A DNA stretch of 64,000 nucleotides from Thermoactinospora rubra (GTDB lineage Bacteria > Actinomycetota > Actinomycetes > Streptosporangiales > Streptosporangiaceae), in NCBI RefSeq assembly GCF_002093975.1, contig NZ_MSZZ01000010.1:62001-126000 (forward strand). Reading direction: 5' to 3'. Shown here one piece after another: positions 1-64,000 of this stretch. How positions within the stretch are numbered: position 1 is the first letter of the stretch; each line of letters starts with the position of its first letter. The notes below the pieces were generated by a model, which ran no database searches, was not told where the DNA came from, and saw only the letters and a program-made list of their open reading frames with translations. The position numbers and the translations under genes are program-made.

Positions 1-806
1 ACGTCGTCGTCGAGATCGGCTACGCCGCGCTGCGTTTCGCGCTCGGGCAGAAGTGGAGCCTGACGATCACCGATCCGGCCTGGCTGAACTGGTACCTCAT
101 CGCGCTGCTGCTGTGGCGGCTGACCACGCCGGTGTGGCAGCGCATGCGGTTCCCGCTGCCGATCGCCGTCGCCGTCTGCCTGCTGGCCGGGTTCTCCCAG
201 CTGCCCAGCGACTTCAGCATGGACCGCCTCTTCGGCCTGCTGCCGTTCTTCGTGGCCGGCCTGATGCTCAGGCCCGAGCACTTCGAGCTGCTGGACCGGC
301 TGTGGGTGAAGGTCGCCGCGGCGGTCACGCTGCTGGGCGCGGCCGTCGTCGCCGTGCTGGTCGCGCCGGCGGTCGACCTCGGGCCGATCTACTACAAGAA
401 CAGCTTCCAGCAGCTCGGCATGCCGTGGTGGACCGGGATGGGCGTCCGGGCGGGCCTGCTGGTCGCCGCGCTGGCCATGTCCGCGGCCGTGCTGGCGTTG
501 GTCCCCCGCCGCCGGACGTGGTTCTCCGGCCTGGGCACCCGCACGCTGTACTGCTACCTCCTGCACGGCGTGCCCGTGCTCGTCGCCAAGGAGATGGGCT
601 GGCTCGGCGCGCCGTGGCTGCACGGCCCACTCGGCGTCGTGGCCATCGCGGGCGGCTGCCTGGCGCTGTCGATCGTGCTGTGCCTGCCGGTGACCCGCGC
701 GGCGGGCAGATGGCTGCTGGAGCCCCGCCTCGCATGGCTGTACCGCCCGCGCCCCGCCCACGCCATCGCCCGCGCCCGGGTAATTGAGGTGCGAAGCCGC
801 GGGTGA
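1..806 (+). CDS. Acyltransferase-3-like integral membrane protein, 5' end missing
   Basis: The reading frame is open from the window edge (frame starting at base 3) to TGA at 804-806, so only the C-terminal part is present. The visible protein is a string of hydrophobic segments separated by short basic loops: WYLIALLLWRL, PIAVAVCLLAGF, LFGLLPFFVAGLML, VTLLGAAVVAVLVAPAV, AGLLVAALAMSAAVLALV, LYCYLLHGVPVL and VVAIAGGCLALSIVLCL. This layout, and the late YCYLLHG segment, are typical of acyltransferase family 3/OpgC-type proteins that acylate cell-surface sugars at the membrane. The N-terminal catalytic His region is outside the window. The substrate cannot be inferred. The family call is moderately sure; the gene itself is certain. 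Confidence 0.7.
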   Translation, partial: VVVEIGYAALRFALGQKWSLTITDPAWLNWYLIALLLWRLTTPVWQRMRFPLPIAVAVCLLAGFSQLPSDFSMDRLFGLLPFFVAGLMLRPEHFELLDRLWVKVAAAVTLLGAAVVAVLVAPAVDLGPIYYKNSFQQLGMPWWTGMGVRAGLLVAALAMSAAVLALVPRRRTWFSGLGTRTLYCYLLHGVPVLVAKEMGWLGAPWLHGPLGVVAIAGGCLALSIVLCLPVTRAAGRWLLEPRLAWLYRPRPAHAIARARVIEVRSRG

Positions 807-824
807 TTCGTCACCCTGGAGACC

Positions 825-1886
825 GTGCAGGCGATCGTGACCGTGACTCCCGCGCAGCTCCCCGAGGTGCTGCTGCATGTGGCGGTCGTGCGCCCGGTCT
901 TCCTGTGGGGCGCGCCCGGCATCGGCAAGAGCTCGCTGGTCCGCCAGTTCGCCGGCTCGCTCGGCCTGGAGTGCGTGACGCTGCTCGGCACCCAGCTGGC
1001 GCCGGAGGACCTCATCGGCGTGCCGGAGCTGGCGGGCGGCAAGAGCCGCTTCGCGCCGCCCGAGACGATCGCCAGGGACGAGCCGTACTGCCTGTTCCTG
1101 GATGAGCTCAACGCGAGCCCGCCCGAGGTGCAGAAGGCCTTCTACTCGCTCATCCTGGACCGCAGGATCGGCGCCTACGAGCTGCCGGAAGGGTCGGTCG
1201 TGATCGGCGCGGGCAACCGGGCCACCGACAACGCCCTGGCCAGGCCGATGGCCTCCGCGCTGGTCAACCGGCTGGTCCACGTGCACCTGCGGGCCTCGGC
1301 CGACGACTGGCTGGCGTGGGCGGCCGGCAGCGGCATCCACCCGTGGGTCCTGCAGTACCTGGTGCAGCGCCCCGACCACCTGTGGAGCCCGCCGCCGAAG
1401 ACCGAGGAGCCGTTCTCCTCCCCGCGCGCCTGGCACATGCTCAGCGACGTCATCCACTCCTACGGCGACGACATCGACGACGAGACGCTGGCCGTCCTCG
1501 CGTTCGGCACGCTCACCAGGAACCACGCCTCGGCCTTCCGCGCCTACGTCAAGACCGTCCGGCACGCCTTCGACCTGGACGCGGTGCTCAAGGGCGAGGT
1601 GTCCTGGCCGCGCGAGCCGGAGCAGCGGGACCTGCTGTACTTCCTGTCGGAGACCTTCCGGGCCCGCCTGATCAAGGAACTGCCCGCCGACCGGCGCGGG
1701 GCTTCCGCCCGCGGCCGTGACCTCGCCTTCCGCGCCAAGGCGCTGCTGGTCGAGCTGGCCGAGATCTCGCTGGAGTGCGCCCAGCTCGTCATCGCCAACG
1801 ACGACGACGGCGCGCCCGCACTGCCCGCCTGGTTCCTCGTCGAGGTGGGCCGCGACCTGCCGCGCCTGGCGGCGGCACGCTCATGA
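825..1886 (+). CDS. MoxR-type AAA+ ATPase
   Basis: 353-residue AAA+ protein. Walker A is GAPGIGKSS (about residues 29-37), Walker B is CLFLDELN (about 88-95), and the sensor-1 region reads VIGAGNR. MoxR ATPases act as chaperones that work with von Willebrand factor A (VWA) proteins. The next gene is exactly such a partner, overlapping by four bases (ATGA), so the two are translationally coupled. The start is GTG at 825 with GGAG three to four bases upstream; the spacing is short, so a slightly later start is possible. The client of the pair is unknown. Confidence 0.88.
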   Translation: MQAIVTVTPAQLPEVLLHVAVVRPVFLWGAPGIGKSSLVRQFAGSLGLECVTLLGTQLAPEDLIGVPELAGGKSRFAPPETIARDEPYCLFLDELNASPPEVQKAFYSLILDRRIGAYELPEGSVVIGAGNRATDNALARPMASALVNRLVHVHLRASADDWLAWAAGSGIHPWVLQYLVQRPDHLWSPPPKTEEPFSSPRAWHMLSDVIHSYGDDIDDETLAVLAFGTLTRNHASAFRAYVKTVRHAFDLDAVLKGEVSWPREPEQRDLLYFLSETFRARLIKELPADRRGASARGRDLAFRAKALLVELAEISLECAQLVIANDDDGAPALPAWFLVEVGRDLPRLAAARS

Positions 1887-3670
1887 GGGGCAGGAAGAAG
1901 AAGGCCGATCCCTGGCGGGCCGAGGTGCACAAGGCCTGGGAGACGGTCACGGCCAGGCCGCTGTTCCGTGTCTTCCACCCCTACCTGCATGAGGACGAGA
2001 ACCTGGGGCCGGACACCTGGGCGGTGATCAGCGAGGACGGCGACGTCTTCCACCATCCTGCCCGCCGCGCCCCGGCGGAGGAGTGGGCGTGGGTGTTCGC
2101 CCACCTCCTGCTCCACCTGGGCTTCGGGCACGCGGAGGCCCGCTCGTGCGCGCCGGCCGACCTCGGCGAGGTGGTGGCCAGGCGGTGGGGTGAGCGGGTG
2201 CACCTGCCCCACCCCGCCTACCGGGCCGCCTGCTGCCTGGCGGTCGACCGTTTCCTGGGCACCCTCAAGATCGGCCGGTGCCCCTGGCCGCTGCCCGAGC
2301 CGATGCCCGCCGAGGACGAGCTCACGCTGGCGGAGCGCTGGCGGCGGCTCGGCCTGCCCGCCGAGGTCGCCCCGCCCGGCGAGCCCGACTTCCGCATCGG
2401 CACGGCGGAGCAGTCCTACACCGAGCAGTTCGCGATCGGCATCGCCGACGCCGCCACGGCCGCGCTGGACGAGGTCGGCGGCGTGGCCGGCCAGGACGGC
2501 ACGCGCCGCGAGCAGAAGCCGTGGGAGCGGGCCCTGGGCTGGTTCGTGTCGAGCTACCCGCTGCTGGGCGCGCTCGCGGCCGGCATGAAGATCGTCGCCG
2601 ACGCGGAGCTGGCCCGGGCCTGGGACATCTCAATCGCGGCGGTCAGCGCGCAGGCCGGCGAGATCTACGTCAACCCGCTCGTGAGCCTGTCGATCGAGGA
2701 GTGGCGGTTCGTGCTGGCCCACGAGATGCTGCACGCCGCCCTGCGGCACGGCGAGCGGGTGGCCTGGCGCGAGCCGTACATCTGGAACGTGGCCTGCGAC
2801 TACGTCGTCAACGGCTGGCTCGTGGAGATGGGTGTGGGCGAGATGCCGGAAGGGCTGCTGCACGACCAGTCGCTGCGCGGCATGTCCGCGGAGGCAGTCT
2901 ACGACCAGATCGTCACCGATCTGCGGCGGCTGCGGAAGCTGGCCACCCTGCGCGGCCGCGGGCTCGGCGACGTGATGGACCGGCCGCTGGGCCAGGGCGG
3001 CTGCGTGGACCTCGACGAGTACTACCGCAACGCGCTGTGCCAGGGGCTGGCCTACCACCAGGCCGCCGGCCGCGGTCTCGTCCCCGCGGGGCTGGAACAG
3101 GAGATCCGGGCCCTGGACCAGCCGCCGCTGCCCTGGGACGCGGCGCTGGCCCGCTGGTTCGACGAGCACTTCACGCCGATGGAGCGGCGGCGCTCCTACG
3201 CCCGCGCCTCCCGCCGCCAGGCGGCCACCCCGCACATCCCGCGCCCCGGGTGGGTGCAGCCGGAGGAGCGGGTACGGCATGCCACCTTCGGCGTGGTGCT
3301 GGACACCTCCGGCTCGATGGACGTGAAGCTCCTGGGCAAGGCGCTGGGGGCGATCGCCTCCTACGCGACCGCCCGGGACGTGCCCCGCGCCCGCGTGGTG
3401 TTCTGCGACGCCGCGGCCTACGACGCCGGCTACCTGCCGGTGGAGGAGATCGCCGGGAAGGTCCGGGTGCGCGGCCGGGGCGGCACGGTCCTGCAGCCCG
3501 GCATCACGCTGCTGGAGCGGGCCGGCGACTTCCCGCCCGACGGGCCGATCCTGGTCATCACGGACGGGATGTGCGACGTCGTGCGGATCCGCAGGGAGCA
3601 CGCATTCCTGGTGCCGGCGGGCGCCGGCCTGCCGTTCCGCCCGCGCGGCCCCGTCTTCCGCATGTCGTGA
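1883..3670 (+). CDS. VWA-like / metallopeptidase-like protein (DUF2201 type), MoxR partner
   Basis: 595 residues from ATG 1883, which overlaps the stop of the MoxR gene; an upstream in-frame extension to 1775 exists but would run deep into that gene. The middle contains LAHEMLHAALRHGERV, an HExxH-like zinc-peptidase signature. The C-terminal third has the VWA MIDAS-type start VLDTSGSMD followed by a VVFCDAAAYD strand and an ITDGMCD segment. This is the DUF2201 arrangement (putative metallopeptidase domain plus VWA-like domain). Such proteins are encoded beside MoxR ATPases and the two are thought to act together. It is cytoplasmic, with no signal peptide. Peptidase activity is not proven by the motif. 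It ends 19 bp from the convergent methyltransferase gene. Confidence 0.82.
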   Translation: MRGRKKKADPWRAEVHKAWETVTARPLFRVFHPYLHEDENLGPDTWAVISEDGDVFHHPARRAPAEEWAWVFAHLLLHLGFGHAEARSCAPADLGEVVARRWGERVHLPHPAYRAACCLAVDRFLGTLKIGRCPWPLPEPMPAEDELTLAERWRRLGLPAEVAPPGEPDFRIGTAEQSYTEQFAIGIADAATAALDEVGGVAGQDGTRREQKPWERALGWFVSSYPLLGALAAGMKIVADAELARAWDISIAAVSAQAGEIYVNPLVSLSIEEWRFVLAHEMLHAALRHGERVAWREPYIWNVACDYVVNGWLVEMGVGEMPEGLLHDQSLRGMSAEAVYDQIVTDLRRLRKLATLRGRGLGDVMDRPLGQGGCVDLDEYYRNALCQGLAYHQAAGRGLVPAGLEQEIRALDQPPLPWDAALARWFDEHFTPMERRRSYARASRRQAATPHIPRPGWVQPEERVRHATFGVVLDTSGSMDVKLLGKALGAIASYATARDVPRARVVFCDAAAYDAGYLPVEEIAGKVRVRGRGGTVLQPGITLLERAGDFPPDGPILVITDGMCDVVRIRREHAFLVPAGAGLPFRPRGPVFRMS

Positions 3671-3689
3671 TCTTCCGTGACCCGGGCCG

Positions 3690-4757
3690 TCAGAGCCGGT
3701 GGATCTTGAGCTTGTCCTCCCACCGGGCGATGGCCTCCTCGTCGGCGAACGCCAGCGCGCGCATCATGTTGCCCCCGTCCGACCGGCGCACGTTGCGCTC
3801 CAGCCGGGCCTTCAGCTCGGGCGACAGCTTCGTCGTCCCCGCCTCGACGGTGTCCCCGTAGTGGGGCGCGAAGGCCACCCCCGCGAAGCCCGTCTTGCGC
3901 AGCAGCGTGGGCAGCGTCTTGCTGGAGTAGAACATCAGGTGGTTCTTGGTGAACCCGCTCCACTTGTCGCCGTAGGCCTTCAGCAGCAGCGACCGCGCGT
4001 TCACCGTGAGGATCATGAGCAGCCCCCCGGGCGCCAGGAGCTCGCGGAACTGCTTGAAGTCGTCCAGGGGCCGCGGCAGGTGCGCGAGCACCGACCACAG
4101 CGTGATGATGTCGAAGCCTCCGGCCGCGATCTCCGGCACGTCCCGGGGCGAGCCGAAGTACGCCCGCGCCTTGCTGCACCGCTGGTTGGCCTGCTCGACC
4201 GAGTCGGGCGACAGGTCCACGCCGACGGCGTCGAACCCGCGCTGCTCGGCCAGCTCCAGGAACAGCCCGGCGCCGCAGCCGAAGTCGAGCAGCCGCCGTC
4301 CCTGCCCGTCGTCGAAGACCGGCGAGAACGAGTCCATGACGAGGCGGTAGCGGCGCTGCCGGTTCTCGGCGTAGTTCCCGGTGAGGAACTTGCTGTAGCT
4401 GTTGGCGTACAGGTCGCCGAGCCGTTCGGGCCGGATGTTGGGGTTGCGGTAGAGGAAGCCGCAGGAGGGGCAGCGGACGACGCGGTAGCTCCAGTTCTTG
4501 TCGCTGGGCTCGAACAGCGGCTGCTGGCGCGTCTCCCCGCACAGCGTGCAGGCGATGAACTCCTCGATCTCCCCCAGCGGCGTCCGCCGGCGGTACTCCT
4601 CCAGCGACATGACCGGCGCCCGCCGCAGCCGCCAGCGCCATTGCAGTTCGCGGGCATAACGCTCACCGGGCCGGACATAGACGCGCTGGCCCCACGGCAC
4701 CCGGTCATAACGCGTGCCGTACACCAATCGATACAGCCGTCTGCGGGGCGAGAACAT
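3690..4757 (-). CDS. SAM-dependent methyltransferase with N-terminal zinc ribbon
   Basis: 355 residues. The N-terminal part carries two Cys pairs, CTLCGE and CPSCGFLY, that make a zinc-binding domain of the kind found in C-methyltransferases and in several surface-sugar methyltransferases. The class I methyltransferase fold follows: motif I LLDFGCGAGLF, the acidic loop VGVDLSPDS, a catalytic-region strand FDIITLWSVLAHL, and LLAPGGLLMI. ATG 4757 is chosen because GAGGTG lies seven bases upstream; a TTG 18 bases earlier would place the ribosome site inside the gene. The substrate is unknown; a sugar or glycan is likely from the domain layout. Confidence 0.8.
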   Translation of the reverse strand: MFSPRRRLYRLVYGTRYDRVPWGQRVYVRPGERYARELQWRWRLRRAPVMSLEEYRRRTPLGEIEEFIACTLCGETRQQPLFEPSDKNWSYRVVRCPSCGFLYRNPNIRPERLGDLYANSYSKFLTGNYAENRQRRYRLVMDSFSPVFDDGQGRRLLDFGCGAGLFLELAEQRGFDAVGVDLSPDSVEQANQRCSKARAYFGSPRDVPEIAAGGFDIITLWSVLAHLPRPLDDFKQFRELLAPGGLLMILTVNARSLLLKAYGDKWSGFTKNHLMFYSSKTLPTLLRKTGFAGVAFAPHYGDTVEAGTTKLSPELKARLERNVRRSDGGNMMRALAFADEEAIARWEDKLKIHRL

Positions 4758-4897
4758 ACGCGGGCACCTCACCAACGTAGGAGATGCCTCCAGACTTGCC
4801 CGGAGTGGCGCCGACTATGCACACAGAATGGCACTCTAGAGACATATTTCGGACCAAGGGCGACCCGGGTTTATGTAACAGCTGGCTTTTCAGCCAT

Positions 4898-4911
4898 TGA
4901 CTAATTAGTCA
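4898..4911. promoter_or_regulatory. Perfect 14-bp palindrome upstream of the response-regulator gene
   Basis: TGACTAATTAGTCA is a perfect inverted repeat in an AT-rich stretch, 42 bp before the GTG of the DesR-type regulator. The position fits an operator, possibly for autoregulation, in a region that is otherwise clearly lower in GC than the surrounding DNA. The binding protein is not known. Confidence 0.55.
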
Positions 4912-4953
4912 GGATGTAGTCGACAAGTCACGCTGAGAACCCAGAGGACCACA

Positions 4954-5559
4954 GTGATCCGAACGTTGCTCGCGGAGGACATGGATCTCGTGCGCGGCGC
5001 CCTCGTCGCCCTCCTCGCCTACGAGGAGGACATCGAGATCGTCGCAGAGGTGGACAGGGGCGATCGCGTGCTGGCCGCCGCGCAGGCCAGCAGGCCGGAC
5101 GTGGCGGTGGTCGACCTGGCCATGCCCGGTCAGGACGGGCTGGAGGTGGCCAGGGAGCTCCACGAGGAGCTGCCCGCCTGCGGGGTGCTGATCCTGACCG
5201 GGGTCGGCACGCCCGGGGCGCTCAAGCGGGCGCTCGAGGTCAACGTCCGCGGGTTCCTGGCCAAGGACGCGCCGCCCGCGCAGCTGGCCGACGCCATCAG
5301 GAAGATCGCCGACGGCGGGCGCGTGGTCGACTCCTCGCTCGCGATCGCCGCCATGACCGGCCCCGAGGCGCCGCTCACCCCGCGCGAGCTGGACGTGCTC
5401 GGCGCGGCGGCCGAGGGGTCGTCGATCGAGGAGATCGCCAGGTCGCTGTTTCTAGCCCGGGGCACGGTCCGCAACTACCTGAGCCGCACGCGGACCAAGC
5501 TGGGGGCGCGCAGCCGCATCGACGCCATCCGCATCGCCAGGGAGGCCGGGTGGATCTGA
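4954..5559 (+). CDS. NarL/DesR-type response regulator beside the lanthipeptide cluster
   Basis: 201 residues. The receiver domain is complete: acidic pair E8/D9 in LLAEDMD, phospho-acceptor Asp in VVDLAMPG (about residue 54), Thr in ILTGVG and Lys in FLAKDAPP. A LuxR-type helix-turn-helix follows (LTPRELDVLGAAAEG to RGTVRNYLSRTRTKLGARSR). The sequence pattern is that of DesR partners of DesK kinases. A DesK-like kinase lies about 8.4 kb away at the other end of the lanthipeptide genes, so the two probably form a pair and control the cluster. GTG 4954 has AGAGGA five bases upstream. The last 108 bases overlap the convergent peptidase gene. Confidence 0.9.
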   Translation: MIRTLLAEDMDLVRGALVALLAYEEDIEIVAEVDRGDRVLAAAQASRPDVAVVDLAMPGQDGLEVARELHEELPACGVLILTGVGTPGALKRALEVNVRGFLAKDAPPAQLADAIRKIADGGRVVDSSLAIAAMTGPEAPLTPRELDVLGAAAEGSSIEEIARSLFLARGTVRNYLSRTRTKLGARSRIDAIRIAREAGWI

Positions 5560-7512
5560 CAGGCCGGTGTGCGCGGCGAGGAAGGCGAGCGCGTCGGCCG
5601 CCAGGTCGACCGACCGGCTCACGGCGCGCGCTCCGTGCCCCACGTCGGGCTCGTGCCGCAGCAGCACCGGGCGCGGCGAGCCCGCCCACTGCAGCGCCGC
5701 GCACATCTTGCGCGCGTGCATGGGGTCCACCCGCGTGTCGCCGCCCGCGACGGTGAACAGCGTGGCCGGGTACGGCACGCCGCGCCGTACCCGGTGATAG
5801 GGCGAGTACGCCAGCAGCCAGGCCAGCTCCTCGGGCACCTCGGCCGAGCCGTACTCGCCGCGCCAGGCGGCGCCCAGTCCGAAACGCTCGTAGCGCACCA
5901 TGTCCAGCAGCGGCGCGGCGCACACGCACGCGGCGAACAGTTCCGGCCGCTGGGTCAGCATCGCGCCCACGAGCAGCCCGCCGTTCGACTCACCCCACAG
6001 GCCCAGCTGCGCCGGGGTGGTCCAGCCGTCGGCGATGAGCTTCTCAGCGGCGGCGGCGAAGTCGTCGAAGGAGTTCTGCTTGTGCTCGCGCATGCCCTGC
6101 CGGTGCCAGGCCTCGCCCTCCTCCCCGCCGCCACGGATCCCGGCGACGGCCAGCACGCCCCCGGCCTCCACCCACGCCAGGGAGTCGGCCGCGTACCCGG
6201 GCGTGAGGGGGACGCCGAAGCCGCCGTAGCCGGTGAGGATCGCCGGCCGCGGGCCGCCGGTCCAGGGCCGCGCCACCACGATCAGCCGCACCCGGGTCCC
6301 GTCGGCGGACACGCACGTCAGCTGGCGGCTGTCCACCTCCGGCAGCCGCGCGTCGCCCGGCGGAGCCGCCCACGGCGTCGTGGTGTTCTCGCGGGCGTCG
6401 TACCGCCACACGCCGGGCGGGGTGACCGCGTCGGTGTAGGTGAACCACGCCTCATGCCCGCCCTCCGGCCGGACGGTCAGCGACCCCACGCTCCCCTTGC
6501 CGGGCAGCTCGACGCCGCCGACGCGCCGCCCGGTCGCCAGGTCGTGCACGCCGATCTCGGCGACCGCGTGCCGTACCCGGGACACCAGCAGCCTGTCCTC
6601 CAGCACCGTGAAGGCCCGCGCCACGGAGCCGGGATCCTCGGGGACGAGGTCGTGCCAGGTCCGCGGGTCGCCGAGGTCGGCGACGCACAGGCGGCCCCGG
6701 GGGGCGTCGCGGTCGGTGAGCACGTACAGGCGGCCGTCGTGGCCCACCGCGGCCGCGCTGCGCGCGACCCCCGCCTCCTGCACCGCGCGCAGCTCGCCGG
6801 TGGACGGGTGCAGCAGCCACAGCTCGTTGGGGGCGGACGGCCCGGGAGCGGCCGACACCGTGAGCCATTCGCCGCCCGGACCGGCGCCCAGGCCGTAGGA
6901 GGCGCCCGGGTGCGAGGCGAACAGCAGCTCGTCGTCCGGCTCGCCGACCCTGTGGAGGAAGACGCCCTCGCGGAAGCGCACGTAGCAGAACGCCCGGCCG
7001 CCCGGCAGCCACGCGACCGGCGAGTAGCGGCAGCCGTGGACGGGGCCGTCCACGCGGGTGCCGCCGGCGACGTCCATGACGTACAGCTCGGCGCGCTCGT
7101 CCCCGCGCCGCGACACCTGGTAGGCCAGCAGGCGGCCGTCGTGGTCGGGCTGCCACTCGTCCAGCGTCGTCAGCCCGGTGGGGTCCAGGCGCATGGGGTC
7201 GAGCAGGACGTCCTCGTCCAGGTGCAGCACCGGGTGTTCCTGCCCGGCGGTACGGCGCAGCCAGAAGCGGCGTCCGCCGCGCCACACGGGCGGGGTGACG
7301 GCGCCGACGGCGCCGAGCTCGGCGAGCCTGCGGCGGAAGCGGTCACGCCAGGGCAGGGTGCGGGCGTGGGCCCGCCACAGGTCCTCCTGCGCGGCCAGCC
7401 AGGCCAGGGTCTCGGGGGCGGCGGGGTCCTCCAGCCAGCGGTAGGGGTCGGGGACGTCGTGGCCGTGCAGGGTGGTGACGACGGGCAGGCGAGGGGCGTG
7501 CGGACAAGTCAT
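5452..7512 (-). CDS. Prolyl oligopeptidase (S9), likely lanthipeptide leader protease
   Basis: 686 residues. The N-terminal part (about 1-390) is the S9 beta-propeller, starting with the family hallmark DPYRWLED. The C-terminal alpha/beta-hydrolase domain has the catalytic Ser in GESNGG, Asp in DTRVDP and His in VGHGA, all present. No signal peptide is seen. ATG 7512 overlaps the stop of the ABC gene (ATGA), so it is the last gene of the lanthipeptide operon. In the flavipeptin cluster of Kribbella a prolyl oligopeptidase (FlaP) removes the leader of a class III lanthipeptide; the same job is inferred here because the exporters lack a C39 domain and the precursor leader has one Pro. The 3' end runs 108 bp into the convergent regulator gene and ends at TAG 5452-5454. 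Confidence 0.9.
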   Translation of the reverse strand: MTCPHAPRLPVVTTLHGHDVPDPYRWLEDPAAPETLAWLAAQEDLWRAHARTLPWRDRFRRRLAELGAVGAVTPPVWRGGRRFWLRRTAGQEHPVLHLDEDVLLDPMRLDPTGLTTLDEWQPDHDGRLLAYQVSRRGDERAELYVMDVAGGTRVDGPVHGCRYSPVAWLPGGRAFCYVRFREGVFLHRVGEPDDELLFASHPGASYGLGAGPGGEWLTVSAAPGPSAPNELWLLHPSTGELRAVQEAGVARSAAAVGHDGRLYVLTDRDAPRGRLCVADLGDPRTWHDLVPEDPGSVARAFTVLEDRLLVSRVRHAVAEIGVHDLATGRRVGGVELPGKGSVGSLTVRPEGGHEAWFTYTDAVTPPGVWRYDARENTTTPWAAPPGDARLPEVDSRQLTCVSADGTRVRLIVVARPWTGGPRPAILTGYGGFGVPLTPGYAADSLAWVEAGGVLAVAGIRGGGEEGEAWHRQGMREHKQNSFDDFAAAAEKLIADGWTTPAQLGLWGESNGGLLVGAMLTQRPELFAACVCAAPLLDMVRYERFGLGAAWRGEYGSAEVPEELAWLLAYSPYHRVRRGVPYPATLFTVAGGDTRVDPMHARKMCAALQWAGSPRPVLLRHEPDVGHGARAVSRSVDLAADALAFLAAHTGLSDPPGLPGDADGVDAAARPQLGPRAAQVVADRAPG

Positions 7513-9443
7513 GAGACGGGCTCCCGGTGGCCGGTGAGGTCGGCGTAGAGGGGGACGGTCGAGACGAGCTCGTCGTGGGTTCCGGCGACGGCCCGCCCGC
7601 CGTCGACCAGCAGGACGCGCCCGGCCCGGCGGGCCGAGCCCAGCCGGTGGGCGATGACGACGAGCGTGCCGCCGCGCCGGGCGAAGGCGCGTTCGACGCG
7701 GGACTCCAAGGCGGGGTCGAGGTGGCAGGTGGCCTCGTCGAGGATGACGAGGGGCGCGGGGCTGAGGTAGGCGCGGACGAGCGCGACCAGCTGCCGCTCG
7801 CCCGCGGACAACCGCCCGGGGTCGACCTCGGCGTCCAGGGCGGCGCTTCGCCGTGCCGCCACCACGTCGAGGAGGGGGTGCGCGCCGAGCTCCTCGACGG
7901 CCGCCATCACCTCCCGATCGGTCGCGGGGGCGAGGTAGGCGAGGTTCTCCCGCAGGGTGCCGCGGAAGACGTACGCCTCCTGGGGGATCAGCACGCGCGC
8001 CGCCGGGCCGGCGCGGTCGGCGGGGACGCCGCCGACGAGCACCTCGCCCTCGCCGGGCCGCAGGAGCCCGGCGACGAGCGCGGCGAGCGTCGACTTGCCC
8101 GCCCCGCTCGGGCCCACCACGGCGAGGTGCTGCCCGCGCGGGACGGCCAGGTCCAGGTTGCGGACCACCGGTTCGGCATGCGGGCCGTACGCGAAGGTGA
8201 CGCCCCGCAGCTCGATCGCGGGGCTGTCCGAGGCGGCGGTACGGCCCGGCGACGCCAGGGATCTCGCCGACGCCGGCGAGCCGGCTGACGCGGTACGGCC
8301 CGCCGACGCCGTACGGCTGGGCCGCTCCCTCGGCGTTGCGCGATCGGGCCGCAGGATGCGGTCGAGCGCCGCGACCAGGCGGACCCCGCTGACGCCCACG
8401 CCCTCGACCAGCCCGCCCAGCGCGGGGGCCAGGGACTGGGTGACGTACGCCAGCGCCCCCACCACGGTCCCCACGCCCACGCCGTTCCGCAGGAGCGTGG
8501 GCATGGCGGCGAGGACGAGCACGACCGGCAGCCAGGCGCCGAGGGCGAGCGCCGCCGTGCGGACCGCGGTGACGCGCGCCACCGCGCCCGCCGCGGCCAC
8601 CTGGGCCGTGATGCGGCGCTCGACGTCGGCGCCGACGCGCTCCTCGGCCCCGCACGCCGTGATGTCGCGCAGCCCGTGGGCGACGGAGGTCAGCAGCTCG
8701 GTGGTCGCCTCGTCGGCCATGAGGTACGCGCGCTGCCTGCGGGCGAGCGCGGGCAGGGAAGCGGCGAAGACGGCGACCCCGGCGGCGAAGGGCGCGAGCA
8801 CGAGCCCGGCGAGCGAGGGCGCGAGGGTCAGCAGCCCGGCCCCTGCGCTGACGAGCGTGAACGCGAAGCCCCTCACCACGCCGACGAGGGCGGCGAAGGC
8901 GTCCCTGGCCAGCTCGACCTGGAGCGTGGCGCGCGCGACCGCGGCGCTGCCGGCTCGCGGCGCGCAGGCGGAGGCGACGGCGTGGCCGAGCACGCCGCGG
9001 ACGACCCGCTCCAGGAGGTCGTCGCGGAACGGCTCGGCCACGGCGGCGACAGCCAGGACGACCTGGCGGGCGGCGCCCGCGGCGGCCAGCCAGGCGGCTC
9101 CCAGCAGACCCAGCCAGGCCAGCCCGAGCAGGGGCGCGCCCGCGGCGAAGCCGTCGACGGCGCGGGCGACGGCGTGGCCGATGAGGAAGGCGGGGGCTAC
9201 CTCGACCAGCGACCAGGCCGCGATCCTCGCCAGCGCGCCCGGCCGCCGTCCCAACGCCGCCCGCACCACGGCACCGGGCCGGAGGGCGGGGGTGAAGGAT
9301 GACGGCATGCCGCCCAGGGCTTCCGGCGAGGAAAGCGGTGGCAAAGAAGGCAGTGGCGAGGAAGCCGGTGGCGAAGAAGGCGGTGGCGAAGAAGGCGGTG
9401 GCGAAGAAGGCGGAGGCGAAGAAGGCGGAGGCGTCGAGGTCAT
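7509..9443 (-). CDS. ABC exporter half-transporter with Pro/Ser-repeat N-terminus
   Basis: 644 residues: an unusual N-terminal tail of about 40 residues built from PPPSS repeats, then a transmembrane domain of about six helices, then a nucleotide-binding domain. Walker A is GPSGAGKST, the signature is LSAGERQ and Walker B is LVILDEAT with the catalytic Glu present. ATG 9443 overlaps the stop of the upstream ABC gene, and its own stop overlaps the peptidase start. Together with the neighbouring half-transporter it should form a heterodimer that exports the modified peptide. There is no C39 peptidase domain. A linker rich in Ser/Ala/Arg joins the membrane and ATPase parts. A start further downstream, for example at the Met in GGMPSSF, would skip the repeat but would lose the coupling overlap. 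Confidence 0.88.
   Translation of the reverse strand: MTSTPPPSSPPPSSPPPSSPPPSSPPASSPLPSLPPLSSPEALGGMPSSFTPALRPGAVVRAALGRRPGALARIAAWSLVEVAPAFLIGHAVARAVDGFAAGAPLLGLAWLGLLGAAWLAAAGAARQVVLAVAAVAEPFRDDLLERVVRGVLGHAVASACAPRAGSAAVARATLQVELARDAFAALVGVVRGFAFTLVSAGAGLLTLAPSLAGLVLAPFAAGVAVFAASLPALARRQRAYLMADEATTELLTSVAHGLRDITACGAEERVGADVERRITAQVAAAGAVARVTAVRTAALALGAWLPVVLVLAAMPTLLRNGVGVGTVVGALAYVTQSLAPALGGLVEGVGVSGVRLVAALDRILRPDRATPRERPSRTASAGRTASAGSPASARSLASPGRTAASDSPAIELRGVTFAYGPHAEPVVRNLDLAVPRGQHLAVVGPSGAGKSTLAALVAGLLRPGEGEVLVGGVPADRAGPAARVLIPQEAYVFRGTLRENLAYLAPATDREVMAAVEELGAHPLLDVVAARRSAALDAEVDPGRLSAGERQLVALVRAYLSPAPLVILDEATCHLDPALESRVERAFARRGGTLVVIAHRLGSARRAGRVLLVDGGRAVAGTHDELVSTVPLYADLTGHREPVS
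9323..9434. repeat. 15-bp tandem repeat encoding PPPSS
   Basis: About seven copies of a 15-base unit (plus-strand form GAAGAAGGCGGTGGC and variants). Four copies encode PPPSS exactly; the more 3' copies in the gene are degenerate (PPASS, PLPSL, PPLSS). The unit length keeps the frame, so copy-number change would alter tail length without inactivating the exporter. Confidence 0.9.
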
Positions 9444-11092
9444 TGCCGCTCCTCGAAGTGCCGCTCCTCGAAGACGGCCCGGTACTCCGGCTCGCTCCAC
9501 AACTCCCCGTGCGTGCCCACGGCCCGCACCCGCCCGTCCTCCATCCACACCACCCGATCGGCGCGAGCCGCCGTCGCCACCCGGTGCGTCACGACGAGCC
9601 GCGTGCACCCGCCGTACTGCTCGGTCAGCGCCCTGCTCACCTGCCGCTCGGTCACGGTGTCCAGGCTTGAGGTGGCGTCGTCCAGCACGAGCAGCCGCCG
9701 CGCCCGCGCGAAGGCCCGGGCCAGTCCCAGCCGCTGCCGCTCCCCGCCCGACAGGGGCGCCGACGCCAACGCCGTCCCATATCCCCGCGGCAACCGCCCG
9801 ATGAAGCCGTCGGCTCCCGCCGCCCGAGCCGCCCGTTCGGCACCTCCGCCGTCGATCCCGCCCATCCCGATGGCCGCCCCGACCGTCTCCCCCAGCAGCA
9901 CCGGACGCTCGAAGGCGTATCCCACCGCCGCTCGCAGCTCCTGGCGCGACAGCTCGGGCAGCGGCACCCCGTCCAGCAGCACGACGCCCGTCGCCGGGTC
10001 CCTCAGCCGCCCCGCCAGCTCCGCCAGCGCGCTCTTGCCCGACCCCGAGCGCCCGGCGACCGCCGTGACCGACCCGCCCGGCACCACCAGGTCCCCTACG
10101 GGCGTCCCCCGCAGCTCCAGCGTCCCGTCGCCCTCCGGCAGCCGCCGCGTGCCGTACCCGAGGACCGGCACGTCGAGCACCTCGGCGACCCGGCCCGCGG
10201 CCGACCGGGCCCGCGCCAGCTGCCCGACGTAGCCCAGCGCGCCGCTCAGCGCCGCGCCCAGGACCGCGTACCGCGCCGCCGCGTACAGCTCCCCGATCGT
10301 CAGCCGTCCCCCGGCCAGCAGCCACCCCCCGCACGCCAGCACCGCCACCTCCAGCACCGGCACCATGACCCCCGCCCGCACGCCGGCCGTGGCCGTGGCC
10401 CGCCACAGCTCCGCGCCGTGCGCCCGCAGCCGCGGCAGCGGCTCCAGCACCCGCCGGGCCTCCCGCTCGACGGTCCCGGCCGCGGCGATCGTGCGCGCGC
10501 CGCCGAGGGCGTCCACCAGCCGCGCGGCGATGTGTCCCTGGGTCTCCTGGTAGGCGCCGGACAGCGTGCCCCCGGCCCGCAGGAAGGCGCGCAGGACCAG
10601 GAGGATGGCGGCGACCCCCGCGCCCAGGGCCAGCGTCAGCAGCGGGTCGATGAGGGTCAGCGCGACCAGCGCCCCGGCCGTGGGCACGAGCAGGGCGACG
10701 GCGCTCACCAGCGCCTCCGGCGCCCGTCCCACCTCTTCCGCGTTCATTCCCGCGCGCGTGACGAGCTCGCCGGGCGGGAAGCGGCGCGTCATGTCCGGCC
10801 CGGCGCCCAGCAGCCGCCGTACGACCGCCCGCCGCACCCAGGCCGAGGCCCGCGCGCCGGTCAGCCCGCGTGCCCACACGGCCAGGCACTCCCCGCCCAG
10901 CACGACCGCGACGGCCGCCAGGCACGCGCCCAGCCAGCCGGCCGCGCCGCGGCTGTCGATCGTCCCGCCGATCAGGGTCGGCAGGGCCAGCTCGCCGGCC
11001 GCCGCGGCGGTCGCGCCGGCCGCCAGCAGCACCGGCCACGGGCCGCCGCGGCGCGCGGCACGCGCCGCCAGCCGATCGGCCAAGCGCATCAT
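9440..11092 (-). CDS. ABC exporter half-transporter with degenerate ATPase site
   Basis: 550 residues: six-helix membrane domain, then an ATPase domain with Walker A GRSGSGKSA and signature LSGGERQ. Walker B reads LLVLDDAT, so the usual catalytic Glu after the Asp is replaced by Asp. That is the classic degenerate-site subunit of a heterodimeric exporter, and the partner encoded just downstream has the normal Glu. The start is the first of two ATGs (11092), with GGAGG four bases upstream; the gene overlaps its partner by four bases. It lies 73 bp after the precursor gene, separated by a strong hairpin. The inferred role is secretion of the class III lanthipeptide. Confidence 0.9.
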   Translation of the reverse strand: MMRLADRLAARAARRGGPWPVLLAAGATAAAAGELALPTLIGGTIDSRGAAGWLGACLAAVAVVLGGECLAVWARGLTGARASAWVRRAVVRRLLGAGPDMTRRFPPGELVTRAGMNAEEVGRAPEALVSAVALLVPTAGALVALTLIDPLLTLALGAGVAAILLVLRAFLRAGGTLSGAYQETQGHIAARLVDALGGARTIAAAGTVEREARRVLEPLPRLRAHGAELWRATATAGVRAGVMVPVLEVAVLACGGWLLAGGRLTIGELYAAARYAVLGAALSGALGYVGQLARARSAAGRVAEVLDVPVLGYGTRRLPEGDGTLELRGTPVGDLVVPGGSVTAVAGRSGSGKSALAELAGRLRDPATGVVLLDGVPLPELSRQELRAAVGYAFERPVLLGETVGAAIGMGGIDGGGAERAARAAGADGFIGRLPRGYGTALASAPLSGGERQRLGLARAFARARRLLVLDDATSSLDTVTERQVSRALTEQYGGCTRLVVTHRVATAARADRVVWMEDGRVRAVGTHGELWSEPEYRAVFEERHFEERQ

Positions 11093-11103
11093 GTCCTCCA
11101 CAT

Positions 11104-11140
11104 GACGGGGCCGGGTGGCCGCGTGGGCCACCCGGCCGTC
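11104..11140 (-). terminator. Strong hairpin between precursor and exporter genes (attenuator/terminator)
   Basis: GGCCGGGTGGCC (11109-11120) and GGCCACCCGGCC (11126-11137) form a perfect 12-bp stem with a five-base loop. A GAC/GTC pair beyond a two-base bulge extends it. It starts 26 bases past the precursor stop. Such a hairpin can keep precursor mRNA in excess over transporter mRNA by partial termination or by blocking 3' decay. No U-run follows, as is common in actinomycetes. Confidence 0.75.
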
Positions 11141-11165
11141 GGTCACCGGATGAGGGACACCCGGA

Positions 11166-11297
11166 TCAGTGGCACAGAGCGACGCTGAGGTTGCTCGGCT
11201 TGCCGGAGTGGCACGTGAGGGCCGTGAGCGTGCTGCCGCCGCTGGCGACGTCGCTGCTCGCGGGAGCCTCCAGACCCTGCAGGTCGAGAAGGACCAT
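11166..11297 (-). CDS. lanA: Class III lanthipeptide precursor peptide (SapB-like)
   Basis: A 43-residue peptide. The leader begins MVLLDLQGLE, the LxDLQ-type helix that class III synthetases recognise (RamS of SapB has LFDLQ at the same place). The core carries two copies of the class III motif Ser/Thr-x2-Ser/Thr-x3-Cys: S22-T25-C29 (STLTALTC) and S35-S38-C42 (SNLSVALC). Spacing is identical to SapB, so two labionin or lanthionine rings are expected. ATG 11297 lies four bases after the synthetase stop, with GGGAGG inside the synthetase 3' end, so translation is coupled. Pro12 in the leader is a plausible cut point for the cluster's prolyl oligopeptidase; Pro34 sits between the two rings. Confidence 0.93.
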   Translation of the reverse strand: MVLLDLQGLEAPASSDVASGGSTLTALTCHSGKPSNLSVALCH

Positions 11298-11301
11298 TCG
11301 T

Positions 11302-13779
11302 TCACACCTCCCTTCGCTCGTCGAGGAAAGGCAGGCCGGCTCGGGGCCCGGCGTGCGCCGAGGCCAGGGCGAGCAGGACGCCTGCCGTACCGGTGGCCAG
11401 GTCCATGGACAGGCGGAGGAGCTGGTCGCCGGGGAAGGCCAGCCCGCCGCCGTACGGCAGCGCGTGCCAGCGCAGCCCCGCGGCGCCTGAGCCGAAGGCG
11501 GCGACGATGCCCGCCCGCCCGGTGAACAGGCCGGACTGGACGAAGAAGCCGGAGCGCGCGACCAGGCGCAGCCGCGCCAGCGCGTCCGCCAGCTCCTCGT
11601 GGGGTCTGTGGGTCAGGTGGCGCGCCAGGACCATGGCGATGCCCGCCGAGCCCTCGTCGAGGTACGGCAGCAGCCGCCAGCCCTGGTTGACCTGGAGCGA
11701 GCCGTCGTCGGCCCGCCTGCAGCGGCGCAGGTCCTGCCGGAGCGCGGTCTCGGCCAGGTCGAGCAGCGAGCCGTCGCCGGTGCGCTCGTAGGCGTGCAGG
11801 AACAGCAGGGCCGGGCCGCTGGAGCCGTACATGAGCCCGGCGCGCGGGCGGGAGCCGCCGCTGAGCTCGGGCACGTCCTCGACGCCGCCGAGCCGGTCGG
11901 CGCAGATGTCGACCACGCGGGCGGCCAGGTCGTCGCGGCCGAAGTGGTAGAGGGTCAGCCCGATGCCCGGCAGGCCGGACAGCAGCGCCGACTCCAGCCG
12001 CTCGTAGTCCTCGCGCAGGCAGATCTCCAGCACGTCGAGGGCGTCCTGCCGGTGGCCGAGCACGTCCAGGACGTAGGCCACGCCGGCAAGGCCGTCGTAC
12101 AGGCCGAGGCCGGAGCCCTGCCGGGGGTGTTTGGCGTGCCGTGCCAGCCAGCCGGCGTGCACCGGCTCGCAGCCCGCCCGCGCCAGCGCGTAGAGCACGC
12201 CGGCCGCGCCGTAGGCGAGGCTGAGCCCGCGCCCAGGCTGGAACTGGGCGATGTCGCCGGGGAAGAGCCGGTCGTCGCGATCGGGCGTGGCGCTCGCGAC
12301 GATCGCGCGGGCCATCGCGTCGCGCAATTCGGGCCAGGAGGCCTCGCCCGGCATGGGCGGCGGCTCCCAGGCGGCCCGGCCCGCGATGGTGTCGACGTCG
12401 CGGCGGATGACCTGGGGCGGCACGGGGAAGACGTCCGTGACGATCTCGCCCAGGTGCCTGGCCTTGGCGCGGTGCAGGGGCTGCATGATCGTGCACTGCG
12501 GGGCGAACAGGCCCAGCCGTAAGCAGGCGAGGGCGTAGCGGTCCACCTCCACGCCCTGCCGGTCCGCCGGGGCGGCGAAGGCGGGATGGGCCAGCGCCGA
12601 GCGGGCCTGCTCGTCGGCGAGGGTGGCGACCTCGTAGTCGATGAGCACCACCCGGCCGCTCTCGGTGAGCAGCACGTTGTCGGGGTGCAGGTCGCCGAAG
12701 ACCACGCCGCGCCCGTGCAGGGAGTCCACCGCCCGCTCCACCCGCTCGGCGGTCTCCAGCGCCCACGCGGCGTACTCCTCCAGGTCCCGGCGGGTGCAGG
12801 TGGCCTTGGTGAGCGGGAAGCGGTGCACCAGGCGGCGCTGCAGGGTCACGCCGTCGACGAACTCCTGCACCAGGAAGCTGTGCTCGCCGAGCGTGAAGTC
12901 GTCGATCAGCTCGGGGACGGCGGGCAGGCCGGCCAGGCGGCGCATGATGTCGCGCTCGTGCGTCAGGCGCGCCACCGCGTCCCGCCCGGCCGCGTCCAGC
13001 CCGGCGTGCGGCCTGGCCTCCTTGAGGACCACGCGCCTGCCGGTGCGCAGGTCCTCGGCCAGGTAGACGCCGCCCCCGTTGGAGAAGTGCAGCACCTTCT
13101 CGATCTTGTACGGCAGGCCCTCGGTGGTGACCGCGTTGCGGGCCGCCAGGTGGGGCTGGAGGAACTCCGGCAGCGTGGTCCACGGCGGCACGGAGAAGAC
13201 CGCGTGCCGCACGTCCGGGACTAGCCGGCCCTGGCCGTCCTCCACCGCGAGCACCCGCTCGCCGGCCTCCGACAGGCAGTGGCGCTCGGCGAAGCCGCCG
13301 TACCTGACGTACAGGGGGCCGTCGCCGTAGCGCAGGTCCGACAGGATGTAGGGGCCCTCGACGCCGCGCAGCAGCTCGTTGAGGTCCTTCAGCGCCAGCT
13401 CCAGCTGGGCCTCGTCGCGCGGGTAGACGGTGACGAGCTTGCCGCTGGAGGCGCGCGAGGCCGCCTTGGAGCCGAGCATCACCAGGACCGGGACGCCGCG
13501 CAGGAACTTGAAGGCGATGCCGCGCGGCACGCAGTAGTCCCAGACCGTGGCCACGGCCCGCTCGGCGTGGTCGACCTTCGCGGAGACGTGGATCTTCCAG
13601 CCCTGAAGCGGGAGCGGCTCCCCCTCGGGCGCGTAGTACATCCACGTGTCGGTGGCGTGATGGGACCAGCCGTCGGGGACGGGACGCCGCGCGGCCGCGA
13701 ACGTCGCCTCCGCCGTCTTGTCGTGGAGCACGTCGTAGAACAGCGGATCCGCGAGACAGTAAAGCTCATACTGATCCAT
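11302..13779 (-). CDS. lanKC: Class III lanthipeptide synthetase (lyase-kinase-cyclase)
   Basis: 825 residues in the LanKC/RamC order. Residues 1 to about 210 are the phospho-Ser/Thr lyase domain. From about 220 to 480 there is a Ser/Thr kinase with Lys253 in VVLKEARP, catalytic loop GDLHPDN (Asp363, Asn368) and metal-binding Asp381 in LIDYE. From about 500 onward comes a LanC-like domain with its Gly-rich repeats (YGAAGVLYAL, YDGLAGVAYVL, LMYGSSGPALLFL, FTGRAGIV). The zinc-ligand CHG/Cys motifs of class I, II and IV cyclases are absent, which places it in class III. It phosphorylates, eliminates and cyclises the precursor encoded immediately downstream. AT-rich DNA upstream probably holds the operon promoter. 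Confidence 0.95.
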   Translation of the reverse strand: MDQYELYCLADPLFYDVLHDKTAEATFAAARRPVPDGWSHHATDTWMYYAPEGEPLPLQGWKIHVSAKVDHAERAVATVWDYCVPRGIAFKFLRGVPVLVMLGSKAASRASSGKLVTVYPRDEAQLELALKDLNELLRGVEGPYILSDLRYGDGPLYVRYGGFAERHCLSEAGERVLAVEDGQGRLVPDVRHAVFSVPPWTTLPEFLQPHLAARNAVTTEGLPYKIEKVLHFSNGGGVYLAEDLRTGRRVVLKEARPHAGLDAAGRDAVARLTHERDIMRRLAGLPAVPELIDDFTLGEHSFLVQEFVDGVTLQRRLVHRFPLTKATCTRRDLEEYAAWALETAERVERAVDSLHGRGVVFGDLHPDNVLLTESGRVVLIDYEVATLADEQARSALAHPAFAAPADRQGVEVDRYALACLRLGLFAPQCTIMQPLHRAKARHLGEIVTDVFPVPPQVIRRDVDTIAGRAAWEPPPMPGEASWPELRDAMARAIVASATPDRDDRLFPGDIAQFQPGRGLSLAYGAAGVLYALARAGCEPVHAGWLARHAKHPRQGSGLGLYDGLAGVAYVLDVLGHRQDALDVLEICLREDYERLESALLSGLPGIGLTLYHFGRDDLAARVVDICADRLGGVEDVPELSGGSRPRAGLMYGSSGPALLFLHAYERTGDGSLLDLAETALRQDLRRCRRADDGSLQVNQGWRLLPYLDEGSAGIAMVLARHLTHRPHEELADALARLRLVARSGFFVQSGLFTGRAGIVAAFGSGAAGLRWHALPYGGGLAFPGDQLLRLSMDLATGTAGVLLALASAHAGPRAGLPFLDERREV

Positions 13780-13823
13780 CGAGCCCGGCCCCTCTCTCAG
13801 GTCACCCCCAAGAGAATGTCGGG

Positions 13824-13862
13824 CTAGCCGGAAGGATGGCTAGTTACAGGGTTAATCAACCC
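13824..13862. promoter_or_regulatory. Inverted repeats upstream of the synthetase operon
   Basis: The 147 bp between the kinase stop and the synthetase start are much more AT-rich than their surroundings. They hold CTAGCC-N8-GGCTAG (13824-13843) and GGGTTAATCAACCC (13849-13862, five-base arms), followed upstream by an AT-rich tract up to about 13930. This is the most likely promoter and regulator-binding region for lanKC and the genes behind it. I cannot assign exact -10 and -35 boxes. Confidence 0.5.
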
Positions 13863-13926
13863 TCGTGATCATATGTACAGCGTTTTGTGAAAAAGTAACC
13901 ATAGGTTGTGGACGGCGATTTGGACG

Positions 13927-15075
13927 CTATTTTTGCGGAATACAGGCGATCAGATGGAAATGTCCATCCAAGCTTCGCCACGTCTCGATATATCCGTCTA
14001 ATTCGGTGATGCGTTCACGCAGGTTGCGCAACCCCCGCCCGTGCCCGTCCCGCCCGTGCCCGTCCCGCCCGTGCCCGTCCCGCCCGGCCTTGACCCCGTC
14101 GTTGGCCAGGGACAGCCGGATCACCCCGTCGCTCTCGGCGAGGCGGATCTCGCACTCCCTCGCGGTGGCGTGCCGCAGGATGTTGGTCACGCCCTCCCGC
14201 GCCACCAGGGCGAGCACCCTGTCGACCGCCTCGGGAAGGTCCCCGCAGCCCACCTCGACGTGGCAGCGGGCGCCCGCCGACTCCAGGATCGCGCGCGCCG
14301 ACAGCAGCTCGTCCTGCAGCGACGGCGCGACCTGGCCACGCGCCACCGCGCGCACCTCGCCCGTGATGGCGCGGACCAGCGCGAGCGCCTCCCCCAGCTC
14401 CAGCGCGGCCTTCACATCGCCGCTCTCCGCCAGCCGCTGCGCCAGCTCCATCTTCAGCACCAGGACGGCCAGGCGGTGCCCCACCAGGTCGTGCAGGTCG
14501 CGGGTGAGCCGGTGCCGCTCGGCCTCGGCCGCCCGCCGTACCTCCTCGGCGCGCAGCACGCCCAGGCAGTGCGCGCGGACCGTCAGGCTGATCACCGCGT
14601 ACTCGGCCATCCCCGCGGCGGGCACCGCCAGCGCCAGCCCCCACAGCCGCGGATCGGCGCCCAGCACCAGCAGCGGGCCGCACGCCACGGCCGGCGGCAC
14701 CGGGACCCAGGTCCGTAATCGCTCGGCCAGCACGAGCAGGCTCGCGGTCAGCAGGGAGGCGACCGGCGCCCAGGCCGCCCCCAGCACCGTCCACGGCGCC
14801 ACCGTGAGCACCGCCTGCCCGGCCAGCGGCCACCAGACGCGGCCACGGCGCCTGATCGCCCGCAGGACGGCCATCGCGTGCAGGCAGAACACCGCCGCCA
14901 GGCACGCCGCCCCGCCCAGCGGCGCGGCGGTGCCGTACGCGGCCAGGTACGCGGCCGACGCGTGGGCCACTGCCGCCACCAGCCCCAGCCGGCCGGCCGC
15001 CAGCGTGAAGCCGCCCAGCCACAGCGGGGACAACGATGCCAGCCGTACCGAGCGCAGCCAGGGTGGGCGCACCAT
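13927..15075 (-). CDS. DesK-type sensor histidine kinase of the lanthipeptide locus
   Basis: 382 residues. About 150 N-terminal residues form four to six membrane helices without a large extracytoplasmic domain. The HisKA_3 H-box follows as TRDLHDLVGHRL, with the phospho-His in DLHD, then an ATPase domain with N-box EGVTNILRHA and the Gly-rich part NDGV to GRGLRNLRERI. Between those last two motifs, in the ATP lid, sits RDGHG three times in tandem. It is the natural partner for the DesR-type regulator at 4954 on the other side of the cluster. ATG 15075 is preceded by a GAAGGG-like site. Its stop is 148 bp from the synthetase start, so it may be cotranscribed or have its own promoter. Confidence 0.88.
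   Translation of the reverse strand: MVRPPWLRSVRLASLSPLWLGGFTLAAGRLGLVAAVAHASAAYLAAYGTAAPLGGAACLAAVFCLHAMAVLRAIRRRGRVWWPLAGQAVLTVAPWTVLGAAWAPVASLLTASLLVLAERLRTWVPVPPAVACGPLLVLGADPRLWGLALAVPAAGMAEYAVISLTVRAHCLGVLRAEEVRRAAEAERHRLTRDLHDLVGHRLAVLVLKMELAQRLAESGDVKAALELGEALALVRAITGEVRAVARGQVAPSLQDELLSARAILESAGARCHVEVGCGDLPEAVDRVLALVAREGVTNILRHATARECEIRLAESDGVIRLSLANDGVKAGRDGHGRDGHGRDGHGRGLRNLRERITELDGYIETWRSLDGHFHLIACIPQK
14041..14085. repeat. Three exact copies of a 15-bp unit inside the kinase ATP lid
   Basis: GTGCCCGTCCCGCCC occurs three times head to tail. On the coding strand it gives GRDGH repeats. It is in frame and sits in the loop that closes over ATP. Confidence 0.92.
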
Positions 15076-15328
15076 GAACCCTTCGTGTGGAGGCGGGAGC
15101 CATCATCTTCTCCCCTGGAGGAGGGCGCCTCTAACCCCGCGTCCCGAAACGGACGCACCCAGCGACTGTCGATCAGTGGCACCGCTCAGCATGCGCGGGG
15201 GCGGCGTCGTTCCAGCCAGCCGGAAGGTGGGGAGATCACCGCGCCGCCGTGCCTGGCAAAGGGCGCGATGGGGCGGGGACGGAGGCGGGTGGGCCGGGCC
15301 GTTCCCCGGGGTGACCCGCGGTTCGGGG

Positions 15329-15748
15329 TCAGAGGAGGTGGAAGGGTCTTCCCGGGGCGCAGTTCGCGGGGTCGTTGTTGCCGCTGACGGCGAAATCGGC
15401 GCACGTGAGGAACAGGTGATTGAACTTGCCGAGCAGGAAGGCCAGCACTCCCACGACGATCGTGACCCCGATGGCCCTCAGGCGGTGCGGTACGGGAAGC
15501 GCCGCGTAGTCGGGCAGGAGGACGCTCGTCAGCAGCCATGTCAGCAACGGGGCTCCCACCAGGGTGAGCACCACTTCGAAGTAATGGAGGAAGGGGAAAC
15601 CTGGGCTCCTGCGCGTCACGATAGCCAGGACGATCCAGATCGAGGGCAGTGCCAGGGCGATCCAGCCGCCCCAAGGTATCGCGCCTCTGCTGCGCATGGC
15701 CACGCCCGAGAGCAGCACCGCCGTGCCCACCGCCCAGAGCGCCAGCAC
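15329..15748 (-). CDS. Small membrane protein of unknown function
   Basis: 139 residues from GTG 15748 with about four hydrophobic segments (VGTAVLLSGVAM, WIALALPSIWIVLAIV, VVLTLVGAPLLTWLLTSVLL, VTIVVGVLAFLLGKF). I do not recognise a family. The same frame stays open upstream as FTLGAYSAIFFDT, which looks like the beginning of the first helix, but there is no ATG, GTG or TTG before a TGA about 50 bases away. The true N-terminus may have been lost by a frameshift or may use a CTG start. No clear operon partner; the kinase gene starts 254 bp downstream. Confidence 0.55.
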   Translation of the reverse strand: MLALWAVGTAVLLSGVAMRSRGAIPWGGWIALALPSIWIVLAIVTRRSPGFPFLHYFEVVLTLVGAPLLTWLLTSVLLPDYAALPVPHRLRAIGVTIVVGVLAFLLGKFNHLFLTCADFAVSGNNDPANCAPGRPFHLL

Positions 15749-16271
15749 GGTGTCGAAGAAGATGGCGCTGTACGCGCCCAGCGTGAACGCCGGCCATCAG
15801 ATGACCAGTGTTCCCGCCGCCGACGCGGCCGCGACACCACGCAGAGTGGGATGGATCTCGGGCAGGTTTCGCTTCCCTTTTCTCCTCGGATCGGGAGGCG
15901 TTCCACCGGCCATTCTTCGTTCTACCCCTTGCCAGAATTCCCATGACGGCGGGCCGCTCCGCGCCCGCCCGGACACCATGCCCCGACCCCGACGACCCTA
16001 TAGCGGGACGCTTCCCCCGCACGGCAACCGACGCTCCGCGAAAGGTAAATGACGCCGCATCCGTGCTATGGACGAACCTGACCGTGTCGCCCGACGGCAG
16101 GACCACGGCGAACGCCCTGCTGCCAACGGTTCTCGACGAGATTTACGCCGGGCTGCCGGTCTCGCCCTCACCATCCCCTGCCACCACCAGGTGATCGGGT
16201 CATGCGGTCCGGCATGCCATCAGCCGGGCGGCCGCCCCCGCGCCTGCGCGATCAAGCCCTAAGCTGAGCCC
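15749..16271. other. Intergenic stretch without a supportable gene
   Basis: About 520 bases, less GC-rich in places. Several medium ORFs cross it on both strands, but none shows actinomycete codon bias, a ribosome site or recognisable protein features. It must contain the promoter of the PolX gene. I see no strong repeat or hairpin. Confidence 0.5.
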
Positions 16272-17957
16272 ATGGCACGGGCAAACGAGGAGGCGGCCGC
16301 CGCGCTGCAGGAGTACGCCGAGCTGTTCGCGCTGACCGGAGGCGACGCCTTCCGGGTGCGCAGCTACCAGAAGGCCGCCAAGGCGATCGCCGGGTTCCCC
16401 GAGGACATCTCGACGGTCGACGTGCGCAGCGTGCCGGGGGTCGGCGAGGCGATCGCGCTGAAGATGGAGGAGTTCCTCGAGCGTGGCAGCTTCCGCCAGC
16501 TCGACGCGCTGCGCGAGAAGGTTCCCGCCGGGGTGCGCAGCCTGACCAAGGTGCCCTCCCTCGGGCCGAAGACGGCGATCATGCTGTTCGAGGAGTTCGG
16601 CATCGACTCCCCCGCCGCGCTGGCCGAGGCGATCACCTCCGGGCGGCTCGACGGGGTCAGGGGCCTGGGCGCCAAGACGCTGGCGAACCTGCTCAAGGGC
16701 GTCGAGCAGCTGGAGCAGGCGGGGCGGCGGGTGCACATCGGCATCGCCATGGCGCTGGCCGAGCAGGTGATGTCCTCGCTGTCCGCCGAGCGCATCGCCT
16801 ACGCCGGATCGCTGCGGCGCATGAAGGACACGATCGGCGACATCGACATCCTCGCCGTGGCGCCGGACGAGATCATGGCGGAGTTCCGTGCCCAGCCGTA
16901 CGTCGCCGAGGTCATCGCGGCGGGCGAGAAGAAGACCTCCGTGCGCACCACCACGGGCCTCCAGGTGGACCTGCGGGTGGTGCCGGCCGCGTCGTGGGGC
17001 GCGGCCATGCAGTACTTCACCGGCTCCAAGGAGCACAACGTCACCGTCCGCGAGATCGCGGTGAAGAAGGGCTGGAAGCTGTCGGAGTACGGCCTGTTCG
17101 AGGGCGAGCGGCTGATCGCCGGGGCCGAGGAGGAGGAGATCTACGCGGCGCTGGGCATGCAGTGGGTGCCGCCGCCGCTGCGCGAGGACGGCGGGGAGGT
17201 CCAGGCGGCGCTGCGCGGCGAGCTGCCCGAACTGGTGGTGCTGGAGGACCTGCGGGGCGACCTGCACACGCACACGAACCTGACCGACGGCGTGGCGTCG
17301 CTGGAGGACATGGTGGCGGCGGCGCACGCGCGTGGGTATGAGTACTACGCGGTGACGGACCACGCGCCGGACCTGGTGATGCAGCGGATGACGCTGGACA
17401 AGGCGCTGGAGCAGCGGGAGCGGCTGGCGGAGCTGCAGGCGGACTACCCGGGCATGCGGCTGCTGCACGGCACGGAGCTCAACATCGCGCCCGACGGGTC
17501 GGTCGACTGGCCGGCAGAGGTTCTGGAGGGCTTCGACGTGTGCGTGGCGAGCGTGCACTCGCACTTCGGGCAGTCGCGGGAGGAGATGACGCGGCGGTTC
17601 ATCGCGGCGTGCGAGAACCCGCACGTGCACATCATCGGGCACCCGACCACGCGCAAGATCGGCAAGCGGGAGGGCGTGGACGCCGACTGGGACGCCGTCT
17701 TCCGCGCCGCCGCGCGCACCGGCACGGCGCTGGAGATCGACGCCTACCCCGACCGGTCGGACCTGCCCTCCGACCTGGTGCGCCGGGCCAGGCACCACGG
17801 GGTGAAGTTCTCGATCGACAGCGACTCGCACGCGGTGCCCCACCTGGCGCACCAGCGCTACGGCATCGGCATCGCGCAACGGGCGTGGCTGACGGCCGAC
17901 GACGTCATCAATACCTGGCCCTTGGAGCGGCTGCTGGCCTTCCTCAAGAGGGCCTAG
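16272..17957 (+). CDS. polX: PolX family DNA polymerase with PHP domain
   Basis: 561 residues in the bacterial PolX layout. Residues 1 to about 320 are an X-family polymerase: helix-hairpin-helix segments VPGVGEAIALKM and VRGLGAKTLANLL, catalytic Asp pair in GSLRRMKDTIGDIDIL and the third Asp in LQVDLRVV. The C-terminal part from about 335 is a PHP metal hydrolase with DLHTHTNLTDG, VTDHAPD, VASVHSHF, IIGHPTT and SIDSDSHA, the ligand set of a 3'-5' exonuclease / AP-site processing domain. Such proteins fill short gaps in DNA repair. ATG 16272 is the obvious start. Confidence 0.95.
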   Translation: MARANEEAAAALQEYAELFALTGGDAFRVRSYQKAAKAIAGFPEDISTVDVRSVPGVGEAIALKMEEFLERGSFRQLDALREKVPAGVRSLTKVPSLGPKTAIMLFEEFGIDSPAALAEAITSGRLDGVRGLGAKTLANLLKGVEQLEQAGRRVHIGIAMALAEQVMSSLSAERIAYAGSLRRMKDTIGDIDILAVAPDEIMAEFRAQPYVAEVIAAGEKKTSVRTTTGLQVDLRVVPAASWGAAMQYFTGSKEHNVTVREIAVKKGWKLSEYGLFEGERLIAGAEEEEIYAALGMQWVPPPLREDGGEVQAALRGELPELVVLEDLRGDLHTHTNLTDGVASLEDMVAAAHARGYEYYAVTDHAPDLVMQRMTLDKALEQRERLAELQADYPGMRLLHGTELNIAPDGSVDWPAEVLEGFDVCVASVHSHFGQSREEMTRRFIAACENPHVHIIGHPTTRKIGKREGVDADWDAVFRAAARTGTALEIDAYPDRSDLPSDLVRRARHHGVKFSIDSDSHAVPHLAHQRYGIGIAQRAWLTADDVINTWPLERLLAFLKRA

Positions 17958-18048
17958 CACCTTCGCGCCCGGGTAGGGCCCCTGTGAGCCTCGGGAGCAC
18001 GGCGGGGCGCCGAGATTAAAGGGTTTGCAAGTAGGGAATATCGGGTTC

Positions 18049-19098
18049 ATGACGACCCATGCCGTGGCCACGATCGTCAAGCCACTGCCCCCGCACCTGT
18101 TCATCCGGCGCGAGACCGGCGCCGAGATGCGCTGGGAGGCGATGGCCGGACAGGGCTACCACACGCCCGTCGACCGGTTCTTCGTCCGCAACCACACCGC
18201 CACCCCGCTCCTGGACCCCTCCACCTGGCGGCTGCGCCTCCACGGCGACGGCCTGCGCCGGCCCCTCACGCTCACCTACGGCCAGTTGCTCGCCATGCCG
18301 CCTGCCACGATCGACGCCGCCGTCGAGTGCGCCGGCAACGGGCGGCGGTTCTACGGCACGCAGCAGCACCAGCCCGTGGAGGGCACGGCGTGGGGGCTCG
18401 GCGCGATCGGGGTGGCCAGGTGGCGCGGGGTGCCGCTGCGGCACCTGCTGCAGCTGGCCGGGCTGCGCGAGGACGCCGTGGACGTGGTGGCCGAGGGCCT
18501 GGACGCCCCGTTCGAGGACCACGGCCACGTCCGGCGGCCCCTGCCGGTGTCCAAGGCCCTGGCCGACGTCCTCGTGGCGTACGAGATGAACGGCCGGCCC
18601 CTGCCGCCCGACCACGGCTTCCCCGCCAGGCTCGTGGTGCCCGGCTGGGCGGGCACCGCCTCGATCAAGTGGCTGGGCGACATCGAGGTGTCCACCCGCC
18701 CCGTCGCCACGCCGTGGACCACGGCCTTCTACCGCGACGTGTCGGTGCAGCCGGTCAAGAGCGCCTTCGAGCTGCCGTGGGAGGCGACGTTCGTGCGCGG
18801 CCGGCCGTACATCCTGCACGGCAGGTCCTGGTCGGGCGCCGGGCGGATCGTCGAGGTCGAGGTGAGCTTCGACGGCGGGGCGAGCTGGCGCGCGGCCGAG
18901 CACCACGGACGCCGCCTGGCGCGCGCCTGGCTGCCGTGGCACATCGGCTGGTCGCCCCGGGAAACCGGCGACCACGTGCTGCTGGCCCGCGCCACGGACG
19001 AGCACGGCGCCGTCCAGCCGCTCCTCGCCCCCTGGCACCCGCAGGGCTACCACTTCGACGCCGTCGTGCAACACCCCATCCGCGTGACGGCCGGGTAG
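18049..19098 (+). CDS. Sulfite-oxidase-like molybdopterin enzyme
   Basis: 349 residues from ATG 18049, with AGGGAA about eight bases upstream; a TTG 24 bases earlier would cover that site. The first two thirds are an oxidoreductase molybdopterin-binding domain with the Mo-coordinating Cys in VECAGNGRRF and WGLGAIGVARWRGVPL. The last third is the Mo-co dimerisation domain (VEVSFDGGASWR, HVLLARATDEHG). No Tat signal is seen, so it is probably cytoplasmic. The family covers sulfite oxidases and related enzymes; the substrate here is not known. No heme or redox partner gene is adjacent. Confidence 0.87.
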   Translation: MTTHAVATIVKPLPPHLFIRRETGAEMRWEAMAGQGYHTPVDRFFVRNHTATPLLDPSTWRLRLHGDGLRRPLTLTYGQLLAMPPATIDAAVECAGNGRRFYGTQQHQPVEGTAWGLGAIGVARWRGVPLRHLLQLAGLREDAVDVVAEGLDAPFEDHGHVRRPLPVSKALADVLVAYEMNGRPLPPDHGFPARLVVPGWAGTASIKWLGDIEVSTRPVATPWTTAFYRDVSVQPVKSAFELPWEATFVRGRPYILHGRSWSGAGRIVEVEVSFDGGASWRAAEHHGRRLARAWLPWHIGWSPRETGDHVLLARATDEHGAVQPLLAPWHPQGYHFDAVVQHPIRVTAG

Positions 19099-19231
19099 AG
19101 AAATCTCACCACCGCGCTGACCTGCGTGTCCGTCCGGACCAGTCGATTTCATCTGAAAGACTCTCGCGGAAACCCCGGAGAAACGAAGCCACGTCACCAT
19201 CGGCTCATCGGCGACACGCGAGGGAGGCGCG

Positions 19232-20713
19232 ATGACCCAGCTGACCGCGCTCGACGCCCAGTTCCTCAACATCGAGTCCGCGACCACCGCCGCGCACGTG
19301 GCGGGCGTGGCGATCCTCGACGCGACCGGGGGCGCGGTCACCAGGCAGGCACTGGCCAGGCTGGTGACGCAGCGCATGCACCTGTCCCCCGCGCTCAGCC
19401 AGCGGCTCGTGGAGGCGCCGCTCGGGCTGGACCGGCCGTACTGGACCGAGGACACCTCCTTCGACGTCGACCAGCATGTCTTCGAAACGACGCTGCCCGC
19501 GCCGGGGGACGACGAGCGGCTGGCCGAGGAGGTCGCCCGGCTGCACGCGCGCCGCCTGGACCGAAGCCGCCCGCTGTGGGAGATGCACCTGATCAAGGGG
19601 CTGACGGGCGGCCGGGTGGCCGTCTACACCAAGGTCCACCACGCCGCGATCGACGGCGTGTCGGGCGCGGAGACGCTGGCGGCGCTGCTGGACCTGTCCC
19701 CCGAGCCGCGGGCGGTCGAGCCCGCCGAGCGCCCGCGGGCCACGCCGCCCTCGCCGGCGGAGATGCTGGCCCGCGCCGCCGCGCGCACGGTGAAGCACCC
19801 TTTCCGCGCGCTGCGGTCGCTGGCGCGGACCGCGGCGGAGCTGGACGCGGTGCCGCTGGTGTCCGCGCTGCCGGGCGCCGGTCTGGTGGCCCAGGCGGTA
19901 CGGCAGGCGGCCGGCGGCCGGCGTCGCGTGCCGCCGTTGCCCCCGCTGGCCGCGCCGCGCACCCCGTTCAACGGGCCGATCAGCGGCGAGCGCCAGGTGG
20001 CGTTCGGCTCGGTGCAGCTCAAGGACGTCAAGCGGGTCGGCAGGGCGTTCGGCCTGACCGTGAACGACGTCGTCATGGCGTTGTGCGCCTCCGCCCTGCG
20101 GGCCTGGCTGCGCGAGCTGGCGGCGCTGCCGGACCGCCCGCTGGTGGCTGCGGTGCCGGTCGCGGTCCGTACGGCCGGCGCCCTGGAGCGGGCGGGCAAC
20201 CAGATCTCCGCCATGGTCGTGCCGCTGGCCACCGACGTGCCGGGCGGCGTCGAGCGGCTCCGGGCCGTCAAGCGGGCGATGGACACCGCCAAGCGCCGCT
20301 TCGCGCTGGCGCCGGCCGGCTGGCCGGTGGAGGCGTCGGAGCTGCTGCCCCCGCCGCTGGCCGCCCTGGCCATGCCGGCGCTGTTCCGCCTGGCGTCCCT
20401 CGGCCCGGCCCCGGTCAACCTCATCGTGAGCAACGTGCCGGGGCCGCAGTTCCCGCTGTACCTGTGCGGCGGCCGGGTGCTGGCCTACTACCCGCTGTCG
20501 GTGGTGAGCGACGCCACCGGCGGCCTGGCGATCACGTGCCTGTCCTATGACGGCATGCTCGACTTCGGCCTGGTGGCCTGCCCGCGGCGCGTTCCGGACG
20601 TGTGGCGGCTGATGGACCACCTGCATGCGGCCATGGCCGGGTTCCTGGCGCTAGAGGAGACCGCCGGCGATGAGTTCCGCGACGGCGTCGGGGTCGATCC
20701 GGTGGCCGGTTAG
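19232..20713 (+). CDS. Wax ester synthase / diacylglycerol acyltransferase (WS/DGAT)
   Basis: 493 residues. The active-site motif HHAAIDG (around residue 132) matches HHxxxDG, and the C-terminal region has LIVSNVPGPQFPLYLCGGRV and the conserved PLSVVSDATGGLAITCLSYDG. These enzymes use acyl-CoA to make wax esters or triacylglycerol storage lipid at the membrane. ATG 19232 has GGGAGG six bases upstream. The last 63 bases overlap the 3' end of the convergent TetR gene. Confidence 0.93.
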   Translation: MTQLTALDAQFLNIESATTAAHVAGVAILDATGGAVTRQALARLVTQRMHLSPALSQRLVEAPLGLDRPYWTEDTSFDVDQHVFETTLPAPGDDERLAEEVARLHARRLDRSRPLWEMHLIKGLTGGRVAVYTKVHHAAIDGVSGAETLAALLDLSPEPRAVEPAERPRATPPSPAEMLARAAARTVKHPFRALRSLARTAAELDAVPLVSALPGAGLVAQAVRQAAGGRRRVPPLPPLAAPRTPFNGPISGERQVAFGSVQLKDVKRVGRAFGLTVNDVVMALCASALRAWLRELAALPDRPLVAAVPVAVRTAGALERAGNQISAMVVPLATDVPGGVERLRAVKRAMDTAKRRFALAPAGWPVEASELLPPPLAALAMPALFRLASLGPAPVNLIVSNVPGPQFPLYLCGGRVLAYYPLSVVSDATGGLAITCLSYDGMLDFGLVACPRRVPDVWRLMDHLHAAMAGFLALEETAGDEFRDGVGVDPVAG

Positions 20714-21226
20714 CTGGGTCAGCGTCTCCTGGTACAGCAGCACGGCGGCGAAGGTCGCGGCGGCCACCTCCAGCCGGGCCGCGTCGCCGCGCGCGGTAGG
20801 CAGGGCCAGCTCCAGCGCGAAGCGGGCCCGCCTGATGAGCTCGCCGTTGAGCCGGCTCAGCCGTTCGCGCACCGACACGTGCGTGTCGGCCTCGCGGAAC
20901 AGGATGCGGCGCATCGCCGGCGAGGCGCGCAGCGGCAGCCGCCTGGCCAGCCGGGACAGCGTGCCCGCCGGGTCGCCCGGCACGGCCTCGACGTCCCTGT
21001 CCTCCTCGACCAGGGTGCGCTCGTCCACCAGCGTCACGAGCACGTCGATCTTGCGCGGGAAGTAGTGGAACACCAGCCCCTTGGGCACGTTCGCCAACTT
21101 GGCGATCATGGAGGCCGGCGTCGCCTCGTACCCGCTGGTCGCGAACAGCTCCTCGGCCGCGTCGAGGATGCGCGTCCGTGCGTCCCCGATTCTCACAGCA
21201 TGACGATAGCCCTCCGGCCGCCTCAT
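20651..21226 (-). CDS. TetR-family transcriptional regulator
   Basis: 191 residues. The N-terminal helix-turn-helix is clear (ILDAAEELFATSGYEATPASMIAKL, then KGLVFHYFPRK), with a ligand-binding domain behind it. GTG 21196 is an alternative start closer to the domain. It lies tail-to-tail with the WS/DGAT gene and head-to-head with another TetR gene, 48 bp apart, so it probably controls one of these neighbours; the ligand is unknown. Confidence 0.86.
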   Translation of the reverse strand: MRRPEGYRHAVRIGDARTRILDAAEELFATSGYEATPASMIAKLANVPKGLVFHYFPRKIDVLVTLVDERTLVEEDRDVEAVPGDPAGTLSRLARRLPLRASPAMRRILFREADTHVSVRERLSRLNGELIRRARFALELALPTARGDAARLEVAAATFAAVLLYQETLTQLTGHRIDPDAVAELIAGGLL

Positions 21227-21274
21227 CGCCTAGACTGAGACAGTGATGTATCAATCTAGACGGAGTTGTCGCAC
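21227..21274. promoter_or_regulatory. Short divergent promoter/operator region between two TetR genes
   Basis: Within 48 bp there is a direct repeat CTAGACTGAG / CTAGACGGAG (starts at 21230 and 21256) and between them TGATGTATCA with four-base inverted arms. Both TetR genes read outward from here, so the operators of one or both are expected in this stretch. Confidence 0.5.
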
Positions 21275-21832
21275 ATGGTTGTGAGCCGAGAGCAGATCGC
21301 CGCCGCCGCGCTCCGCCACCTCAACCAGTCGCCCACCGCGTCGATGGAGGAGATCGCGCGGGCCGCCGGGGTCAGCCGCGCCACCCTCCACCGGCACTTC
21401 GCCACCCGCGACGAGCTGGTGTCGGCGCTGGGCTGGCGGGCGATGGAGTACTGGGAACGCGCGCAGAAGCAGGCGGGCGTCGCCGAGGCGATCGAGTCCG
21501 GGGACCCCAGGACGCTGGAGGCCGCGCTGCACGCCCTGGTGATCGGCCAGGCGGAGATCGCCGATGAGCACGGCTTCACGCTGACCGCGAACTCCCTGCT
21601 CGACGACGCCGCGCTGATGCGGCGGATCGATGAGCTGGAGGAGCTGGAGCTGAAGCTGTTCGCCGCCTGCCAGCGGGCCGGGATCCTGCGCGCCGACCTG
21701 CCCGTGCGCTGGATCAGCAACACCCTCTACGGCCTGCTCGTGGCCGCCGTCGAGAGCCTGCGCCGCGGCGACGTGGCGCGCCGCGACCTGAGCCGCCTGC
21801 TGCTGGAGACCTTCCTGCGGGGGACGGCGTGA
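21275..21832 (+). CDS. TetR-family regulator of the adjacent MFS exporter
   Basis: 185 residues from ATG 21275 (ACGGAG about ten bases upstream; a TTG nine bases earlier is less likely). The helix-turn-helix is ASMEEIARAAGVSRATLHRHFATRDEL. The stop overlaps the GTG of the MFS transporter by four bases (GTGA), so regulator and exporter are translationally coupled and the regulator very likely senses the pump's substrate. Confidence 0.88.
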   Translation: MVVSREQIAAAALRHLNQSPTASMEEIARAAGVSRATLHRHFATRDELVSALGWRAMEYWERAQKQAGVAEAIESGDPRTLEAALHALVIGQAEIADEHGFTLTANSLLDDAALMRRIDELEELELKLFAACQRAGILRADLPVRWISNTLYGLLVAAVESLRRGDVARRDLSRLLLETFLRGTA

Positions 21833-23289
21833 CCGTCACCGAAACCCCCTCCGCCACCCGGCGCTGGGCGGGCCTGGCCGTCCTGTCGGCCGGCCTGCTG
21901 CTGGTCGTGATGGACATGACGATCCTGAACGTGGCGCTGCCCGCCATCGCCGCCGACCTGCGGCCCGACGCCATCTCCCAGCTGTGGATCGTCGACGTCT
22001 ACTCCCTGGTCGTCTCCGGCCTGCTGGTCGGCGCCGCCGCGCTGGGCGACCGGTGGGGGCGCAGGCGCGTGCTCATCCTGGGCTTCGTGCTCTTCGGCAC
22101 GGCCTCGACGCTGGTCCTGTGGGCCGAAAGCCCGGCCGCGGTGATCGCCGTGCGCGCGCTGCTGGGCGCGGGCGGCGCCATGATCATGCCCTCGACGCTG
22201 TCGATGATCCGCACGCTGTTCAGCGATCCGCGCGAGCGGGCGACGGCGCTGGGCGTGTGGTCGGCGATGGCGGCCGTGGGCGCGGCGCTGGGCCCCGTCC
22301 TGGGCGGCCTGCTGCTGGAGCACTTCTCCTGGCACGCGGCGTTCCTGGTGAACGTGCCGGTCATGGCGGTGGCGATCGTCGCGGGCCTGCTCCTGCTGCC
22401 CGAGTCGCGCAACCCCCGGCCCGGCCGCTGGGACGCCGTGGCGACCGTGCTGTCCATCGTCGGCATGGTGGCGCTGGTCTACGCGATCAAGCACCTGAGC
22501 GAGGGCGGCCTGGCCGAGCCGGGCACGCCGATCGCCCTCGTCGTGGCGGCCGTCACGCTGGGCTGGTTCGCCGCGCGCTGCCTGCGCCGCCCGGACCCGC
22601 TGCTGGACCTGCGGCTGTTCGCCGGCCGGCCGTTCACCGCCGGCGTCGTCACGGCGCTGGCCACGGCGATCTCCATGGCGGGCGTGCTGTTGCTGCTGAC
22701 CCAGTGGATGCAGCTGGTGCGGGACTACTCGCCGCTGGAGAGCGGCATCCGGCTGGTGCCCGCCGCGCTGGCCGCCGCCGTCGCCTCGCCGCTCGCGCCC
22801 GCCCTGGCCGCGAGGATCGGGGCGCGCGGCGTGGTCGCGGGCGGGCTGGCGGTCACCGGGCTGGGGTTCCTCGCGCTGGTCGCGGCCCCGCTGGGCTACC
22901 TCGCCGTGGCGGCGGGCCTGACGTTCATCGGGCTGGGGCAGGGCTCGCTCGCCATCGCCTCGGCCATGATCATGGCGGGGGCGCCGCCGGAGCGGTCCGG
23001 CAACGCGGCGGCCATGGAGGAGACCAGCTACGAGCTGGGCGGCGCGCTGGGCGTGGCCGTCCTCGGAAGCGTGGCGGCCGCCGTCTACCGGGCCGGGCTG
23101 CCGTCCCACGCCCCCGCCGCGGCCCGGGAGTCCCTCGCCGGGGCGCTCGGCGGTCCGCTGGCCGTACCGGCGAGGCAGGCCTTCGAGCAGTCGCTGGCCG
23201 TCGCCGGGGTGTGCGGCGCGGTCCTGATGCTGGTCACCGCGGCGGTCGTGTGGCGGCTGGCGCCACGGCGGCTCTCAGCGCAGCACTGA
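21829..23289 (+). CDS. MFS drug exporter, 14-helix DHA2 family
   Basis: 486 residues with about 14 hydrophobic segments. The N-terminus has the DHA motif D1 pattern MDMTILNVALPAIAADL, loop 2-3 has GDRWGRRRVL (motif A), and helix 5 has GAALGPVLGG (antiporter motif C). These are hallmarks of EmrB/QacA-type proton-driven drug exporters. Coupled to the upstream TetR gene. The substrate is unknown; nothing links it directly to the lanthipeptide. Confidence 0.92.
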   Translation: MTVTETPSATRRWAGLAVLSAGLLLVVMDMTILNVALPAIAADLRPDAISQLWIVDVYSLVVSGLLVGAAALGDRWGRRRVLILGFVLFGTASTLVLWAESPAAVIAVRALLGAGGAMIMPSTLSMIRTLFSDPRERATALGVWSAMAAVGAALGPVLGGLLLEHFSWHAAFLVNVPVMAVAIVAGLLLLPESRNPRPGRWDAVATVLSIVGMVALVYAIKHLSEGGLAEPGTPIALVVAAVTLGWFAARCLRRPDPLLDLRLFAGRPFTAGVVTALATAISMAGVLLLLTQWMQLVRDYSPLESGIRLVPAALAAAVASPLAPALAARIGARGVVAGGLAVTGLGFLALVAAPLGYLAVAAGLTFIGLGQGSLAIASAMIMAGAPPERSGNAAAMEETSYELGGALGVAVLGSVAAAVYRAGLPSHAPAAARESLAGALGGPLAVPARQAFEQSLAVAGVCGAVLMLVTAAVVWRLAPRRLSAQH

Positions 23290-23308
23290 CCTCAGCGCAG
23301 CACTGACC

Positions 23309-24277
23309 TCACCGCAGCGCCGACAACAGCATCGGGTAGGCGCGGTGCAGCTCGCGCTGCCAGGTGTCGTGGTTGTGGCCGCCGCGGGTGAAGTGGGTCC
23401 GCACGTCGATCCCCTCCTCGCGCGCCCGCTCGGCGAAGGCCCGGGCCGCCCGGTTGGCCAGTTGCTCGACCAGGTCGCCGTCGCCCGCGGCGACGTAGAG
23501 GCGGACACCCCGGAGCCTGGCGACCTGGTCGTAGGGGTTGTGCGCCCGCCAGATCGCGCGTTGCCGCTCGGGGTCGCCCCAGATGCGCCTCCAGTCCGTG
23601 CCGAAGCAGCCCAGCGCCGTCCCGGCCATCACCGCCTGGGGCACGCCGGGCTGCAGGATGTGCAGGGCGCCGCTGAAGGAGGCCGCGGCCTTGAAGTGGC
23701 CCTTGGCGGCATACAGCATGGCGCCCTGGCCGCCCATGGAGTATCCGGCGACCGCCCGCCGGGGTCCGGCCCGGTACCTCGCCTCCAGCAGCGGGAGGAG
23801 CTCCTTGAGGTGGTAGGTCTCCCACCGCGGCGGGCCGCCCCGGCCGCCGTTCCACCAGTCGGAGTAGCTGCCGCACCTGCCGCCGTCGGGCATCACCACG
23901 ATCACGTCGTCGCCCCTGGTCAGCCGGTCCACGTCGGTCTTGGCCGTCCACGCGGTGTAGCCGTCGAGCCCGCCGTGCAGCAGCCACAGCACCGGCCAGG
24001 TACGGCCGGCGTCCTTGGACCAGCCCTCGGGCAGCAGCAGCCGCACCCCCGTCTCGGCCTCCAGCGCCTGCGAGCGCAGCCGCAACTCCATCCTGCGCTC
24101 GTCCAGGCGCTTTTCCTCCAGCACCCGCAGCGCCCGCGGCGAAGGGCTGGGCGCCGGGGACGGCGGCGGCTCGCCGCCGCGGCGCAGGAGGACGGCCGTG
24201 GCCACCGCCACGACCAGGACGGCCAGGCCGCCCGCGACCACCGCGCCGATCAGGCACCCGCGCACCCTGGCCGCCAT
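23309..24277 (-). CDS. Secreted or membrane-anchored esterase (esterase D/Ag85 family)
   Basis: 322 residues from ATG 24277, which has AAGGAGG five bases upstream. A single N-terminal hydrophobic helix (CLIGAVVAGGLAVLVVAVATAVLL) is a signal anchor, followed by a Pro/Ser linker. The hydrolase part has the oxyanion region LLHGGLDGY, catalytic Ser in GYSMGGQGA and His in GGHNHDTW, typical of the putative esterase family PF00756 that includes antigen 85 and feruloyl esterases. The frame stays open upstream, but that extension is transposase remnant, not part of this gene. Confidence 0.85.
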   Translation of the reverse strand: MAARVRGCLIGAVVAGGLAVLVVAVATAVLLRRGGEPPPSPAPSPSPRALRVLEEKRLDERRMELRLRSQALEAETGVRLLLPEGWSKDAGRTWPVLWLLHGGLDGYTAWTAKTDVDRLTRGDDVIVVMPDGGRCGSYSDWWNGGRGGPPRWETYHLKELLPLLEARYRAGPRRAVAGYSMGGQGAMLYAAKGHFKAAASFSGALHILQPGVPQAVMAGTALGCFGTDWRRIWGDPERQRAIWRAHNPYDQVARLRGVRLYVAAGDGDLVEQLANRAARAFAERAREEGIDVRTHFTRGGHNHDTWQRELHRAYPMLLSALR

Positions 24278-24309
24278 GCCCGCCCTCCTTGTTGGACAAA
24301 GCGGATAAT

Positions 24310-24490
24310 AACCAGCCCTCTGGCGTCCTGCGCCAGGAATTCGATCAAGATATGAGGCGAGGCGTCCGAAAATCTCGTCGGCGGTCCCGGTCCAGACGAA
24401 TGGCCTGGGGTCCTGGCTCCAGGTCTTGATCCCGTCGCGGATGTCGTTCTCCGGGGCCCGCAGCGTCTTGTGCACACCGCGCGGCCGGCT
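24310..24490 (-). pseudogene. IS630-family transposase C-terminal remnant
   Basis: In the frame leading into the esterase gene, the translation reads RGVHKTL, then DIRDGIKTWSQDPRPFVW, then TADEIFGRLASYLDRI. This is the conserved C-terminal end of IS630-type DDE transposases (commonly ending in WNENPRPFVWTKTADEIL and a short helix). The rest of the element and its terminal repeats are not visible, and the 3' end runs into unrelated sequence. It is an old insertion scar, not a mobile element. Confidence 0.75.
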
Positions 24491-24629
24491 TCCGAGGTGC
24501 GGCCGGACGCGGCGGCCCGATCCTTGGTCATCCTCTGACCAGCGGCTCAGCAGCAGCAGACCATCCCGCCGTCACGGTTTGCTACCCTATGCAACAGATC
24601 GGCTACTTTTCGCTACCAAGGGGGGTCGC

Positions 24630-25799
24630 GTGAAGGTCGCTTGTGTCGGCGGCGGTCCCGCCAGTCTGTATTTCTCGGTCCTGATGAAGCGGGCGGACCC
24701 GTCCCATGACATCACCGTCTACGAGCGGAACCCGGCCGGGGCAACGGACGGCTGGGGCGTGACCTACTGGGACGAACTGCTCGAGAACCTCTACCGCGCC
24801 GACCATGAGTCGGCGCAAGCCATCAGCGCGAACTCGGTCCACTGGGACAGTTGGGTCGCGCACGTCGGCGACAGCGCGCCGGTGATGGTGGATCACTGGG
24901 ATGAGGGCTTCGGCATCGGCCGGCGGGAGTTGCTGGGCATCCTCGCCGACCGGGCCGGCTCCCTCGGCGTGAACATCGAGTTCGAGCGGGAGATCGCCGG
25001 CGAGGACGAGGTGGCCGGCGCCGACCTCGTCGTCGTCGGCGACGGCGTCAACAGCGTGCTGCGAGAGCGCCACGCCGACCATTTCGGCACCGAGGTCGTG
25101 GTCGGGCGGAACATGTACATCTGGCTCGGTACGACCAAGGTCTTCGATTCCTTCACCTTCGCCTTCGTCGAGACCGCGCACGGCTGGATCTGGTGTTACG
25201 GCTACAGGTACGACACGAACCACAGCACCTGCGTCGTCGAGTGCTCACCCGAGACCTGGAAGGGGCTCGGTTTCCACGAGGCGAGCGAGACCGGCTGCCT
25301 GACCCAGCTGGAGAAGCTCTTCGCCGGCATTCTGGACGGCCACCCGCTGATCGGCCGGGCGCACGCCGGCGGCAGCGCGCGCTGGCGCAACTTCCGCACC
25401 CTGACCAACCGGAGGTGGTCCCGCGGCAACCTCGTGCTGGTCGGGGACGCCGCGCACACCACGCACTTCTCCATCGGCGCGGGCACCGCCCTCGCGCTGG
25501 CGGACACCGCCGTCCTGGTCGCCGCGCTACACGAGAGCACCACGCTCGAGACCGCCCTCGCCCGCTACGAGCGGGCACGCAAGTCCGCGCTCCGGCCCGC
25601 CCAGAGGGCGGCTCGCTACAGCGCGCGTTTCTACGAGAATCTCCCGCGCTATCTCAGCCTTCCGCCGGAGCAGATGTTGGCGCTGATCAGCCGGCGCCAC
25701 TCCCGGCTGCTCCCGCACGTCCCGCCGCGGCTGTACTACCGGGTCGACCACGCGGTCGGACGGCTCGTCCTGGGGCTGGACCGGCACGGGGCCGGCTGA
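24630..25799 (+). CDS. FAD-dependent aromatic-ring-type monooxygenase
   Basis: 389 residues from GTG 24630, with an AGGGGGG site just upstream. The N-terminal Rossmann motif is VACVGGGPASLYFSVLM, and the FAD ribityl-binding motif is LVLVGDAAHTTHFSIGAGTALALAD; together these define class A flavin monooxygenases. The N-terminus resembles the hydroxylase half of salicylyl-CoA / anthraniloyl-CoA 5-hydroxylases. It stands alone beside a transposase remnant, with no pathway genes around it, so the substrate is open. Confidence 0.85.
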   Translation: MKVACVGGGPASLYFSVLMKRADPSHDITVYERNPAGATDGWGVTYWDELLENLYRADHESAQAISANSVHWDSWVAHVGDSAPVMVDHWDEGFGIGRRELLGILADRAGSLGVNIEFEREIAGEDEVAGADLVVVGDGVNSVLRERHADHFGTEVVVGRNMYIWLGTTKVFDSFTFAFVETAHGWIWCYGYRYDTNHSTCVVECSPETWKGLGFHEASETGCLTQLEKLFAGILDGHPLIGRAHAGGSARWRNFRTLTNRRWSRGNLVLVGDAAHTTHFSIGAGTALALADTAVLVAALHESTTLETALARYERARKSALRPAQRAARYSARFYENLPRYLSLPPEQMLALISRRHSRLLPHVPPRLYYRVDHAVGRLVLGLDRHGAG

Positions 25800-25807
25800 C
25801 ACGAGCA

Positions 25808-25838
25808 GGGCCCGGCCCCACACGAGGGAGCCGGGCCC
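25808..25838. terminator. Bidirectional hairpin between converging genes
   Basis: GGGCCCGGC and GCCGGGCCC form a perfect nine-base stem with a 13-base loop. It lies nine bases past the monooxygenase stop and 35 bp past the stop of the converging symporter gene, so it can serve both. No U-run. Confidence 0.75.
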
Positions 25839-25845
25839 AGCCGTA

Positions 25846-25878
25846 CCGGATCAGTGCCGGACCAGCGCCGGATCAGTG
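25846..25878. repeat. Three 11-bp tandem repeats at the symporter stop codon
   Basis: CCGGATCAGTG, CCGGACCAGCG, CCGGATCAGTG follow each other directly. The symporter stop lies inside the last copy. Copies one and three are identical. Confidence 0.8.
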
Positions 25879-27483
25879 CTGGACGGCCTTCTCCGCGCCC
25901 ACTCCGGTGAGGGAGCGGACCTCGATCTCGGCGTACTTGGAGGCGTTGTACTCCTTGCTGAGCACGGTGCCGAGCCAGCCGAAGAAGAAGCCCAGCGGGA
26001 TGGAGATGATGCCGGGGTTGGACAGCGGGAACCAGGCGAAGTCGGCCGTCTTGAACAGCGCCGCGTCCGAGCCGGACACCACCGGCGAGAAGATCACCAG
26101 GATGAGGGCCGACAGCAGGCCGCCGTAGATGGCCGAGACCGCGCCGGCCGTGTTGAACCTCCTCCAGAACAGGCTGTAGAGGATCGCGGGCAGGTTGCCC
26201 GAGGCGGCGACGGCGAACGCCAGCGCCACCAGGAAGGCGACGTTCTGGCCCTGGGCCAGGATGCCCAGGCCGATGGCGATCGCGCCGATGACCAGGGCGG
26301 AGATCCGGGCGACCACGACCTCCTCGCGCTCGGTGGCGTTGCCGCGCTTGAACACGTGCGCGTACAGGTCGTGCGAGAAGCTGGAGGAGGAGGCCAGCGT
26401 GAGCCCGGCGACCACGGCCAGGATCGTCGCGAAGGCGACCGCGCCGATGAGGGCCAGCAGGATCGTGCCGCCGACGTTGCCCATGAACGCCTCGCCGATG
26501 GACTGGGCCAGCAGCGGCGCCGCGGTGTTGCCCGCCTTGTCGGCCGCCGCGATCGCCTTGCTGCCCACCAGGGCCGCGGCGCCGAAGCCGAGGACCAGCG
26601 TGAACAGGTAGAACACGCCGATGATGCCGATGCCCCACAGCACCGACTTGCGGGCGTCCTTGGCGGTCGGGACGGTGTAGAAGCGGATGAGGATGTGCGG
26701 CAGGCCGGCCGTGCCCAGCACGAGGGCCAGGCCGAGGCTGATCAGGTCGATCTTGCCCGCCAGGCCCTGGGCCTCGGTGCCGTACTTCAGGCCGGGGATG
26801 AGGAAGTTGCCGCCCTTGCCGCTCTGCGCGGCGGCGTCGCCGAGCAGGCCGGACAGGTTGAAGCCGTACTTGCCGAGGACCAGCAGGGTGACGAGCCCGG
26901 CGCCGGTCATGAGCAGCACGGCCTTGACGATCTGGACCCAGGTGGTGCCCTTCATGCCGCCGAAGACGACGTAGACGATCATGAGGATGCCGACGCCGAC
27001 GATCGTCCAGGCCTTGCCCGCCGGCGAGGTGACGCCGAGCAGCAGGCCGACCAGCGCGCCCGCGCCGACCATCTGGGCGATCAGGTAGAAGATGCTGACC
27101 GTGATCGTGGACACGCCGGCGGCGGTGCGCACGGGGCGCGGGCTCATCCGGAAGGCCAGCACGTCGGCCATGGTGAACTTGCCGGAGTTCCGCATCAGCT
27201 CCGCGACCAGCAGCAGCGCCACCAGCCAGGCGACGAGGAAGCCGATGGAGTACAGGAACCCGTCATAGCCGGACAGCGCGATGATGCCCGCGATGCCCAG
27301 GAACGAGGCGGCCGACATGTAGTCGCCGCCGATGGCCAGGCCGTTCTGCACGCCGCTGAAGGAGCGGCCGCCGGCGTAGTAGTCCGCGGCCGTCTTGGTC
27401 TGCCGGCTCGCCCAGAAGGTGATGCCGAGGGTGGCGGCCACGAACAACAGGAACAGGATCGCCCCGAGTGCCTGTGAGCTCAC
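25873..27483 (-). CDS. actP: Cation/acetate symporter, SSS family (ActP-like)
   Basis: 536 residues with about 13 hydrophobic helices. Family features include DYYAGGRSFSGVQNGLAIGG, GDYMSAASFLGIAGI, YVVFGGMKGTTWVQIVKA and LGTAGLPHILIRFYTV. ActP-type carriers import acetate and other short monocarboxylates with sodium or protons. The GTG start overlaps the stop of the DUF485 gene upstream by four bases, the standard pairing for this carrier. A Crp-like site stands in front of the pair. Confidence 0.93.
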   Translation of the reverse strand: MSSQALGAILFLLFVAATLGITFWASRQTKTAADYYAGGRSFSGVQNGLAIGGDYMSAASFLGIAGIIALSGYDGFLYSIGFLVAWLVALLLVAELMRNSGKFTMADVLAFRMSPRPVRTAAGVSTITVSIFYLIAQMVGAGALVGLLLGVTSPAGKAWTIVGVGILMIVYVVFGGMKGTTWVQIVKAVLLMTGAGLVTLLVLGKYGFNLSGLLGDAAAQSGKGGNFLIPGLKYGTEAQGLAGKIDLISLGLALVLGTAGLPHILIRFYTVPTAKDARKSVLWGIGIIGVFYLFTLVLGFGAAALVGSKAIAAADKAGNTAAPLLAQSIGEAFMGNVGGTILLALIGAVAFATILAVVAGLTLASSSSFSHDLYAHVFKRGNATEREEVVVARISALVIGAIAIGLGILAQGQNVAFLVALAFAVAASGNLPAILYSLFWRRFNTAGAVSAIYGGLLSALILVIFSPVVSGSDAALFKTADFAWFPLSNPGIISIPLGFFFGWLGTVLSKEYNASKYAEIEVRSLTGVGAEKAVQH

Positions 27484-27809
27484 TTGGCCTCCTCCTCGAT
27501 CTCGTGGCGGATCTTGTCGGCCAGCGGGTCGAGCTTCTTCTCGGCGTGCCGGGCGTAGGCCCAGGCGATGAGGAACGTCGAGGCGAACTGCAGCAGGCCG
27601 AAGACCAGCCCCACGTTGATGTTGCCCAGCAACTTGATGCCCATGAAGTCACGGGCCCAGCCGGAGAGCACCACATACAGCAGGTACCACGCGAGGAAGG
27701 CCACGGTCATCGGGAACGTCCACGCGCGGAAGCGCCGCCTGAGGTCCTGGAACTCGCTGCTTTCCTGGACTCGTTCGTAGACGGATGCGTCATGTTCTCG
27801 GGTTGTCAC
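27480..27809 (-). CDS. DUF485 membrane protein, partner of ActP
   Basis: 109 residues, with two membrane helices (FPMTVAFLAWYLLYVVLSG and GLVFGLLQFASTFLIAWAYAR) and charged ends. This is the YjcH/DUF485 family that nearly always precedes actP. Its exact role is not settled. Start at 27809; the Crp-like palindrome lies 16 bp before it. Confidence 0.9.
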   Translation of the reverse strand: MTTREHDASVYERVQESSEFQDLRRRFRAWTFPMTVAFLAWYLLYVVLSGWARDFMGIKLLGNINVGLVFGLLQFASTFLIAWAYARHAEKKLDPLADKIRHEIEEEAK

Positions 27810-27824
27810 GAAGCCTCCCGGTTA

Positions 27825-27840
27825 TGTGATGCAGATCACG
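27825..27840. promoter_or_regulatory. Crp/GlxR-type binding site upstream of DUF485-actP
   Basis: TGTGATGCAGATCACG matches the consensus TGTGA-N6-TCACA at nine of ten positions. It lies 16-31 bp before the DUF485 start codon. Crp-family control of acetate uptake is established in other bacteria. So close to the start codon, it could repress as well as activate. Confidence 0.65.
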
Positions 27841-27879
27841 CACACCGTAGGAGGGGAAACTACCCTCGGTGGAGGGGCG

Positions 27880-27901
27880 GACTCGCCTTCTTCGGCGAGT
27901 C
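27880..27901. terminator. Hairpin after the sugar ABC operon
   Basis: GACTCGCC and GGCGAGTC form a perfect eight-base stem with loop TTCTTC. It lies about 100 bases past the stop of the last permease gene and reads in its direction, before the next promoter. Confidence 0.65.
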
Positions 27902-27999
27902 GCCGCCGTGCCGCGGTTAGTTGGGGAAGCCTTGCGGTGAATGGTCGGAATTGTGCGACCAGCGGTCGCTTGCTCGGGAACGGGCGGGCCCGCCGCCGC

Positions 28000-28815
28000 T
28001 CAGCCCTTCACCGCCCCGGCCGTCAAGCCCTCGACGATGTAGCGCCTGATGGCGGCGAACATGACCAGCGTCGGGATCACCGACACGACGGTCGCCGCCG
28101 CCATGGACCCCCAGTCGATGTCGTACTGGGTGATGAAGGAGTTCATCGCCACCGGGATGGTCTTGGCGTCCTCGCTGTCGATGAACGTGATCGCCAGGAA
28201 CAGCTCGTTCCAGCACTGGACGAACGCGAAGATGTAGGTCGCCGCGATGCCGGGGAGCATGACCGGGATCACCACGCGGACCATCGCGGCCAGCCGCGAG
28301 GCCCCGTCGACCTGGGCCGCCTCCTCCAGCGCCACCGGGATCCGCTCGTAGAAGCCGCGCATGATCACCGTGGAGAACGGCACGAGCATCGCGACGTACA
28401 CCAGCATGAGCCCGGCCAGCCGGTTGAGCAGGTCCAGGTCCGACATCAGCAGGTACAGCGGGCCGAGCGCGATGAACAGCGGGATCATCTGCGTCACCAG
28501 GAAGGCCAGCATCAGCGCTCCCCGGCCGGGGAAGGAGAAGCGGGCCAGCGTGTAGCCGCCCAGCACGCCGATCGCCGTGACCGCCGCCGCGGCCGCCAGT
28601 GACACCAGGAGGCTGTTGACCAGGTAGGTGCCGAAGTCGGCGAACTCGAACAGCTCCCGGTAGTGCTCGAAGGTCACCCGCGAGGGCCAGTAGCGCAGCG
28701 GCATCGAGAAGATCTCGCTCTTCGGCTTGAGCGAGGTGACCAGGATCCAGTACAGCGGGAAGACCGTGATCAGCAGCCAGGCGGCCAGCACCGCCGTCTT
28801 AGCGAGACGTCTCAT
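28000..28815 (-). CDS. Carbohydrate ABC transporter permease (MalG type)
   Basis: 271 residues and six helices. The EAA loop that docks the ATPase is EAAQVDGASRLAAMVRVVIP. The N-terminus (LLITVFPLYWILVTSLKP) is standard for MalG-type CUT1 permeases. It overlaps the MalF-type gene by 17 bases. No ATPase gene is in the operon; actinomycetes usually supply a shared one (MsiK). Confidence 0.93.
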   Translation of the reverse strand: MRRLAKTAVLAAWLLITVFPLYWILVTSLKPKSEIFSMPLRYWPSRVTFEHYRELFEFADFGTYLVNSLLVSLAAAAAVTAIGVLGGYTLARFSFPGRGALMLAFLVTQMIPLFIALGPLYLLMSDLDLLNRLAGLMLVYVAMLVPFSTVIMRGFYERIPVALEEAAQVDGASRLAAMVRVVIPVMLPGIAATYIFAFVQCWNELFLAITFIDSEDAKTIPVAMNSFITQYDIDWGSMAAATVVSVIPTLVMFAAIRRYIVEGLTAGAVKG

Positions 28816-29701
28816 CGGACCTCGTCACGGTGAGGTAGAAGATGGCGAAGGCCAGCAGCAGGCCCAGGACGAGCAGGCCCACCGCGCCCGCCCGGCCGTA
28901 GTCGCCGCCCGTGACCTGCTGGATGAGGAAGGTGGTGACGATGTCGGTGCCGCCCGCCGGCCCGCCACCGGTCATCGAGTAGATCAGGTCGGGGAAGTTG
29001 AGGATCCAGATGATCCGCAGCAGCACGATGAGCGTCAGCGTGGGGCGGATGTGCGGCAGCGTGACGTGCCAGAACTGCCGCACTTTGGAGGCGCCGTCGA
29101 CCGCCGCCGCCTCATACAGCTCCCTGGGCACCGACTGGAGCGCAGCCATGATCATGATGGCGAAGAAGGTCACGCCGTACCAGACGTTGGCGATGATCAC
29201 CGAGGTCATGGCCCAGCCGGGGGTGGCGAGGAAGCCGATGCGCTCCTCGATCACCCCGGCCTTGAGCAGCAGGTCGTTGATCACGCCGAACTGGCCGTTG
29301 AACATCCACCGCCACAGCAGCCCGATCAGGAAGCCGGACATCGCCCACGGGAAGAACACCCACGCCTGGTACAGGCCCCTGCCGCGGAAGTGCCTGCGCA
29401 GCAGCAGGGCCAGGCCGAAGCCGAGGAGGAACTGCAAGGCCAGCGACACCCCGACCCAGGTGCCGGTGTTGCGCAGCGCCGTCCAGAACCTCGGCTCGGC
29501 CAGCACCGCTCGGAAGTTCTCCAGGCCCACGAACGGGGTCTCGGTCAGGTCGAAGAGGTTGTAGCGCTGGAAGGCCATCACGCTGCCGCGCACCATCGGC
29601 CAGTAGGTGAACAGCGCGACGAACGCCACGCCGGGGAGCAGGCACAGCGCGACGAACAGGGCCTTGCGTGGGGTGAAGGCGGGACGGGCGGAAACGCTCA
29701 C
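28799..29701 (-). CDS. Carbohydrate ABC transporter permease (MalF type)
   Basis: 300 residues from GTG 29701, which overlaps the stop of the binding-protein gene by three bases. It has six helices, beginning FVALCLLPGVAFVALFTYWPM, and the EAA loop EAAAVDGASKVRQFWHVTLP. A longer frame upstream is only the shadow of the binding-protein gene. Confidence 0.92.
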   Translation of the reverse strand: MSVSARPAFTPRKALFVALCLLPGVAFVALFTYWPMVRGSVMAFQRYNLFDLTETPFVGLENFRAVLAEPRFWTALRNTGTWVGVSLALQFLLGFGLALLLRRHFRGRGLYQAWVFFPWAMSGFLIGLLWRWMFNGQFGVINDLLLKAGVIEERIGFLATPGWAMTSVIIANVWYGVTFFAIMIMAALQSVPRELYEAAAVDGASKVRQFWHVTLPHIRPTLTLIVLLRIIWILNFPDLIYSMTGGGPAGGTDIVTTFLIQQVTGGDYGRAGAVGLLVLGLLLAFAIFYLTVTRSDETSR

Positions 29702-30963
29702 TCGCCCACCTTGCGCGCCTGGTCGGTCCAGAAGGCGTCCCACGACTTGAGCACCTCGGCCACCGTGGTCTTGCCGGTGAGCAGGGACTGGACGTCGCGG
29801 TCGGAGTCGACGAGGAACTGGCTCCAGCCCGGGTAGTCGACCGGCCGGATGGTGATCACCTGCTTGGGGTCCTGCTGCGCCTCCAGGTAGGCCTTCCAGG
29901 CGCCCTGCGAGAACTGCGGGTCGCTCTGCGCCCGCTTGGCGATGGGGATGAGCGAGTTGCCCTTGGCGAAGCGGATGCTCTGGGCCGGCTCCGACAGGAA
30001 CTGCACCAGCTTGGTCGCCTCGGCCTTGTGCCGGGTGAAGGAGGTGACGCCCCACCCGGCGTAGCCGACGGGCTGGAAGGCGTAGCCGGTCGGGCCCTTG
30101 GGGATGGGCGCGGTCGACCAGTTCCGCAGCCCGCTCTCCTCCACGGTCTTGATGACCTCGGGGTCCTGGATGAGCATACCGGTGACGCCGGAGGCGAAGC
30201 CCTGCACCATCTCCGGGTAGCCCCACGAGACCGAGTCGGGCGGCGAGGCCTCCTTGAAGATCTTCACGAAGAGCTCCAGCGCCTGGGCGGCCTGCGGGGT
30301 GGAGAAGATGGTCCGCTTGTCCTTGAGGTAGAAGGACTTCTCCGGGTCGAGCGCCTCGCCGTTGTAGGCGCTGATCATCTGGACGGCGTAGTCGGCGCCG
30401 CCCTTGCCGCCGCGGAAGGAGTAGCCGTACCGGCCGTCGCCGGTCATCTTCCTGGCCGCCTCGTACAGCTCCTGCCACGTGGCGGGCGGCGCGCTCATCC
30501 CCCAGTCGGTCCGGTAGAACAGCGCCCGCTGGTAGAAGCCGTAGGGGATGAGGTACGGCTTGCCGCCCACCTCCACGGCCTTCTTCTGGGCCAGCGGGGT
30601 CAGCTCGGCCCAGCCGGGCCAGGCGGTGGTGGGCAGCTCGGCCAGCCAGCCGTTGTTGGCGAAGGACTTGGCCGTGTGGTCGCGGACCTCCAGCACGTCC
30701 AGGCCCTTCCCGGTCTGGAGGATCTGAGTGATCTTCTGGTCGGCGCTGTCGAGCGGCGGGGAGACGAGCTCGACCTTCACGCCGGGGTTGGCCTTCTCGA
30801 AGTCCGCGAGCAGGCTCTTGATCAGCTTGGTGCGGTCCGGGCTCGTCAGGCTCTCGATCATGCGGAGCCGTACCTCCCCGCCGGAGGAGGACGACGAGCC
30901 GGACCCGCATCCGGCGAGCACGAGGGTCGTGGCGGACAGGGCCGCGAGGACGGCAGATCTCAC
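29698..30963 (-). CDS. Sugar-binding lipoprotein of an ABC importer
   Basis: 421 residues. The signal peptide ends in a lipobox, LVLAGC, followed by a Ser-rich tether (GSGSSSSSGG). The rest is a CUT1 solute-binding protein (ADFEKANPGVKVELV, then LPTTAWPGWAEL and LIPYGFYQRALFYRTD). GTG 30963 has AAGGAGG six bases upstream. The operator palindromes lie immediately in front. The sugar is unknown. Confidence 0.93.
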   Translation of the reverse strand: MRSAVLAALSATTLVLAGCGSGSSSSSGGEVRLRMIESLTSPDRTKLIKSLLADFEKANPGVKVELVSPPLDSADQKITQILQTGKGLDVLEVRDHTAKSFANNGWLAELPTTAWPGWAELTPLAQKKAVEVGGKPYLIPYGFYQRALFYRTDWGMSAPPATWQELYEAARKMTGDGRYGYSFRGGKGGADYAVQMISAYNGEALDPEKSFYLKDKRTIFSTPQAAQALELFVKIFKEASPPDSVSWGYPEMVQGFASGVTGMLIQDPEVIKTVEESGLRNWSTAPIPKGPTGYAFQPVGYAGWGVTSFTRHKAEATKLVQFLSEPAQSIRFAKGNSLIPIAKRAQSDPQFSQGAWKAYLEAQQDPKQVITIRPVDYPGWSQFLVDSDRDVQSLLTGKTTVAEVLKSWDAFWTDQARKVGE

Positions 30964-30979
30964 GGGAGCCTCCTTGCTG

Positions 30980-31002
30980 TGACAGCGCTGACAGCGCTGT
31001 CA
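30980..31002. promoter_or_regulatory. Tandem LacI-type operators before the sugar-uptake genes
   Basis: A perfect palindrome TGACAGCGCTGTCA (30989-31002) overlaps a near-perfect copy TGACAGCGCTGACA (30980-30993). They fill the 39-bp gap between the PLP-enzyme stop and the binding-protein start. The central CG dyad and 14-bp length fit LacI-family operators, and a LacI gene lies 1.2 kb away. Confidence 0.8.
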
Positions 31003-32166
31003 TCACGCTAGGCGACGGAGCCCCTTCAGCGCTAGAGCCAAATCCTCGATCAGCGCCTCGGCCGGCTCCAGCCCCACCGAGAGCCTGATGAGCCCCACGG
31101 GGATGCCCATGGTGGCCCTGACGGACTCCTCGGTGGTCAGCGCCGGGGCGTTGACCAGGCTCTCGAAGCCGCCCCAGGAGACGGCCACGCGGAAGTGGCG
31201 CAGCCGGTCCAGGAACTCCGCCACCGCGCCGCGGTCGTCGGTGTCCAGCTCGAAGCTGAACAGGCCGGAGAAGCCGCGCAGCTGGCGGCGGGCCAGCTCG
31301 TGGCCCGGATGGGAGGGCAGGCCGGGGTGGTTGACGCCGCGCACGCCGGGGTGGCCGGCCAGGAAGGCGGCCACGGCCAGGGCGCGCTCCTGGTGGGCGG
31401 CCATCCGGACGGGCAGCGTGCGCAGCCCCTTGACGACCTTGGCGGCGTCGTGGGGCGACATGGCGGCGCCGTAGAGCATGTACTCGGTCCTGGCGATCGG
31501 CCGCACCAGCGCCGCCGGCCCGCAGACCACGCCGCCGACCAGGTCGCTGTGCCCGCCGATGTACTTCGACAGCGAGTGCAGCACCAGGTCCACGCCCATG
31601 GTGACGGGCTTTTGGAACAGCGGCGTCGCCCAGGTGTTGTCCATCACCGTCACCAGGCCGCGCGAGCGCGCCCAGGCCGTCACGGCGGGGATGTCGAACA
31701 GCTCGTACCGCATGTAGGAGGGCGACTCGAAGTACAGTAGTCGCGTGGTCTCGTTGATAGCGCTGTCAGCTCCGGCCAGATCGCCCACGTGCGTATGCGT
31801 GACGCCGAACTTCTCCAGGTAGCGCAAGAACTGCGTGGTCGGCCCGTAGACCGCGCCCAGCACCAGCACGTGGTCCCCGGCCGACACCAGCGAGGAGATC
31901 GTCGCCGCGATGGCGCCCATCCCCGAGGCGAAGCACTTGGCCCGCTCGGCCCGCTCCAGCGCCGCCAGCTTGCGCTGGGCCAGGTCCACGGTCGGGTTGG
32001 TGCCGCGCCAGTAGACGTACCGCTCGTCCTCGTCCTTCAGCGCCGCGCCGAGCTCCTCGGCCGTCTCGAAGGCGAAAATGGAGTTCTCGAACACCGGCGG
32101 GTTCACCGCGCCCAGCAGCCAGGGCTCGTCCTCGCCGAGACGGCCGCAGATCCACTCGTCATCCAT
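31003..32166 (-). CDS. Cys/Met-metabolism PLP enzyme (cystathionine gamma-synthase/lyase family)
   Basis: 387 residues, fold type I. The PLP Lys is in LHSLSKYIGGHSDL, the cofactor-binding Asp in TVMDNTWATP, and the phosphate-binding region in CFASGMGAIAATIS. Activities in this family include cystathionine gamma-synthase, beta- and gamma-lyase and O-acetylhomoserine sulfhydrylase; sequence alone does not decide. It sits directly upstream of, and co-oriented with, the sugar ABC genes, and only 11 bp from the divergent LacI gene. It has no clear ribosome site, because the upstream strand carries the LacI site instead. Confidence 0.9.
   Translation of the reverse strand: MDDEWICGRLGEDEPWLLGAVNPPVFENSIFAFETAEELGAALKDEDERYVYWRGTNPTVDLAQRKLAALERAERAKCFASGMGAIAATISSLVSAGDHVLVLGAVYGPTTQFLRYLEKFGVTHTHVGDLAGADSAINETTRLLYFESPSYMRYELFDIPAVTAWARSRGLVTVMDNTWATPLFQKPVTMGVDLVLHSLSKYIGGHSDLVGGVVCGPAALVRPIARTEYMLYGAAMSPHDAAKVVKGLRTLPVRMAAHQERALAVAAFLAGHPGVRGVNHPGLPSHPGHELARRQLRGFSGLFSFELDTDDRGAVAEFLDRLRHFRVAVSWGGFESLVNAPALTTEESVRATMGIPVGLIRLSVGLEPAEALIEDLALALKGLRRLA
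31755..31768. promoter_or_regulatory. Intragenic copy of the LacI-type operator
   Basis: TGATAGCGCTGTCA differs at one position from the perfect operator at 30989-31002. It lies inside the PLP-enzyme gene, 766 bp from that operator and about 400 bp from the lacI start. A secondary looping or roadblock site is plausible. Confidence 0.5.
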
Positions 32167-32177
32167 GGAGGCAGACT

Positions 32178-33173
32178 ATGACACTGCGCAAGCCGGGCCT
32201 GCGCAAGCCGACCATGGCGGACGTGGCCCGGCACGCGGGCGTCAGCCTCAAGACCGTCTCGCGGGTGGTCAACCAGGAGCCGCACGTCAGCGCCGCCGTC
32301 CGGCAGAAGGTCCAGGCCTCGATCGCCGCGCTGGGCTTCCGGCGCAACGAGGCCGCCGCCCGGCTCGCCCGCGGGGCGGCCATGCTGACCATCGGCCTGG
32401 TGATCGAGAACATCTCCAACGAGTTCTACTCCCGCCTGGCCAAGGCGGTGGAGTCGGCGGCGGCCGAGCACGACGCGCTGGTGGTGTTCGGCTCCTACGA
32501 GGAGCGGCCCGACCGCGAGCGGATGCTGGTGGAGTCGATGTACGCCAGGGGCGTCGACTCGCTGATCATCGTCCCGTCGGCCGGAGACCACTCGTGGCTG
32601 GCGGGCGGCCCGCGCACGGTCTTCCTCGACCGGGTGCCCGCCGGCCTGGAGGAGGCCGACGTGGTGCTGCTGGACGACCTGACCGGCGGCCGGATGGCCA
32701 CCGAGCACCTGCTGGCCCGCGGCCACCGCCGCATCGCGCTGGTGTCCGACGACGTACGGCTGAGCTCGGTCCACGACCGGGCCACCGGGTACCGCCAGGC
32801 GCTGGGCGGCCGGGTGGACGAGTCCCTGGTCGTGCACGGCGTCTTCGATCCCTGGCTGGTCGCGCAGGAGGTCGCGCGCCTGCTGGACGGCGAGGACCCG
32901 CCGACGGCGTTCTTCGCCACCAACAACCGCGCCGCCATCGGCATCCTGCACGCCCTGCGCGAGCGGCCCGAGCGCCCGGCGTTCGTGGGGTTCGACGACT
33001 TCGCCCTGGCCGAGGTGTTCAACCCGGGCGTCACCGTGGTCCGCTACGACACCGCCCGGCTGGCCCGCACGGCGGTGGACCTGCTGCTGGCCCCGCCCGG
33101 GCGGCCCCGGCGGGTGCGCGTCCCGGTGGAGCTGGTGGCGCGCGGGTCGGGCGAGATCGCCCCGGCTGCCTAG
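32178..33173 (+). CDS. LacI-family regulator of sugar uptake
   Basis: 331 residues. The helix-turn-helix TMADVARHAGVSLKTVSRVVN and hinge RNEAAARLARG are typical LacI, followed by a periplasmic-binding-like sugar domain. GGAGG six bases before ATG 32178 lies on top of the start region of the divergent PLP-enzyme gene. It very likely binds the TGACAGCGCTGTCA sites. Its stop codon TAG and that of the convergent symporter share the same bases. Confidence 0.93.
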   Translation: MTLRKPGLRKPTMADVARHAGVSLKTVSRVVNQEPHVSAAVRQKVQASIAALGFRRNEAAARLARGAAMLTIGLVIENISNEFYSRLAKAVESAAAEHDALVVFGSYEERPDRERMLVESMYARGVDSLIIVPSAGDHSWLAGGPRTVFLDRVPAGLEEADVVLLDDLTGGRMATEHLLARGHRRIALVSDDVRLSSVHDRATGYRQALGGRVDESLVVHGVFDPWLVAQEVARLLDGEDPPTAFFATNNRAAIGILHALRERPERPAFVGFDDFALAEVFNPGVTVVRYDTARLARTAVDLLLAPPGRPRRVRVPVELVARGSGEIAPAA

Positions 33174-34645
33174 CCTCTGGGCCGCCAGGCGCCGCGGTCC
33201 AGCGCCAGGTTCTCCGGGGTGTGCAGCCGCACCATGATCGTGGCCAGGCCCCGCGGCACCTTGCCGGGCGTCAGCACCGACACCCCGGCCATCACCGCGA
33301 ACGCGATCGGCACCGTCCAGGCCGCCGGCTGGCTCACCAGCGCGCCGACCAGCCCCTCGAAGGGCCCCGCGGTGATCTGCGCGAGCACCGCCAGGCAGGC
33401 CAGCCCGCCCCCGCACAGCAGCCCGGCCAGCGCCCCGGTCGAGGTGAGCCCGCGCCACCAGATGCCCAGCACGAGCAGCGGGCAGAACGACGAGGCCGCG
33501 ACGGCGAAGGCCAGCCCCACGACGTCGGCGATCGACAGCGCCCGCGCCCCCAGCGCCAGGGCCAGCGGCACGGTCACCGCCATGAGCGTGGCCATCCTGA
33601 AGGCCCGCACCCCGCCCTTGAGCAGGTCCTGCGCGATCACCCCGGCCACCGACACGGTCAGGCCGGAGGAGGTGGACAGGAACGCGGCGAACGCCCCCGC
33701 CGTGACCAGGGCGGTCAGGACGTCCCCGAGGGTGCCGCCGATCATCCGCCCGGGCAGCGTCAGCACCACCGTGTCCGGCCGCGCCAGGTCGGGCGTGTAG
33801 ATCCGGCCCAGCCAGCCGTACACCGCGGGCAGCAGGTAGAACGCGCCGAGCAGCGACAGGACCACCAGCGTGGTACGGCGGGCGGCCCGGCCGTCGGGGT
33901 TGGTGTAGAAGCGGACCAGCACGTGCGGCAGGCCCATCGTGCCCAGGAACGTGGCCAGGATCAGCGAGTAGGTCGAGTACAGGCCGTACTCCTCCTCGCC
34001 GGTCAGCGGCAGCTCCCAGGCCGGGTCGCTCACCTGCGGCGCGCCGTCGCGCTGCCAGGCCAGCAGCAGGAAGATCACGGGCACGGCGAGCGCGGTGAGC
34101 TTGAGCCAGTACTGGAAGGCCTGGACGAACGTGATCGAGCGCATCCCGCCCGACAGCACGTTGAGCACCACCACCATGGCCACCAGCAGGCCGCCCACCC
34201 AGGACGGGGCGCCGGTGAAGGTGCGCAGGACCAGCCCGGCGCTCTGGAACTGCGGCATCAGGTACAGCCAGCCGATCAGCACCACCAGCACGCTCGCGGT
34301 GCGGCGCACGGTCATGGACTCCAGCCGGGCCTCGGCGAAGTCCGGCAGCGTGTAGGCGCCCGAGCGCCGCAGCGGGGCCGAGATCAGCACCAGCAGCACC
34401 AGGTAGCCGCCGGTCCAGCCGACCGGAAGCCACAGCATGTCCGCGCCCTGGGTGAGGATCAGCCCGGCGATGCCCAGGAAGGAGGCGCCCGACAGGTACT
34501 CCCCGCCGATGGCCGAGGCGTTCCACAGCGGGCTGACCGTGCGGGAGGCGACGTAGAAGTCGGAGGTGGTGCGCGACAGCCGCAGGCCGAACGCGCCGAT
34601 GAGCACCGCGGCCACGACCACGACGACGACCGCGGTCAGGTTCAT
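33170..34645 (-). CDS. SSS-family monocarboxylate/cation symporter
   Basis: 491 residues from ATG 34645, which overlaps the preceding DUF485-like gene by four bases. About 13 helices, with DFYVASRTVSPLWNASAIGG, GEYLSGASFLGIAGL, GTMGLPHVLVRFYTNP and LSTSSGLTVSVAGVIAQDL. A paralogue of the ActP-like carrier at 25873. Being coupled to a LytS/LytTR system, it probably imports a signal-like carboxylate such as pyruvate or acetate. The frame is open further upstream, but that part lacks carrier sequence. Confidence 0.9.
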   Translation of the reverse strand: MNLTAVVVVVVAAVLIGAFGLRLSRTTSDFYVASRTVSPLWNASAIGGEYLSGASFLGIAGLILTQGADMLWLPVGWTGGYLVLLVLISAPLRRSGAYTLPDFAEARLESMTVRRTASVLVVLIGWLYLMPQFQSAGLVLRTFTGAPSWVGGLLVAMVVVLNVLSGGMRSITFVQAFQYWLKLTALAVPVIFLLLAWQRDGAPQVSDPAWELPLTGEEEYGLYSTYSLILATFLGTMGLPHVLVRFYTNPDGRAARRTTLVVLSLLGAFYLLPAVYGWLGRIYTPDLARPDTVVLTLPGRMIGGTLGDVLTALVTAGAFAAFLSTSSGLTVSVAGVIAQDLLKGGVRAFRMATLMAVTVPLALALGARALSIADVVGLAFAVAASSFCPLLVLGIWWRGLTSTGALAGLLCGGGLACLAVLAQITAGPFEGLVGALVSQPAAWTVPIAFAVMAGVSVLTPGKVPRGLATIMVRLHTPENLALDRGAWRPRG

Positions 34646-35007
34646 CGGCGCTCCACCAGGTCGGCGAAGTGCCGCTCGTTGCGTTCGGCCTGGCGGACGT
34701 AGTACCAGGCGCCGGCCACCAGCGCGGGGTAGATCAGCCCGGCGAGGATCACCCACGGCAGCGGGATGCCGGCCACGCGGAGCTCGGTCAGCTCCGGCAG
34801 CAGCAGGAACAGCAGCGGCAGCCCGCCCACCACGCAGGCCAGCATCGTGCAGATGAGCATGGCCAGGCGGAACTGGGTGCGCAGCAGCGAGCGCATGTAG
34901 ACCTCGCCCACGCGGGTCTGCTCGTCGATCTCGCGGGTGGCCGGGTAGCGGCGGCGGCGCGCGGCCGCGGTGCGCGGGCTGGTGACGGTGACGCGGCGCG
35001 GGGTCAT
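34642..35007 (-). CDS. DUF485-like small membrane partner of the symporter
   Basis: 121 residues from ATG 35007. It has an Arg-rich N-terminal region and two long helices (LAMLICTMLACVVGGLPLLFLLL and LPWVILAGLIYPALVAGAWYYV). It is the positional equivalent of the DUF485 protein before actP. The start overlaps nothing, but lies only a few bases from the LytTR stop. Confidence 0.8.
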   Translation of the reverse strand: MTPRRVTVTSPRTAAARRRRYPATREIDEQTRVGEVYMRSLLRTQFRLAMLICTMLACVVGGLPLLFLLLPELTELRVAGIPLPWVILAGLIYPALVAGAWYYVRQAERNERHFADLVERR

Positions 35008-35011
35008 CGGA

Positions 35012-35767
35012 TCACCGCCTGGCCCGCCTGACGAGCAGGTCACGCAGCTCGCGGGTGTGGCGGCGGCTGACCGGGATCTCGGCGCCGCCCACGCGGATCG
35101 TGCAGCGCCCGGAGTCGATGTGGAGCTCCTCGATGTGCTTGACGGCGACCAGGTGGCTGCGGTGCACGCGGATGAAGCCGGCCGAGGCCCAGCGTTCCTC
35201 CAGCGTGGCCAGCGGGATGCGGACCAGGTGGCTGCCCGTGGGCGTGTGCAGGCGGGCGTAGTCGCCCTGCGCCTCCACGTAGACGACGTCGGCGCTGGAG
35301 ACGAAGCGGGTCACGCCGCCCAGCTCGACGGGGATCGTGTCGGACTCGGCCTCGTCGGAGGGCACGTCGCTGGAGACGCACACGCGCCGGATGGCCTCCC
35401 GCAGCCGCTCCGGGCGCACGGGCTTGAGCAGGTAGTCCTCGGCCTTGATCTCGAAGGCGTCGACCGCGTGCTCCTCGTAAGCGGTGACGAACACCACCCG
35501 CGGCGGGTTGGCCAGGCGCGACAGCAGCCGGCCGAGCACCACGCCGTCCAGGCCGCGCATGCGGATGTCGAGGAAGACCGCGTCGACCGGCCGTCCCTCG
35601 GCGATGGCCCGGTCCAGCAGGCGCAGCGCCGCGGCGCCGTCCCTGGCGGTCAGCACCTCGCCGATCCGGGGGTCGGCACGCAACAGGTACGACAGGTCTT
35701 CCAGAGCGGGAAGCTCGTCGTCGACGGCCAGAACGCGGAGGGCCATAGAAAGCGATGAAACAGACAT
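35012..35767 (-). CDS. LytTR-type response regulator
   Basis: 251 residues. The receiver has acidic VDDE, phospho-Asp in VFLDIRMRG, Thr in FVTAYEEHAV and Lys in LLKPV. The C-terminal LytTR DNA-binding domain is visible as VEAQGDYARLHT, RIPLATLEERWASAGFIRVHRSHLV (in two parts) and IPVSRRHTRELRDLL. ATG 35767 is used; ATG 35746, starting MALRVLAVDDE, is equally possible, and neither has a good ribosome site. The kinase stop lies 12 bases upstream. Confidence 0.92.
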   Translation of the reverse strand: MSVSSLSMALRVLAVDDELPALEDLSYLLRADPRIGEVLTARDGAAALRLLDRAIAEGRPVDAVFLDIRMRGLDGVVLGRLLSRLANPPRVVFVTAYEEHAVDAFEIKAEDYLLKPVRPERLREAIRRVCVSSDVPSDEAESDTIPVELGGVTRFVSSADVVYVEAQGDYARLHTPTGSHLVRIPLATLEERWASAGFIRVHRSHLVAVKHIEELHIDSGRCTIRVGGAEIPVSRRHTRELRDLLVRRARR

Positions 35768-35779
35768 ATGACCCGGAGG

Positions 35780-36952
35780 TCAACGGGCCGAGACGCCCGG
35801 GTGATACTTCGGCAACCTCACGTTGACCTTCGTGCCCGCGCCCTCCGCCGTCTCGATCACCAGGCCGTACTCGTCGCCGTAGACCTGCCGCAGCCGCTCG
35901 TCCACGTTGGCCAGCCCGACCCCCTCGGTCTGGTCCCCGGCCAGGATGCGGCGCAGCCGCTCGGGGTCCATGCCGATGCCGTCGTCCTCGACGCTGATGC
36001 CGCACTCCGAGCCCAGGTCCTCGGCGATGATCGTGATGCGGCCCACGCCGTTCTTGCTCTCCAGGCCGTGCCGTACGGCGTTCTCCACCAGCGGCTGCAG
36101 GCACAGGAACGGCACGGCCACCGGCAGCACCTCGGGGGCGATGCGCAGGGTGACCTGGAGCTGGTCGCCGAAGCGGGCGCGCTCCAGGATCAGGTAGCGG
36201 TCGATCGAGCGCAGCTCCTCGGCGAGGGTGGTGAAGTCGCCGTGGCGGCGGAAGGAGTAGCGGGTGAAGTCGGCGAACTCCAGCAGCAGCTCGCGGGCGC
36301 GTTCGGGGTCGGTGCGGACGAAGCTGGCGATGGTGGTCAGGGAGTTGTAGATGAAGTGGGGCGAGATCTGCGCCCGCAGGGCCTTGACCTCGGCCTCCAT
36401 GAGCAGGTGGCGGGAGCGGTCGAGCTCGGCCAGCTCCAGCTGGGAGTCGACCCAGCGGGCCACCTCCTCGGCGGCGCGGACCAGCCCGGCCGAGGCGTGC
36501 GGGCTGTAGGCGGCCAGCGCGCCCACCACGCGGTCCTCGGTGGTGAGGGGGACGACGACCGCGTGGCGGATGGGGCACTCCAGGAGCTCGCAGTCGAGCG
36601 TGAGCACCTGGATGCGGCCGGTGTTCAGGGTCTCCTTGGCGTGGGAGAAGGCGTCGGCGGCGTGGTGCTCGCCCAGGCCCTCGTAGACGAGGAGCCGCTC
36701 GCCGTCGCTGATGGCGAGCGCCGGGGAGTCGAGGAGCTCGCGCAGGTGCCGGGAGGCCTTCTGGGCGCCCTCCTGGGTGAGGCCGGCCCGCAGGGGCGGG
36801 GCGGCGAGGGAGGCGGTGTGGAGGGTTTCGAACGTCGCCCTCTCGGCGGGCCCGGCGCCCAGCTCGCGCCGGCCCCGCAGCACGCGCCACAGCACGAGCG
36901 CCGGCACCCCGACGAGCAGGGCCAGCAGGAGCACGACGACCAGGGGGTCCAC
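35780..36952 (-). CDS. LytS-type sensor histidine kinase with GAF-like domain
   Basis: 390 residues: one N-terminal helix (PLVVVLLLALLVGVPALVLW), a GAF-like sensory region (about 60-175), the HisK domain with phospho-His in QISPHFIYNSL and a HATPase domain with PLVENAVRHGL and VEDDGIGM. In Escherichia coli the LytS/LytTR systems BtsSR and YpdAB sense pyruvate and switch on carriers. Here kinase, regulator, DUF485-like protein and symporter are consecutive, which suggests the same logic. Confidence 0.92.
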   Translation of the reverse strand: MDPLVVVLLLALLVGVPALVLWRVLRGRRELGAGPAERATFETLHTASLAAPPLRAGLTQEGAQKASRHLRELLDSPALAISDGERLLVYEGLGEHHAADAFSHAKETLNTGRIQVLTLDCELLECPIRHAVVVPLTTEDRVVGALAAYSPHASAGLVRAAEEVARWVDSQLELAELDRSRHLLMEAEVKALRAQISPHFIYNSLTTIASFVRTDPERARELLLEFADFTRYSFRRHGDFTTLAEELRSIDRYLILERARFGDQLQVTLRIAPEVLPVAVPFLCLQPLVENAVRHGLESKNGVGRITIIAEDLGSECGISVEDDGIGMDPERLRRILAGDQTEGVGLANVDERLRQVYGDEYGLVIETAEGAGTKVNVRLPKYHPGVSAR

Positions 36953-37000
36953 GTTTCCGCAGCCTACTGGCCCGCGGGCCGTTCGCCCCCGAAAGCAGCC

Positions 37001-37402
37001 CTACAGGGCCTTGCGTATCGCCTCCGCGAAGCCCTCCGCCTCCTCCTGCGAGGCGTACTTGGTCCGGGGCCAGAAGAAGCCGCGCAACCCGTCCTTGCGG
37101 TTGCGCGGCACCACGTGGACGTGCAGGTGCGGCACGCTCTGGCTGACCCTGTTGTTGAGCGCCACGAACGTCCCGCCGGCCTCCAGCCCGGTCTCGACGG
37201 CGCGCGCCATCGCCTGGACGCGGGTGAACAGCGGCCCGACCTCCTCCAGGTCCCCCAGCGTCTCGACATGCGCGCGGGGCACCACCAGCACGTGCCCCTT
37301 GAACACCGGCCGGGCGTCGAGGAAGCAGACCGCGACCTCGTCGGCGTGCACCACCACCGCGGGCGCCGATCCCGCGACGATCTCGCAGAACAGACAGCTC
37401 AC
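37001..37402 (-). CDS. HIT-family nucleotide hydrolase
   Basis: 133 residues with the histidine triad HLHVHVVP and N-terminal SCLFCEI, the usual start of Hint-type proteins. They cleave nucleoside phosphoramidates and related adducts in the cytoplasm. The GTG start overlaps the acyl-CoA dehydrogenase stop by four bases, so the two are coupled. Confidence 0.93.
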   Translation of the reverse strand: MSCLFCEIVAGSAPAVVVHADEVAVCFLDARPVFKGHVLVVPRAHVETLGDLEEVGPLFTRVQAMARAVETGLEAGGTFVALNNRVSQSVPHLHVHVVPRNRKDGLRGFFWPRTKYASQEEAEGFAEAIRKAL

Positions 37403-38559
37403 CAGCCGACTCTAGCGGCTCCCTTGAGCAGCTCCCGGGCGATCACCAGGCGCTGCACGTCGTTGGTCCCCTCACCGATGGCCATGAGCGGCGCGTCCCG
37501 GTACAGCCGCTCGACGACGAACTCCTGGGAGTACCCGTAGCCGCCGTGCACCCGCATGGCTTCCATGGTCGCCCGCAGCGCCACCTCGGAGGCGAAGTAC
37601 TTGGCCATGGCCGCCTCCGCCTTGACCCCGCCGGACGCGCTGCGCGAGGCCGCCCAGTACGTCATCAGCCGCGCGGCCTGGATCTCGGTGGCCATGTCGG
37701 CCAGCTTGAGCTGGATCGCCTGGAAGTCGCCGATGGGCCGGCCGAAGGCGTGACGCTGTCTGGCGTACTGCAGGGCCGCGTCGTAGGCGCACTGCGCCAC
37801 CCCGACGGCACGCGCGGCGATGTTGATGCGGCCCAGCTCCAGCGCCGACAGGGCCTGCTGCAGGCCGCGCCCCTCGACCCCGCCCAGCAGCCGCGAGGCG
37901 GGCACCCGCACGTCGGCCAGCGAGATCTCGCACGTCTCGGTGCCCTTGTAGCCGAGCTTGGGCAGGTCCCGGCTGACGGTGTAGCCCGGGGTGTCCGCGT
38001 CGACGAGGATGATCGACATGCCGCGGTGGGCGGGCGTCTCGACCGAGGTCTTGACGAGCACCGGCATGGGGTCGGCGTGCCGGGCGTTGGTGATCCACGT
38101 CTTGGTGCCGTTGATGACGTAGTGGTCGCCGTCGAGGACGGCGCGCGTCTGGATGCCCTGCAGGTCGGTGCCCGCGCCGGGCTCGGTGAGGGCGATGCCG
38201 GTCCGCCGCGCCCCGCTGGCCAGGCCGGGCAGGTAGCGGTCCTTCTGCTCGGCCGTGCCGTACCGGGCGATCATCCACGTCGACAGCGAGTGCGAGCCGA
38301 GCACCCCGGCCACGCCCATCCAGCCGCGGGCGATCTCCTCGAAGACCAGCGCGAACGACACGCGGTCCAGCTCCAGCCCGCCGTACTCGGCCGGGACCGT
38401 CATGCCGAAGAGGCCGAGCTCCTTGAACCGCTCGACGATCTCGGTGGGATACCGCCCGGTCCGTTCCCACTCCGGGGCGACCGGGACGATCTCCTTGTCC
38501 ACGAAGTCCCGCAACGTCCGGCGGAACAGCTGCTGGTCCTCATTGAGCTCGAAGTCCAC
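37399..38559 (-). CDS. Acyl-CoA dehydrogenase
   Basis: 386 residues. The FAD-binding signature is GIALTEPGAGTDLQGIQT, the second is WITNARHA, and the C-terminal catalytic base region reads IGEGTNDVQRLVIAREL with Glu in the usual place. It catalyses alpha,beta-dehydrogenation of an acyl-CoA and passes electrons to ETF. The length is standard. Chain specificity cannot be told. Confidence 0.94.
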   Translation of the reverse strand: MDFELNEDQQLFRRTLRDFVDKEIVPVAPEWERTGRYPTEIVERFKELGLFGMTVPAEYGGLELDRVSFALVFEEIARGWMGVAGVLGSHSLSTWMIARYGTAEQKDRYLPGLASGARRTGIALTEPGAGTDLQGIQTRAVLDGDHYVINGTKTWITNARHADPMPVLVKTSVETPAHRGMSIILVDADTPGYTVSRDLPKLGYKGTETCEISLADVRVPASRLLGGVEGRGLQQALSALELGRINIAARAVGVAQCAYDAALQYARQRHAFGRPIGDFQAIQLKLADMATEIQAARLMTYWAASRSASGGVKAEAAMAKYFASEVALRATMEAMRVHGGYGYSQEFVVERLYRDAPLMAIGEGTNDVQRLVIARELLKGAARVGW

Positions 38560-38591
38560 CCGACCACGCTAAGGACCAGAGCTTTCTTCGG

Positions 38592-39014
38592 TCAATCGGT
38601 GACGGTGATCTCGAAGATCGCCTCGCCGGAGTTCTGCCTGCTCGTCTCGTCGGCGGGGGTACGGCTCGCGCCGCAGCGCCAGCAGTTGAACAGCCGTACC
38701 TGGGTGACGCCCGGCCGCTTGGCGTTGAAGACGAAGTAGGCGGTGCCGCCCGAGCCCGGCGCGTCGGACTCGGCGCGGCGCTCCTTGCTGATGAACGCGG
38801 CCACCTTGGCGTCGGGCAGGGCGACCAGCTCCCAGCTGTCGCCCACCGAGGGGTTGTCCTGGACCGCCAGCGAGAAGCGCTGCCCCTTGCCGACCTGCAC
38901 CTGGACGGTGCTCCCCTTCGCCCCGGACACGACGGTGCCCAGGTTGCTGACCGCGGATCCGCCGCCGCATCCCGCGATCGCCAAGAGCGCGACGAGGACC
39001 AGAAGACGAGTCAT
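38592..39014 (-). CDS. Chagasin-like (inhibitor I42) lipoprotein
   Basis: 140 residues from ATG 39014. The signal peptide ends in LLAIAGC (lipobox). The mature part has the three loops of the chagasin family of cysteine-protease inhibitors: NPSVGDSWELV, GSGGTAYFVFNAKRPG and a final loop with NCWRCG. A membrane-anchored protease inhibitor on the cell surface is the likely role. The long upstream extension of the frame is Arg-rich shadow. The start overlaps a possible 45-residue ORF. Confidence 0.8.
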   Translation of the reverse strand: MTRLLVLVALLAIAGCGGGSAVSNLGTVVSGAKGSTVQVQVGKGQRFSLAVQDNPSVGDSWELVALPDAKVAAFISKERRAESDAPGSGGTAYFVFNAKRPGVTQVRLFNCWRCGASRTPADETSRQNSGEAIFEITVTD

Positions 39015-39148
39015 TCCGGCAGCGTATCGGGCTCGGGCGGATCTCCCGGCACGCCGCCGGGCCGGCGGACGTCGGGGGCGGCCCGGCACAACACGACCAG
39101 GAGGCCCGCGACGGCCACCAGGCCCGCCGTGCGCCCGCTCCGCTGCAC
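39011..39148 (-). CDS. Possible 45-residue membrane peptide upstream of the chagasin-like gene
   Basis: From GTG 39148 to TGA 39011-39013, overlapping the lipoprotein ATG as ATGA. The peptide has one helix (TAGLVAVAGLLVVLCRAA) and a Pro-rich tail ending TLPE. The overlap and the hydrophobic N-terminus support it, but the ribosome site is weak and I recognise no family. Confidence 0.35.
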   Translation of the reverse strand: MQRSGRTAGLVAVAGLLVVLCRAAPDVRRPGGVPGDPPEPDTLPE

Positions 39149-39193
39149 GCTCTGCGCGGGAGGTCTCCCGGCGTGCGCGGCGGCGTCGCCTCA

Positions 39194-40393
39194 CTACCTC
39201 CCGCGGATCACCATCGTGTCGCGCTTGACCGTCACGCCGGGCATGAACGTCCTGCCCCGCCTGAGCATGCCACCTCGCTTGAGCACGCTGCCGGGTCCGT
39301 GCGTCATGCCGCGCCCGAGCATGCCGCGCCGCCCGAACATCGTCCGACGCCCGAACAACGACCGCCGCCCGAACAACGACCGCCGCCCGAACATCCCGCG
39401 TCGTCCGAGCATGGTGCCGCGGCCGGACATCATGCGCCGTCCGAACACCGTGCGTCGTCCGAACATCGTGCGTCGTCCGAACATCGTGCGCCGTCCGAAG
39501 ATCGGGCCACGCCCGAACATCGCGCGCTTCCTGAACGCGGCGCCGCCTCCCAGCAGCCCGCCGCGCCCGAACATGCCCCGGCGGCCCATGAGCCCTCGGC
39601 GCGACATCATGCCCTTGTGCGGCATCATGCCGCCGCGCGGCATGACACCCTTGTGCGGCACGACGCCCCGGCGCCGCATCGGCGCCCCGCGCCGCGTGAT
39701 CGCCGCGTGCCGTGTGGTCGTCCCGCGCTTGAGCATCCTGCGCACGACGAGCGCCGCGAGGACCCCGGCGGCCGCGACGCCGGCCGCGAGCCCCGGACGC
39801 CGCCGCGTCTCGGTCGTCAGCTTGTCGGCGGCCTCCCTGACCGGCTCGGGGGCGGCGGTCCGCACCTTCTCGGCCACCGCGACCACCCGGCCCTTCGCGG
39901 TCTCGACCGCCTCGCCGGCCCGTGCCTTGACGTCCAGCCTGCCGGCCAGTTCCTCGACGGTCTGGCCCAGCCGTTCGCGGGTCTCCTCGATGTCTCTACG
40001 CACCAGTTCCTCCTCACCGACCGCGCCGACCCCGCCCCTGGACCCGGCCGCGCCCGTGGGCGGCGTCACCGGCTCCCCGGCGGACCGGCGGCCCGGCTCC
40101 GTCATCGACGTCTCCACGCCCTCGCGGACGCTCTCCCGCGTGCCAGGGGCCGGCGGCTCCGCGCGGGCCGCGCCTGTGCCGACGCGGTCGTCGGGGACCG
40201 GGGCCTCGGGGACGAACGTCTCCTCGGGCGCGCGCTCACGCTCGGCCGCCCTGGCGTTCTCGGCGGCGCCCGGCCGCGTCGGCGGCACGTTGATGGACTC
40301 GGGGTCGGTCGGCTCGCCGACCGTCGCCCGGCGCGCGCCGACGTCGCCGGCATGCTCCTCGGTGTGTCCCGACCGCGGGTCTGTCTCTGTCAT
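39194..40393 (-). CDS. DUF3618 protein with cationic FGRR-repeat tail
   Basis: 399 residues. An acidic, low-complexity N-terminal part is followed by the DUF3618 segment (VRRDIEETRERLGQTVEELA, about residues 130-150), a helix (PGLAAGVAAAGVLAALVV) and then about 170 residues rich in Arg, Gly, Met and Phe. There the hexamer MFGRRT or LFGRRS recurs. The pI of the tail must be extreme. DUF3618 proteins are often encoded beside holin-superfamily-III proteins, as here. The tail could bind DNA, RNA or anionic lipid. The function is unknown. Confidence 0.82.
   Translation of the reverse strand: MTETDPRSGHTEEHAGDVGARRATVGEPTDPESINVPPTRPGAAENARAAERERAPEETFVPEAPVPDDRVGTGAARAEPPAPGTRESVREGVETSMTEPGRRSAGEPVTPPTGAAGSRGGVGAVGEEELVRRDIEETRERLGQTVEELAGRLDVKARAGEAVETAKGRVVAVAEKVRTAAPEPVREAADKLTTETRRRPGLAAGVAAAGVLAALVVRRMLKRGTTTRHAAITRRGAPMRRRGVVPHKGVMPRGGMMPHKGMMSRRGLMGRRGMFGRGGLLGGGAAFRKRAMFGRGPIFGRRTMFGRRTMFGRRTVFGRRMMSGRGTMLGRRGMFGRRSLFGRRSLFGRRTMFGRRGMLGRGMTHGPGSVLKRGGMLRRGRTFMPGVTVKRDTMVIRGR
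39285..39520. repeat. 18-bp imperfect repeats encoding FGRR hexamers
   Basis: The plus-strand unit is CGCCCGAACATCGTCCGA and variants, with two adjacent copies almost identical (CGCCCGAACAACGACCGC). About ten to twelve units; all keep the frame. Confidence 0.8.
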
Positions 40394-40441
40394 GGTCGCG
40401 TCGTCTCCCTCGTCACAGCGGGCGGGAGCGGGCCGTACGGC

Positions 40442-40837
40442 TCACGCCCTGTGGTGGGCGGCCCGCTCCCGCACCTCGTCGATGTCGGCCTTGACGCTCG
40501 CGACTGCCTCCTCGGGCATCGGCGGCGTGGCCTTCTTCACCTGGTTCTTGCCGACCAGCCCGAGGACAGCCGCCACGATCAGCAAAACCCCGGCCACGAT
40601 TCCGGCGGCCGCCCACGCGGGCAGCACAAGGGCAAGCAGCATCACGACGGCGGCGATCAGCGTGGCACCGCCGAAGAAGGCGGTCAGCCCGGCCGCGCCG
40701 AACATGCCCGCGCCGAACCCGGCGCGCTTGCCCTTCTCGGCCAGCTCCAGCTTCGCCAGCCGCAGCTCGTCCCTGACGAGCCTGGACACCTCACGCGAGA
40801 GCTCGGTCACGAGCTCCGCGGTGCTCTTGTCGTTCAT
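40442..40837 (-). CDS. Holin superfamily III / DUF1469 membrane protein
   Basis: 131 residues. An amphipathic N-terminal helix (SREVSRLVRDELRLAKLEL), two long helices (GLTAFFGGATLIAAVVMLLA and AAAGIVAGVLLIVAAVLGLV) and a charged tail are the marks of the actinobacterial phage-holin-family PF07332. GGGAGGAGG lies nine bases before the ATG. It precedes the DUF3618 gene in the same direction; despite the name, a phage role is not implied. Confidence 0.85.
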   Translation of the reverse strand: MNDKSTAELVTELSREVSRLVRDELRLAKLELAEKGKRAGFGAGMFGAAGLTAFFGGATLIAAVVMLLALVLPAWAAAGIVAGVLLIVAAVLGLVGKNQVKKATPPMPEEAVASVKADIDEVRERAAHHRA

Positions 40838-40878
40838 GGAGTGGTCGCCTCCTCCCAGACGAGGGGGCGACTACCCCG

Positions 40879-41043
40879 CTATCGCTTCGGCAAGCGCAGA
40901 AGGAAATCGAAAACCTTGGTCACGGGGGATTCGGGGACCTCGCACCAGTTGTCCGGCTTCCTGGGGCGCTCGAACGGCGAGGGCAGCTCGCACCCGGGCC
41001 GCGGGGGACGCGGCCGCTCACACCAGTCTCCTGGACGCTCCAT
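40879..41043 (-). CDS. Possible 54-residue Cys/Trp/Pro peptide
   Basis: ATG 41043 to TAG 40879-40881. The peptide has two related blocks, GDWCERP and DNWCEVP, plus PGCELPSPFERP between them, and ends in a short amphipathic helix TKVFDFLLRLPKR. It has no signal peptide. It lies between the lipid kinase and the holin-like gene in the same direction. Its codons end in G or C at most positions, which supports coding, but the ribosome site is weak. No family recognised. Confidence 0.45.
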   Translation of the reverse strand: MERPGDWCERPRPPRPGCELPSPFERPRKPDNWCEVPESPVTKVFDFLLRLPKR

Positions 41044-41072
41044 GATTCCAGGCTAACCCGGAAGGCGGCCGA

Positions 41073-42002
41073 TTAGCGGTCCTCGAACGATTCGGGCACC
41101 ATCACGCGCACGCCGTTGGGCACGACGCGGAGGGTCAGCGGCGTGATGAGCCGGACCTCGCCGTCGACGTCGGCCGCCATCGGCGGGTCGGTCTCCAGGT
41201 GCATCTCGCGGCCGGTCACGAACGGGCCGCCGGCCAGGCTGCGCCAGCGGCCGGTGGTGGCGCGCACCAGCGTCTCGCCGAGCAGCCGCAGCTTCTTGCC
41301 CGAGCCCAGCTGGTAGGCCACGAGCAGGCCGTTGTCGATGCTGATGTCCCTGGCCACCTGCCAGCCGCCGTGGAAGCGGCCGTTGGCGATGTTGAGCTGG
41401 TGGGTCAGCAGCTCGTGGCGCTTGCCGTCGACGGTGATGAACGCGCGGAAGGGGCGGTGGCCGGGCAGGACGGTCAGCGCGGTCAGCGGGTAGGCGGGGC
41501 GGCCGAGGATGCGCTTGAGCCACGGCTTGACCCGCTGGGCCACCTCGACCGAGACGCCGAAGCTGGCCAGGTTGGCGAAGGGCCGGTCGCCCGCCACGCC
41601 CATGTCGATGTCGGCCACCTTGCCGGTCGCGAACACGCCGATCGCGCCCGCCAGGTCGAGCGGCAGGCCGAGGCTGCGGGCGAAGTTGTTGGTGGTGCCC
41701 AGCGGCAGCACGCCCAGCGCCACGTCGCGGTGGGCCACGTGGCGCACGGCCGAGGACAGGGTGCCGTCGCCGCCGCCGACGATCAGCAGGTCGGGCCCCA
41801 GCGCCAGCGCCTTGTCCAGGATCTCGCGCAGCCGCTTGGGGTTGACCACCGAGAACTCGCCGAGCGGCTCGAAGCCCAGCCGGTGGAGCTCGTCGAGCAC
41901 CTCGAAGTAATGCCGCCTGCCGCGGCGCGAGCGGGTGTTGACGACCACCGCCACGCGCCGGTCGCGCCGGATCGCCTCGGTGTGCTCGGCCTTACTCCTC
42001 AT
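41073..42002 (-). CDS. Diacylglycerol kinase-type lipid kinase (YegS/DagK fold)
   Basis: 309 residues from ATG 42002, with GAGG eight bases upstream; GTG 42011 is possible. The kinase hallmark GGGDGT is present (LLIVGGGDGTLSSAV) with GVLPLGTTNNFARSLGLP after it. Such enzymes phosphorylate diacylglycerol or sphingoid-like lipids at the membrane. The length is typical. Confidence 0.9.
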   Translation of the reverse strand: MRSKAEHTEAIRRDRRVAVVVNTRSRRGRRHYFEVLDELHRLGFEPLGEFSVVNPKRLREILDKALALGPDLLIVGGGDGTLSSAVRHVAHRDVALGVLPLGTTNNFARSLGLPLDLAGAIGVFATGKVADIDMGVAGDRPFANLASFGVSVEVAQRVKPWLKRILGRPAYPLTALTVLPGHRPFRAFITVDGKRHELLTHQLNIANGRFHGGWQVARDISIDNGLLVAYQLGSGKKLRLLGETLVRATTGRWRSLAGGPFVTGREMHLETDPPMAADVDGEVRLITPLTLRVVPNGVRVMVPESFEDR

Positions 42003-42035
42003 GATGGGCACCTCATGATGGACATCGTAGGGCCG

Positions 42036-44597
42036 TCAGCCCGCCCTTCCGGCGGGCGTCACCCTGACCAGCGCCCCCCGCCCGCCGGGCAGGGTGGCGA
42101 CCACCGCGATCCGCACGCCGTGGGCGGCGGCGCCGGGGTCGCCCGTGCCCAGCCGGTGGCCGTTGCCGAGGTCCCTGCCGTAGAAGGCGGTGGCCGGGGT
42201 GCCGTCGGGGTTGACCACGCGCGTGCCGTACGGTCCCCTGGCCGGGACCACGACGGAGGCGTCGAAGTCGCGGTAGTGCAGCTGCCCGTCCCTGACCTCC
42301 AGGCCGGGGTACCAGGTCCTGGCGTCGGTGAAGGCGGGGACGCCCTTCTGCGGCTCGCGGCCGGGCAGCGCCGGCGTCGGCCGCGTGCCGAAGGCGGCGT
42401 TGGAGCTCTGCGCGCGTGCCGGCAGGTTCTCCCCGTCGCTGCGGCGCAGCGGCTCGAAATGGGAGTCGACGAGCAGCAGGCCGCCCTTGGGGCCGATGCT
42501 GGGCGGCAGGTCCAGGGTCGGGATGAGGACATTGCCGGTGTGGGCGGAGTCGCGCAGCCACACCAGCAGGCCGGGCGCGTTGTAGCGGATCCTGCCGACC
42601 CGCCAGCCGCCCTGCGTGGACACCGTGGTGTAGGCGTGCCGCAGCCCCGGGTCGGCCCGCCATTCGGCCAGGTAGAAGCGCGTCAGCTCGCGCGTGCCGT
42701 CGTTGCGGGTCCACCTGCCCCTGCCGCTCGCCGTCCAGCCGCCGGCGCCGGACTCCACGTCGTCGCGCCAGACCTCGGCGCCGTCGGCGGTCAGGCGCAG
42801 GTCGTCGACGTGCCAGCCGCGCTCGGTGTGGGCGCCGTCGGTCCGGTAGGCCAGGCGCAGCTTGATGGCCTTCCCGGCGTAGGCGGTCAGGTCGACGTAG
42901 TCCTCGCGCCAGCCGTACGTGATGCCGGTCAGAGCCAGGTCGTAGGTGACCTCCTCCCCCTCGCCGGTGAAGACCCGCTGCCTGGCCCAGGTGGCGCCGC
43001 CGTCGGCCGACACCTCGACGAAGCCGCGGTCGCGGTCGAACTCCATCTCGTAGGAGTTCCACATCCACAGGCGCACCCGGGCCGCGCGGGGCAGGACGAG
43101 GTCGCGGGTGAGCCCGGCGTCGGCGCGGTCCTGCCCCATGCCCGACCACCAGGCGAAGGCGCCGCTGTGCGGCTGGAGCATGGGGACCTTCTCGGCCGGC
43201 AGGTCGACCTTGACCCCCTCGCCGGGGCGCAGGGTGAGCAGGCGAAGCGCGGAGCCGGGCCGCAGGGTCCGCGGCCTGGCCCAGCCGAGGACCCATCGGG
43301 CCCACAGGCCCAGGTGCGCGGGCATGGACTGGTAGAGCGGGCCGGTGTGCGAGCCGCTCGCCATGAGGTCCCAGAACTCCACGTCCGGGCTGGAGGTGCC
43401 GGTGGGGTCGTAGAGGTCGGGCAGGCCGAGGTCGTGGCCGTACTCGTGGGCGAAGATGCCCACCCCGGCGTCCTCGGGCACCATCATGTAGCCGGAGACG
43501 GCCTTGCCGCCGACCTTGAGCGGGCGGGGCAGGACGCCGGAGTGGCTCCAGATCGCGTAGGTGCCCTCGGCGCCGCCGCCGGCGGAGCGGTCCTTGCCGG
43601 CGTGCACGATCACCAGGTGATCGATGACGCCGTCCGGCTCGGCGTGGTCGCCGTCCCCGTCGGCGTCGGCGACGTCCTCGGCGTCGTAGTCGGCCCACGG
43701 GAAGCGGGGGCCGAGGGCGTCGGCGGCGTCGGCGACGAGCCGCGCGACGCCGTCCGGGTTGGCGGGGTGGCCGGTCATGTCCTGCGCCGCGCGCCCGCAG
43801 GCGGCCGCGCCGTACCAGGCCTCGGAGTGGGGCACGCGCACCCATCCGGCGACGGCGCCGGTGATGGTGTGGGCGCCGCCGGACATCTGCCGGTAGTAGC
43901 GCCTGAGCGTCTGGCCGGACACGTCGACGCCCCTGCGGCCGTCGCGCGGGTCGCGCAGGTCGGGGCGGACGCGCTTGGTGAGGCCCCGGTCGGTGAACAG
44001 CAGGCTGCGGTAGTGGGCGGGGCTGAAGTCGGGCACCCAGAAGGAGTTGTTGTCGCCGGTCCCGGCCGGGTCGGGGATGCGGTTGTGGAGCGGGCCGTTC
44101 ATGCGGGTGCCCGGGGGCTCGGTCACGCAGTCGTAGGGGTCGCCGCCGACGACGCGGGGCCGCTCGAACCCGGAGAAGTCGTCATTCGCCCGGTCGTCGA
44201 ACTCGACGAGGACGGCCAGCACCTTCGCGGTCCGCGGCCGCCTGCCGGCCAGGGCGGCGGGGTCGCGGCCGGTGCGCAGCGCCTCCTGCTCGCGGGCGGC
44301 GAGCACGCGGGCGGCGGCCGGGTCGCCGGGCACGGCGCCGGGCAGGCCGCCGGGCACGGCGGCCCTGGCGTGGCCGGCGGGGCGGGGGTCGCGGGGGTCC
44401 CGCTCGTCGCGCGGGGGTGACAGGGCGAGCCGGTACGGCGAAGCGGCCCGTGACGGGCGTGCTTGTGACGGGCGTGCTTGTGACGGCGGCGCGGCCTGCG
44501 GTGAGGGAGCCGCCTGGGATGGGAGAGCTGCCCGGGGTGGCGCGACGAGGGACGAGGCCGCCAGGAGCAGAACGGCGAGACGGTGTCTGATCGGCAC
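42036..44597 (-). CDS. Secreted M6-family metalloprotease (immune inhibitor A-like)
   Basis: 853 residues. A Sec signal (RHRLAVLLLAASSLVAPPRAA) is followed by a Pro/Ser/Gln-rich stretch (SQARPSQARPSRAA). The zinc site is FAHEYGHDLGLPDLYD (HExxHxxGxxD), characteristic of M6 peptidases. Downstream are beta-rich domains, including an immune-inhibitor-A-like module (VEVSADGGATWARQ, VDLTAYAGKAIKLRLAY). A Ca-binding-like stretch DADGDGDHAEPDG is visible. It digests extracellular protein. The inverted repeat upstream may be its operator. Confidence 0.92.
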   Translation of the reverse strand: MPIRHRLAVLLLAASSLVAPPRAALPSQAAPSPQAAPPSQARPSQARPSRAASPYRLALSPPRDERDPRDPRPAGHARAAVPGGLPGAVPGDPAAARVLAAREQEALRTGRDPAALAGRRPRTAKVLAVLVEFDDRANDDFSGFERPRVVGGDPYDCVTEPPGTRMNGPLHNRIPDPAGTGDNNSFWVPDFSPAHYRSLLFTDRGLTKRVRPDLRDPRDGRRGVDVSGQTLRRYYRQMSGGAHTITGAVAGWVRVPHSEAWYGAAACGRAAQDMTGHPANPDGVARLVADAADALGPRFPWADYDAEDVADADGDGDHAEPDGVIDHLVIVHAGKDRSAGGGAEGTYAIWSHSGVLPRPLKVGGKAVSGYMMVPEDAGVGIFAHEYGHDLGLPDLYDPTGTSSPDVEFWDLMASGSHTGPLYQSMPAHLGLWARWVLGWARPRTLRPGSALRLLTLRPGEGVKVDLPAEKVPMLQPHSGAFAWWSGMGQDRADAGLTRDLVLPRAARVRLWMWNSYEMEFDRDRGFVEVSADGGATWARQRVFTGEGEEVTYDLALTGITYGWREDYVDLTAYAGKAIKLRLAYRTDGAHTERGWHVDDLRLTADGAEVWRDDVESGAGGWTASGRGRWTRNDGTRELTRFYLAEWRADPGLRHAYTTVSTQGGWRVGRIRYNAPGLLVWLRDSAHTGNVLIPTLDLPPSIGPKGGLLLVDSHFEPLRRSDGENLPARAQSSNAAFGTRPTPALPGREPQKGVPAFTDARTWYPGLEVRDGQLHYRDFDASVVVPARGPYGTRVVNPDGTPATAFYGRDLGNGHRLGTGDPGAAAHGVRIAVVATLPGGRGALVRVTPAGRAG

Positions 44598-44633
44598 GAG
44601 TCCGGACGCTAGGGACTCACTCCATGCGGTGCC

Positions 44634-44658
44634 GTTATGTCTGCTATTTCGGCATAAC
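44634..44658. promoter_or_regulatory. Inverted repeat upstream of the M6 protease gene
   Basis: GTTATG and CATAAC, 13 bases apart, lie 37-61 bp before the protease start in a locally AT-rich gap after the frdD stop. A candidate operator; no regulator is known. Confidence 0.35.
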
Positions 44659-44666
44659 TCGGAATA

Positions 44667-45017
44667 TCACCGGAACAACAGCAGGACGGCCAGCACTCCC
44701 CCGGCCACCGCTGCCCCATAGCACACGACCGCGATCAGCACGTCGGCGCGCGCGATGCCGAGCAGTTCCTCGCTGGTGAACCGGATGCGGTGCGCCGCGT
44801 GGAACAGGCACAGCACGACGACCACGACCAGCGCCAGCCGTACCAGGACCGGATCCAGCAGGGCGCGCACCTGCCCGGCGGTCGGCCAGTCGAGCACGCC
44901 GAGCGGCATGAGCACCCCGAACAGCAGCACCAGCACCGGCAGCACGAGCGCCGCCACCACGCCGCCGCCGCTGAACAGCAGCCACAGGTACGGCTCGGCC
45001 GTACGCCTGCGGGCCAT
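44667..45017 (-). CDS. frdD: Fumarate reductase membrane anchor subunit D
   Basis: 116 residues with three helices (GGGVVAALVLPVLVLLFGVL, LALVVVVVLCLFHAAHRI, IAVVCYGAAVAGGVLAVLLL). The HAAHRI segment corresponds to the conserved FrdD His region. ATG 45017 shares one base with the frdC stop (TGATG). It anchors the enzyme and helps bind quinone. Confidence 0.88.
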   Translation of the reverse strand: MARRRTAEPYLWLLFSGGGVVAALVLPVLVLLFGVLMPLGVLDWPTAGQVRALLDPVLVRLALVVVVVLCLFHAAHRIRFTSEELLGIARADVLIAVVCYGAAVAGGVLAVLLLFR

Positions 45018-45409
45018 CACACCCCCCTGAGCACGAAGTAGGCGATGATCCCCGAGACCAGCAGCCACAGCGTGTGGTTGCCGCCCTGGATGAGGAAGGC
45101 CGGCACGCGCCAGCCGTCCAGCCGCACGACCGTGGCCTTGGGGGCGAGGTTGAGGAACGTGACCGAGTGGAAGGCGGTGGCCAGGAAGGCCAGCGTGTTG
45201 AGGGCGACCATCCAGGGCCGGCCGGCCAGGGCCGTGAAGCGCTCGTAGGTCCCGTTGAGCGCGGCGTCGGCGAGCAGGAGCAGGAACACGATCGTCCACG
45301 CCACGAAGACGCTGGTCAGCTCCCGCAGGACGAACACCGTGTAGGCGGGCCTGCGGGCGAACCACAGGAAGTCGCGCGGCGCGCGGTACGGCTTGGCCGG
45401 GGCGCTCAT
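45017..45409 (-). CDS. frdC: Fumarate reductase membrane anchor subunit C
   Basis: 130 residues, three helices. It matches the FrdC pattern: [19 protein letters not shown] near the start and [16 protein letters not shown] in the middle. ATG 45409 overlaps the frdB stop by four bases. Confidence 0.9.
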
Positions 45410-46182
45410 CGGCGGCCTCCCGCGCGCCTGCTCCACGGCAGCACCGACCGCATCGCGGCGGTGACCTTGTAGCGCTGGATGGCCTCGGCCGGATCCACGT
45501 GCTTGGGGCACACGCGGGTGCACTCCCCCACGAACGTGCAGCCCCAGACCGCCTCCTCCAGGTTGAGCACGTCGAACCGGTCGTCCTGGTCGCGCGAGTC
45601 GAGGTTGTAGCGCTGGGCCAGGGCGATCGCCGCCGGGCCGAGGAAGTCGGGGTCCAGCACGTAGACCGGGCAGGCGGAGTAGCACAGCAGGCAGTTGATG
45701 CACATCGAGTACTGCTTGTAGGCCTCCAGCTGCTCGGGCGTCTGGGCGTACTCGGCGGTCAGCGGCAGCTCCTCCCCCTCCCTGACCAGCCAGGGCCTGA
45801 CGTGCCGGAGCTTGGCGAGGAAGCCGTCGATGTCCACGACGAGGTCCCTGATCACCGGGAAGCCCTTCAGCGGCTCGATCCTGATCGGGCCGTCCCCGAA
45901 CTCGGTGAGGAACGTGCCGCAGGTCAGCCGGGGTTCGCCGTCGACGGTCATGCCGCAGGAGCCGCACACGCCCATGCGGCACGACCAGCGGAACGACAGC
46001 GACCCGTCGAGCTGGTCCTTGACGTAGTTCAGGCCGTCGAGCACCGCCCAGTCGTCCATCCGCGGCACCTCGAAGCTCTGGAAGGCCGGCTCGGCGTCCT
46101 CACCGGGGCGGTAGCGGGCCACCTCCAGCCGGATCGTCCTGGCCGGGGCCGCCTGCCGTACTCCCTCCGCTGTGTCAGTCAC
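45406..46182 (-). CDS. frdB: Fumarate reductase iron-sulfur subunit B
   Basis: 258 residues with all three cluster motifs: [2Fe-2S] [10 protein letters not shown] then LTC; first tetra-Cys [12 protein letters not shown]; second [13 protein letters not shown]. It passes electrons between FrdA and the membrane quinone site. It overlaps frdA by eight bases. Confidence 0.95.
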
Positions 46183-47908
46183 GTCCGTAAACCCTTTCGC
46201 CGGGGGGCCAGCGGGTGATCGTCACGGGGAGCAGCCCGACCGAGGGCGTGCCGTCCGGCGCCCGGTGCACCAGGGAGTGGGCCAGGAACTCCTCGTCGTC
46301 GCGGGCCTCGAAGTCGGTGCGCTGGTGGGCGCCGCGCGACTCGCGCCGGTTGAGCGCGCAGGCGACGATCGTCTCGGCGACCTCCAGCATGCAGCCCAGC
46401 TCCAGCCAGGTCAGCAGCTCGGTGTTGAAGGCCGTGCTGGAGTCGTCGAGCCTGGCCTCGGCGGCGCGTTCCCGCAGGTCGGCCAGCGTGTCGGCGGCCT
46501 TGGCGAGCACGTCGCCGGTGCGGTAGATGCCGGCCGCGCCCTCCAGGGTGTGCTGCATCCGCTCGCGCAGGTCGGCGATCCGCTCGCCGGTGCGGGTGCC
46601 GTCGCGCAGGTGTTCCAGCCGCCGCCGCTCGTCGTCGCCCTGCGACCGTACGGCAGGCGACTCCCCGTCGCGGTGGGAGCGGGCGAACTCGGCGGCGGCC
46701 GTCCCCGCCCTCCTGCCGAAGACCAGGCACTCGGGCAGCGAGTTGGAGCCCAGCCGGTTGGCGCCGTTGATGCTGACGCAGGCGGTCTCGCCGGCGGCGA
46801 AGAGGCCCGCGATGGGGGTGGCGCCGTCCATGTCGGTGTGGACGCCGCCCATCATGTAGTGGACGACCGGCCGGACGGGGATGAGGTCGGTGGCCGGGTC
46901 GAGGTTCTGGTAGCTGCGGCACAGCTCGCGGACGAACGGGATGCGCTCGTCGATCTTGGCCTCGCCGAGGTGGCGCAGGTCGAGGTAGACGACGGGGCCG
47001 TAGGGGGTGTCGACCGTGCGGCCCTTGTGCTGCTCGTGGACGAACGCCTGCGACAGGCGGTCGCGGGGGCCGAGCTCCATGCTGCGCAGCCGGGGCGTGG
47101 GGGTGGGCTTGCCGAGGTCGTAGTCCTGCAGGTAGCGGTAGCCGTCCTTGTTGACCAGCCAGCCGCCCTCGGCGCGGGCCGCCTCGGTGATGAGGATGCC
47201 GGTGAACGGCAGGCCGGTGGGGTGGTACTGGACGAACTCCATGTCCTTCAGCGGCGCGCCCGCGCGGTAGGCCAGGGCCATGCCGTCGCCGGTCTTGATG
47301 GCGGCGTTGGTGGTGAAGGGGAAGACCCGGCCGCAGCCCCCGGTGGCCAGGATGACCGTGCGGGCGGGGATGGCCTCGATCCTGCCGGTGCGGATCTCGA
47401 TGGCCGTGACGCCGTGGATGCGGCCGTCGTCGACGATCAGCTGGGTGACGTACCACTCGTCGAACCGCTTTATTTCCTGATATTTCAGGGTTGTCTGGAA
47501 CAGAGTGTGAAGAAGGTGGAACCCGGTCTTGTCGGCGGCGTACCAGGTGCGCATCTTCTTCATGCCGCCGAACGGCCGGACCGCCACCCGGCCGTCCGGC
47601 TCCCGGCTCCACGGGCAGCCCCAGTGCTCCAGCTGGACGAGCTCGCGCGGCGCCTCGGCGACGAACGCCTCCACCGCGTCCTGGTCGCACAGCCAGTCGC
47701 CGCCCGAGATGGTGTCGTAGCAGTGCTCCTCGAGCGTGTCGCCGATGCCGATCACCCCGGCCGCGCCGCCCTCGGCGGAGACGGTGTGGCTGCGCATCGG
47801 ATACACCTTCGACACGACCGCCACCTCAAGCGAGGGGTCGGACTCCGCGACGGCGATCGCCGCCCGCAGCCCGGCCCCGCCTCCCCCGACGATGAGCACG
47901 TCGATCAT
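46175..47908 (-). CDS. frdA: Fumarate reductase flavoprotein subunit A
   Basis: 577 residues. FAD-binding [16 protein letters not shown] at the N-terminus; the His for covalent FAD is in [13 protein letters not shown]; active-site VQYHPTGLP and the substrate-binding C-terminal region [12 protein letters not shown]. Together with the two-anchor FrdC/FrdD layout this points to quinol:fumarate reductase rather than a one-heme succinate dehydrogenase, although the direction in the cell could be either. It starts only four bases after the small gene at 47913. Confidence 0.94.
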
Positions 47909-47912
47909 GTGG

Positions 47913-48146
47913 TCAGCTCCCGTGGTCGGCGGCGGAGGGCTCCGTCACTCGTTTGCCGTCGTGCCGGATGGAGGCGATGTGGATGCTGCCGTCGTGGTAC
48001 TCGTGGCGGATCCTCCGGCAGCCGCACTCGAAGTACTGGTCGCGGATCAGCAGGCCGTACCCGTCGTCGTCGACCAGGCGCTCGCCTGCGGACCTGCGGC
48101 CACACGGGGCGGTCTCGGGGCTGAAGGGTGTGCGCGTGCCTGACAT
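47913..48146 (-). CDS. Small conserved-looking protein between ctaD and frdA
   Basis: 77 residues from ATG 48146, with GGAGG six bases upstream. It contains [17 protein letters not shown], a Cys-x-Cys with nearby His that could bind metal, and a short [13 protein letters not shown] strand. No membrane helix. Its tight position between ctaD and frdA suggests it belongs to this respiratory cluster. The family was not recognised. Confidence 0.7.
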
Positions 48147-48183
48147 CGGCCGCCTCCCTGTCTGGCTGGGTGAGTCGGGGGGC

Positions 48184-49884
48184 TCAGGTCTCGGGCACCG
48201 GCCCCTGGGGCTCGTCCTCCGCCGCCTCGGAGCGCCGCGGCCCGGCCTCCACCGCCGCACGGGGGTAGTGCAGGTCGAAGGCGGGCCGCTCGGAGCGGAT
48301 GGACGGCATGGTCACGAAGTTGTGCCGGGGCGGCGGGCAGGAGGTGGCCCACTCCAGGGAGTTGGAGAAGCCCCACGGGTCGTCCACGGTGACCTTCGGA
48401 GCCCGCCGCGCGGTCTTGTAGACGTTGTAGAGGAACGGCAGCGTCGAGGCGCCCAGCAGGAAGGCGCCCACCGACGAGATGAGGTTCAGCTCGGTGAAGC
48501 CGTCGGCGGCGCTGTAGTCGGCGTAGCGGCGCGGGAAGCCGATCGCGCCGAGCCAGTGCTGCACCAGGAACGTGGTGTGGAAGCCGACGAACAGCGTCCA
48601 GAAGTGGACCTTCCCGAGCCGGTCGTCCAGCATCCGGCCGGTCATCTTCGGCCACCAGAAGTAGAAGCCGGAGAACATCGCGAACACCACGGTGCCGAAC
48701 ACCACGTAGTGGAAGTGGGCCACGACGAAGTAGGTGTCGCTGATGTGGAAGTCCAGCGGCGGGGAGGCCAGGATGACGCCGGTCAGGCCGCCCAGCAGGA
48801 AGGTGATGAGGAAGCCGACCGCGAACAGCATCGGCGTCTCGAAGGTGAGATGGCCGCGCCACATCGTGCCGATCCAGTTGAAGAACTTCACGCCGGTCGG
48901 CACGGCGATGAGGAACGTCATGAAGGAGAAGAACGGCAGCAGCACCTGGCCGGTGGGGAACATGTGGTGCGCCCACACCGTCATCGACAGGCCGGCGATG
49001 GCGATCGTGGCGCCGACCAGGCCGATGTAGCCGAAGATCGGCTTGCGGCTGAAGACCGGCAGGACCTCGGTGACGATGCCGAAGAACGGCAGCGCGATGA
49101 TGTAGACCTCGGGGTGGCCGAAGAACCAGAACAGGTGCTGCCACAGCATGGCCCCGCCGCTGGCGGGATCGTAGATGTGGGTGCCGAGCTTGCGGTCGGC
49201 CTCCAGCGCCAGCAGCGCGGCGGCCAGCACCGGGAAGGCCATCAGCACGAGCATGCTGGTCAGCAGCGTGTTCCAGGTGAAGATCGGCATCCGGAACATC
49301 GTCATGCCCGGCGCGCGCATCCCGATGATCGTGGTGATGAAGTTGACGCTGCCCAGGATCGTGCCCAGGCCGGACAGCGCCAGGCCCATGATCCAGAAGT
49401 CGCCGCCCGTGCTGGGCGAGAAGATCGCGGTCGACAGCGGCGTGTAGGCGAACCACCCGAAGTCCGCCGCGCCGCCCGGCGTGACGAACCCGGCCATCGC
49501 GATCAGCCCGCCGAACAGGAACATCCAGTACGCCACGGCGTTCAGCCTCGGGAACGCCACGTCGGGCGCGCCGATCTGCAGCGGCATGACGACGTTGGCG
49601 AACCCGGCGAACAGCGGGGTGGCGAACAGCAGCAGCATGATCGTGCCATGCATCGTGAAGAGGGCGTTGTACTGCTGCTGCGTCACGGCCTGCAGGCCCG
49701 GCTGGGCGAGCTCGAAACGGATGACCATCGCCATGATTCCGGCGATGAGGAAGAAGACAAATGAAGTGATCAGATACAGGTAACCGATCACTTTGTGATC
49801 TGTCGTGGTCAGCCAGGAGACGATCACGGTGCCCGTGCGTCGCCGTCTCACCTGCTCGAACGAGGTCTCGCGAACGGTCGTCAC
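48184..49884 (-). CDS. ctaD: Cytochrome c oxidase subunit I
   Basis: 566 residues and 12 helices. Ligands are in place: heme a His in FTMHGTIM, CuB site HPEVYI and VWAHHMF, and heme a/a3 His pair in HFHYVVFG. This is the catalytic core of an aa3-type oxidase. Subunits II and III are not next to it, so this is a stand-alone copy. It is co-oriented with frdABCD, 38 bp upstream of the small gene. GTG start with GGAGGGG upstream. Confidence 0.95.
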
Positions 49885-50294
49885 GGCTGCTCCCCTCCAA
49901 GGCGGAGTACGGCCCCCGTCTACCCCATTTCACGCCAAGGGGATCGCCGTGAAAACCCATGGCGCGGATATTCTCGGGATCGATTTCCTCTCCTGGCCGC
50001 CTCCGCCCCACCCGTTGCGCGTCTGATTTCTTTGCCGCCTCCGCCCACCCGTTGCGCACCTGGACTCCTGCGCGCCTGATGCCCGCCCCGGTAGACGGTC
50101 CTCGCTGGGGGGCGCTTCGCGCCTTGGCGGCTCGGGCTGTCTGGTTCCAGTCGCGCCGGGGGCGCGACCCCCGGCGGCCCTCGCTTCGCTCGGCCGCCTT
50201 CGCTGAAGGCGTGGCCTGGCGCCACGCGACACCGTCAGGCGCTTGCCGACAGGGGATGGCGAGGCGGTCACCTCAGCTCCCAGCGGCCTAGAAG
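49885..50294. repeat. Non-coding region with direct repeats and hairpins
   Basis: About 410 bp without a supportable gene. It holds a 24-25-bp direct repeat (49996-50020 and 50034-50057, built on GCCGCCTCCGCC then ACCCGTTGCGC). It also has at least two strong hairpins: CGCCGGGGG/CCCCCGGCG (50154-50176) and CGCCTTC/GAAGGCG (50195-50211). The ctaD promoter must lie at its left end. Confidence 0.65.
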
Positions 50295-50344
50295 GTGCCT
50301 TCGATCCCTGTAAGTGATCTTCCTCGACCTCATCGGTCCTCGAC

Positions 50345-50913
50345 CTCATCGGGGCGTGCTCCCTGTTCGCGGCCTCGATCGGCCGGATTCCGCCGCGGCT
50401 TCGCGACCACCGCTTCACCGACGACGAGCGCGCCGCGGTGGCACGTAACGTGGCAGGCGTCCGGGCAACGGCCGATTGGCTGGAGGCGGCGATCGAGCCG
50501 GGCGGACGTGAGCCTCGATGAGAGCCTGGCCCGGCTGCCACGCGGCGAGTGGACCATGCCCTCCAGGGGCTTGGCGGCCAACGTCGGCGGGGAGCAGGTG
50601 CGCCTGGCGCTGCCGGAAGCCCGCCCGGCCAGGCTTACCGCCCGGCAACTCGCGGCCGCCACCGGGCTGAGCCTCTATCACGTGCGCAAGGGCATCCTCT
50701 ACACCCGCGAGGTCTCGGCGATGGCGTCGGCTGGATCGCCTACGAACGCTCGCGGCTGCGCACCGATACGAGCGGCTGCCGCCGTACTCCGGGCCGCGTG
50801 ACGTGGGCCGCGATCACGCTTATGACAAGGTGCCTGACGAGGAAGAACGTCACGCCGGCAGGGAACAGATGACGGCCCGTCTCGCCGCGGGTTGCCGGAC
50901 TGAGTCCCGTTGA
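50345..50913 (+). pseudogene. Frameshifted remnant of an unidentified gene
   Basis: Protein-like sequence moves through three frames: LIGACSLFAASIGR and FTDDERAAVARNVAGVRATA (about 50345-50521), then SLDESLARLPRGEWTM and RLTARQLAAATGLSLYHVRK (about 50499-50735, resembling a helix-turn-helix), then HRYERLPPYSGPRDVG and a charged tail to TGA 50911. Each block has normal codon bias and the blocks join with two frameshifts, so this looks like one decayed gene. The family was not recognised; a DNA-binding protein is possible. Confidence 0.5.
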
Positions 50914-51256
50914 CGCCGGTTATGGGAGGACTTCGGCATCCAGGCGCACGCGGCCGGTCCAAGCCGCCGTCGTCCTGGCCTACGAGACATGCCTCGTCCG
51001 TCCCGGCGATGCGGTTCCCTCTCGATTGCCGGCAAAAGACCGGAAATGTCCGGTCGCCGTCCTGGACAGGGTGTATTTCCGGGCTGAGAATCATGAGCTC
51101 TTGGCGCTTCGGCCGATGAGTAATTCCACTGTGCCGGGTCTGCTGCAGTGACCGGTTCGGACCGAGACCACCGGAGCCGGAGGTCGAGGTGTCCACATCA
51201 TTGGAGGTCGTCCGGGTGATCGACACACCGGAGGCCGCCACGAGGAGAAGAGAGCA
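50914..51256. other. Intergenic stretch before the RibD-like reductase gene
   Basis: About 340 bases of lower GC with no supportable gene. It contains the promoter and a good ribosome site (GAGGAGAAGAGAG, 51241-51253) for the following gene. Short ORFs here lack coding character. Confidence 0.5.
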
Positions 51257-51877
51257 ATGACCAATCGCATGGGCAGCGTGATCTGCGACATCACGATCTC
51301 GGCCGACGGGTACGTGGCCGGGCTCAACCAGACCGAGGAACGCCCGTTCGGCGACGACGGCGGTGACGGCTTTGGCGACAAGCTGCACGCCTGGATGTTC
51401 GACAATCCCGATGAGAACCGGGCTGAGGTTGAACAGCTTTCCGCCGCGAAAGCAGTCATCATGGGGCGCAACATGTTCGGCCCGGTGCGTGGCGCGTGGG
51501 ATCGGCAGTGGAACGGCTGGTGGGGCGACAATCCGCCGTTCCACGCCCCGGTCTTCGTGCTCACCCACCACGCGCGTGACCCGCAGCCGATGGACGGCGG
51601 CACCACGTACTTCTTCGTCACCGACGGAATCGAGTCGGCACTGGCACAGGCACGCGCGGCGGCCGGCGACGGCGATGTCATGATCCTGGGCGGCGCGATC
51701 ACCATCAACCAATACCTCGCCGCCGGCCTGGTCGATGAGCTGCGGCTGCACATCGTGCCGCTCACGCTCGGCGGCGGCGCGCGGCTGTTCGAGGGCGTCC
51801 CGCCGCTGAAACTCGACCAGGTGAAGTCGCGAGCCGCGACCTCGGTTACGCACGTGACCTACCGCGTGCTGTCCTGA
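51257..51877 (+). CDS. Dihydrofolate reductase-like / RibD C-terminal domain protein
   Basis: 206 residues. The family start ITISADGYVAG, the NADPH-binding AVIMGRNMFGP, the pyrophosphate loop VMILGGAITINQYLAAGLVDELRLHIVP (in parts) and GGGARLFEG are all present. Such stand-alone proteins reduce unknown pterin- or flavin-like substrates. No riboflavin genes are nearby. Confidence 0.88.
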   Translation: MTNRMGSVICDITISADGYVAGLNQTEERPFGDDGGDGFGDKLHAWMFDNPDENRAEVEQLSAAKAVIMGRNMFGPVRGAWDRQWNGWWGDNPPFHAPVFVLTHHARDPQPMDGGTTYFFVTDGIESALAQARAAAGDGDVMILGGAITINQYLAAGLVDELRLHIVPLTLGGGARLFEGVPPLKLDQVKSRAATSVTHVTYRVLS

Positions 51878-52053
51878 GCTGGAGGGCGGTGTTCCACACA
51901 CCTGCCGCGGGGCTTGCACCCCGCGGCAGATCAGCGCGGCCGGCTACCAAGCGTCGCCGTCCCACCAAGTCGCGTCCCCGGGCACCGGCAAGGTCGGCGA
52001 GGCCCTGCATCCGGCTCCGCTCCGAGTTTCCTGAAGAAGCGGTCAGAACCCCG

Positions 52054-54093
52054 TCACCGCGCCGAGCACACGCTCCCGTTGAGCGTGAACACCGAAGGCA
52101 GCACGTTCGGCCCGCTGTAGGAGGCGACGAAGCCGACCGTGGCCGACGCTCCCGTGGCCAGCGAGCCGTTGTACGACTCGTTGACGACCTTCACATCCCT
52201 GCCCGTCTGCGTCCAGATCCCGCTCCACCCACTGCCCAGGCTCTGCCACGGCCGGGGCCAGGCGAAGGTGAGCGTCCAGCCGTCGACCGGCGCCCCGTTG
52301 TTGGTGATCTCGATGGCGCCGAGGTAGCCGTTGCCCCAGTCGGACTGGTTGCTGAGCCGTACCGTGCAGGAGCTCGACGCGGGCGTGCCGGTCGTGAAGG
52401 TCAGCGGGGGCGAGGCCCACGAGACGCCGCCGCCGCTGTCGCGGGCGATGACGTTGACCGTGTAGCGGGTGCCCGGCCTGAGGTTGGCGACGTCCAGCGA
52501 GGTGCCCGCGGTCTCCCCGAGCTGCTCGCTGGTGGCGCCGTGCTGGCGGTGGACCTCGTACTTGACGATCGGGCGGGCGCCCGGGGAGGCGGCGGGCCAG
52601 GAGATCGTGGCCGTCCTGTCGGTCACGTCGGAGGCGGTCGGCAGGCCCGGCGCGCCCGGCTGTCCCGCCGGGGCCGAGGCGGGGTGCACGACGAGGGTGG
52701 TCAGCGAGAGCGGCGGCAGGGTCTGGCTGGTCGCGCTGCCCGTGGCCGAGCTGGAGATGCTCGTGGCGCCGTTGGTGTGGGTCAGCACGGTGGGCGCGCC
52801 GGAGGCCGGGCTGAAGCCGGAGTAGCCGATGGCGACGGGGTAGGACGTGTCGGCCGAGGTGTTGACGAGCAGCACCGCCAGGTCGCCGTTGGGGCGGCGG
52901 ACGGCGTGCGCGGCGACCTTCGGCTGGTCGGTCGCGGCGCGGACGAACTGGTCGCCGGGGCGCGCGAACCTGCTCATCATCTGCAGGGCGTAGTACGGCG
53001 CGAAGGGGGTGTTCAGCGGCGGCTCGCAGACGCTGCCGTCGGAGGTGCAGGCGGCGCTGGACAGCAGTCCGAAGTCGCCGTAGTCGGTGTGGCCCGCCAC
53101 CTGGGTGACGTTGCCGATGCCGTTGTGGACGTTCCACCAGTCGACCGTGAACACGCCCTGCGCCAGCAGGGTCGCGTAGGCGTCGGCGGCGGCCAGCGCG
53201 CCGGGCTGGGTGGTGGTGCCGCCGCTGCTGGTGCCGGTGTTGAACTCGGTCATGGCGATGCCGATCCGCTCCGCCCCCGGCCCGGCGTACTGGGCGATCT
53301 GCCGCCGGGTGAGGAAGATCATGTCCTCGACGTGGGCCGCCTTGTCGAGGGCGCCGGGGTACCAGTGCAGGATCACGAAGTCGATCTTGGGTCCGGCGAT
53401 GGAGAGGACGACCCGGTTCCAGGTGCCCTGGTCGCCCTCGGCGACCAGCCCGTCGGGCCAGTTGGCCGCCGTGGTCAGCACCGCACCGATCTTGATGGTG
53501 GGGTCGGCCGCCTTCATCGCGTCGGCGTAGGCCACGACGTGGCGGGCGTACTCGGCCGGGCTCTTGTCGGCGTGGTCGTCCGCCTCCCAGGCGACGCCGT
53601 AGTGGCCGTTGCCGTAGTTCTCGTTGCCGATCTCCCAGTACTTCACGCCGTAGCCCTTGGTGACGTTGGCGTGGCGCACCCAGGCCGCTGCCTCCTCGGC
53701 GGTGCCGGTGCCGTAGTTGGCGGTCACCATCGGCTCGGCGCCGGTGCGCCGCACGCCCCGCATGAAGGTGTCGAAGTCGGTGCCCGGTGCCACGTAGCCG
53801 CCGGGGGCGGTGTGGTCGGCCCAGTGGTAGATGTCGGAGTAGGAGCCGCCGGGGTAGCGCAGCAGCTTCACGCCCGCATCCCTGAGCAGGTCGGCGGTCT
53901 GGTCGGTGCCGAGGTTGGCGTCCCAGATGGCATGGTTGGCGCCGATGCCGGTCTCGGGGACGGTGGCGAGGGCGGCGCGTACGTTGACGGTCACCGCGAC
54001 GGGGGCGGTCTCGTCGGCGTACGCCGGGGGGACGGTGAGGGCGGCGAGCGTCAGCAGGACGCCGCAGACCGCTCGTGACAGGGTTTTCGGCAT
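52054..54093 (-). CDS. Secreted clan GH-A glycosidase with FN3 and CBM2 domains
   Basis: 679 residues from ATG 54093. A Sec signal peptide (SRAVCGVLLTLAALTVPPAYA) precedes a (beta/alpha)8 glycosidase domain (about 40-480) with the acid/base Glu in WEIGNENYGNG and the likely nucleophile in AMTEFNTG. A fibronectin type III module follows (about 495-580), then a C-terminal CBM2 (about 585-679) with the two end Cys residues and exposed Trp residues (SDWGNGYLG, DGWTLTFAWPRPW, SGWSGIWTQ) that bind cellulose or xylan. The domain looks like arabinofuranosidase-type GH51/GH39 relatives. A role in plant polysaccharide breakdown is likely; the exact substrate is open. Confidence 0.88.
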   Translation of the reverse strand: MPKTLSRAVCGVLLTLAALTVPPAYADETAPVAVTVNVRAALATVPETGIGANHAIWDANLGTDQTADLLRDAGVKLLRYPGGSYSDIYHWADHTAPGGYVAPGTDFDTFMRGVRRTGAEPMVTANYGTGTAEEAAAWVRHANVTKGYGVKYWEIGNENYGNGHYGVAWEADDHADKSPAEYARHVVAYADAMKAADPTIKIGAVLTTAANWPDGLVAEGDQGTWNRVVLSIAGPKIDFVILHWYPGALDKAAHVEDMIFLTRRQIAQYAGPGAERIGIAMTEFNTGTSSGGTTTQPGALAAADAYATLLAQGVFTVDWWNVHNGIGNVTQVAGHTDYGDFGLLSSAACTSDGSVCEPPLNTPFAPYYALQMMSRFARPGDQFVRAATDQPKVAAHAVRRPNGDLAVLLVNTSADTSYPVAIGYSGFSPASGAPTVLTHTNGATSISSSATGSATSQTLPPLSLTTLVVHPASAPAGQPGAPGLPTASDVTDRTATISWPAASPGARPIVKYEVHRQHGATSEQLGETAGTSLDVANLRPGTRYTVNVIARDSGGGVSWASPPLTFTTGTPASSSCTVRLSNQSDWGNGYLGAIEITNNGAPVDGWTLTFAWPRPWQSLGSGWSGIWTQTGRDVKVVNESYNGSLATGASATVGFVASYSGPNVLPSVFTLNGSVCSAR

Positions 54094-54193
54094 CGGCGCA
54101 CCTCGGCGGGGACGGCGGCAGCAGGGAACGCCCCCTCCTGACCAGGCGGCACCCGCGATCATGATGGGCGGCGTGACGCCCGTCAACCGAGGT

Positions 54194-54204
54194 TGAAACT
54201 TTCA
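54194..54204. promoter_or_regulatory. TGAAACTTTCA palindrome upstream of the glycosidase gene
   Basis: A perfect 11-bp inverted repeat, 101 bp before the glycosidase start. It resembles the GAAACTTTC palindromes described before xylanase genes of Streptomyces. A second, imperfect relative (GGAACCTTTC) lies near 54250. Confidence 0.55.
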
Positions 54205-54316
54205 GCCCACGTCCGGCCGCGCCGCGGGCTCGTCCACCCCATTGAACGGAACCTTTCGCGCCGGCCGGACATCCAACCCTCCGAATGATCGACAACGGGG
54301 GAAGGACACACCGCCC

Positions 54317-54916
54317 ATGCGCCGCCCGCTCACCGCACTCGCCCTCGCCGCGGTCCTCACGGGAGCCCTCGCCGCGCCCGCCGCCGCCGAGCCCGCCGGG
54401 ATCCCGAGGGACTTCCTGCTCTACGAGAAGGCCGCCCGCCAGGACCCGCGGCACTGGCACTGGAGCGACCACGTCACCGAGCTGTGGAACATCCAGTGCT
54501 CAAGCAGGCAGCCGACGGGCTGGGTGGCGGCCCGGGAGGTGAGCTACGACCGGCGCCCCGGCGGCGGCGAGGCCGCCAACGCCCTGCGCGGCGAGCAGGT
54601 CCTGCTCTTCGCCGACCAGACGAAGGCCGCCGAGGTCATGCGGCAGTTCCGCGACCGGCTCGCCGAATGCGGCACCCAGGTCAAGAGCCGCACCCCGAAG
54701 CTCGGCGACGAGGCCGTCGGCGCCACGAGGAGGATCGAGCCCACCAGGGCCGCCCCGATCCCGCAGACCCAGCGCTTCGTGGCGGTACGGCGGGGCGCCG
54801 CCGTCGCCCTCTACTGGGACATGCACAACGACGCCCCCGCGCTGCGCACGATGGCGCGGCACGAGCGGGACGCCAGGCGCATGGCCGCCAAGCTCTGCGA
54901 CATCGGCGGCTGCTGA
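54317..54916 (+). CDS. Secreted protein of unknown function
   Basis: 199 residues from ATG 54317. The signal peptide is RRPLTALALAAVLTGALAAPAAAEP. The mature part has four Cys residues, with ECGTQVKS and a final CDIGGC, and a helix-rich middle (TKAAEVMRQFRDRLAECG) reminiscent of PknH-like extracellular sensor domains. That similarity is weak. It is divergent from the glycosidase gene. Confidence 0.75.
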   Translation: MRRPLTALALAAVLTGALAAPAAAEPAGIPRDFLLYEKAARQDPRHWHWSDHVTELWNIQCSSRQPTGWVAAREVSYDRRPGGGEAANALRGEQVLLFADQTKAAEVMRQFRDRLAECGTQVKSRTPKLGDEAVGATRRIEPTRAAPIPQTQRFVAVRRGAAVALYWDMHNDAPALRTMARHERDARRMAAKLCDIGGC

Positions 54917-54997
54917 GACACGCCCGGGGGCGTGGCCAGGCGTCCATACTGTGGAATCGGGCCTGGCCGGTCCCCCGTATCTCATATCCTGGCCGGC

Positions 54998-56191
54998 ATG
55001 ACCGCCCAGCGAGACTACGAGGCCCTTGTCAGTCGCGGACTGAAGCTGGACCTGACCCGGGGCAAGCCCTCGCCCCGCCAGCTCGACCTGTCCAACGAGA
55101 TGCTGAAGCTGCCGACCTCCTACAAGGCCGCCGACGGCACGGACGGGCGCAACTACGGCAACCTGCAGGGCCTGACGGAGCTGCGGGAGCTGTTCGCCGG
55201 GCCGCTGCAGGTCCCGGCCGAGCAGCTGGTCGTGGGCGGCAACTCCAGCCTCGCGCTCATGCACGACACGGTCGTGTTCGCGCTGCTCGGCAGGGTGCCC
55301 GGCGCCGAGCGCCGGTGGGTGGAGCAGGAGGTGACGTTCCTGTGCCCGGTGCCCGGCTACGACCGGCACTTCGGCGTCTGCGAGCGGTACGGGATCAAGA
55401 TGGTCCCCGTCCCGATGACCGCCGAGGGCCCCGACATGGACGTCGTCGAGCGCCTGGTCGCCGAGGACGCGAGCGTCAAGGGCATGTGGTGCGTGCCCAA
55501 GTACAGCAACCCGTCGGGCATCACCTACAGCGAGGAGGTGGTCCGCAGGCTCGCGTCGATGCCGGCCGCCGCCCCCGACTTCCGGATCTTCTGGGACAAC
55601 GCCTACGCCGTCCACCACCTCACCGACCGGCCCGACGAGCTGGCCGACCTGCTCCGGTTGTGCCGGGAGTACGGCAACGCCGACCGCGTGTTCGTCTACG
55701 GCTCCACCTCCAAGGTGACGCTCGCGGGCGGCGGCGTGTCGTTCTTCGGCTCCTCCCCGGCGAATGTGGAGTGGTTCCTGTCCCACACGGTCAAGCAGTC
55801 CATCGGCCCCGACAAGATCAACCAGCTGCGGCACGTGGAGTTCCTGCGCGACGAGGCGGGCCTGGCCGCGCACATGCGCCGGCACGCCGAGCTGATCCAG
55901 CCGAAGTTCGAGGTCGTCGACCGGGTGCTGACCAAGGAGCTCGCGGGCCTGGCCGGCTGGACCGCGCCGAAGGGCGGCTACTTCATCAGCCTGGAGGTGC
56001 CGCGAGCGAGCGAGGTCGTCGCCAAGGCCAAGGCCGCGGGCATCGCGCTCACCCCGGCGGGCGCCACCTACCCCTACGGCAAGGACCCGGACGACCGCAC
56101 GATCCGCATCGCGCCGACCTACCCGGACCTGGACGAACTCGAGCAGGCCATCCAGGGTCTGGCGATCTGCGCAAAGGCCGTGAACTGCTGA
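54998..56191 (+). CDS. MocR-type class I aminotransferase (aspartate aminotransferase Ic-like)
   Basis: 397 residues from ATG 54998. The N-terminal LDLTRGKPSPRQLDLSNEML and GRNYGNLQGLTELRELFA are typical of the Aminotran_MocR family (PF12897). The PLP Lys is in YGSTSKVTLAGGG, and Asp/Tyr of the cofactor site in FWDNAYAVH. Corynebacterial members are aspartate aminotransferases. It stands alone, so a housekeeping role is most likely. Confidence 0.9.
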   Translation: MTAQRDYEALVSRGLKLDLTRGKPSPRQLDLSNEMLKLPTSYKAADGTDGRNYGNLQGLTELRELFAGPLQVPAEQLVVGGNSSLALMHDTVVFALLGRVPGAERRWVEQEVTFLCPVPGYDRHFGVCERYGIKMVPVPMTAEGPDMDVVERLVAEDASVKGMWCVPKYSNPSGITYSEEVVRRLASMPAAAPDFRIFWDNAYAVHHLTDRPDELADLLRLCREYGNADRVFVYGSTSKVTLAGGGVSFFGSSPANVEWFLSHTVKQSIGPDKINQLRHVEFLRDEAGLAAHMRRHAELIQPKFEVVDRVLTKELAGLAGWTAPKGGYFISLEVPRASEVVAKAKAAGIALTPAGATYPYGKDPDDRTIRIAPTYPDLDELEQAIQGLAICAKAVNC

Positions 56192-56259
56192 AACGCCTGC
56201 TGAGCGCATGGCGAATCGATAGCCTGGGCGCCCCGCCGTCTACAGTGAGGGGTGTGAAG

Positions 56260-56868
56260 ATGTCGCTCCCGGCTTGGGTTACCGATCCATCCAGCTTCGT
56301 CATCACGGAGGAGCAATACGAGGCTCTCCCCTCGGAGATAGCGCGCAGCATCGAGGTGGTCGACGGGCGGGTGATCTTCTGCGAGTCGCCGACGCGCGCC
56401 CACCAGCGCGTGGTCGGCAATCTCTTCATTGCTCTCAGGGACGCCCGGCCTCCCGATCCCTGTCTAGAGGTCGTATCCGAGATGGATGTGCGCTTCGATT
56501 ACACTCACTCCCAAGCCACGGACGAAGGACGTCGTTTCACCTTCCGCCGCCCGGACATCACTGTGCACCGCTGCCTGGATCTGGAAGCACGGCTGACGTC
56601 CTCCAGCGTGGTCACTGTCATCGAGGTCACATCCTCCAATGCCCAGACCGACGTCATCGACAAGAAGGGCGAGTATGCGGCCCAACGCATTCCGGCATAT
56701 CTCATCGTCGTTCTCGCGGGCACCAAGGTCGACTCGGTCGAGGAGTACCGCTTGGACTGGTCCGGGCGGAACTATCAACTGGCAGCCATCCACCGCGAGG
56801 AGCTTGACGTCGAACTCCCGGAAGGCGTCAAGCTGAAGATCCCATTGGTCGAGCTGACCCAGATCTGA
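56260..56868 (+). CDS. Uma2-family PD-(D/E)XK nuclease-like protein
   Basis: 202 residues from ATG 56260 (GAGG about nine bases upstream). It has the Uma2 core: HQRVVGNLFIALRD, then RRPDITVHR supplying the Asp, and VIEVTSSNAQTDVIDKKGEY supplying Glu and Lys, then AAQRIPAYLIVVL. The nuclease-like fold is clear, but biological targets of Uma2 proteins are not known. Codon use includes more A/T third positions than its neighbours, hinting at recent transfer. It is a single gene; no toxin-antitoxin partner is visible. Confidence 0.85.
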   Translation: MSLPAWVTDPSSFVITEEQYEALPSEIARSIEVVDGRVIFCESPTRAHQRVVGNLFIALRDARPPDPCLEVVSEMDVRFDYTHSQATDEGRRFTFRRPDITVHRCLDLEARLTSSSVVTVIEVTSSNAQTDVIDKKGEYAAQRIPAYLIVVLAGTKVDSVEEYRLDWSGRNYQLAAIHREELDVELPEGVKLKIPLVELTQI

Positions 56869-56872
56869 CGGC

Positions 56873-57430
56873 TCAGCGCCGGAAGCCGAAGATGTACTCC
56901 CGCGTCTCGCTCGGGTGGAACGACACCCCGACTCCCGGCTCGAACACGACGTTGTCCCGCGCGCAGTAGACGAGCCTCTCCCACACCTCCAGAGCCCGCT
57001 CCCGCGCCGGGGCCTCGGCGACGTCCCGCTTGCGCGCGCCGTACGAGCCGATCACGAACAGCAGCCCGAACCCCCAGAACACGCCCGTCAGGCAGAAGGG
57101 CGCCAGCAGCACCTCCGCCCAGTTCGACTCGCGCGCCATCGCCAGCACCAGCGCCACGACCAGGTGTGCCAGGGCCGCGACGCCCAGCATGATGTACCCC
57201 TGGTTGCGCGCCCAGGGCGTGTAGTGGCGGCTGGGGAAGGACAGCCAGATGGCCAGCTGGGTGCGGCTCATCATGTGCTTGCGCGTCACCGGCACGGCGG
57301 GCAGGTCGGCGACGTCCCGGTCGCGGGGCATGCGGACCCGGCCGATCCGGTAGGTGGTTCCCGCCGCGACGACGCCAGGCACCGATGCCACCTGGTCATC
57401 GAGCTTGCACACCGGGCACGTCAGATCCAT
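56873..57430 (-). CDS. Zinc-ribbon membrane protein of unknown function
   Basis: 185 residues. An N-terminal CPVCKLDDQV looks like half a zinc ribbon, and a C-terminal LVYCARDNVVFEPG like the other half. Two helices lie between them (GYIMLGVAALAHLVVALVLA and LLAPFCLTGVFWGFGLLFVI). Similar small actinobacterial proteins exist without known function. It converges with the Uma2 gene. Confidence 0.72.
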   Translation of the reverse strand: MDLTCPVCKLDDQVASVPGVVAAGTTYRIGRVRMPRDRDVADLPAVPVTRKHMMSRTQLAIWLSFPSRHYTPWARNQGYIMLGVAALAHLVVALVLAMARESNWAEVLLAPFCLTGVFWGFGLLFVIGSYGARKRDVAEAPARERALEVWERLVYCARDNVVFEPGVGVSFHPSETREYIFGFRR

Positions 57431-57483
57431 CCCGGCAAGTCTGGCCGGATCAGACTGTCAGCGCAAACCGTAAAGTTGCTGGC

Positions 57484-58845
57484 GTGAGCCCGATTGACGC
57501 ACTTGCCGAAAAACTCCCCACGGGACGGCTGCTGACCGATCCCGACGTCGTCGACTCCTATGCCCGGGACCGCACGTTCCTGGAGCCGGGCAAGGCCCTC
57601 GGCGTGGTCCTGGCCACCACGCGGGACGACGTCGTGGCGACGATGCGGTGGGCGAGCGAGCACCGCGTGCCGGTCGTGCCGCGCGGGGCGGGCACCGGCC
57701 TGGCGGGCGGGGCCACCGCCACCGAGGGCTCCGTCGTGCTGTCGCTGATCAGGATGAACGCCATCAGGGAGCTGTCGCCGGCCGACGAGATCGCGGTCGT
57801 CGAGCCGGGCGTCATCACCGCCGACCTGGACCGCGCGGCGCGCGAGCACGGGCTCATGTACGCGCCCGACCCGTCCTCCTACGAGATCTCCACCATCGGC
57901 GGCAACCTGGCCACCAACGCGGGCGGGCTGCGCTGCGTCAAGTACGGCGTGACGCGCGACTCCGCGCTGGGCCTGGAGGTCGTCCTGGCCGACGGGCGCG
58001 TGCTCAACACCGGCCGCCGCACCGTGAAGGGCGTCACCGGCTACGACCTGACCGGCCTGTTCGTCGGGTCGGAGGGCACGCTCGGGGTGATCACCGCGGC
58101 CACCGTACGGCTGCGCCGCGCGCCCCTCGCGCCGCCCGCGACGTTCGCCGCGGAGTTCGGCTCCCTGCGCGAGGCCGCCGCCGCGGTGTCGGCGATCATC
58201 GCGGCCGGGTGCCAGCCGTCCCTGATGGAGCTGCTGGACCGCGCCACGCTGGAGGCGATCGACGACTGGCGCCACATCGGCCTGGAGCCGGCCACGCGGG
58301 CCATGCTCATCGGCCAGTCCGACGCGGCCGACGGGCAGGCGGTGGCGCTGCGCATGCAGGAGCTGTGCGAGGCCAACGGCGCCACCTTCGTCGCCGTGTC
58401 CTCCACCCCCGCCGAGGCTGAGGAGCTCATCGCCGTGCGGCGCATGGCCTACCAGGCCAAGGAACGGCTGGGCGCCTGCCTCGTGGAGGACGTGTGCGTG
58501 CCCCGCTCGGCCCTGCCCGAGATGATCACGGCAATCGAGGCCGCGGCCGCCCGGCACGACGTGAAGATCTGCACGGTCGCCCACGCCGGCGACGGCAACC
58601 TGCACCCGGTGTTCATCTTCGAGCACGGTACGGCCGAGCCGCCCGCCGAGGTGTGGGCGGCGGCGGACGAGGTGTTCACCAAGGCGCTGGAGCTGGGCGG
58701 CACGCTCACCGGCGAGCACGGCGTGGGCCTGCTCAAGCGGCGCTGGCTGGACCTGGAGGCCGGGCCGGTGGTGTCGGAGGTGCAGCGCGGCATCAAGGCC
58801 GTCTTCGACCCGCTGGGCATCCTCAATCCAGGGAAGGCGATTTGA
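57484..58845 (+). CDS. FAD-linked oxidase (GlcD/lactate-dehydrogenase type)
   Basis: 453 residues from GTG 57484. The FAD PP-loop is [20 protein letters not shown], followed by [14 protein letters not shown] and [19 protein letters not shown]. The C-terminal part has [13 protein letters not shown] and [13 protein letters not shown] with the final NPGKAI. This is the glycolate oxidase subunit D / D-lactate dehydrogenase family. Its stop overlaps the TTG start of the next gene. The electron acceptor and exact hydroxy-acid are unknown. Confidence 0.92.
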
Positions 58846-59357
58846 CCCAGATCATCGTGCTCAACGGCGGGTCGTCGAGCGGCAAGACCTCCATCGCGCG
58901 CGAGCTGCAGGCGATCCTGCCCGAGGTGTGGCTGACCTTCGGCGTGGACACCCTGGGCGAGGCGCTGCCGCCGGACCGCGTGATCGTCTTCGAGCCCGAC
59001 GGCACGGTGGTCGTGCGCCCGGAGTACCGCGCGCTGGAGGCGGCCTGGATCTCCGGCATCGCGGCCATGGCCCGCGCCGGGGCGAGGATCGTCGTCGACG
59101 AGGTCTTCCTCGGCGGCGCGCGATCCCAGAAGCCCTGGCAGGACGGGCTGGCGGGGCTGGAGGTCCTGTGGGTGGGGGTCCGCTGCGATCCCGGGGTGGC
59201 CGCCGCACGCGAGCGGGCACGCGGCGACCGGGTCACCGGCATGGCGGCCTCGCAGGCGGTCGCGGTGCACGAGGGCGTCACCTACGACCTCGAGGTCGAC
59301 ACCGGCCACGCGGACGTCCGGGAGTGCGCGGCGAGGATAGCGGCGGCCGTCCGCTGA
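58842..59357 (+). CDS. Chloramphenicol phosphotransferase-like P-loop kinase
   Basis: 171 residues from TTG 58842, which overlaps the oxidase stop (TTGA) and has GGGAAGG five bases upstream. Walker A is [11 protein letters not shown], then [11 protein letters not shown], and the [14 protein letters not shown] lid, typical of the CPT family (PF07931). CPT phosphorylates chloramphenicol, but most homologues act on unknown small molecules. Coupling to an oxidase suggests a metabolic substrate here. Confidence 0.85.
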
Positions 59358-59379
59358 GTTGAATGCCCCAACTGTCACA

Positions 59380-59432
59380 CTGGTAGCGTTTTGCCCCAAC
59401 CGTTGGTGATTTCAGGGGGTCAAGGGTGAGTC
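59380..59432 (+). promoter_or_regulatory. Duplicated leader and promoter of the two kinase genes
   Basis: The block beginning CTGGTAGCGTTTTGCCCCAA and running to just after the GTG start is repeated exactly at 61395-61447, 2015 bp away. TAGCGT (59384-59389) could be the -10 box. The ribosome region is TTCAGGGGGTCAAG in both. Confidence 0.6.
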
Positions 59433-61345
59433 AGGTCCAGTCGTTGGCGGCTGACGACCCGCGGCGGCTGGGCGCGTACGACATCGTCGCCCGGCTGGGG
59501 GAAGGCGGCCAGGGCGTGGTCTTCCTGGGACGGGGGGCGTCCGGTGAGCAGGTCGCGGTCAAGCTGCTGCATCCGGGGCTGGTCGCGGACCCCCAAGCCC
59601 GCTCGCGCCTGGCCCGCGAGGTCGCCGTGGCGCAACGGGTCGCCCGCTTCTCCACCGCACCCGTCCTCCACGCCGACCTCGAAGGCGGCCGGCCGTACAT
59701 CGTCAGTGAGTATGTGCCCGGCCCCTCGCTGCGGGAGCTGGTGCAGCGCGAGGGGCCCCGGCGGGGGGCGGCCCTGGAACGCATCGCCATCAGCACCGCC
59801 ACCGCCCTGGCCGCCATCCACCGCGCCGGCATCCTGCACCGCGACTTCAAACCCGCCAACGTCCTGATGGGCCCCGAAGGCCCCGTCGTCATCGACTTCG
59901 GCGTCGCCCGCGCCCTGGACTCCCCCGGCCTGACCGCCACCGGCCTCGCCATGGGCACCCCCGCCTACCTGGCCCCCGAACAACTCACCGGCGCCCCCAT
60001 CACCGAAGCCGCCGACGTCTTCGCCTGGGGCGTCACCATCGTCTACGCCGCCACCGGCAAACCCGCCTTCGGCGCCGACACCATCCCCGCGGTCATGCAC
60101 CGCATCCTCCACCAAGACCCCGACCTCGACGGCCTCGACGGCCCCCTGCGCGACCTCGTCACCGCCTGCCTGGCCAAAGACCCCACCCAACGCCCCACCG
60201 CCGACGAACTGATCCTGCGGCTGACCGGCCAGCGGCTCCCGAGCGTCGCGCCCGCCGACCCGACGGTGCCGCACACCGCCCCCGCCTCCGGCACCGCGGG
60301 GCCTCCGGCCGACCCGGCGGCCCGGCCCGAGCCCGGCGTGGCGGAGCCGCGCGCCACGGACGTTTCCGGTACGGCGGAGCCGCGGGACGCCTCCGGTGCG
60401 GCCCAGCCGTACCCCCGGTCCCAGGGGGCGGCGCCCGTCCCGCCGCCGGTGCCGAACCGGCTGACGCGCGCCCCGGCGGGCCGGCCGGCCGCGGCCAGGC
60501 AGGGCCGGACGCTGGTGCTGGCCCTGTCCGGCGTCGCGGTGGCCGCCGTCCTCGGCACGGGCACCACCCTCTACCTCACCGGCGGCGACGACACGCCCGT
60601 CCCTCCGGCGGTCGCCCAGGGCACCGGCGGCACCGGCGCCGACCCCGCGGACGGGCAGGGCGCGGGCCAGCCGGGCGAGCCGCCCGCCGGAGAGACCGGC
60701 TCCGAGGCGACGCCGAGCGCCACGCCGAGCCTCACCCTGACGCTCACCCCGCCCGGGAAGGCGCGGACCGCCGACCCGGCGGGCACGGGCCACCACCCGC
60801 GCCCCACGGCCAAGCCGACCGCCCGGCCGTCCGGCAAGCCTGCCCCCAAGCCGACGCCCAGCGCGAGCAAGACCCCGGACCGGACCCCGACGCCGAGCCC
60901 CTCCAAGAAGCCGACGCCGACCAGGACGCCCACGCCGTCCAAGACTCCGACGCCGACCAGGACACCCACGCCCAGCAAGACCCCGACCCCGAGCAACAAG
61001 CCGACGCCGACGCCCATCCCGAACCCCTACAAGCCCGCCGCGCTGTGCGGGTCGGGCCACAAGGTGATCGACTCCCGGGCCCTGGGCACGGCGGCGACCG
61101 TCTACCTCACCTACAACGCCGCCACGGGCGTCAACTGCGTGGTGACGATCTCCAGGTACGTGCATCCGGCCAAGATCCCGGCCAACGCCGTGCTCCAGGT
61201 GAAGGGCGGGGCCACCAAGAGCAACCCCGGCTCCTTCACCTCCTACGCGGGCCCGGTGCGCCTGCCCGCGGCCGGCAAGTGCGTCATCTGGGGCGGCACA
61301 TGGGGGTCCCAGACGTGGAAGAGCGGCTGGAGCCACTGCCGCTGA
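59426..61345 (+). CDS. Membrane Ser/Thr protein kinase with SapA-like extracellular domain
   Basis: 639 residues. Kinase domain (about 15-275): GEGGQGVVFLG loop, Lys in VAVKLLHPG, catalytic HRDFKPANVL, DFG in VIDFGVA and APEQL. Then a Pro-rich linker, one helix (LVLALSGVAVAAVLGTGTTL, about 355-375), a Thr/Pro stalk with repeats like TPTPSK, and a roughly 100-residue end domain with four Cys residues (CGSGHKVIDSRALG, VYLTYNAATGVNCVVTI, FTSYAGPVRLPAAGKCV, GWSHC). That end resembles spore-associated protein A (SapA), so the kinase may sense or carry a SapA-like module outside the cell. Confidence 0.92.
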   Translation: MSQVQSLAADDPRRLGAYDIVARLGEGGQGVVFLGRGASGEQVAVKLLHPGLVADPQARSRLAREVAVAQRVARFSTAPVLHADLEGGRPYIVSEYVPGPSLRELVQREGPRRGAALERIAISTATALAAIHRAGILHRDFKPANVLMGPEGPVVIDFGVARALDSPGLTATGLAMGTPAYLAPEQLTGAPITEAADVFAWGVTIVYAATGKPAFGADTIPAVMHRILHQDPDLDGLDGPLRDLVTACLAKDPTQRPTADELILRLTGQRLPSVAPADPTVPHTAPASGTAGPPADPAARPEPGVAEPRATDVSGTAEPRDASGAAQPYPRSQGAAPVPPPVPNRLTRAPAGRPAAARQGRTLVLALSGVAVAAVLGTGTTLYLTGGDDTPVPPAVAQGTGGTGADPADGQGAGQPGEPPAGETGSEATPSATPSLTLTLTPPGKARTADPAGTGHHPRPTAKPTARPSGKPAPKPTPSASKTPDRTPTPSPSKKPTPTRTPTPSKTPTPTRTPTPSKTPTPSNKPTPTPIPNPYKPAALCGSGHKVIDSRALGTAATVYLTYNAATGVNCVVTISRYVHPAKIPANAVLQVKGGATKSNPGSFTSYAGPVRLPAAGKCVIWGGTWGSQTWKSGWSHCR

Positions 61346-61440
61346 CCGCATGGGTGATAGATCGGCAGATGTGCGCTACACACCATCCACCACGCTGGTA
61401 GCGTTTTGCCCCAACCGTTGGTGATTTCAGGGGGTCAAGG

Positions 61441-63126
61441 GTGAGTCAGTTCCAGCCGTTGGCGGCTGACGACCCGCGGCGGCTGGGCGCGTACGACATC
61501 GTCGCCCGGCTGGGGGAAGGCGGCCAGGGGGTAGTCTTCCTGGGACGGGGGGCGTCCGGCGAGCAGGTCGCGGTCAAGCTGCTGCATCCGGGGCTGGTCG
61601 CGGATCCGGAGGCGCGCAACAGGTTCCTGCGCGAGGTCGCGGTCGCCCAGCGTGTGGCGAGGTTCTCGACGGCTCCGGTGCTGCATGCCGATCTGTCCGG
61701 GAGCCAGCCGTACATCGTCAGTGAGTATGTGCCCGGCCCCTCGCTGCGGGAGCTGGTGCAGCGGGAAGGGCCCCGGCGGGGGGCGGCCCTGGAACGCATC
61801 GCCATCAGCACCGCCACCGCCCTGGCCGCCATCCACCGCGCCGGCATCCTGCACCGCGACTTCAAACCCGCCAACGTCCTGATGGGCCCCGAAGGCCCCG
61901 TCGTCATCGACTTCGGCGTCGCCCGCGCCCTGGACTCCCCCGGCCTGACCGCCACCGGCCTCGCCATGGGCACCCCCGCCTACCTGGCCCCCGAACAACT
62001 CACCGGCGCCCCCATCACCGAAGCCGCCGACGTCTTCGCCTGGGGCGTCACCATCGTCTACGCCGCCACCGGCAAACCCGCCTTCGGCGCCGACACCATC
62101 CCCGCGGTCATGCACCGCATCCTCCACCAAGACCCCGACCTCGACGGCCTCGACGGCCCCCTGCGCGACCTCGTCACCGCCTGCCTGGCCAAAAACCCCA
62201 CCCAACGCCCCACCGCGGATGAGCTGGTGGTGCGGCTGACGGGCCAGCCCGTGCCTCCGGCCGTCCTGGACCCGGCCCCACCCGCTGCCGCCCCACCCGC
62301 TGCCGCCCCGCCCGTGTCGGCCGCACCCGCTTCGGCGCCACCCATTCCCGCACCGGGTCCCGCCCCGATCCCGCCCGCCCCGATCCCGCCCGTGTCGGCC
62401 CCTTCCGCGGCCCCGGCGCCCTTCCCGGCCCTCCCCGGCGCGCAGGCGCCGAACCCCTTCTCGCCCGAGGCGTCGCGGTCGTCCGCCCTGCCTCACTTCG
62501 GCGGCCCCGGGAGCGCGCCCGGCGCGCCCACGGCGCCGGGCGACCCCCTGACCGCACCCTCCCCCGTGCCCTCCGCCGGGGGCGGCGGGCACGGCCCCGG
62601 CCCGCAGCACACCGCCCCCGTACCGCCCCCGGTCCCCAGCCGGGGCCTCACCCGGGCGGCCCCCGGCCGCCGCCCCACGGGCAGGCCCCGCCGTACCGTC
62701 ATGCTCACCCTGTCCGGCCTCGCCGCCGCGGTGGTGCTGGCCACCGGCGGCGCCATCGTCATCACCAACGCCAAGGACCAGACGGTGAAGCTGGTGGTGG
62801 ACGCCAACGACCCCACCCCCAGCGACACGGCGGCCAACGAGCCTGCCGAGCCCTCGGACACCCCCAGCCCGGAGCCGACGGTGGAGCCCACGACGGTCCC
62901 GGTCCTCACGCTCACGCCCACCCCGACCAAGACGAAGCGCACCAAGCGGCCCACCGTCGTCGTCCCGACCTATCGCCCCAAGCCGACGCCGACGCGCAAG
63001 CCCACCCCCAAGCCGACGCCGACCAAGACGAGGAAGCACGGCCTCATCGACCCCTCTCCGGCGCCCACCACCAGCCCGACGTCGGTGATGAGCCCCAGCC
63101 CCAGCCGCACGCCGACGAAGCGCTGA
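61441..63126 (+). CDS. Membrane Ser/Thr protein kinase, tandem paralogue without the SapA-like domain
   Basis: 561 residues. The kinase domain is almost the same as in the preceding gene, including HRDFKPANVL, the DFG and APEQL, and long stretches of DNA are identical. Then come a Pro/Ala-rich juxtamembrane stretch, one helix (TVMLTLSGLAAAVVLATGG) and an outer tail of about 120 residues made of Thr/Pro/Lys repeats, with no folded domain. The tail could contact the cell wall. A recent tandem copy with a new outer part. Confidence 0.92.
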   Translation: MSQFQPLAADDPRRLGAYDIVARLGEGGQGVVFLGRGASGEQVAVKLLHPGLVADPEARNRFLREVAVAQRVARFSTAPVLHADLSGSQPYIVSEYVPGPSLRELVQREGPRRGAALERIAISTATALAAIHRAGILHRDFKPANVLMGPEGPVVIDFGVARALDSPGLTATGLAMGTPAYLAPEQLTGAPITEAADVFAWGVTIVYAATGKPAFGADTIPAVMHRILHQDPDLDGLDGPLRDLVTACLAKNPTQRPTADELVVRLTGQPVPPAVLDPAPPAAAPPAAAPPVSAAPASAPPIPAPGPAPIPPAPIPPVSAPSAAPAPFPALPGAQAPNPFSPEASRSSALPHFGGPGSAPGAPTAPGDPLTAPSPVPSAGGGGHGPGPQHTAPVPPPVPSRGLTRAAPGRRPTGRPRRTVMLTLSGLAAAVVLATGGAIVITNAKDQTVKLVVDANDPTPSDTAANEPAEPSDTPSPEPTVEPTTVPVLTLTPTPTKTKRTKRPTVVVPTYRPKPTPTRKPTPKPTPTKTRKHGLIDPSPAPTTSPTSVMSPSPSRTPTKR

Positions 63127-63166
63127 GCGCGGGCCTTCCGGAGCGGCGCCGGGCGGCGTACATTTG

Positions 63167-63182
63167 TTGACGTGATCGTCAA
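63167..63182. promoter_or_regulatory. TetR operator over the start codon of its own gene
   Basis: TTGACGTGATCGTCAA has perfect six-base arms (TTGACG / CGTCAA) and overlaps the GTG start of the TetR gene (63172). Autorepression is the simplest reading. Confidence 0.7.
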
Positions 63183-63825
63183 GTCGTCGCCGGAGCCGTT
63201 GACGGCGCGTGGCAGGCGGACGCGGGCCGCTCTGGTCCAGGCCGGGCGGGAGGCGTTCGAGGAGCACGGGTTCGACGGCGTGCGGATCGACGACGTCTGC
63301 GCCAGGGCCGGGGTCTCGCACGGCACGTTCTACACCTACTTCGACTCCAAGGAGGCGCTGTTCGCCCACGTCGTCTCGGCGGCGGTGGGCGAGATGTTCG
63401 CCGCCAGCGTGGTGGGGCGGTCGGCGCCGGAGGACCCGCTGGCCAGGATCGAGGCCGCCAACCGGCTCTACCTGCGCGCCTGGGCGGCCAACTCGCGGCT
63501 GGTCAGGATGCTGGAGCAGGCCGCCGTGGGCGACGACCGCTTCCGCACGCTGCTGCTGGAGGTGCGCGAGGTCTTCGTCCGGCGCGGCGCCGAGGGCCTG
63601 CGCCGGCTCCAGGAACAGGGCCTGGCCGACCCCGCCCTGGACCCCAGGCTGACCGCCGTCATGCTGGGCGGCATGGTGGAGCACTTCGCCCACGTGTGGC
63701 TGGACCTGGGCGAGGAGGCCGACGAGCAGACGGCGGTGCGGCTGCTGACCACGCTGTGGGCGCGGGCGATCGGCCTGACGTCGGCGTCAACTTCCGCGGG
63801 CCCGGCGGCGAGGGAGGACACGTGA
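63172..63825 (+). CDS. TetR-family regulator coupled to an acyl-CoA carboxylase gene
   Basis: 217 residues. The helix-turn-helix is AFEEHGFDGVRIDDVCARAG with SHGTFYTYFDSKEAL. Its stop overlaps the GTG of the next gene (GTGA). The operator-like repeat at its start and a second one in its 3' end suggest it controls itself and the carboxylase genes, perhaps in response to an acyl-CoA. Confidence 0.88.
   Translation: MIVKSSPEPLTARGRRTRAALVQAGREAFEEHGFDGVRIDDVCARAGVSHGTFYTYFDSKEALFAHVVSAAVGEMFAASVVGRSAPEDPLARIEAANRLYLRAWAANSRLVRMLEQAAVGDDRFRTLLLEVREVFVRRGAEGLRRLQEQGLADPALDPRLTAVMLGGMVEHFAHVWLDLGEEADEQTAVRLLTTLWARAIGLTSASTSAGPAAREDT
63775..63790. promoter_or_regulatory. Second copy of the TetR-type operator in the 3' end of the regulator gene
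   Basis: CTGACGTCGGCGTCAA has the same design as the site at 63167: TGACG, four bases, then CGTCA. It lies 32 bp before the carboxylase start. Confidence 0.5.
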
Positions 63826-64000
63826 CCGGCGACCACTCCGAGCGGCGCGCCTCGATGCTCGCCAAGCTCGCCGACCTGGAGGCCGAGCTGCGCAAGGCCG
63901 TGGCGGGCGGCGGCGAGAAGTACGTCGAGCGGCACCGCAAGCGCGGCAAGCTCCTGGCGCGGGAGCGGATCGAGCTGCTGGTCGACCCCGACTCCCCCTT
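63822..64000 (+). CDS. Acyl-CoA carboxylase carboxyltransferase subunit, 3' end missing
   Basis: GTG 63822 with AGGGAGG six bases upstream; 59 complete codons before the window ends. The sequence KYVERHRKRGKLLARERIEL, followed by VDPDSP, is the conserved N-terminus of acetyl/propionyl-CoA carboxylase beta subunits. Translation is coupled to the TetR gene. In this arrangement the gene usually heads an acyl-CoA carboxylase / acyl-CoA dehydrogenase operon for branched-chain or fatty acid breakdown. Confidence 0.88.
   Translation, partial: MTGDHSERRASMLAKLADLEAELRKAVAGGGEKYVERHRKRGKLLARERIELLVDPDSP

Follow-up and report, generated by a model that had tools for sequence, protein, structure and literature searches.

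A predicted SapB/AmfS-family class III lanthipeptide precursor and its gene cluster, with a candidate leader protease, in Thermoactinospora rubra

The 64,000-nt stretch of Thermoactinospora rubra DNA analyzed here (the window) contains a small gene, lanA, whose 43-residue product, MVLLDLQGLEAPASSDVASGGSTLTALTCHSGKPSNLSVALCH, is very probably a class III lanthipeptide precursor of the SapB/AmfS family that is modified by way of the adjoining synthetase LanKC; this high confidence covers the identity of the peptide and its route of modification, not its role. Family membership, cluster context, conservation and catalytic motifs are apparent on sequence grounds, and ring chemistry and biological role are the least certain parts of our account. 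The gene is an ordinary, fresh addition to a family that is already curated and large; the group annotated as SapB/AmfS at NCBI comprises more than 4,000 sequences according to the available text of PMC13380574. The cluster also encodes a prolyl oligopeptidase (POP), which is a candidate for the protease that removes the LanA leader.

Identification of the precursor gene

A first-pass annotation of this DNA had proposed a hidden lanthipeptide precursor of 43 residues, and its coordinates and length are correct as given; we add that the open reading frame of 43 codons and a stop lies on the minus strand (Table 1). The LLDLQ leader motif is present as that annotation described, as are the two core motifs S22-x2-T25-x3-C29 and S35-x2-S38-x3-C42, which end at Cys29 and Cys42 and enclose TL/ALT in ring A and NL/VAL in ring B. 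Residues 1-21 are taken as the leader, the exact leader/core border being a presumed one. The remark that Thr serves among the acceptors of the first ring holds for T25 only; S22, S35 and S38 are Ser, and T23 and T28 are enclosed by ring A. The word hidden is likewise half right, as curated family models do detect lanA, although many class III precursors were found to be unannotated in one survey (55% of them, in the part of PMC7268733 available). NF033212 (SapB_AmfS_lanti) matches residues 1-43 with 46 bits and an E-value of 4.1e-12 (hmmscan; curated cut-off 25), and Pfam PF19402 (RamS) matches the full length with 45 bits and an E-value of 1.5e-11 (cut-off 24.3). Inspection of the start places the ATG 4 nt past the LanKC stop codon, with a strong Shine-Dalgarno sequence before it. 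The reading as a lanthipeptide precursor is borne out and can be narrowed to class III, with SapB-type spacing of the core motifs and a LanKC gene alongside. Family score, LxLQ-type leader, two core motifs, class III synthetase and two ABC genes, which are among the marks of SapB/AmfS membership, are all found here.

Table 1. Features of the lanA cluster (positions are those of the window)
Feature	Position	Strand	Evidence
lanA, 43-aa SapB/AmfS-family precursor	11166..11297	-	family models; homologue in 54/54 LanKC-relative loci
Leader, residues 1-21: LLDLQ, Pro12 (11262-11264), G20-G21	11235..11297	-	conservation
Ring motif A, S22-TL-T25-ALT-C29	11211..11234	-	S22, C29 48/48; T25 47/48 distinct homologues
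Ring motif B, S35-NL-S38-VAL-C42	11172..11195	-	S35, S38, C42 48/48 distinct homologues
Inter-ring linker S31-G-K-P34	11196..11207	-	Ser31, Pro34 each 47/48 distinct homologues; outside ring motifs
C-terminal His43, outside ring motifs	11169..11171	-	47/48 distinct homologues
Shine-Dalgarno-like GGGAGGTG, within LanKC gene end	11305..11312	-	sequence; similar sites 5' of most homologues
Perfect 12-bp hairpin, 5-nt loop, between lanA and ABC exporter 1	11109..11137	-	fold z -3.55 (11085-11165)
LanKC, class III lanthionine synthetase, 825 aa: RamC_N lyase, kinase, LanC-like cyclase	11302..13779	-	NF038151, Pfam
ABC exporter 1; start ATG 11092 or 11089	9440..11092	-	Pfam ABC_membrane + ABC_tran; Walker A, LSGGE
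ABC exporter 2; start ATG 9443 or 9308	7509..9443	-	Pfam ABC_tran; Walker A, LSAGE
Prolyl oligopeptidase (POP, S9), 686 aa	5452..7512	-	Pfam Peptidase_S9_N + Peptidase_S9
LuxR/NarL-type response regulator	4954..5559	+	Pfam Response_reg + GerE
Sensor histidine kinase (HisKA_3), 5' of LanKC	13927..15075	-	Pfam

A coincidence of motifs in a G+C-rich intergenic stretch could mimic such a gene, and the motif is not vanishingly rare: a search by motif only (open reading frames of 30-80 aa with an LxLQ-type sequence near the start and two ring motifs) returned one open reading frame in the window and also one in 20 whole-window Markov resamples taken together, and without the LxLQ condition the counts were two in the window and four in the 20 resamples. 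The E-values of both family models, the open homologue in every one of the 54 related loci described below, the Shine-Dalgarno sequence and the position behind LanKC all speak against a chance open reading frame, and so does a pN/pS of 0.31 against 45 gap-free homologues, a value uncorrected for multiple hits and drawn from homologues that are not independent. Family models, conservation, pN/pS and the comparison with resampled sequence together rule out this explanation, whose probability we regard as negligible. A search with core and leader fragments as queries found no description of the exact peptide in the open-licence literature, subscription papers lying outside its scope.

Organization of the cluster

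On the minus strand the genes follow the order histidine kinase, LanKC, lanA, ABC exporter 1, ABC exporter 2 and POP. LanKC scores 1034.5 bits against the class III model NF038151, well above its cut-off of 575, and 364.1 bits against the class IV (LanL) model NF038150, below its cut-off of 650. Its kinase domain retains K253 in VVLKE, GDLHPDN at 362 and LIDYE at 379. A motif scan found no CHG motif in the LanC-like domain, and LanKC can be aligned to the class III synthetase ThurKC, the cyclase of which lacks zinc ligands as described in the available text of PMC10604976. The Asp of the pair that we take to be F770-D771 of ThurKC, a proposed cyclase base, is matched by Val of LanKC in a weak local alignment, a point against the route of modification proposed here.

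The Pfam scan listed no ABC_membrane match for ABC exporter 2. Read from ATG 9443, this protein begins with a Pro/Ser-rich (PPPSS-rich) stretch of about 40 residues, which a start at ATG 9308 skips. The response regulator gene converges on POP, the last 108 nt of which overlap it (5452-5559), and by position its product is a candidate counterpart of RamR. A histidine kinase gene stands 5' of LanKC in some, not all, homologous loci. The cluster is perhaps controlled by these flanking two-component genes.

The hairpin that separates lanA from ABC exporter 1 has counterparts among relatives. In 48 of 55 loci the last lanA copy is followed by a perfect stem of at least 9 bp, which was seen in 37 of 1100 Markov resamples made from those regions; L044, L061, L079, L084, L085, L087 and L090 are the seven loci that lack such a stem. 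The 55 loci have 37 different stem arm sequences. In five Acrocarpospora loci with two lanA copies (L068, L071, L081, L088 and L089) a strong stem occurs only after the last copy, and in L040 a stem follows both. The hairpin is probably a 3' stabilizer or an attenuator that sets the precursor level above that of the exporter.

Distribution and conservation

The 54 loci compared here were gathered from a genome collection by similarity to the LanKC of the window and are its nearer relatives. The first-pass annotation had named homologous clusters in which the peptide is missing or interrupted by stops as the observation that would count against the gene; an open homologue was found in 54 of 54 loci, in each case 3' of LanKC, and the prediction survived. 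Thirty of the 54 loci are titled Nonomuraea or [Actinomadura] parvosata, including the closest one on the LanKC tree, L060 from N. soli, with 79% identity; other loci of the 54 come from genera such as Actinomadura, Microtetraspora, Acrocarpospora, Herbidospora and Spongiactinospora. Six loci (L040, L068, L071, L081, L088 and L089) have two precursor copies.

A peptide match above cut-off occurs in 34 of the 54 genomes of the genus, and these are the very genomes that carry a LanKC of at least 69% identity and a POP of at least 66% identity, the three lists having been compared by eye. Six other genomes of the genus have only distant LanKCs (44-52% identity), with no match to the peptide. The peptide is therefore not essential to the genus, 20 of 54 genomes being without it. 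In G007 the LanKC match holds a TAG in its reading, and the peptide is open (L009). In a class-wide sample, a family match over the cut-off was present in 37 of 296 genomes. The genus also has a second, different class III cluster, L033 (G026:C1:1587631-1587759), with an LLDLQ leader, a core ending in GCAADSGLSLLLCD and a LanKC of 56% identity.

For the scoring of residue conservation, 55 loci, that of the window among them, supplied 48 distinct peptides. M1, LLDLQ, G20, G21, S22, L24, C29, S35, S38 and C42 are invariant (48/48); the collection filter demanded LLDLQ and two Cys residues, so that the LLDLQ count is not independent, and a looser filter applied to the 54 loci recovered the same motif. 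P12, T25, S31, P34 and H43 are each conserved in 47 of 48, L087 being the exception at every one of them, and His30 varies among homologues.

A cluster-encoded prolyl oligopeptidase

Residues 7-646 of POP match the prolyl endopeptidase 2bkl with an E-value of 6.3e-117, and the motifs of nucleophile, acid and base are retained. Its catalytic triad is presumably Ser509, Asp592 and His626, as read off the 2bkl alignment. POP is present in 47 of the 54 LanKC-relative loci, and six of the other seven lie on contigs that end too soon; L059 has the peptide, and its 5.9 kb of downstream sequence contain no POP. Stops occur in 17 of 51 locus matches, at query positions 651-677. All of those listed are C-terminal, beyond the catalytic part, and pseudogenes in these relatives were accordingly rejected as an explanation. 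The POP of the window seems to run on at its C-terminus, and relatives end earlier.

We considered whether POP is a housekeeping gene that happens to lie here. Every one of the 54 genomes in the genus has another POP, with 58-61% identity in 53 of them and as two pieces (65% and 53%) in G051, which makes the cluster POP an additional copy. A POP of at least 66% identity is found only in the same 34 genomes as the peptide (in G033 as two pieces, and in G009 and G041 on another contig than LanKC). The universal presence of the other POP and the restriction of this one to genomes with the peptide rule out that it is a mere housekeeping gene.

To see what else POP accompanies, regions were fetched from 20 of 39 genomes with a family match, taken from the better-scoring end. 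Ten of these loci make up the Streptomyces-like group f18 described below, without POP. POP is present in the four loci of the set with the PSNLS core (L135, L138, L140 and L142), and the remaining six have neither this core nor POP. Three POP-less clusters (L136, L139 and L141) have two precursors each, of the type CTPHENSSLSIICG, in which the second motif is S-x2-S-x2-C. The association was scored in 68 of 74 loci, six having been dropped (five of them with the core) for ending less than 5.5 kb past lanA: POP and a PSN/PSH core were both present in 51 and both absent in 16, the core stood alone in one (L059) and POP alone in none. All 57 loci with a PSN/PSH core combine Ser31, Pro34 and His43; of the 17 loci that lack this core, none has His43 and three have a Ser at the position corresponding to Ser31. 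A leader Pro is also found in 12 of 17 POP-less loci, so that its presence by itself does not imply a need for POP. POP tracks the core type (PSN/PSH), not the leader Pro.

This pattern raises the question of whether POP is not, or not only, a leader peptidase and instead cuts after Pro34 to release two one-ring peptides. The conservation of Pro34 in 47 of 48 distinct homologues and the company that POP keeps with the PSN/PSH core would fit such a cut, as would Brevibacterium, in which, according to the available text of PMC5719810, weak flaP homologues accompany six of seven class III clusters with a leader Pro in only one of six precursors. Pro12 is, however, equally conserved, and FlaP is reported to cleave after a leader Pro (PMC10885120, in the part available). 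On a LanKC tree built by a quick method with a midpoint root, moreover, the core type changes once and POP twice, and an independent-pairs test of POP against the core had only two pairs to draw on; the association is effectively one ancestral event and gives no independent proof that POP acts on Pro34. A causal link between POP and Pro34 is thus not established, and we consider cleavage there very improbable. Slightly less probable still is the broader idea that this clade makes something other than a two-ring peptide of the SapB kind and that Ser31, Pro34 and His43 together with POP serve a new maturation, which may be, for example, a POP cut after Pro34 or a crosslink between a Ser31-derived dehydroalanine and His43. 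Our preferred reading is that POP is a candidate leader protease of LanA, by analogy with flavipeptin.

Proposed maturation and comparison with known systems

We propose that the LLDLQ leader helix docks on LanKC, whose kinase and lyase domains would dehydrate S22, T25, S35 and S38 and perhaps also T23, T28 and S31. The cyclase domain, presumably zinc-free like that of other class III enzymes, would then use C29 and C42 to close two rings, of either the (methyl)labionin or the (methyl)lanthionine type, and the two ABC proteins would export the product. POP may cut the leader behind Pro12, in the manner of FlaP in flavipeptin, with further peptidases perhaps trimming what remains of it. M1 peptidases are possible agents: the genome itself has three M1 peptidase matches, two of them partial. 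Ring formation from a Thr acceptor would yield a methyllabionin or a methyllanthionine, chemistry that already has a precedent, since NAI-112 contains methyl-labionin, as described in the available text of PMC8624038.

The closest parallels are SapB/RamS and AmfS of the Streptomyces ram and amf clusters, which share with LanA the models NF033212 and PF19402, an LLDLQ-type leader and two S/T-x2-S/T-x3-C motifs; LanA differs from SapB in Thr25 of ring A and in the conserved Ser31, Pro34 and His43 outside the rings. Ten loci of one group (f18), which we infer from their cores to be Streptomyces-like, have the same gene order of LanKC, precursor, two ABC transporters and response regulator (10/10 with a regulator hit). 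Their cores are GSRASLLLCGDSSLSV/LTTCN (GDSSLS-type) in six of ten, GSQVSLLVCEFSSLSVVLC in one and durhapeptin-like in three, compared with GSTLTALTCHSGKPSNLSVALCH here, and POP is absent from all ten. Durhapeptin from Streptomyces durhamensis shares the SapB/AmfS annotation, the LLDLQ leader and two SxxSxxxC motifs with LanA; two labionins are supported for it, and a variant is morphogenetic on some Streptomyces. Its core differs from that of LanA, and POP is not named among its cluster genes in the text available (PMC13380574 for all of these statements).

Flavipeptin from Kribbella flavida (FlaA, FlaKC and FlaP), which we liken to the present system by description, also combines class III biosynthesis with a cluster POP and a leader Pro, and FlaP cuts after Pro(-12) of the fully modified FlaA (PMC10885120, in the part available). 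Both traits are found here, namely a cluster POP with intact triad motifs and a leader Pro (Pro12, 47/48 distinct homologues). In the window the transporter genes stand between lanA and the POP gene; L070, L135, L138 and L142 have the POP gene immediately behind lanA. NAI-112 from Actinoplanes is a class III product that provides, in its methyl-labionin, the precedent for a Thr acceptor, and it carries a glycosylated Trp, a residue absent from the LanA peptide (PMC8624038 and PMC10373908, as far as their available texts describe it). The protease of its cluster is the M1 enzyme AplP in the account of PMC10885120 available, in place of the POP found here. Noursin, which contains histidinobutyrine, is also a class III product with a core His; it has one Cys, and its His stands three residues past the Thr acceptor (PMC10206099, in the part available). 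In LanA, His43 is terminal, His30 is variable and a Ser or Thr three residues before either is absent, so that core spacing rules out a noursin-like (LanKC-Hbt) histidine crosslink.

By analogy with the family's namesakes, the product probably acts in development as a hydrophobic extracellular peptide of the SapB kind. A lantibiotic-type antimicrobial in place of a developmental surfactant or signal is a possible but unlikely alternative, to which the weak antibacterial activity of some class III products (NAI-112, in the available text of PMC8624038) and the patchy occurrence of the peptide in the genus (34 of 54 genomes) lend some color; strong conservation of the core extends across several genera, nearby open reading frames scanned with Pfam include no obvious immunity gene, and SapB and AmfS are morphogens as presented in the available text of PMC13380574, all of which favors the developmental reading.

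The dedicated protease is the clearest departure from the ram pattern, and most characterized class III clusters are described in the available text of PMC8960859 as having no leader protease of their own. The lanA cluster leaves known class III chemistry unchanged. Its value is as a clean and conserved system of the SapB kind beyond Streptomyces that brings along its own candidate leader protease; it could be used to study the removal of class III leaders and to ask whether Nonomuraea and related bacteria make use of SapB-like morphogens.
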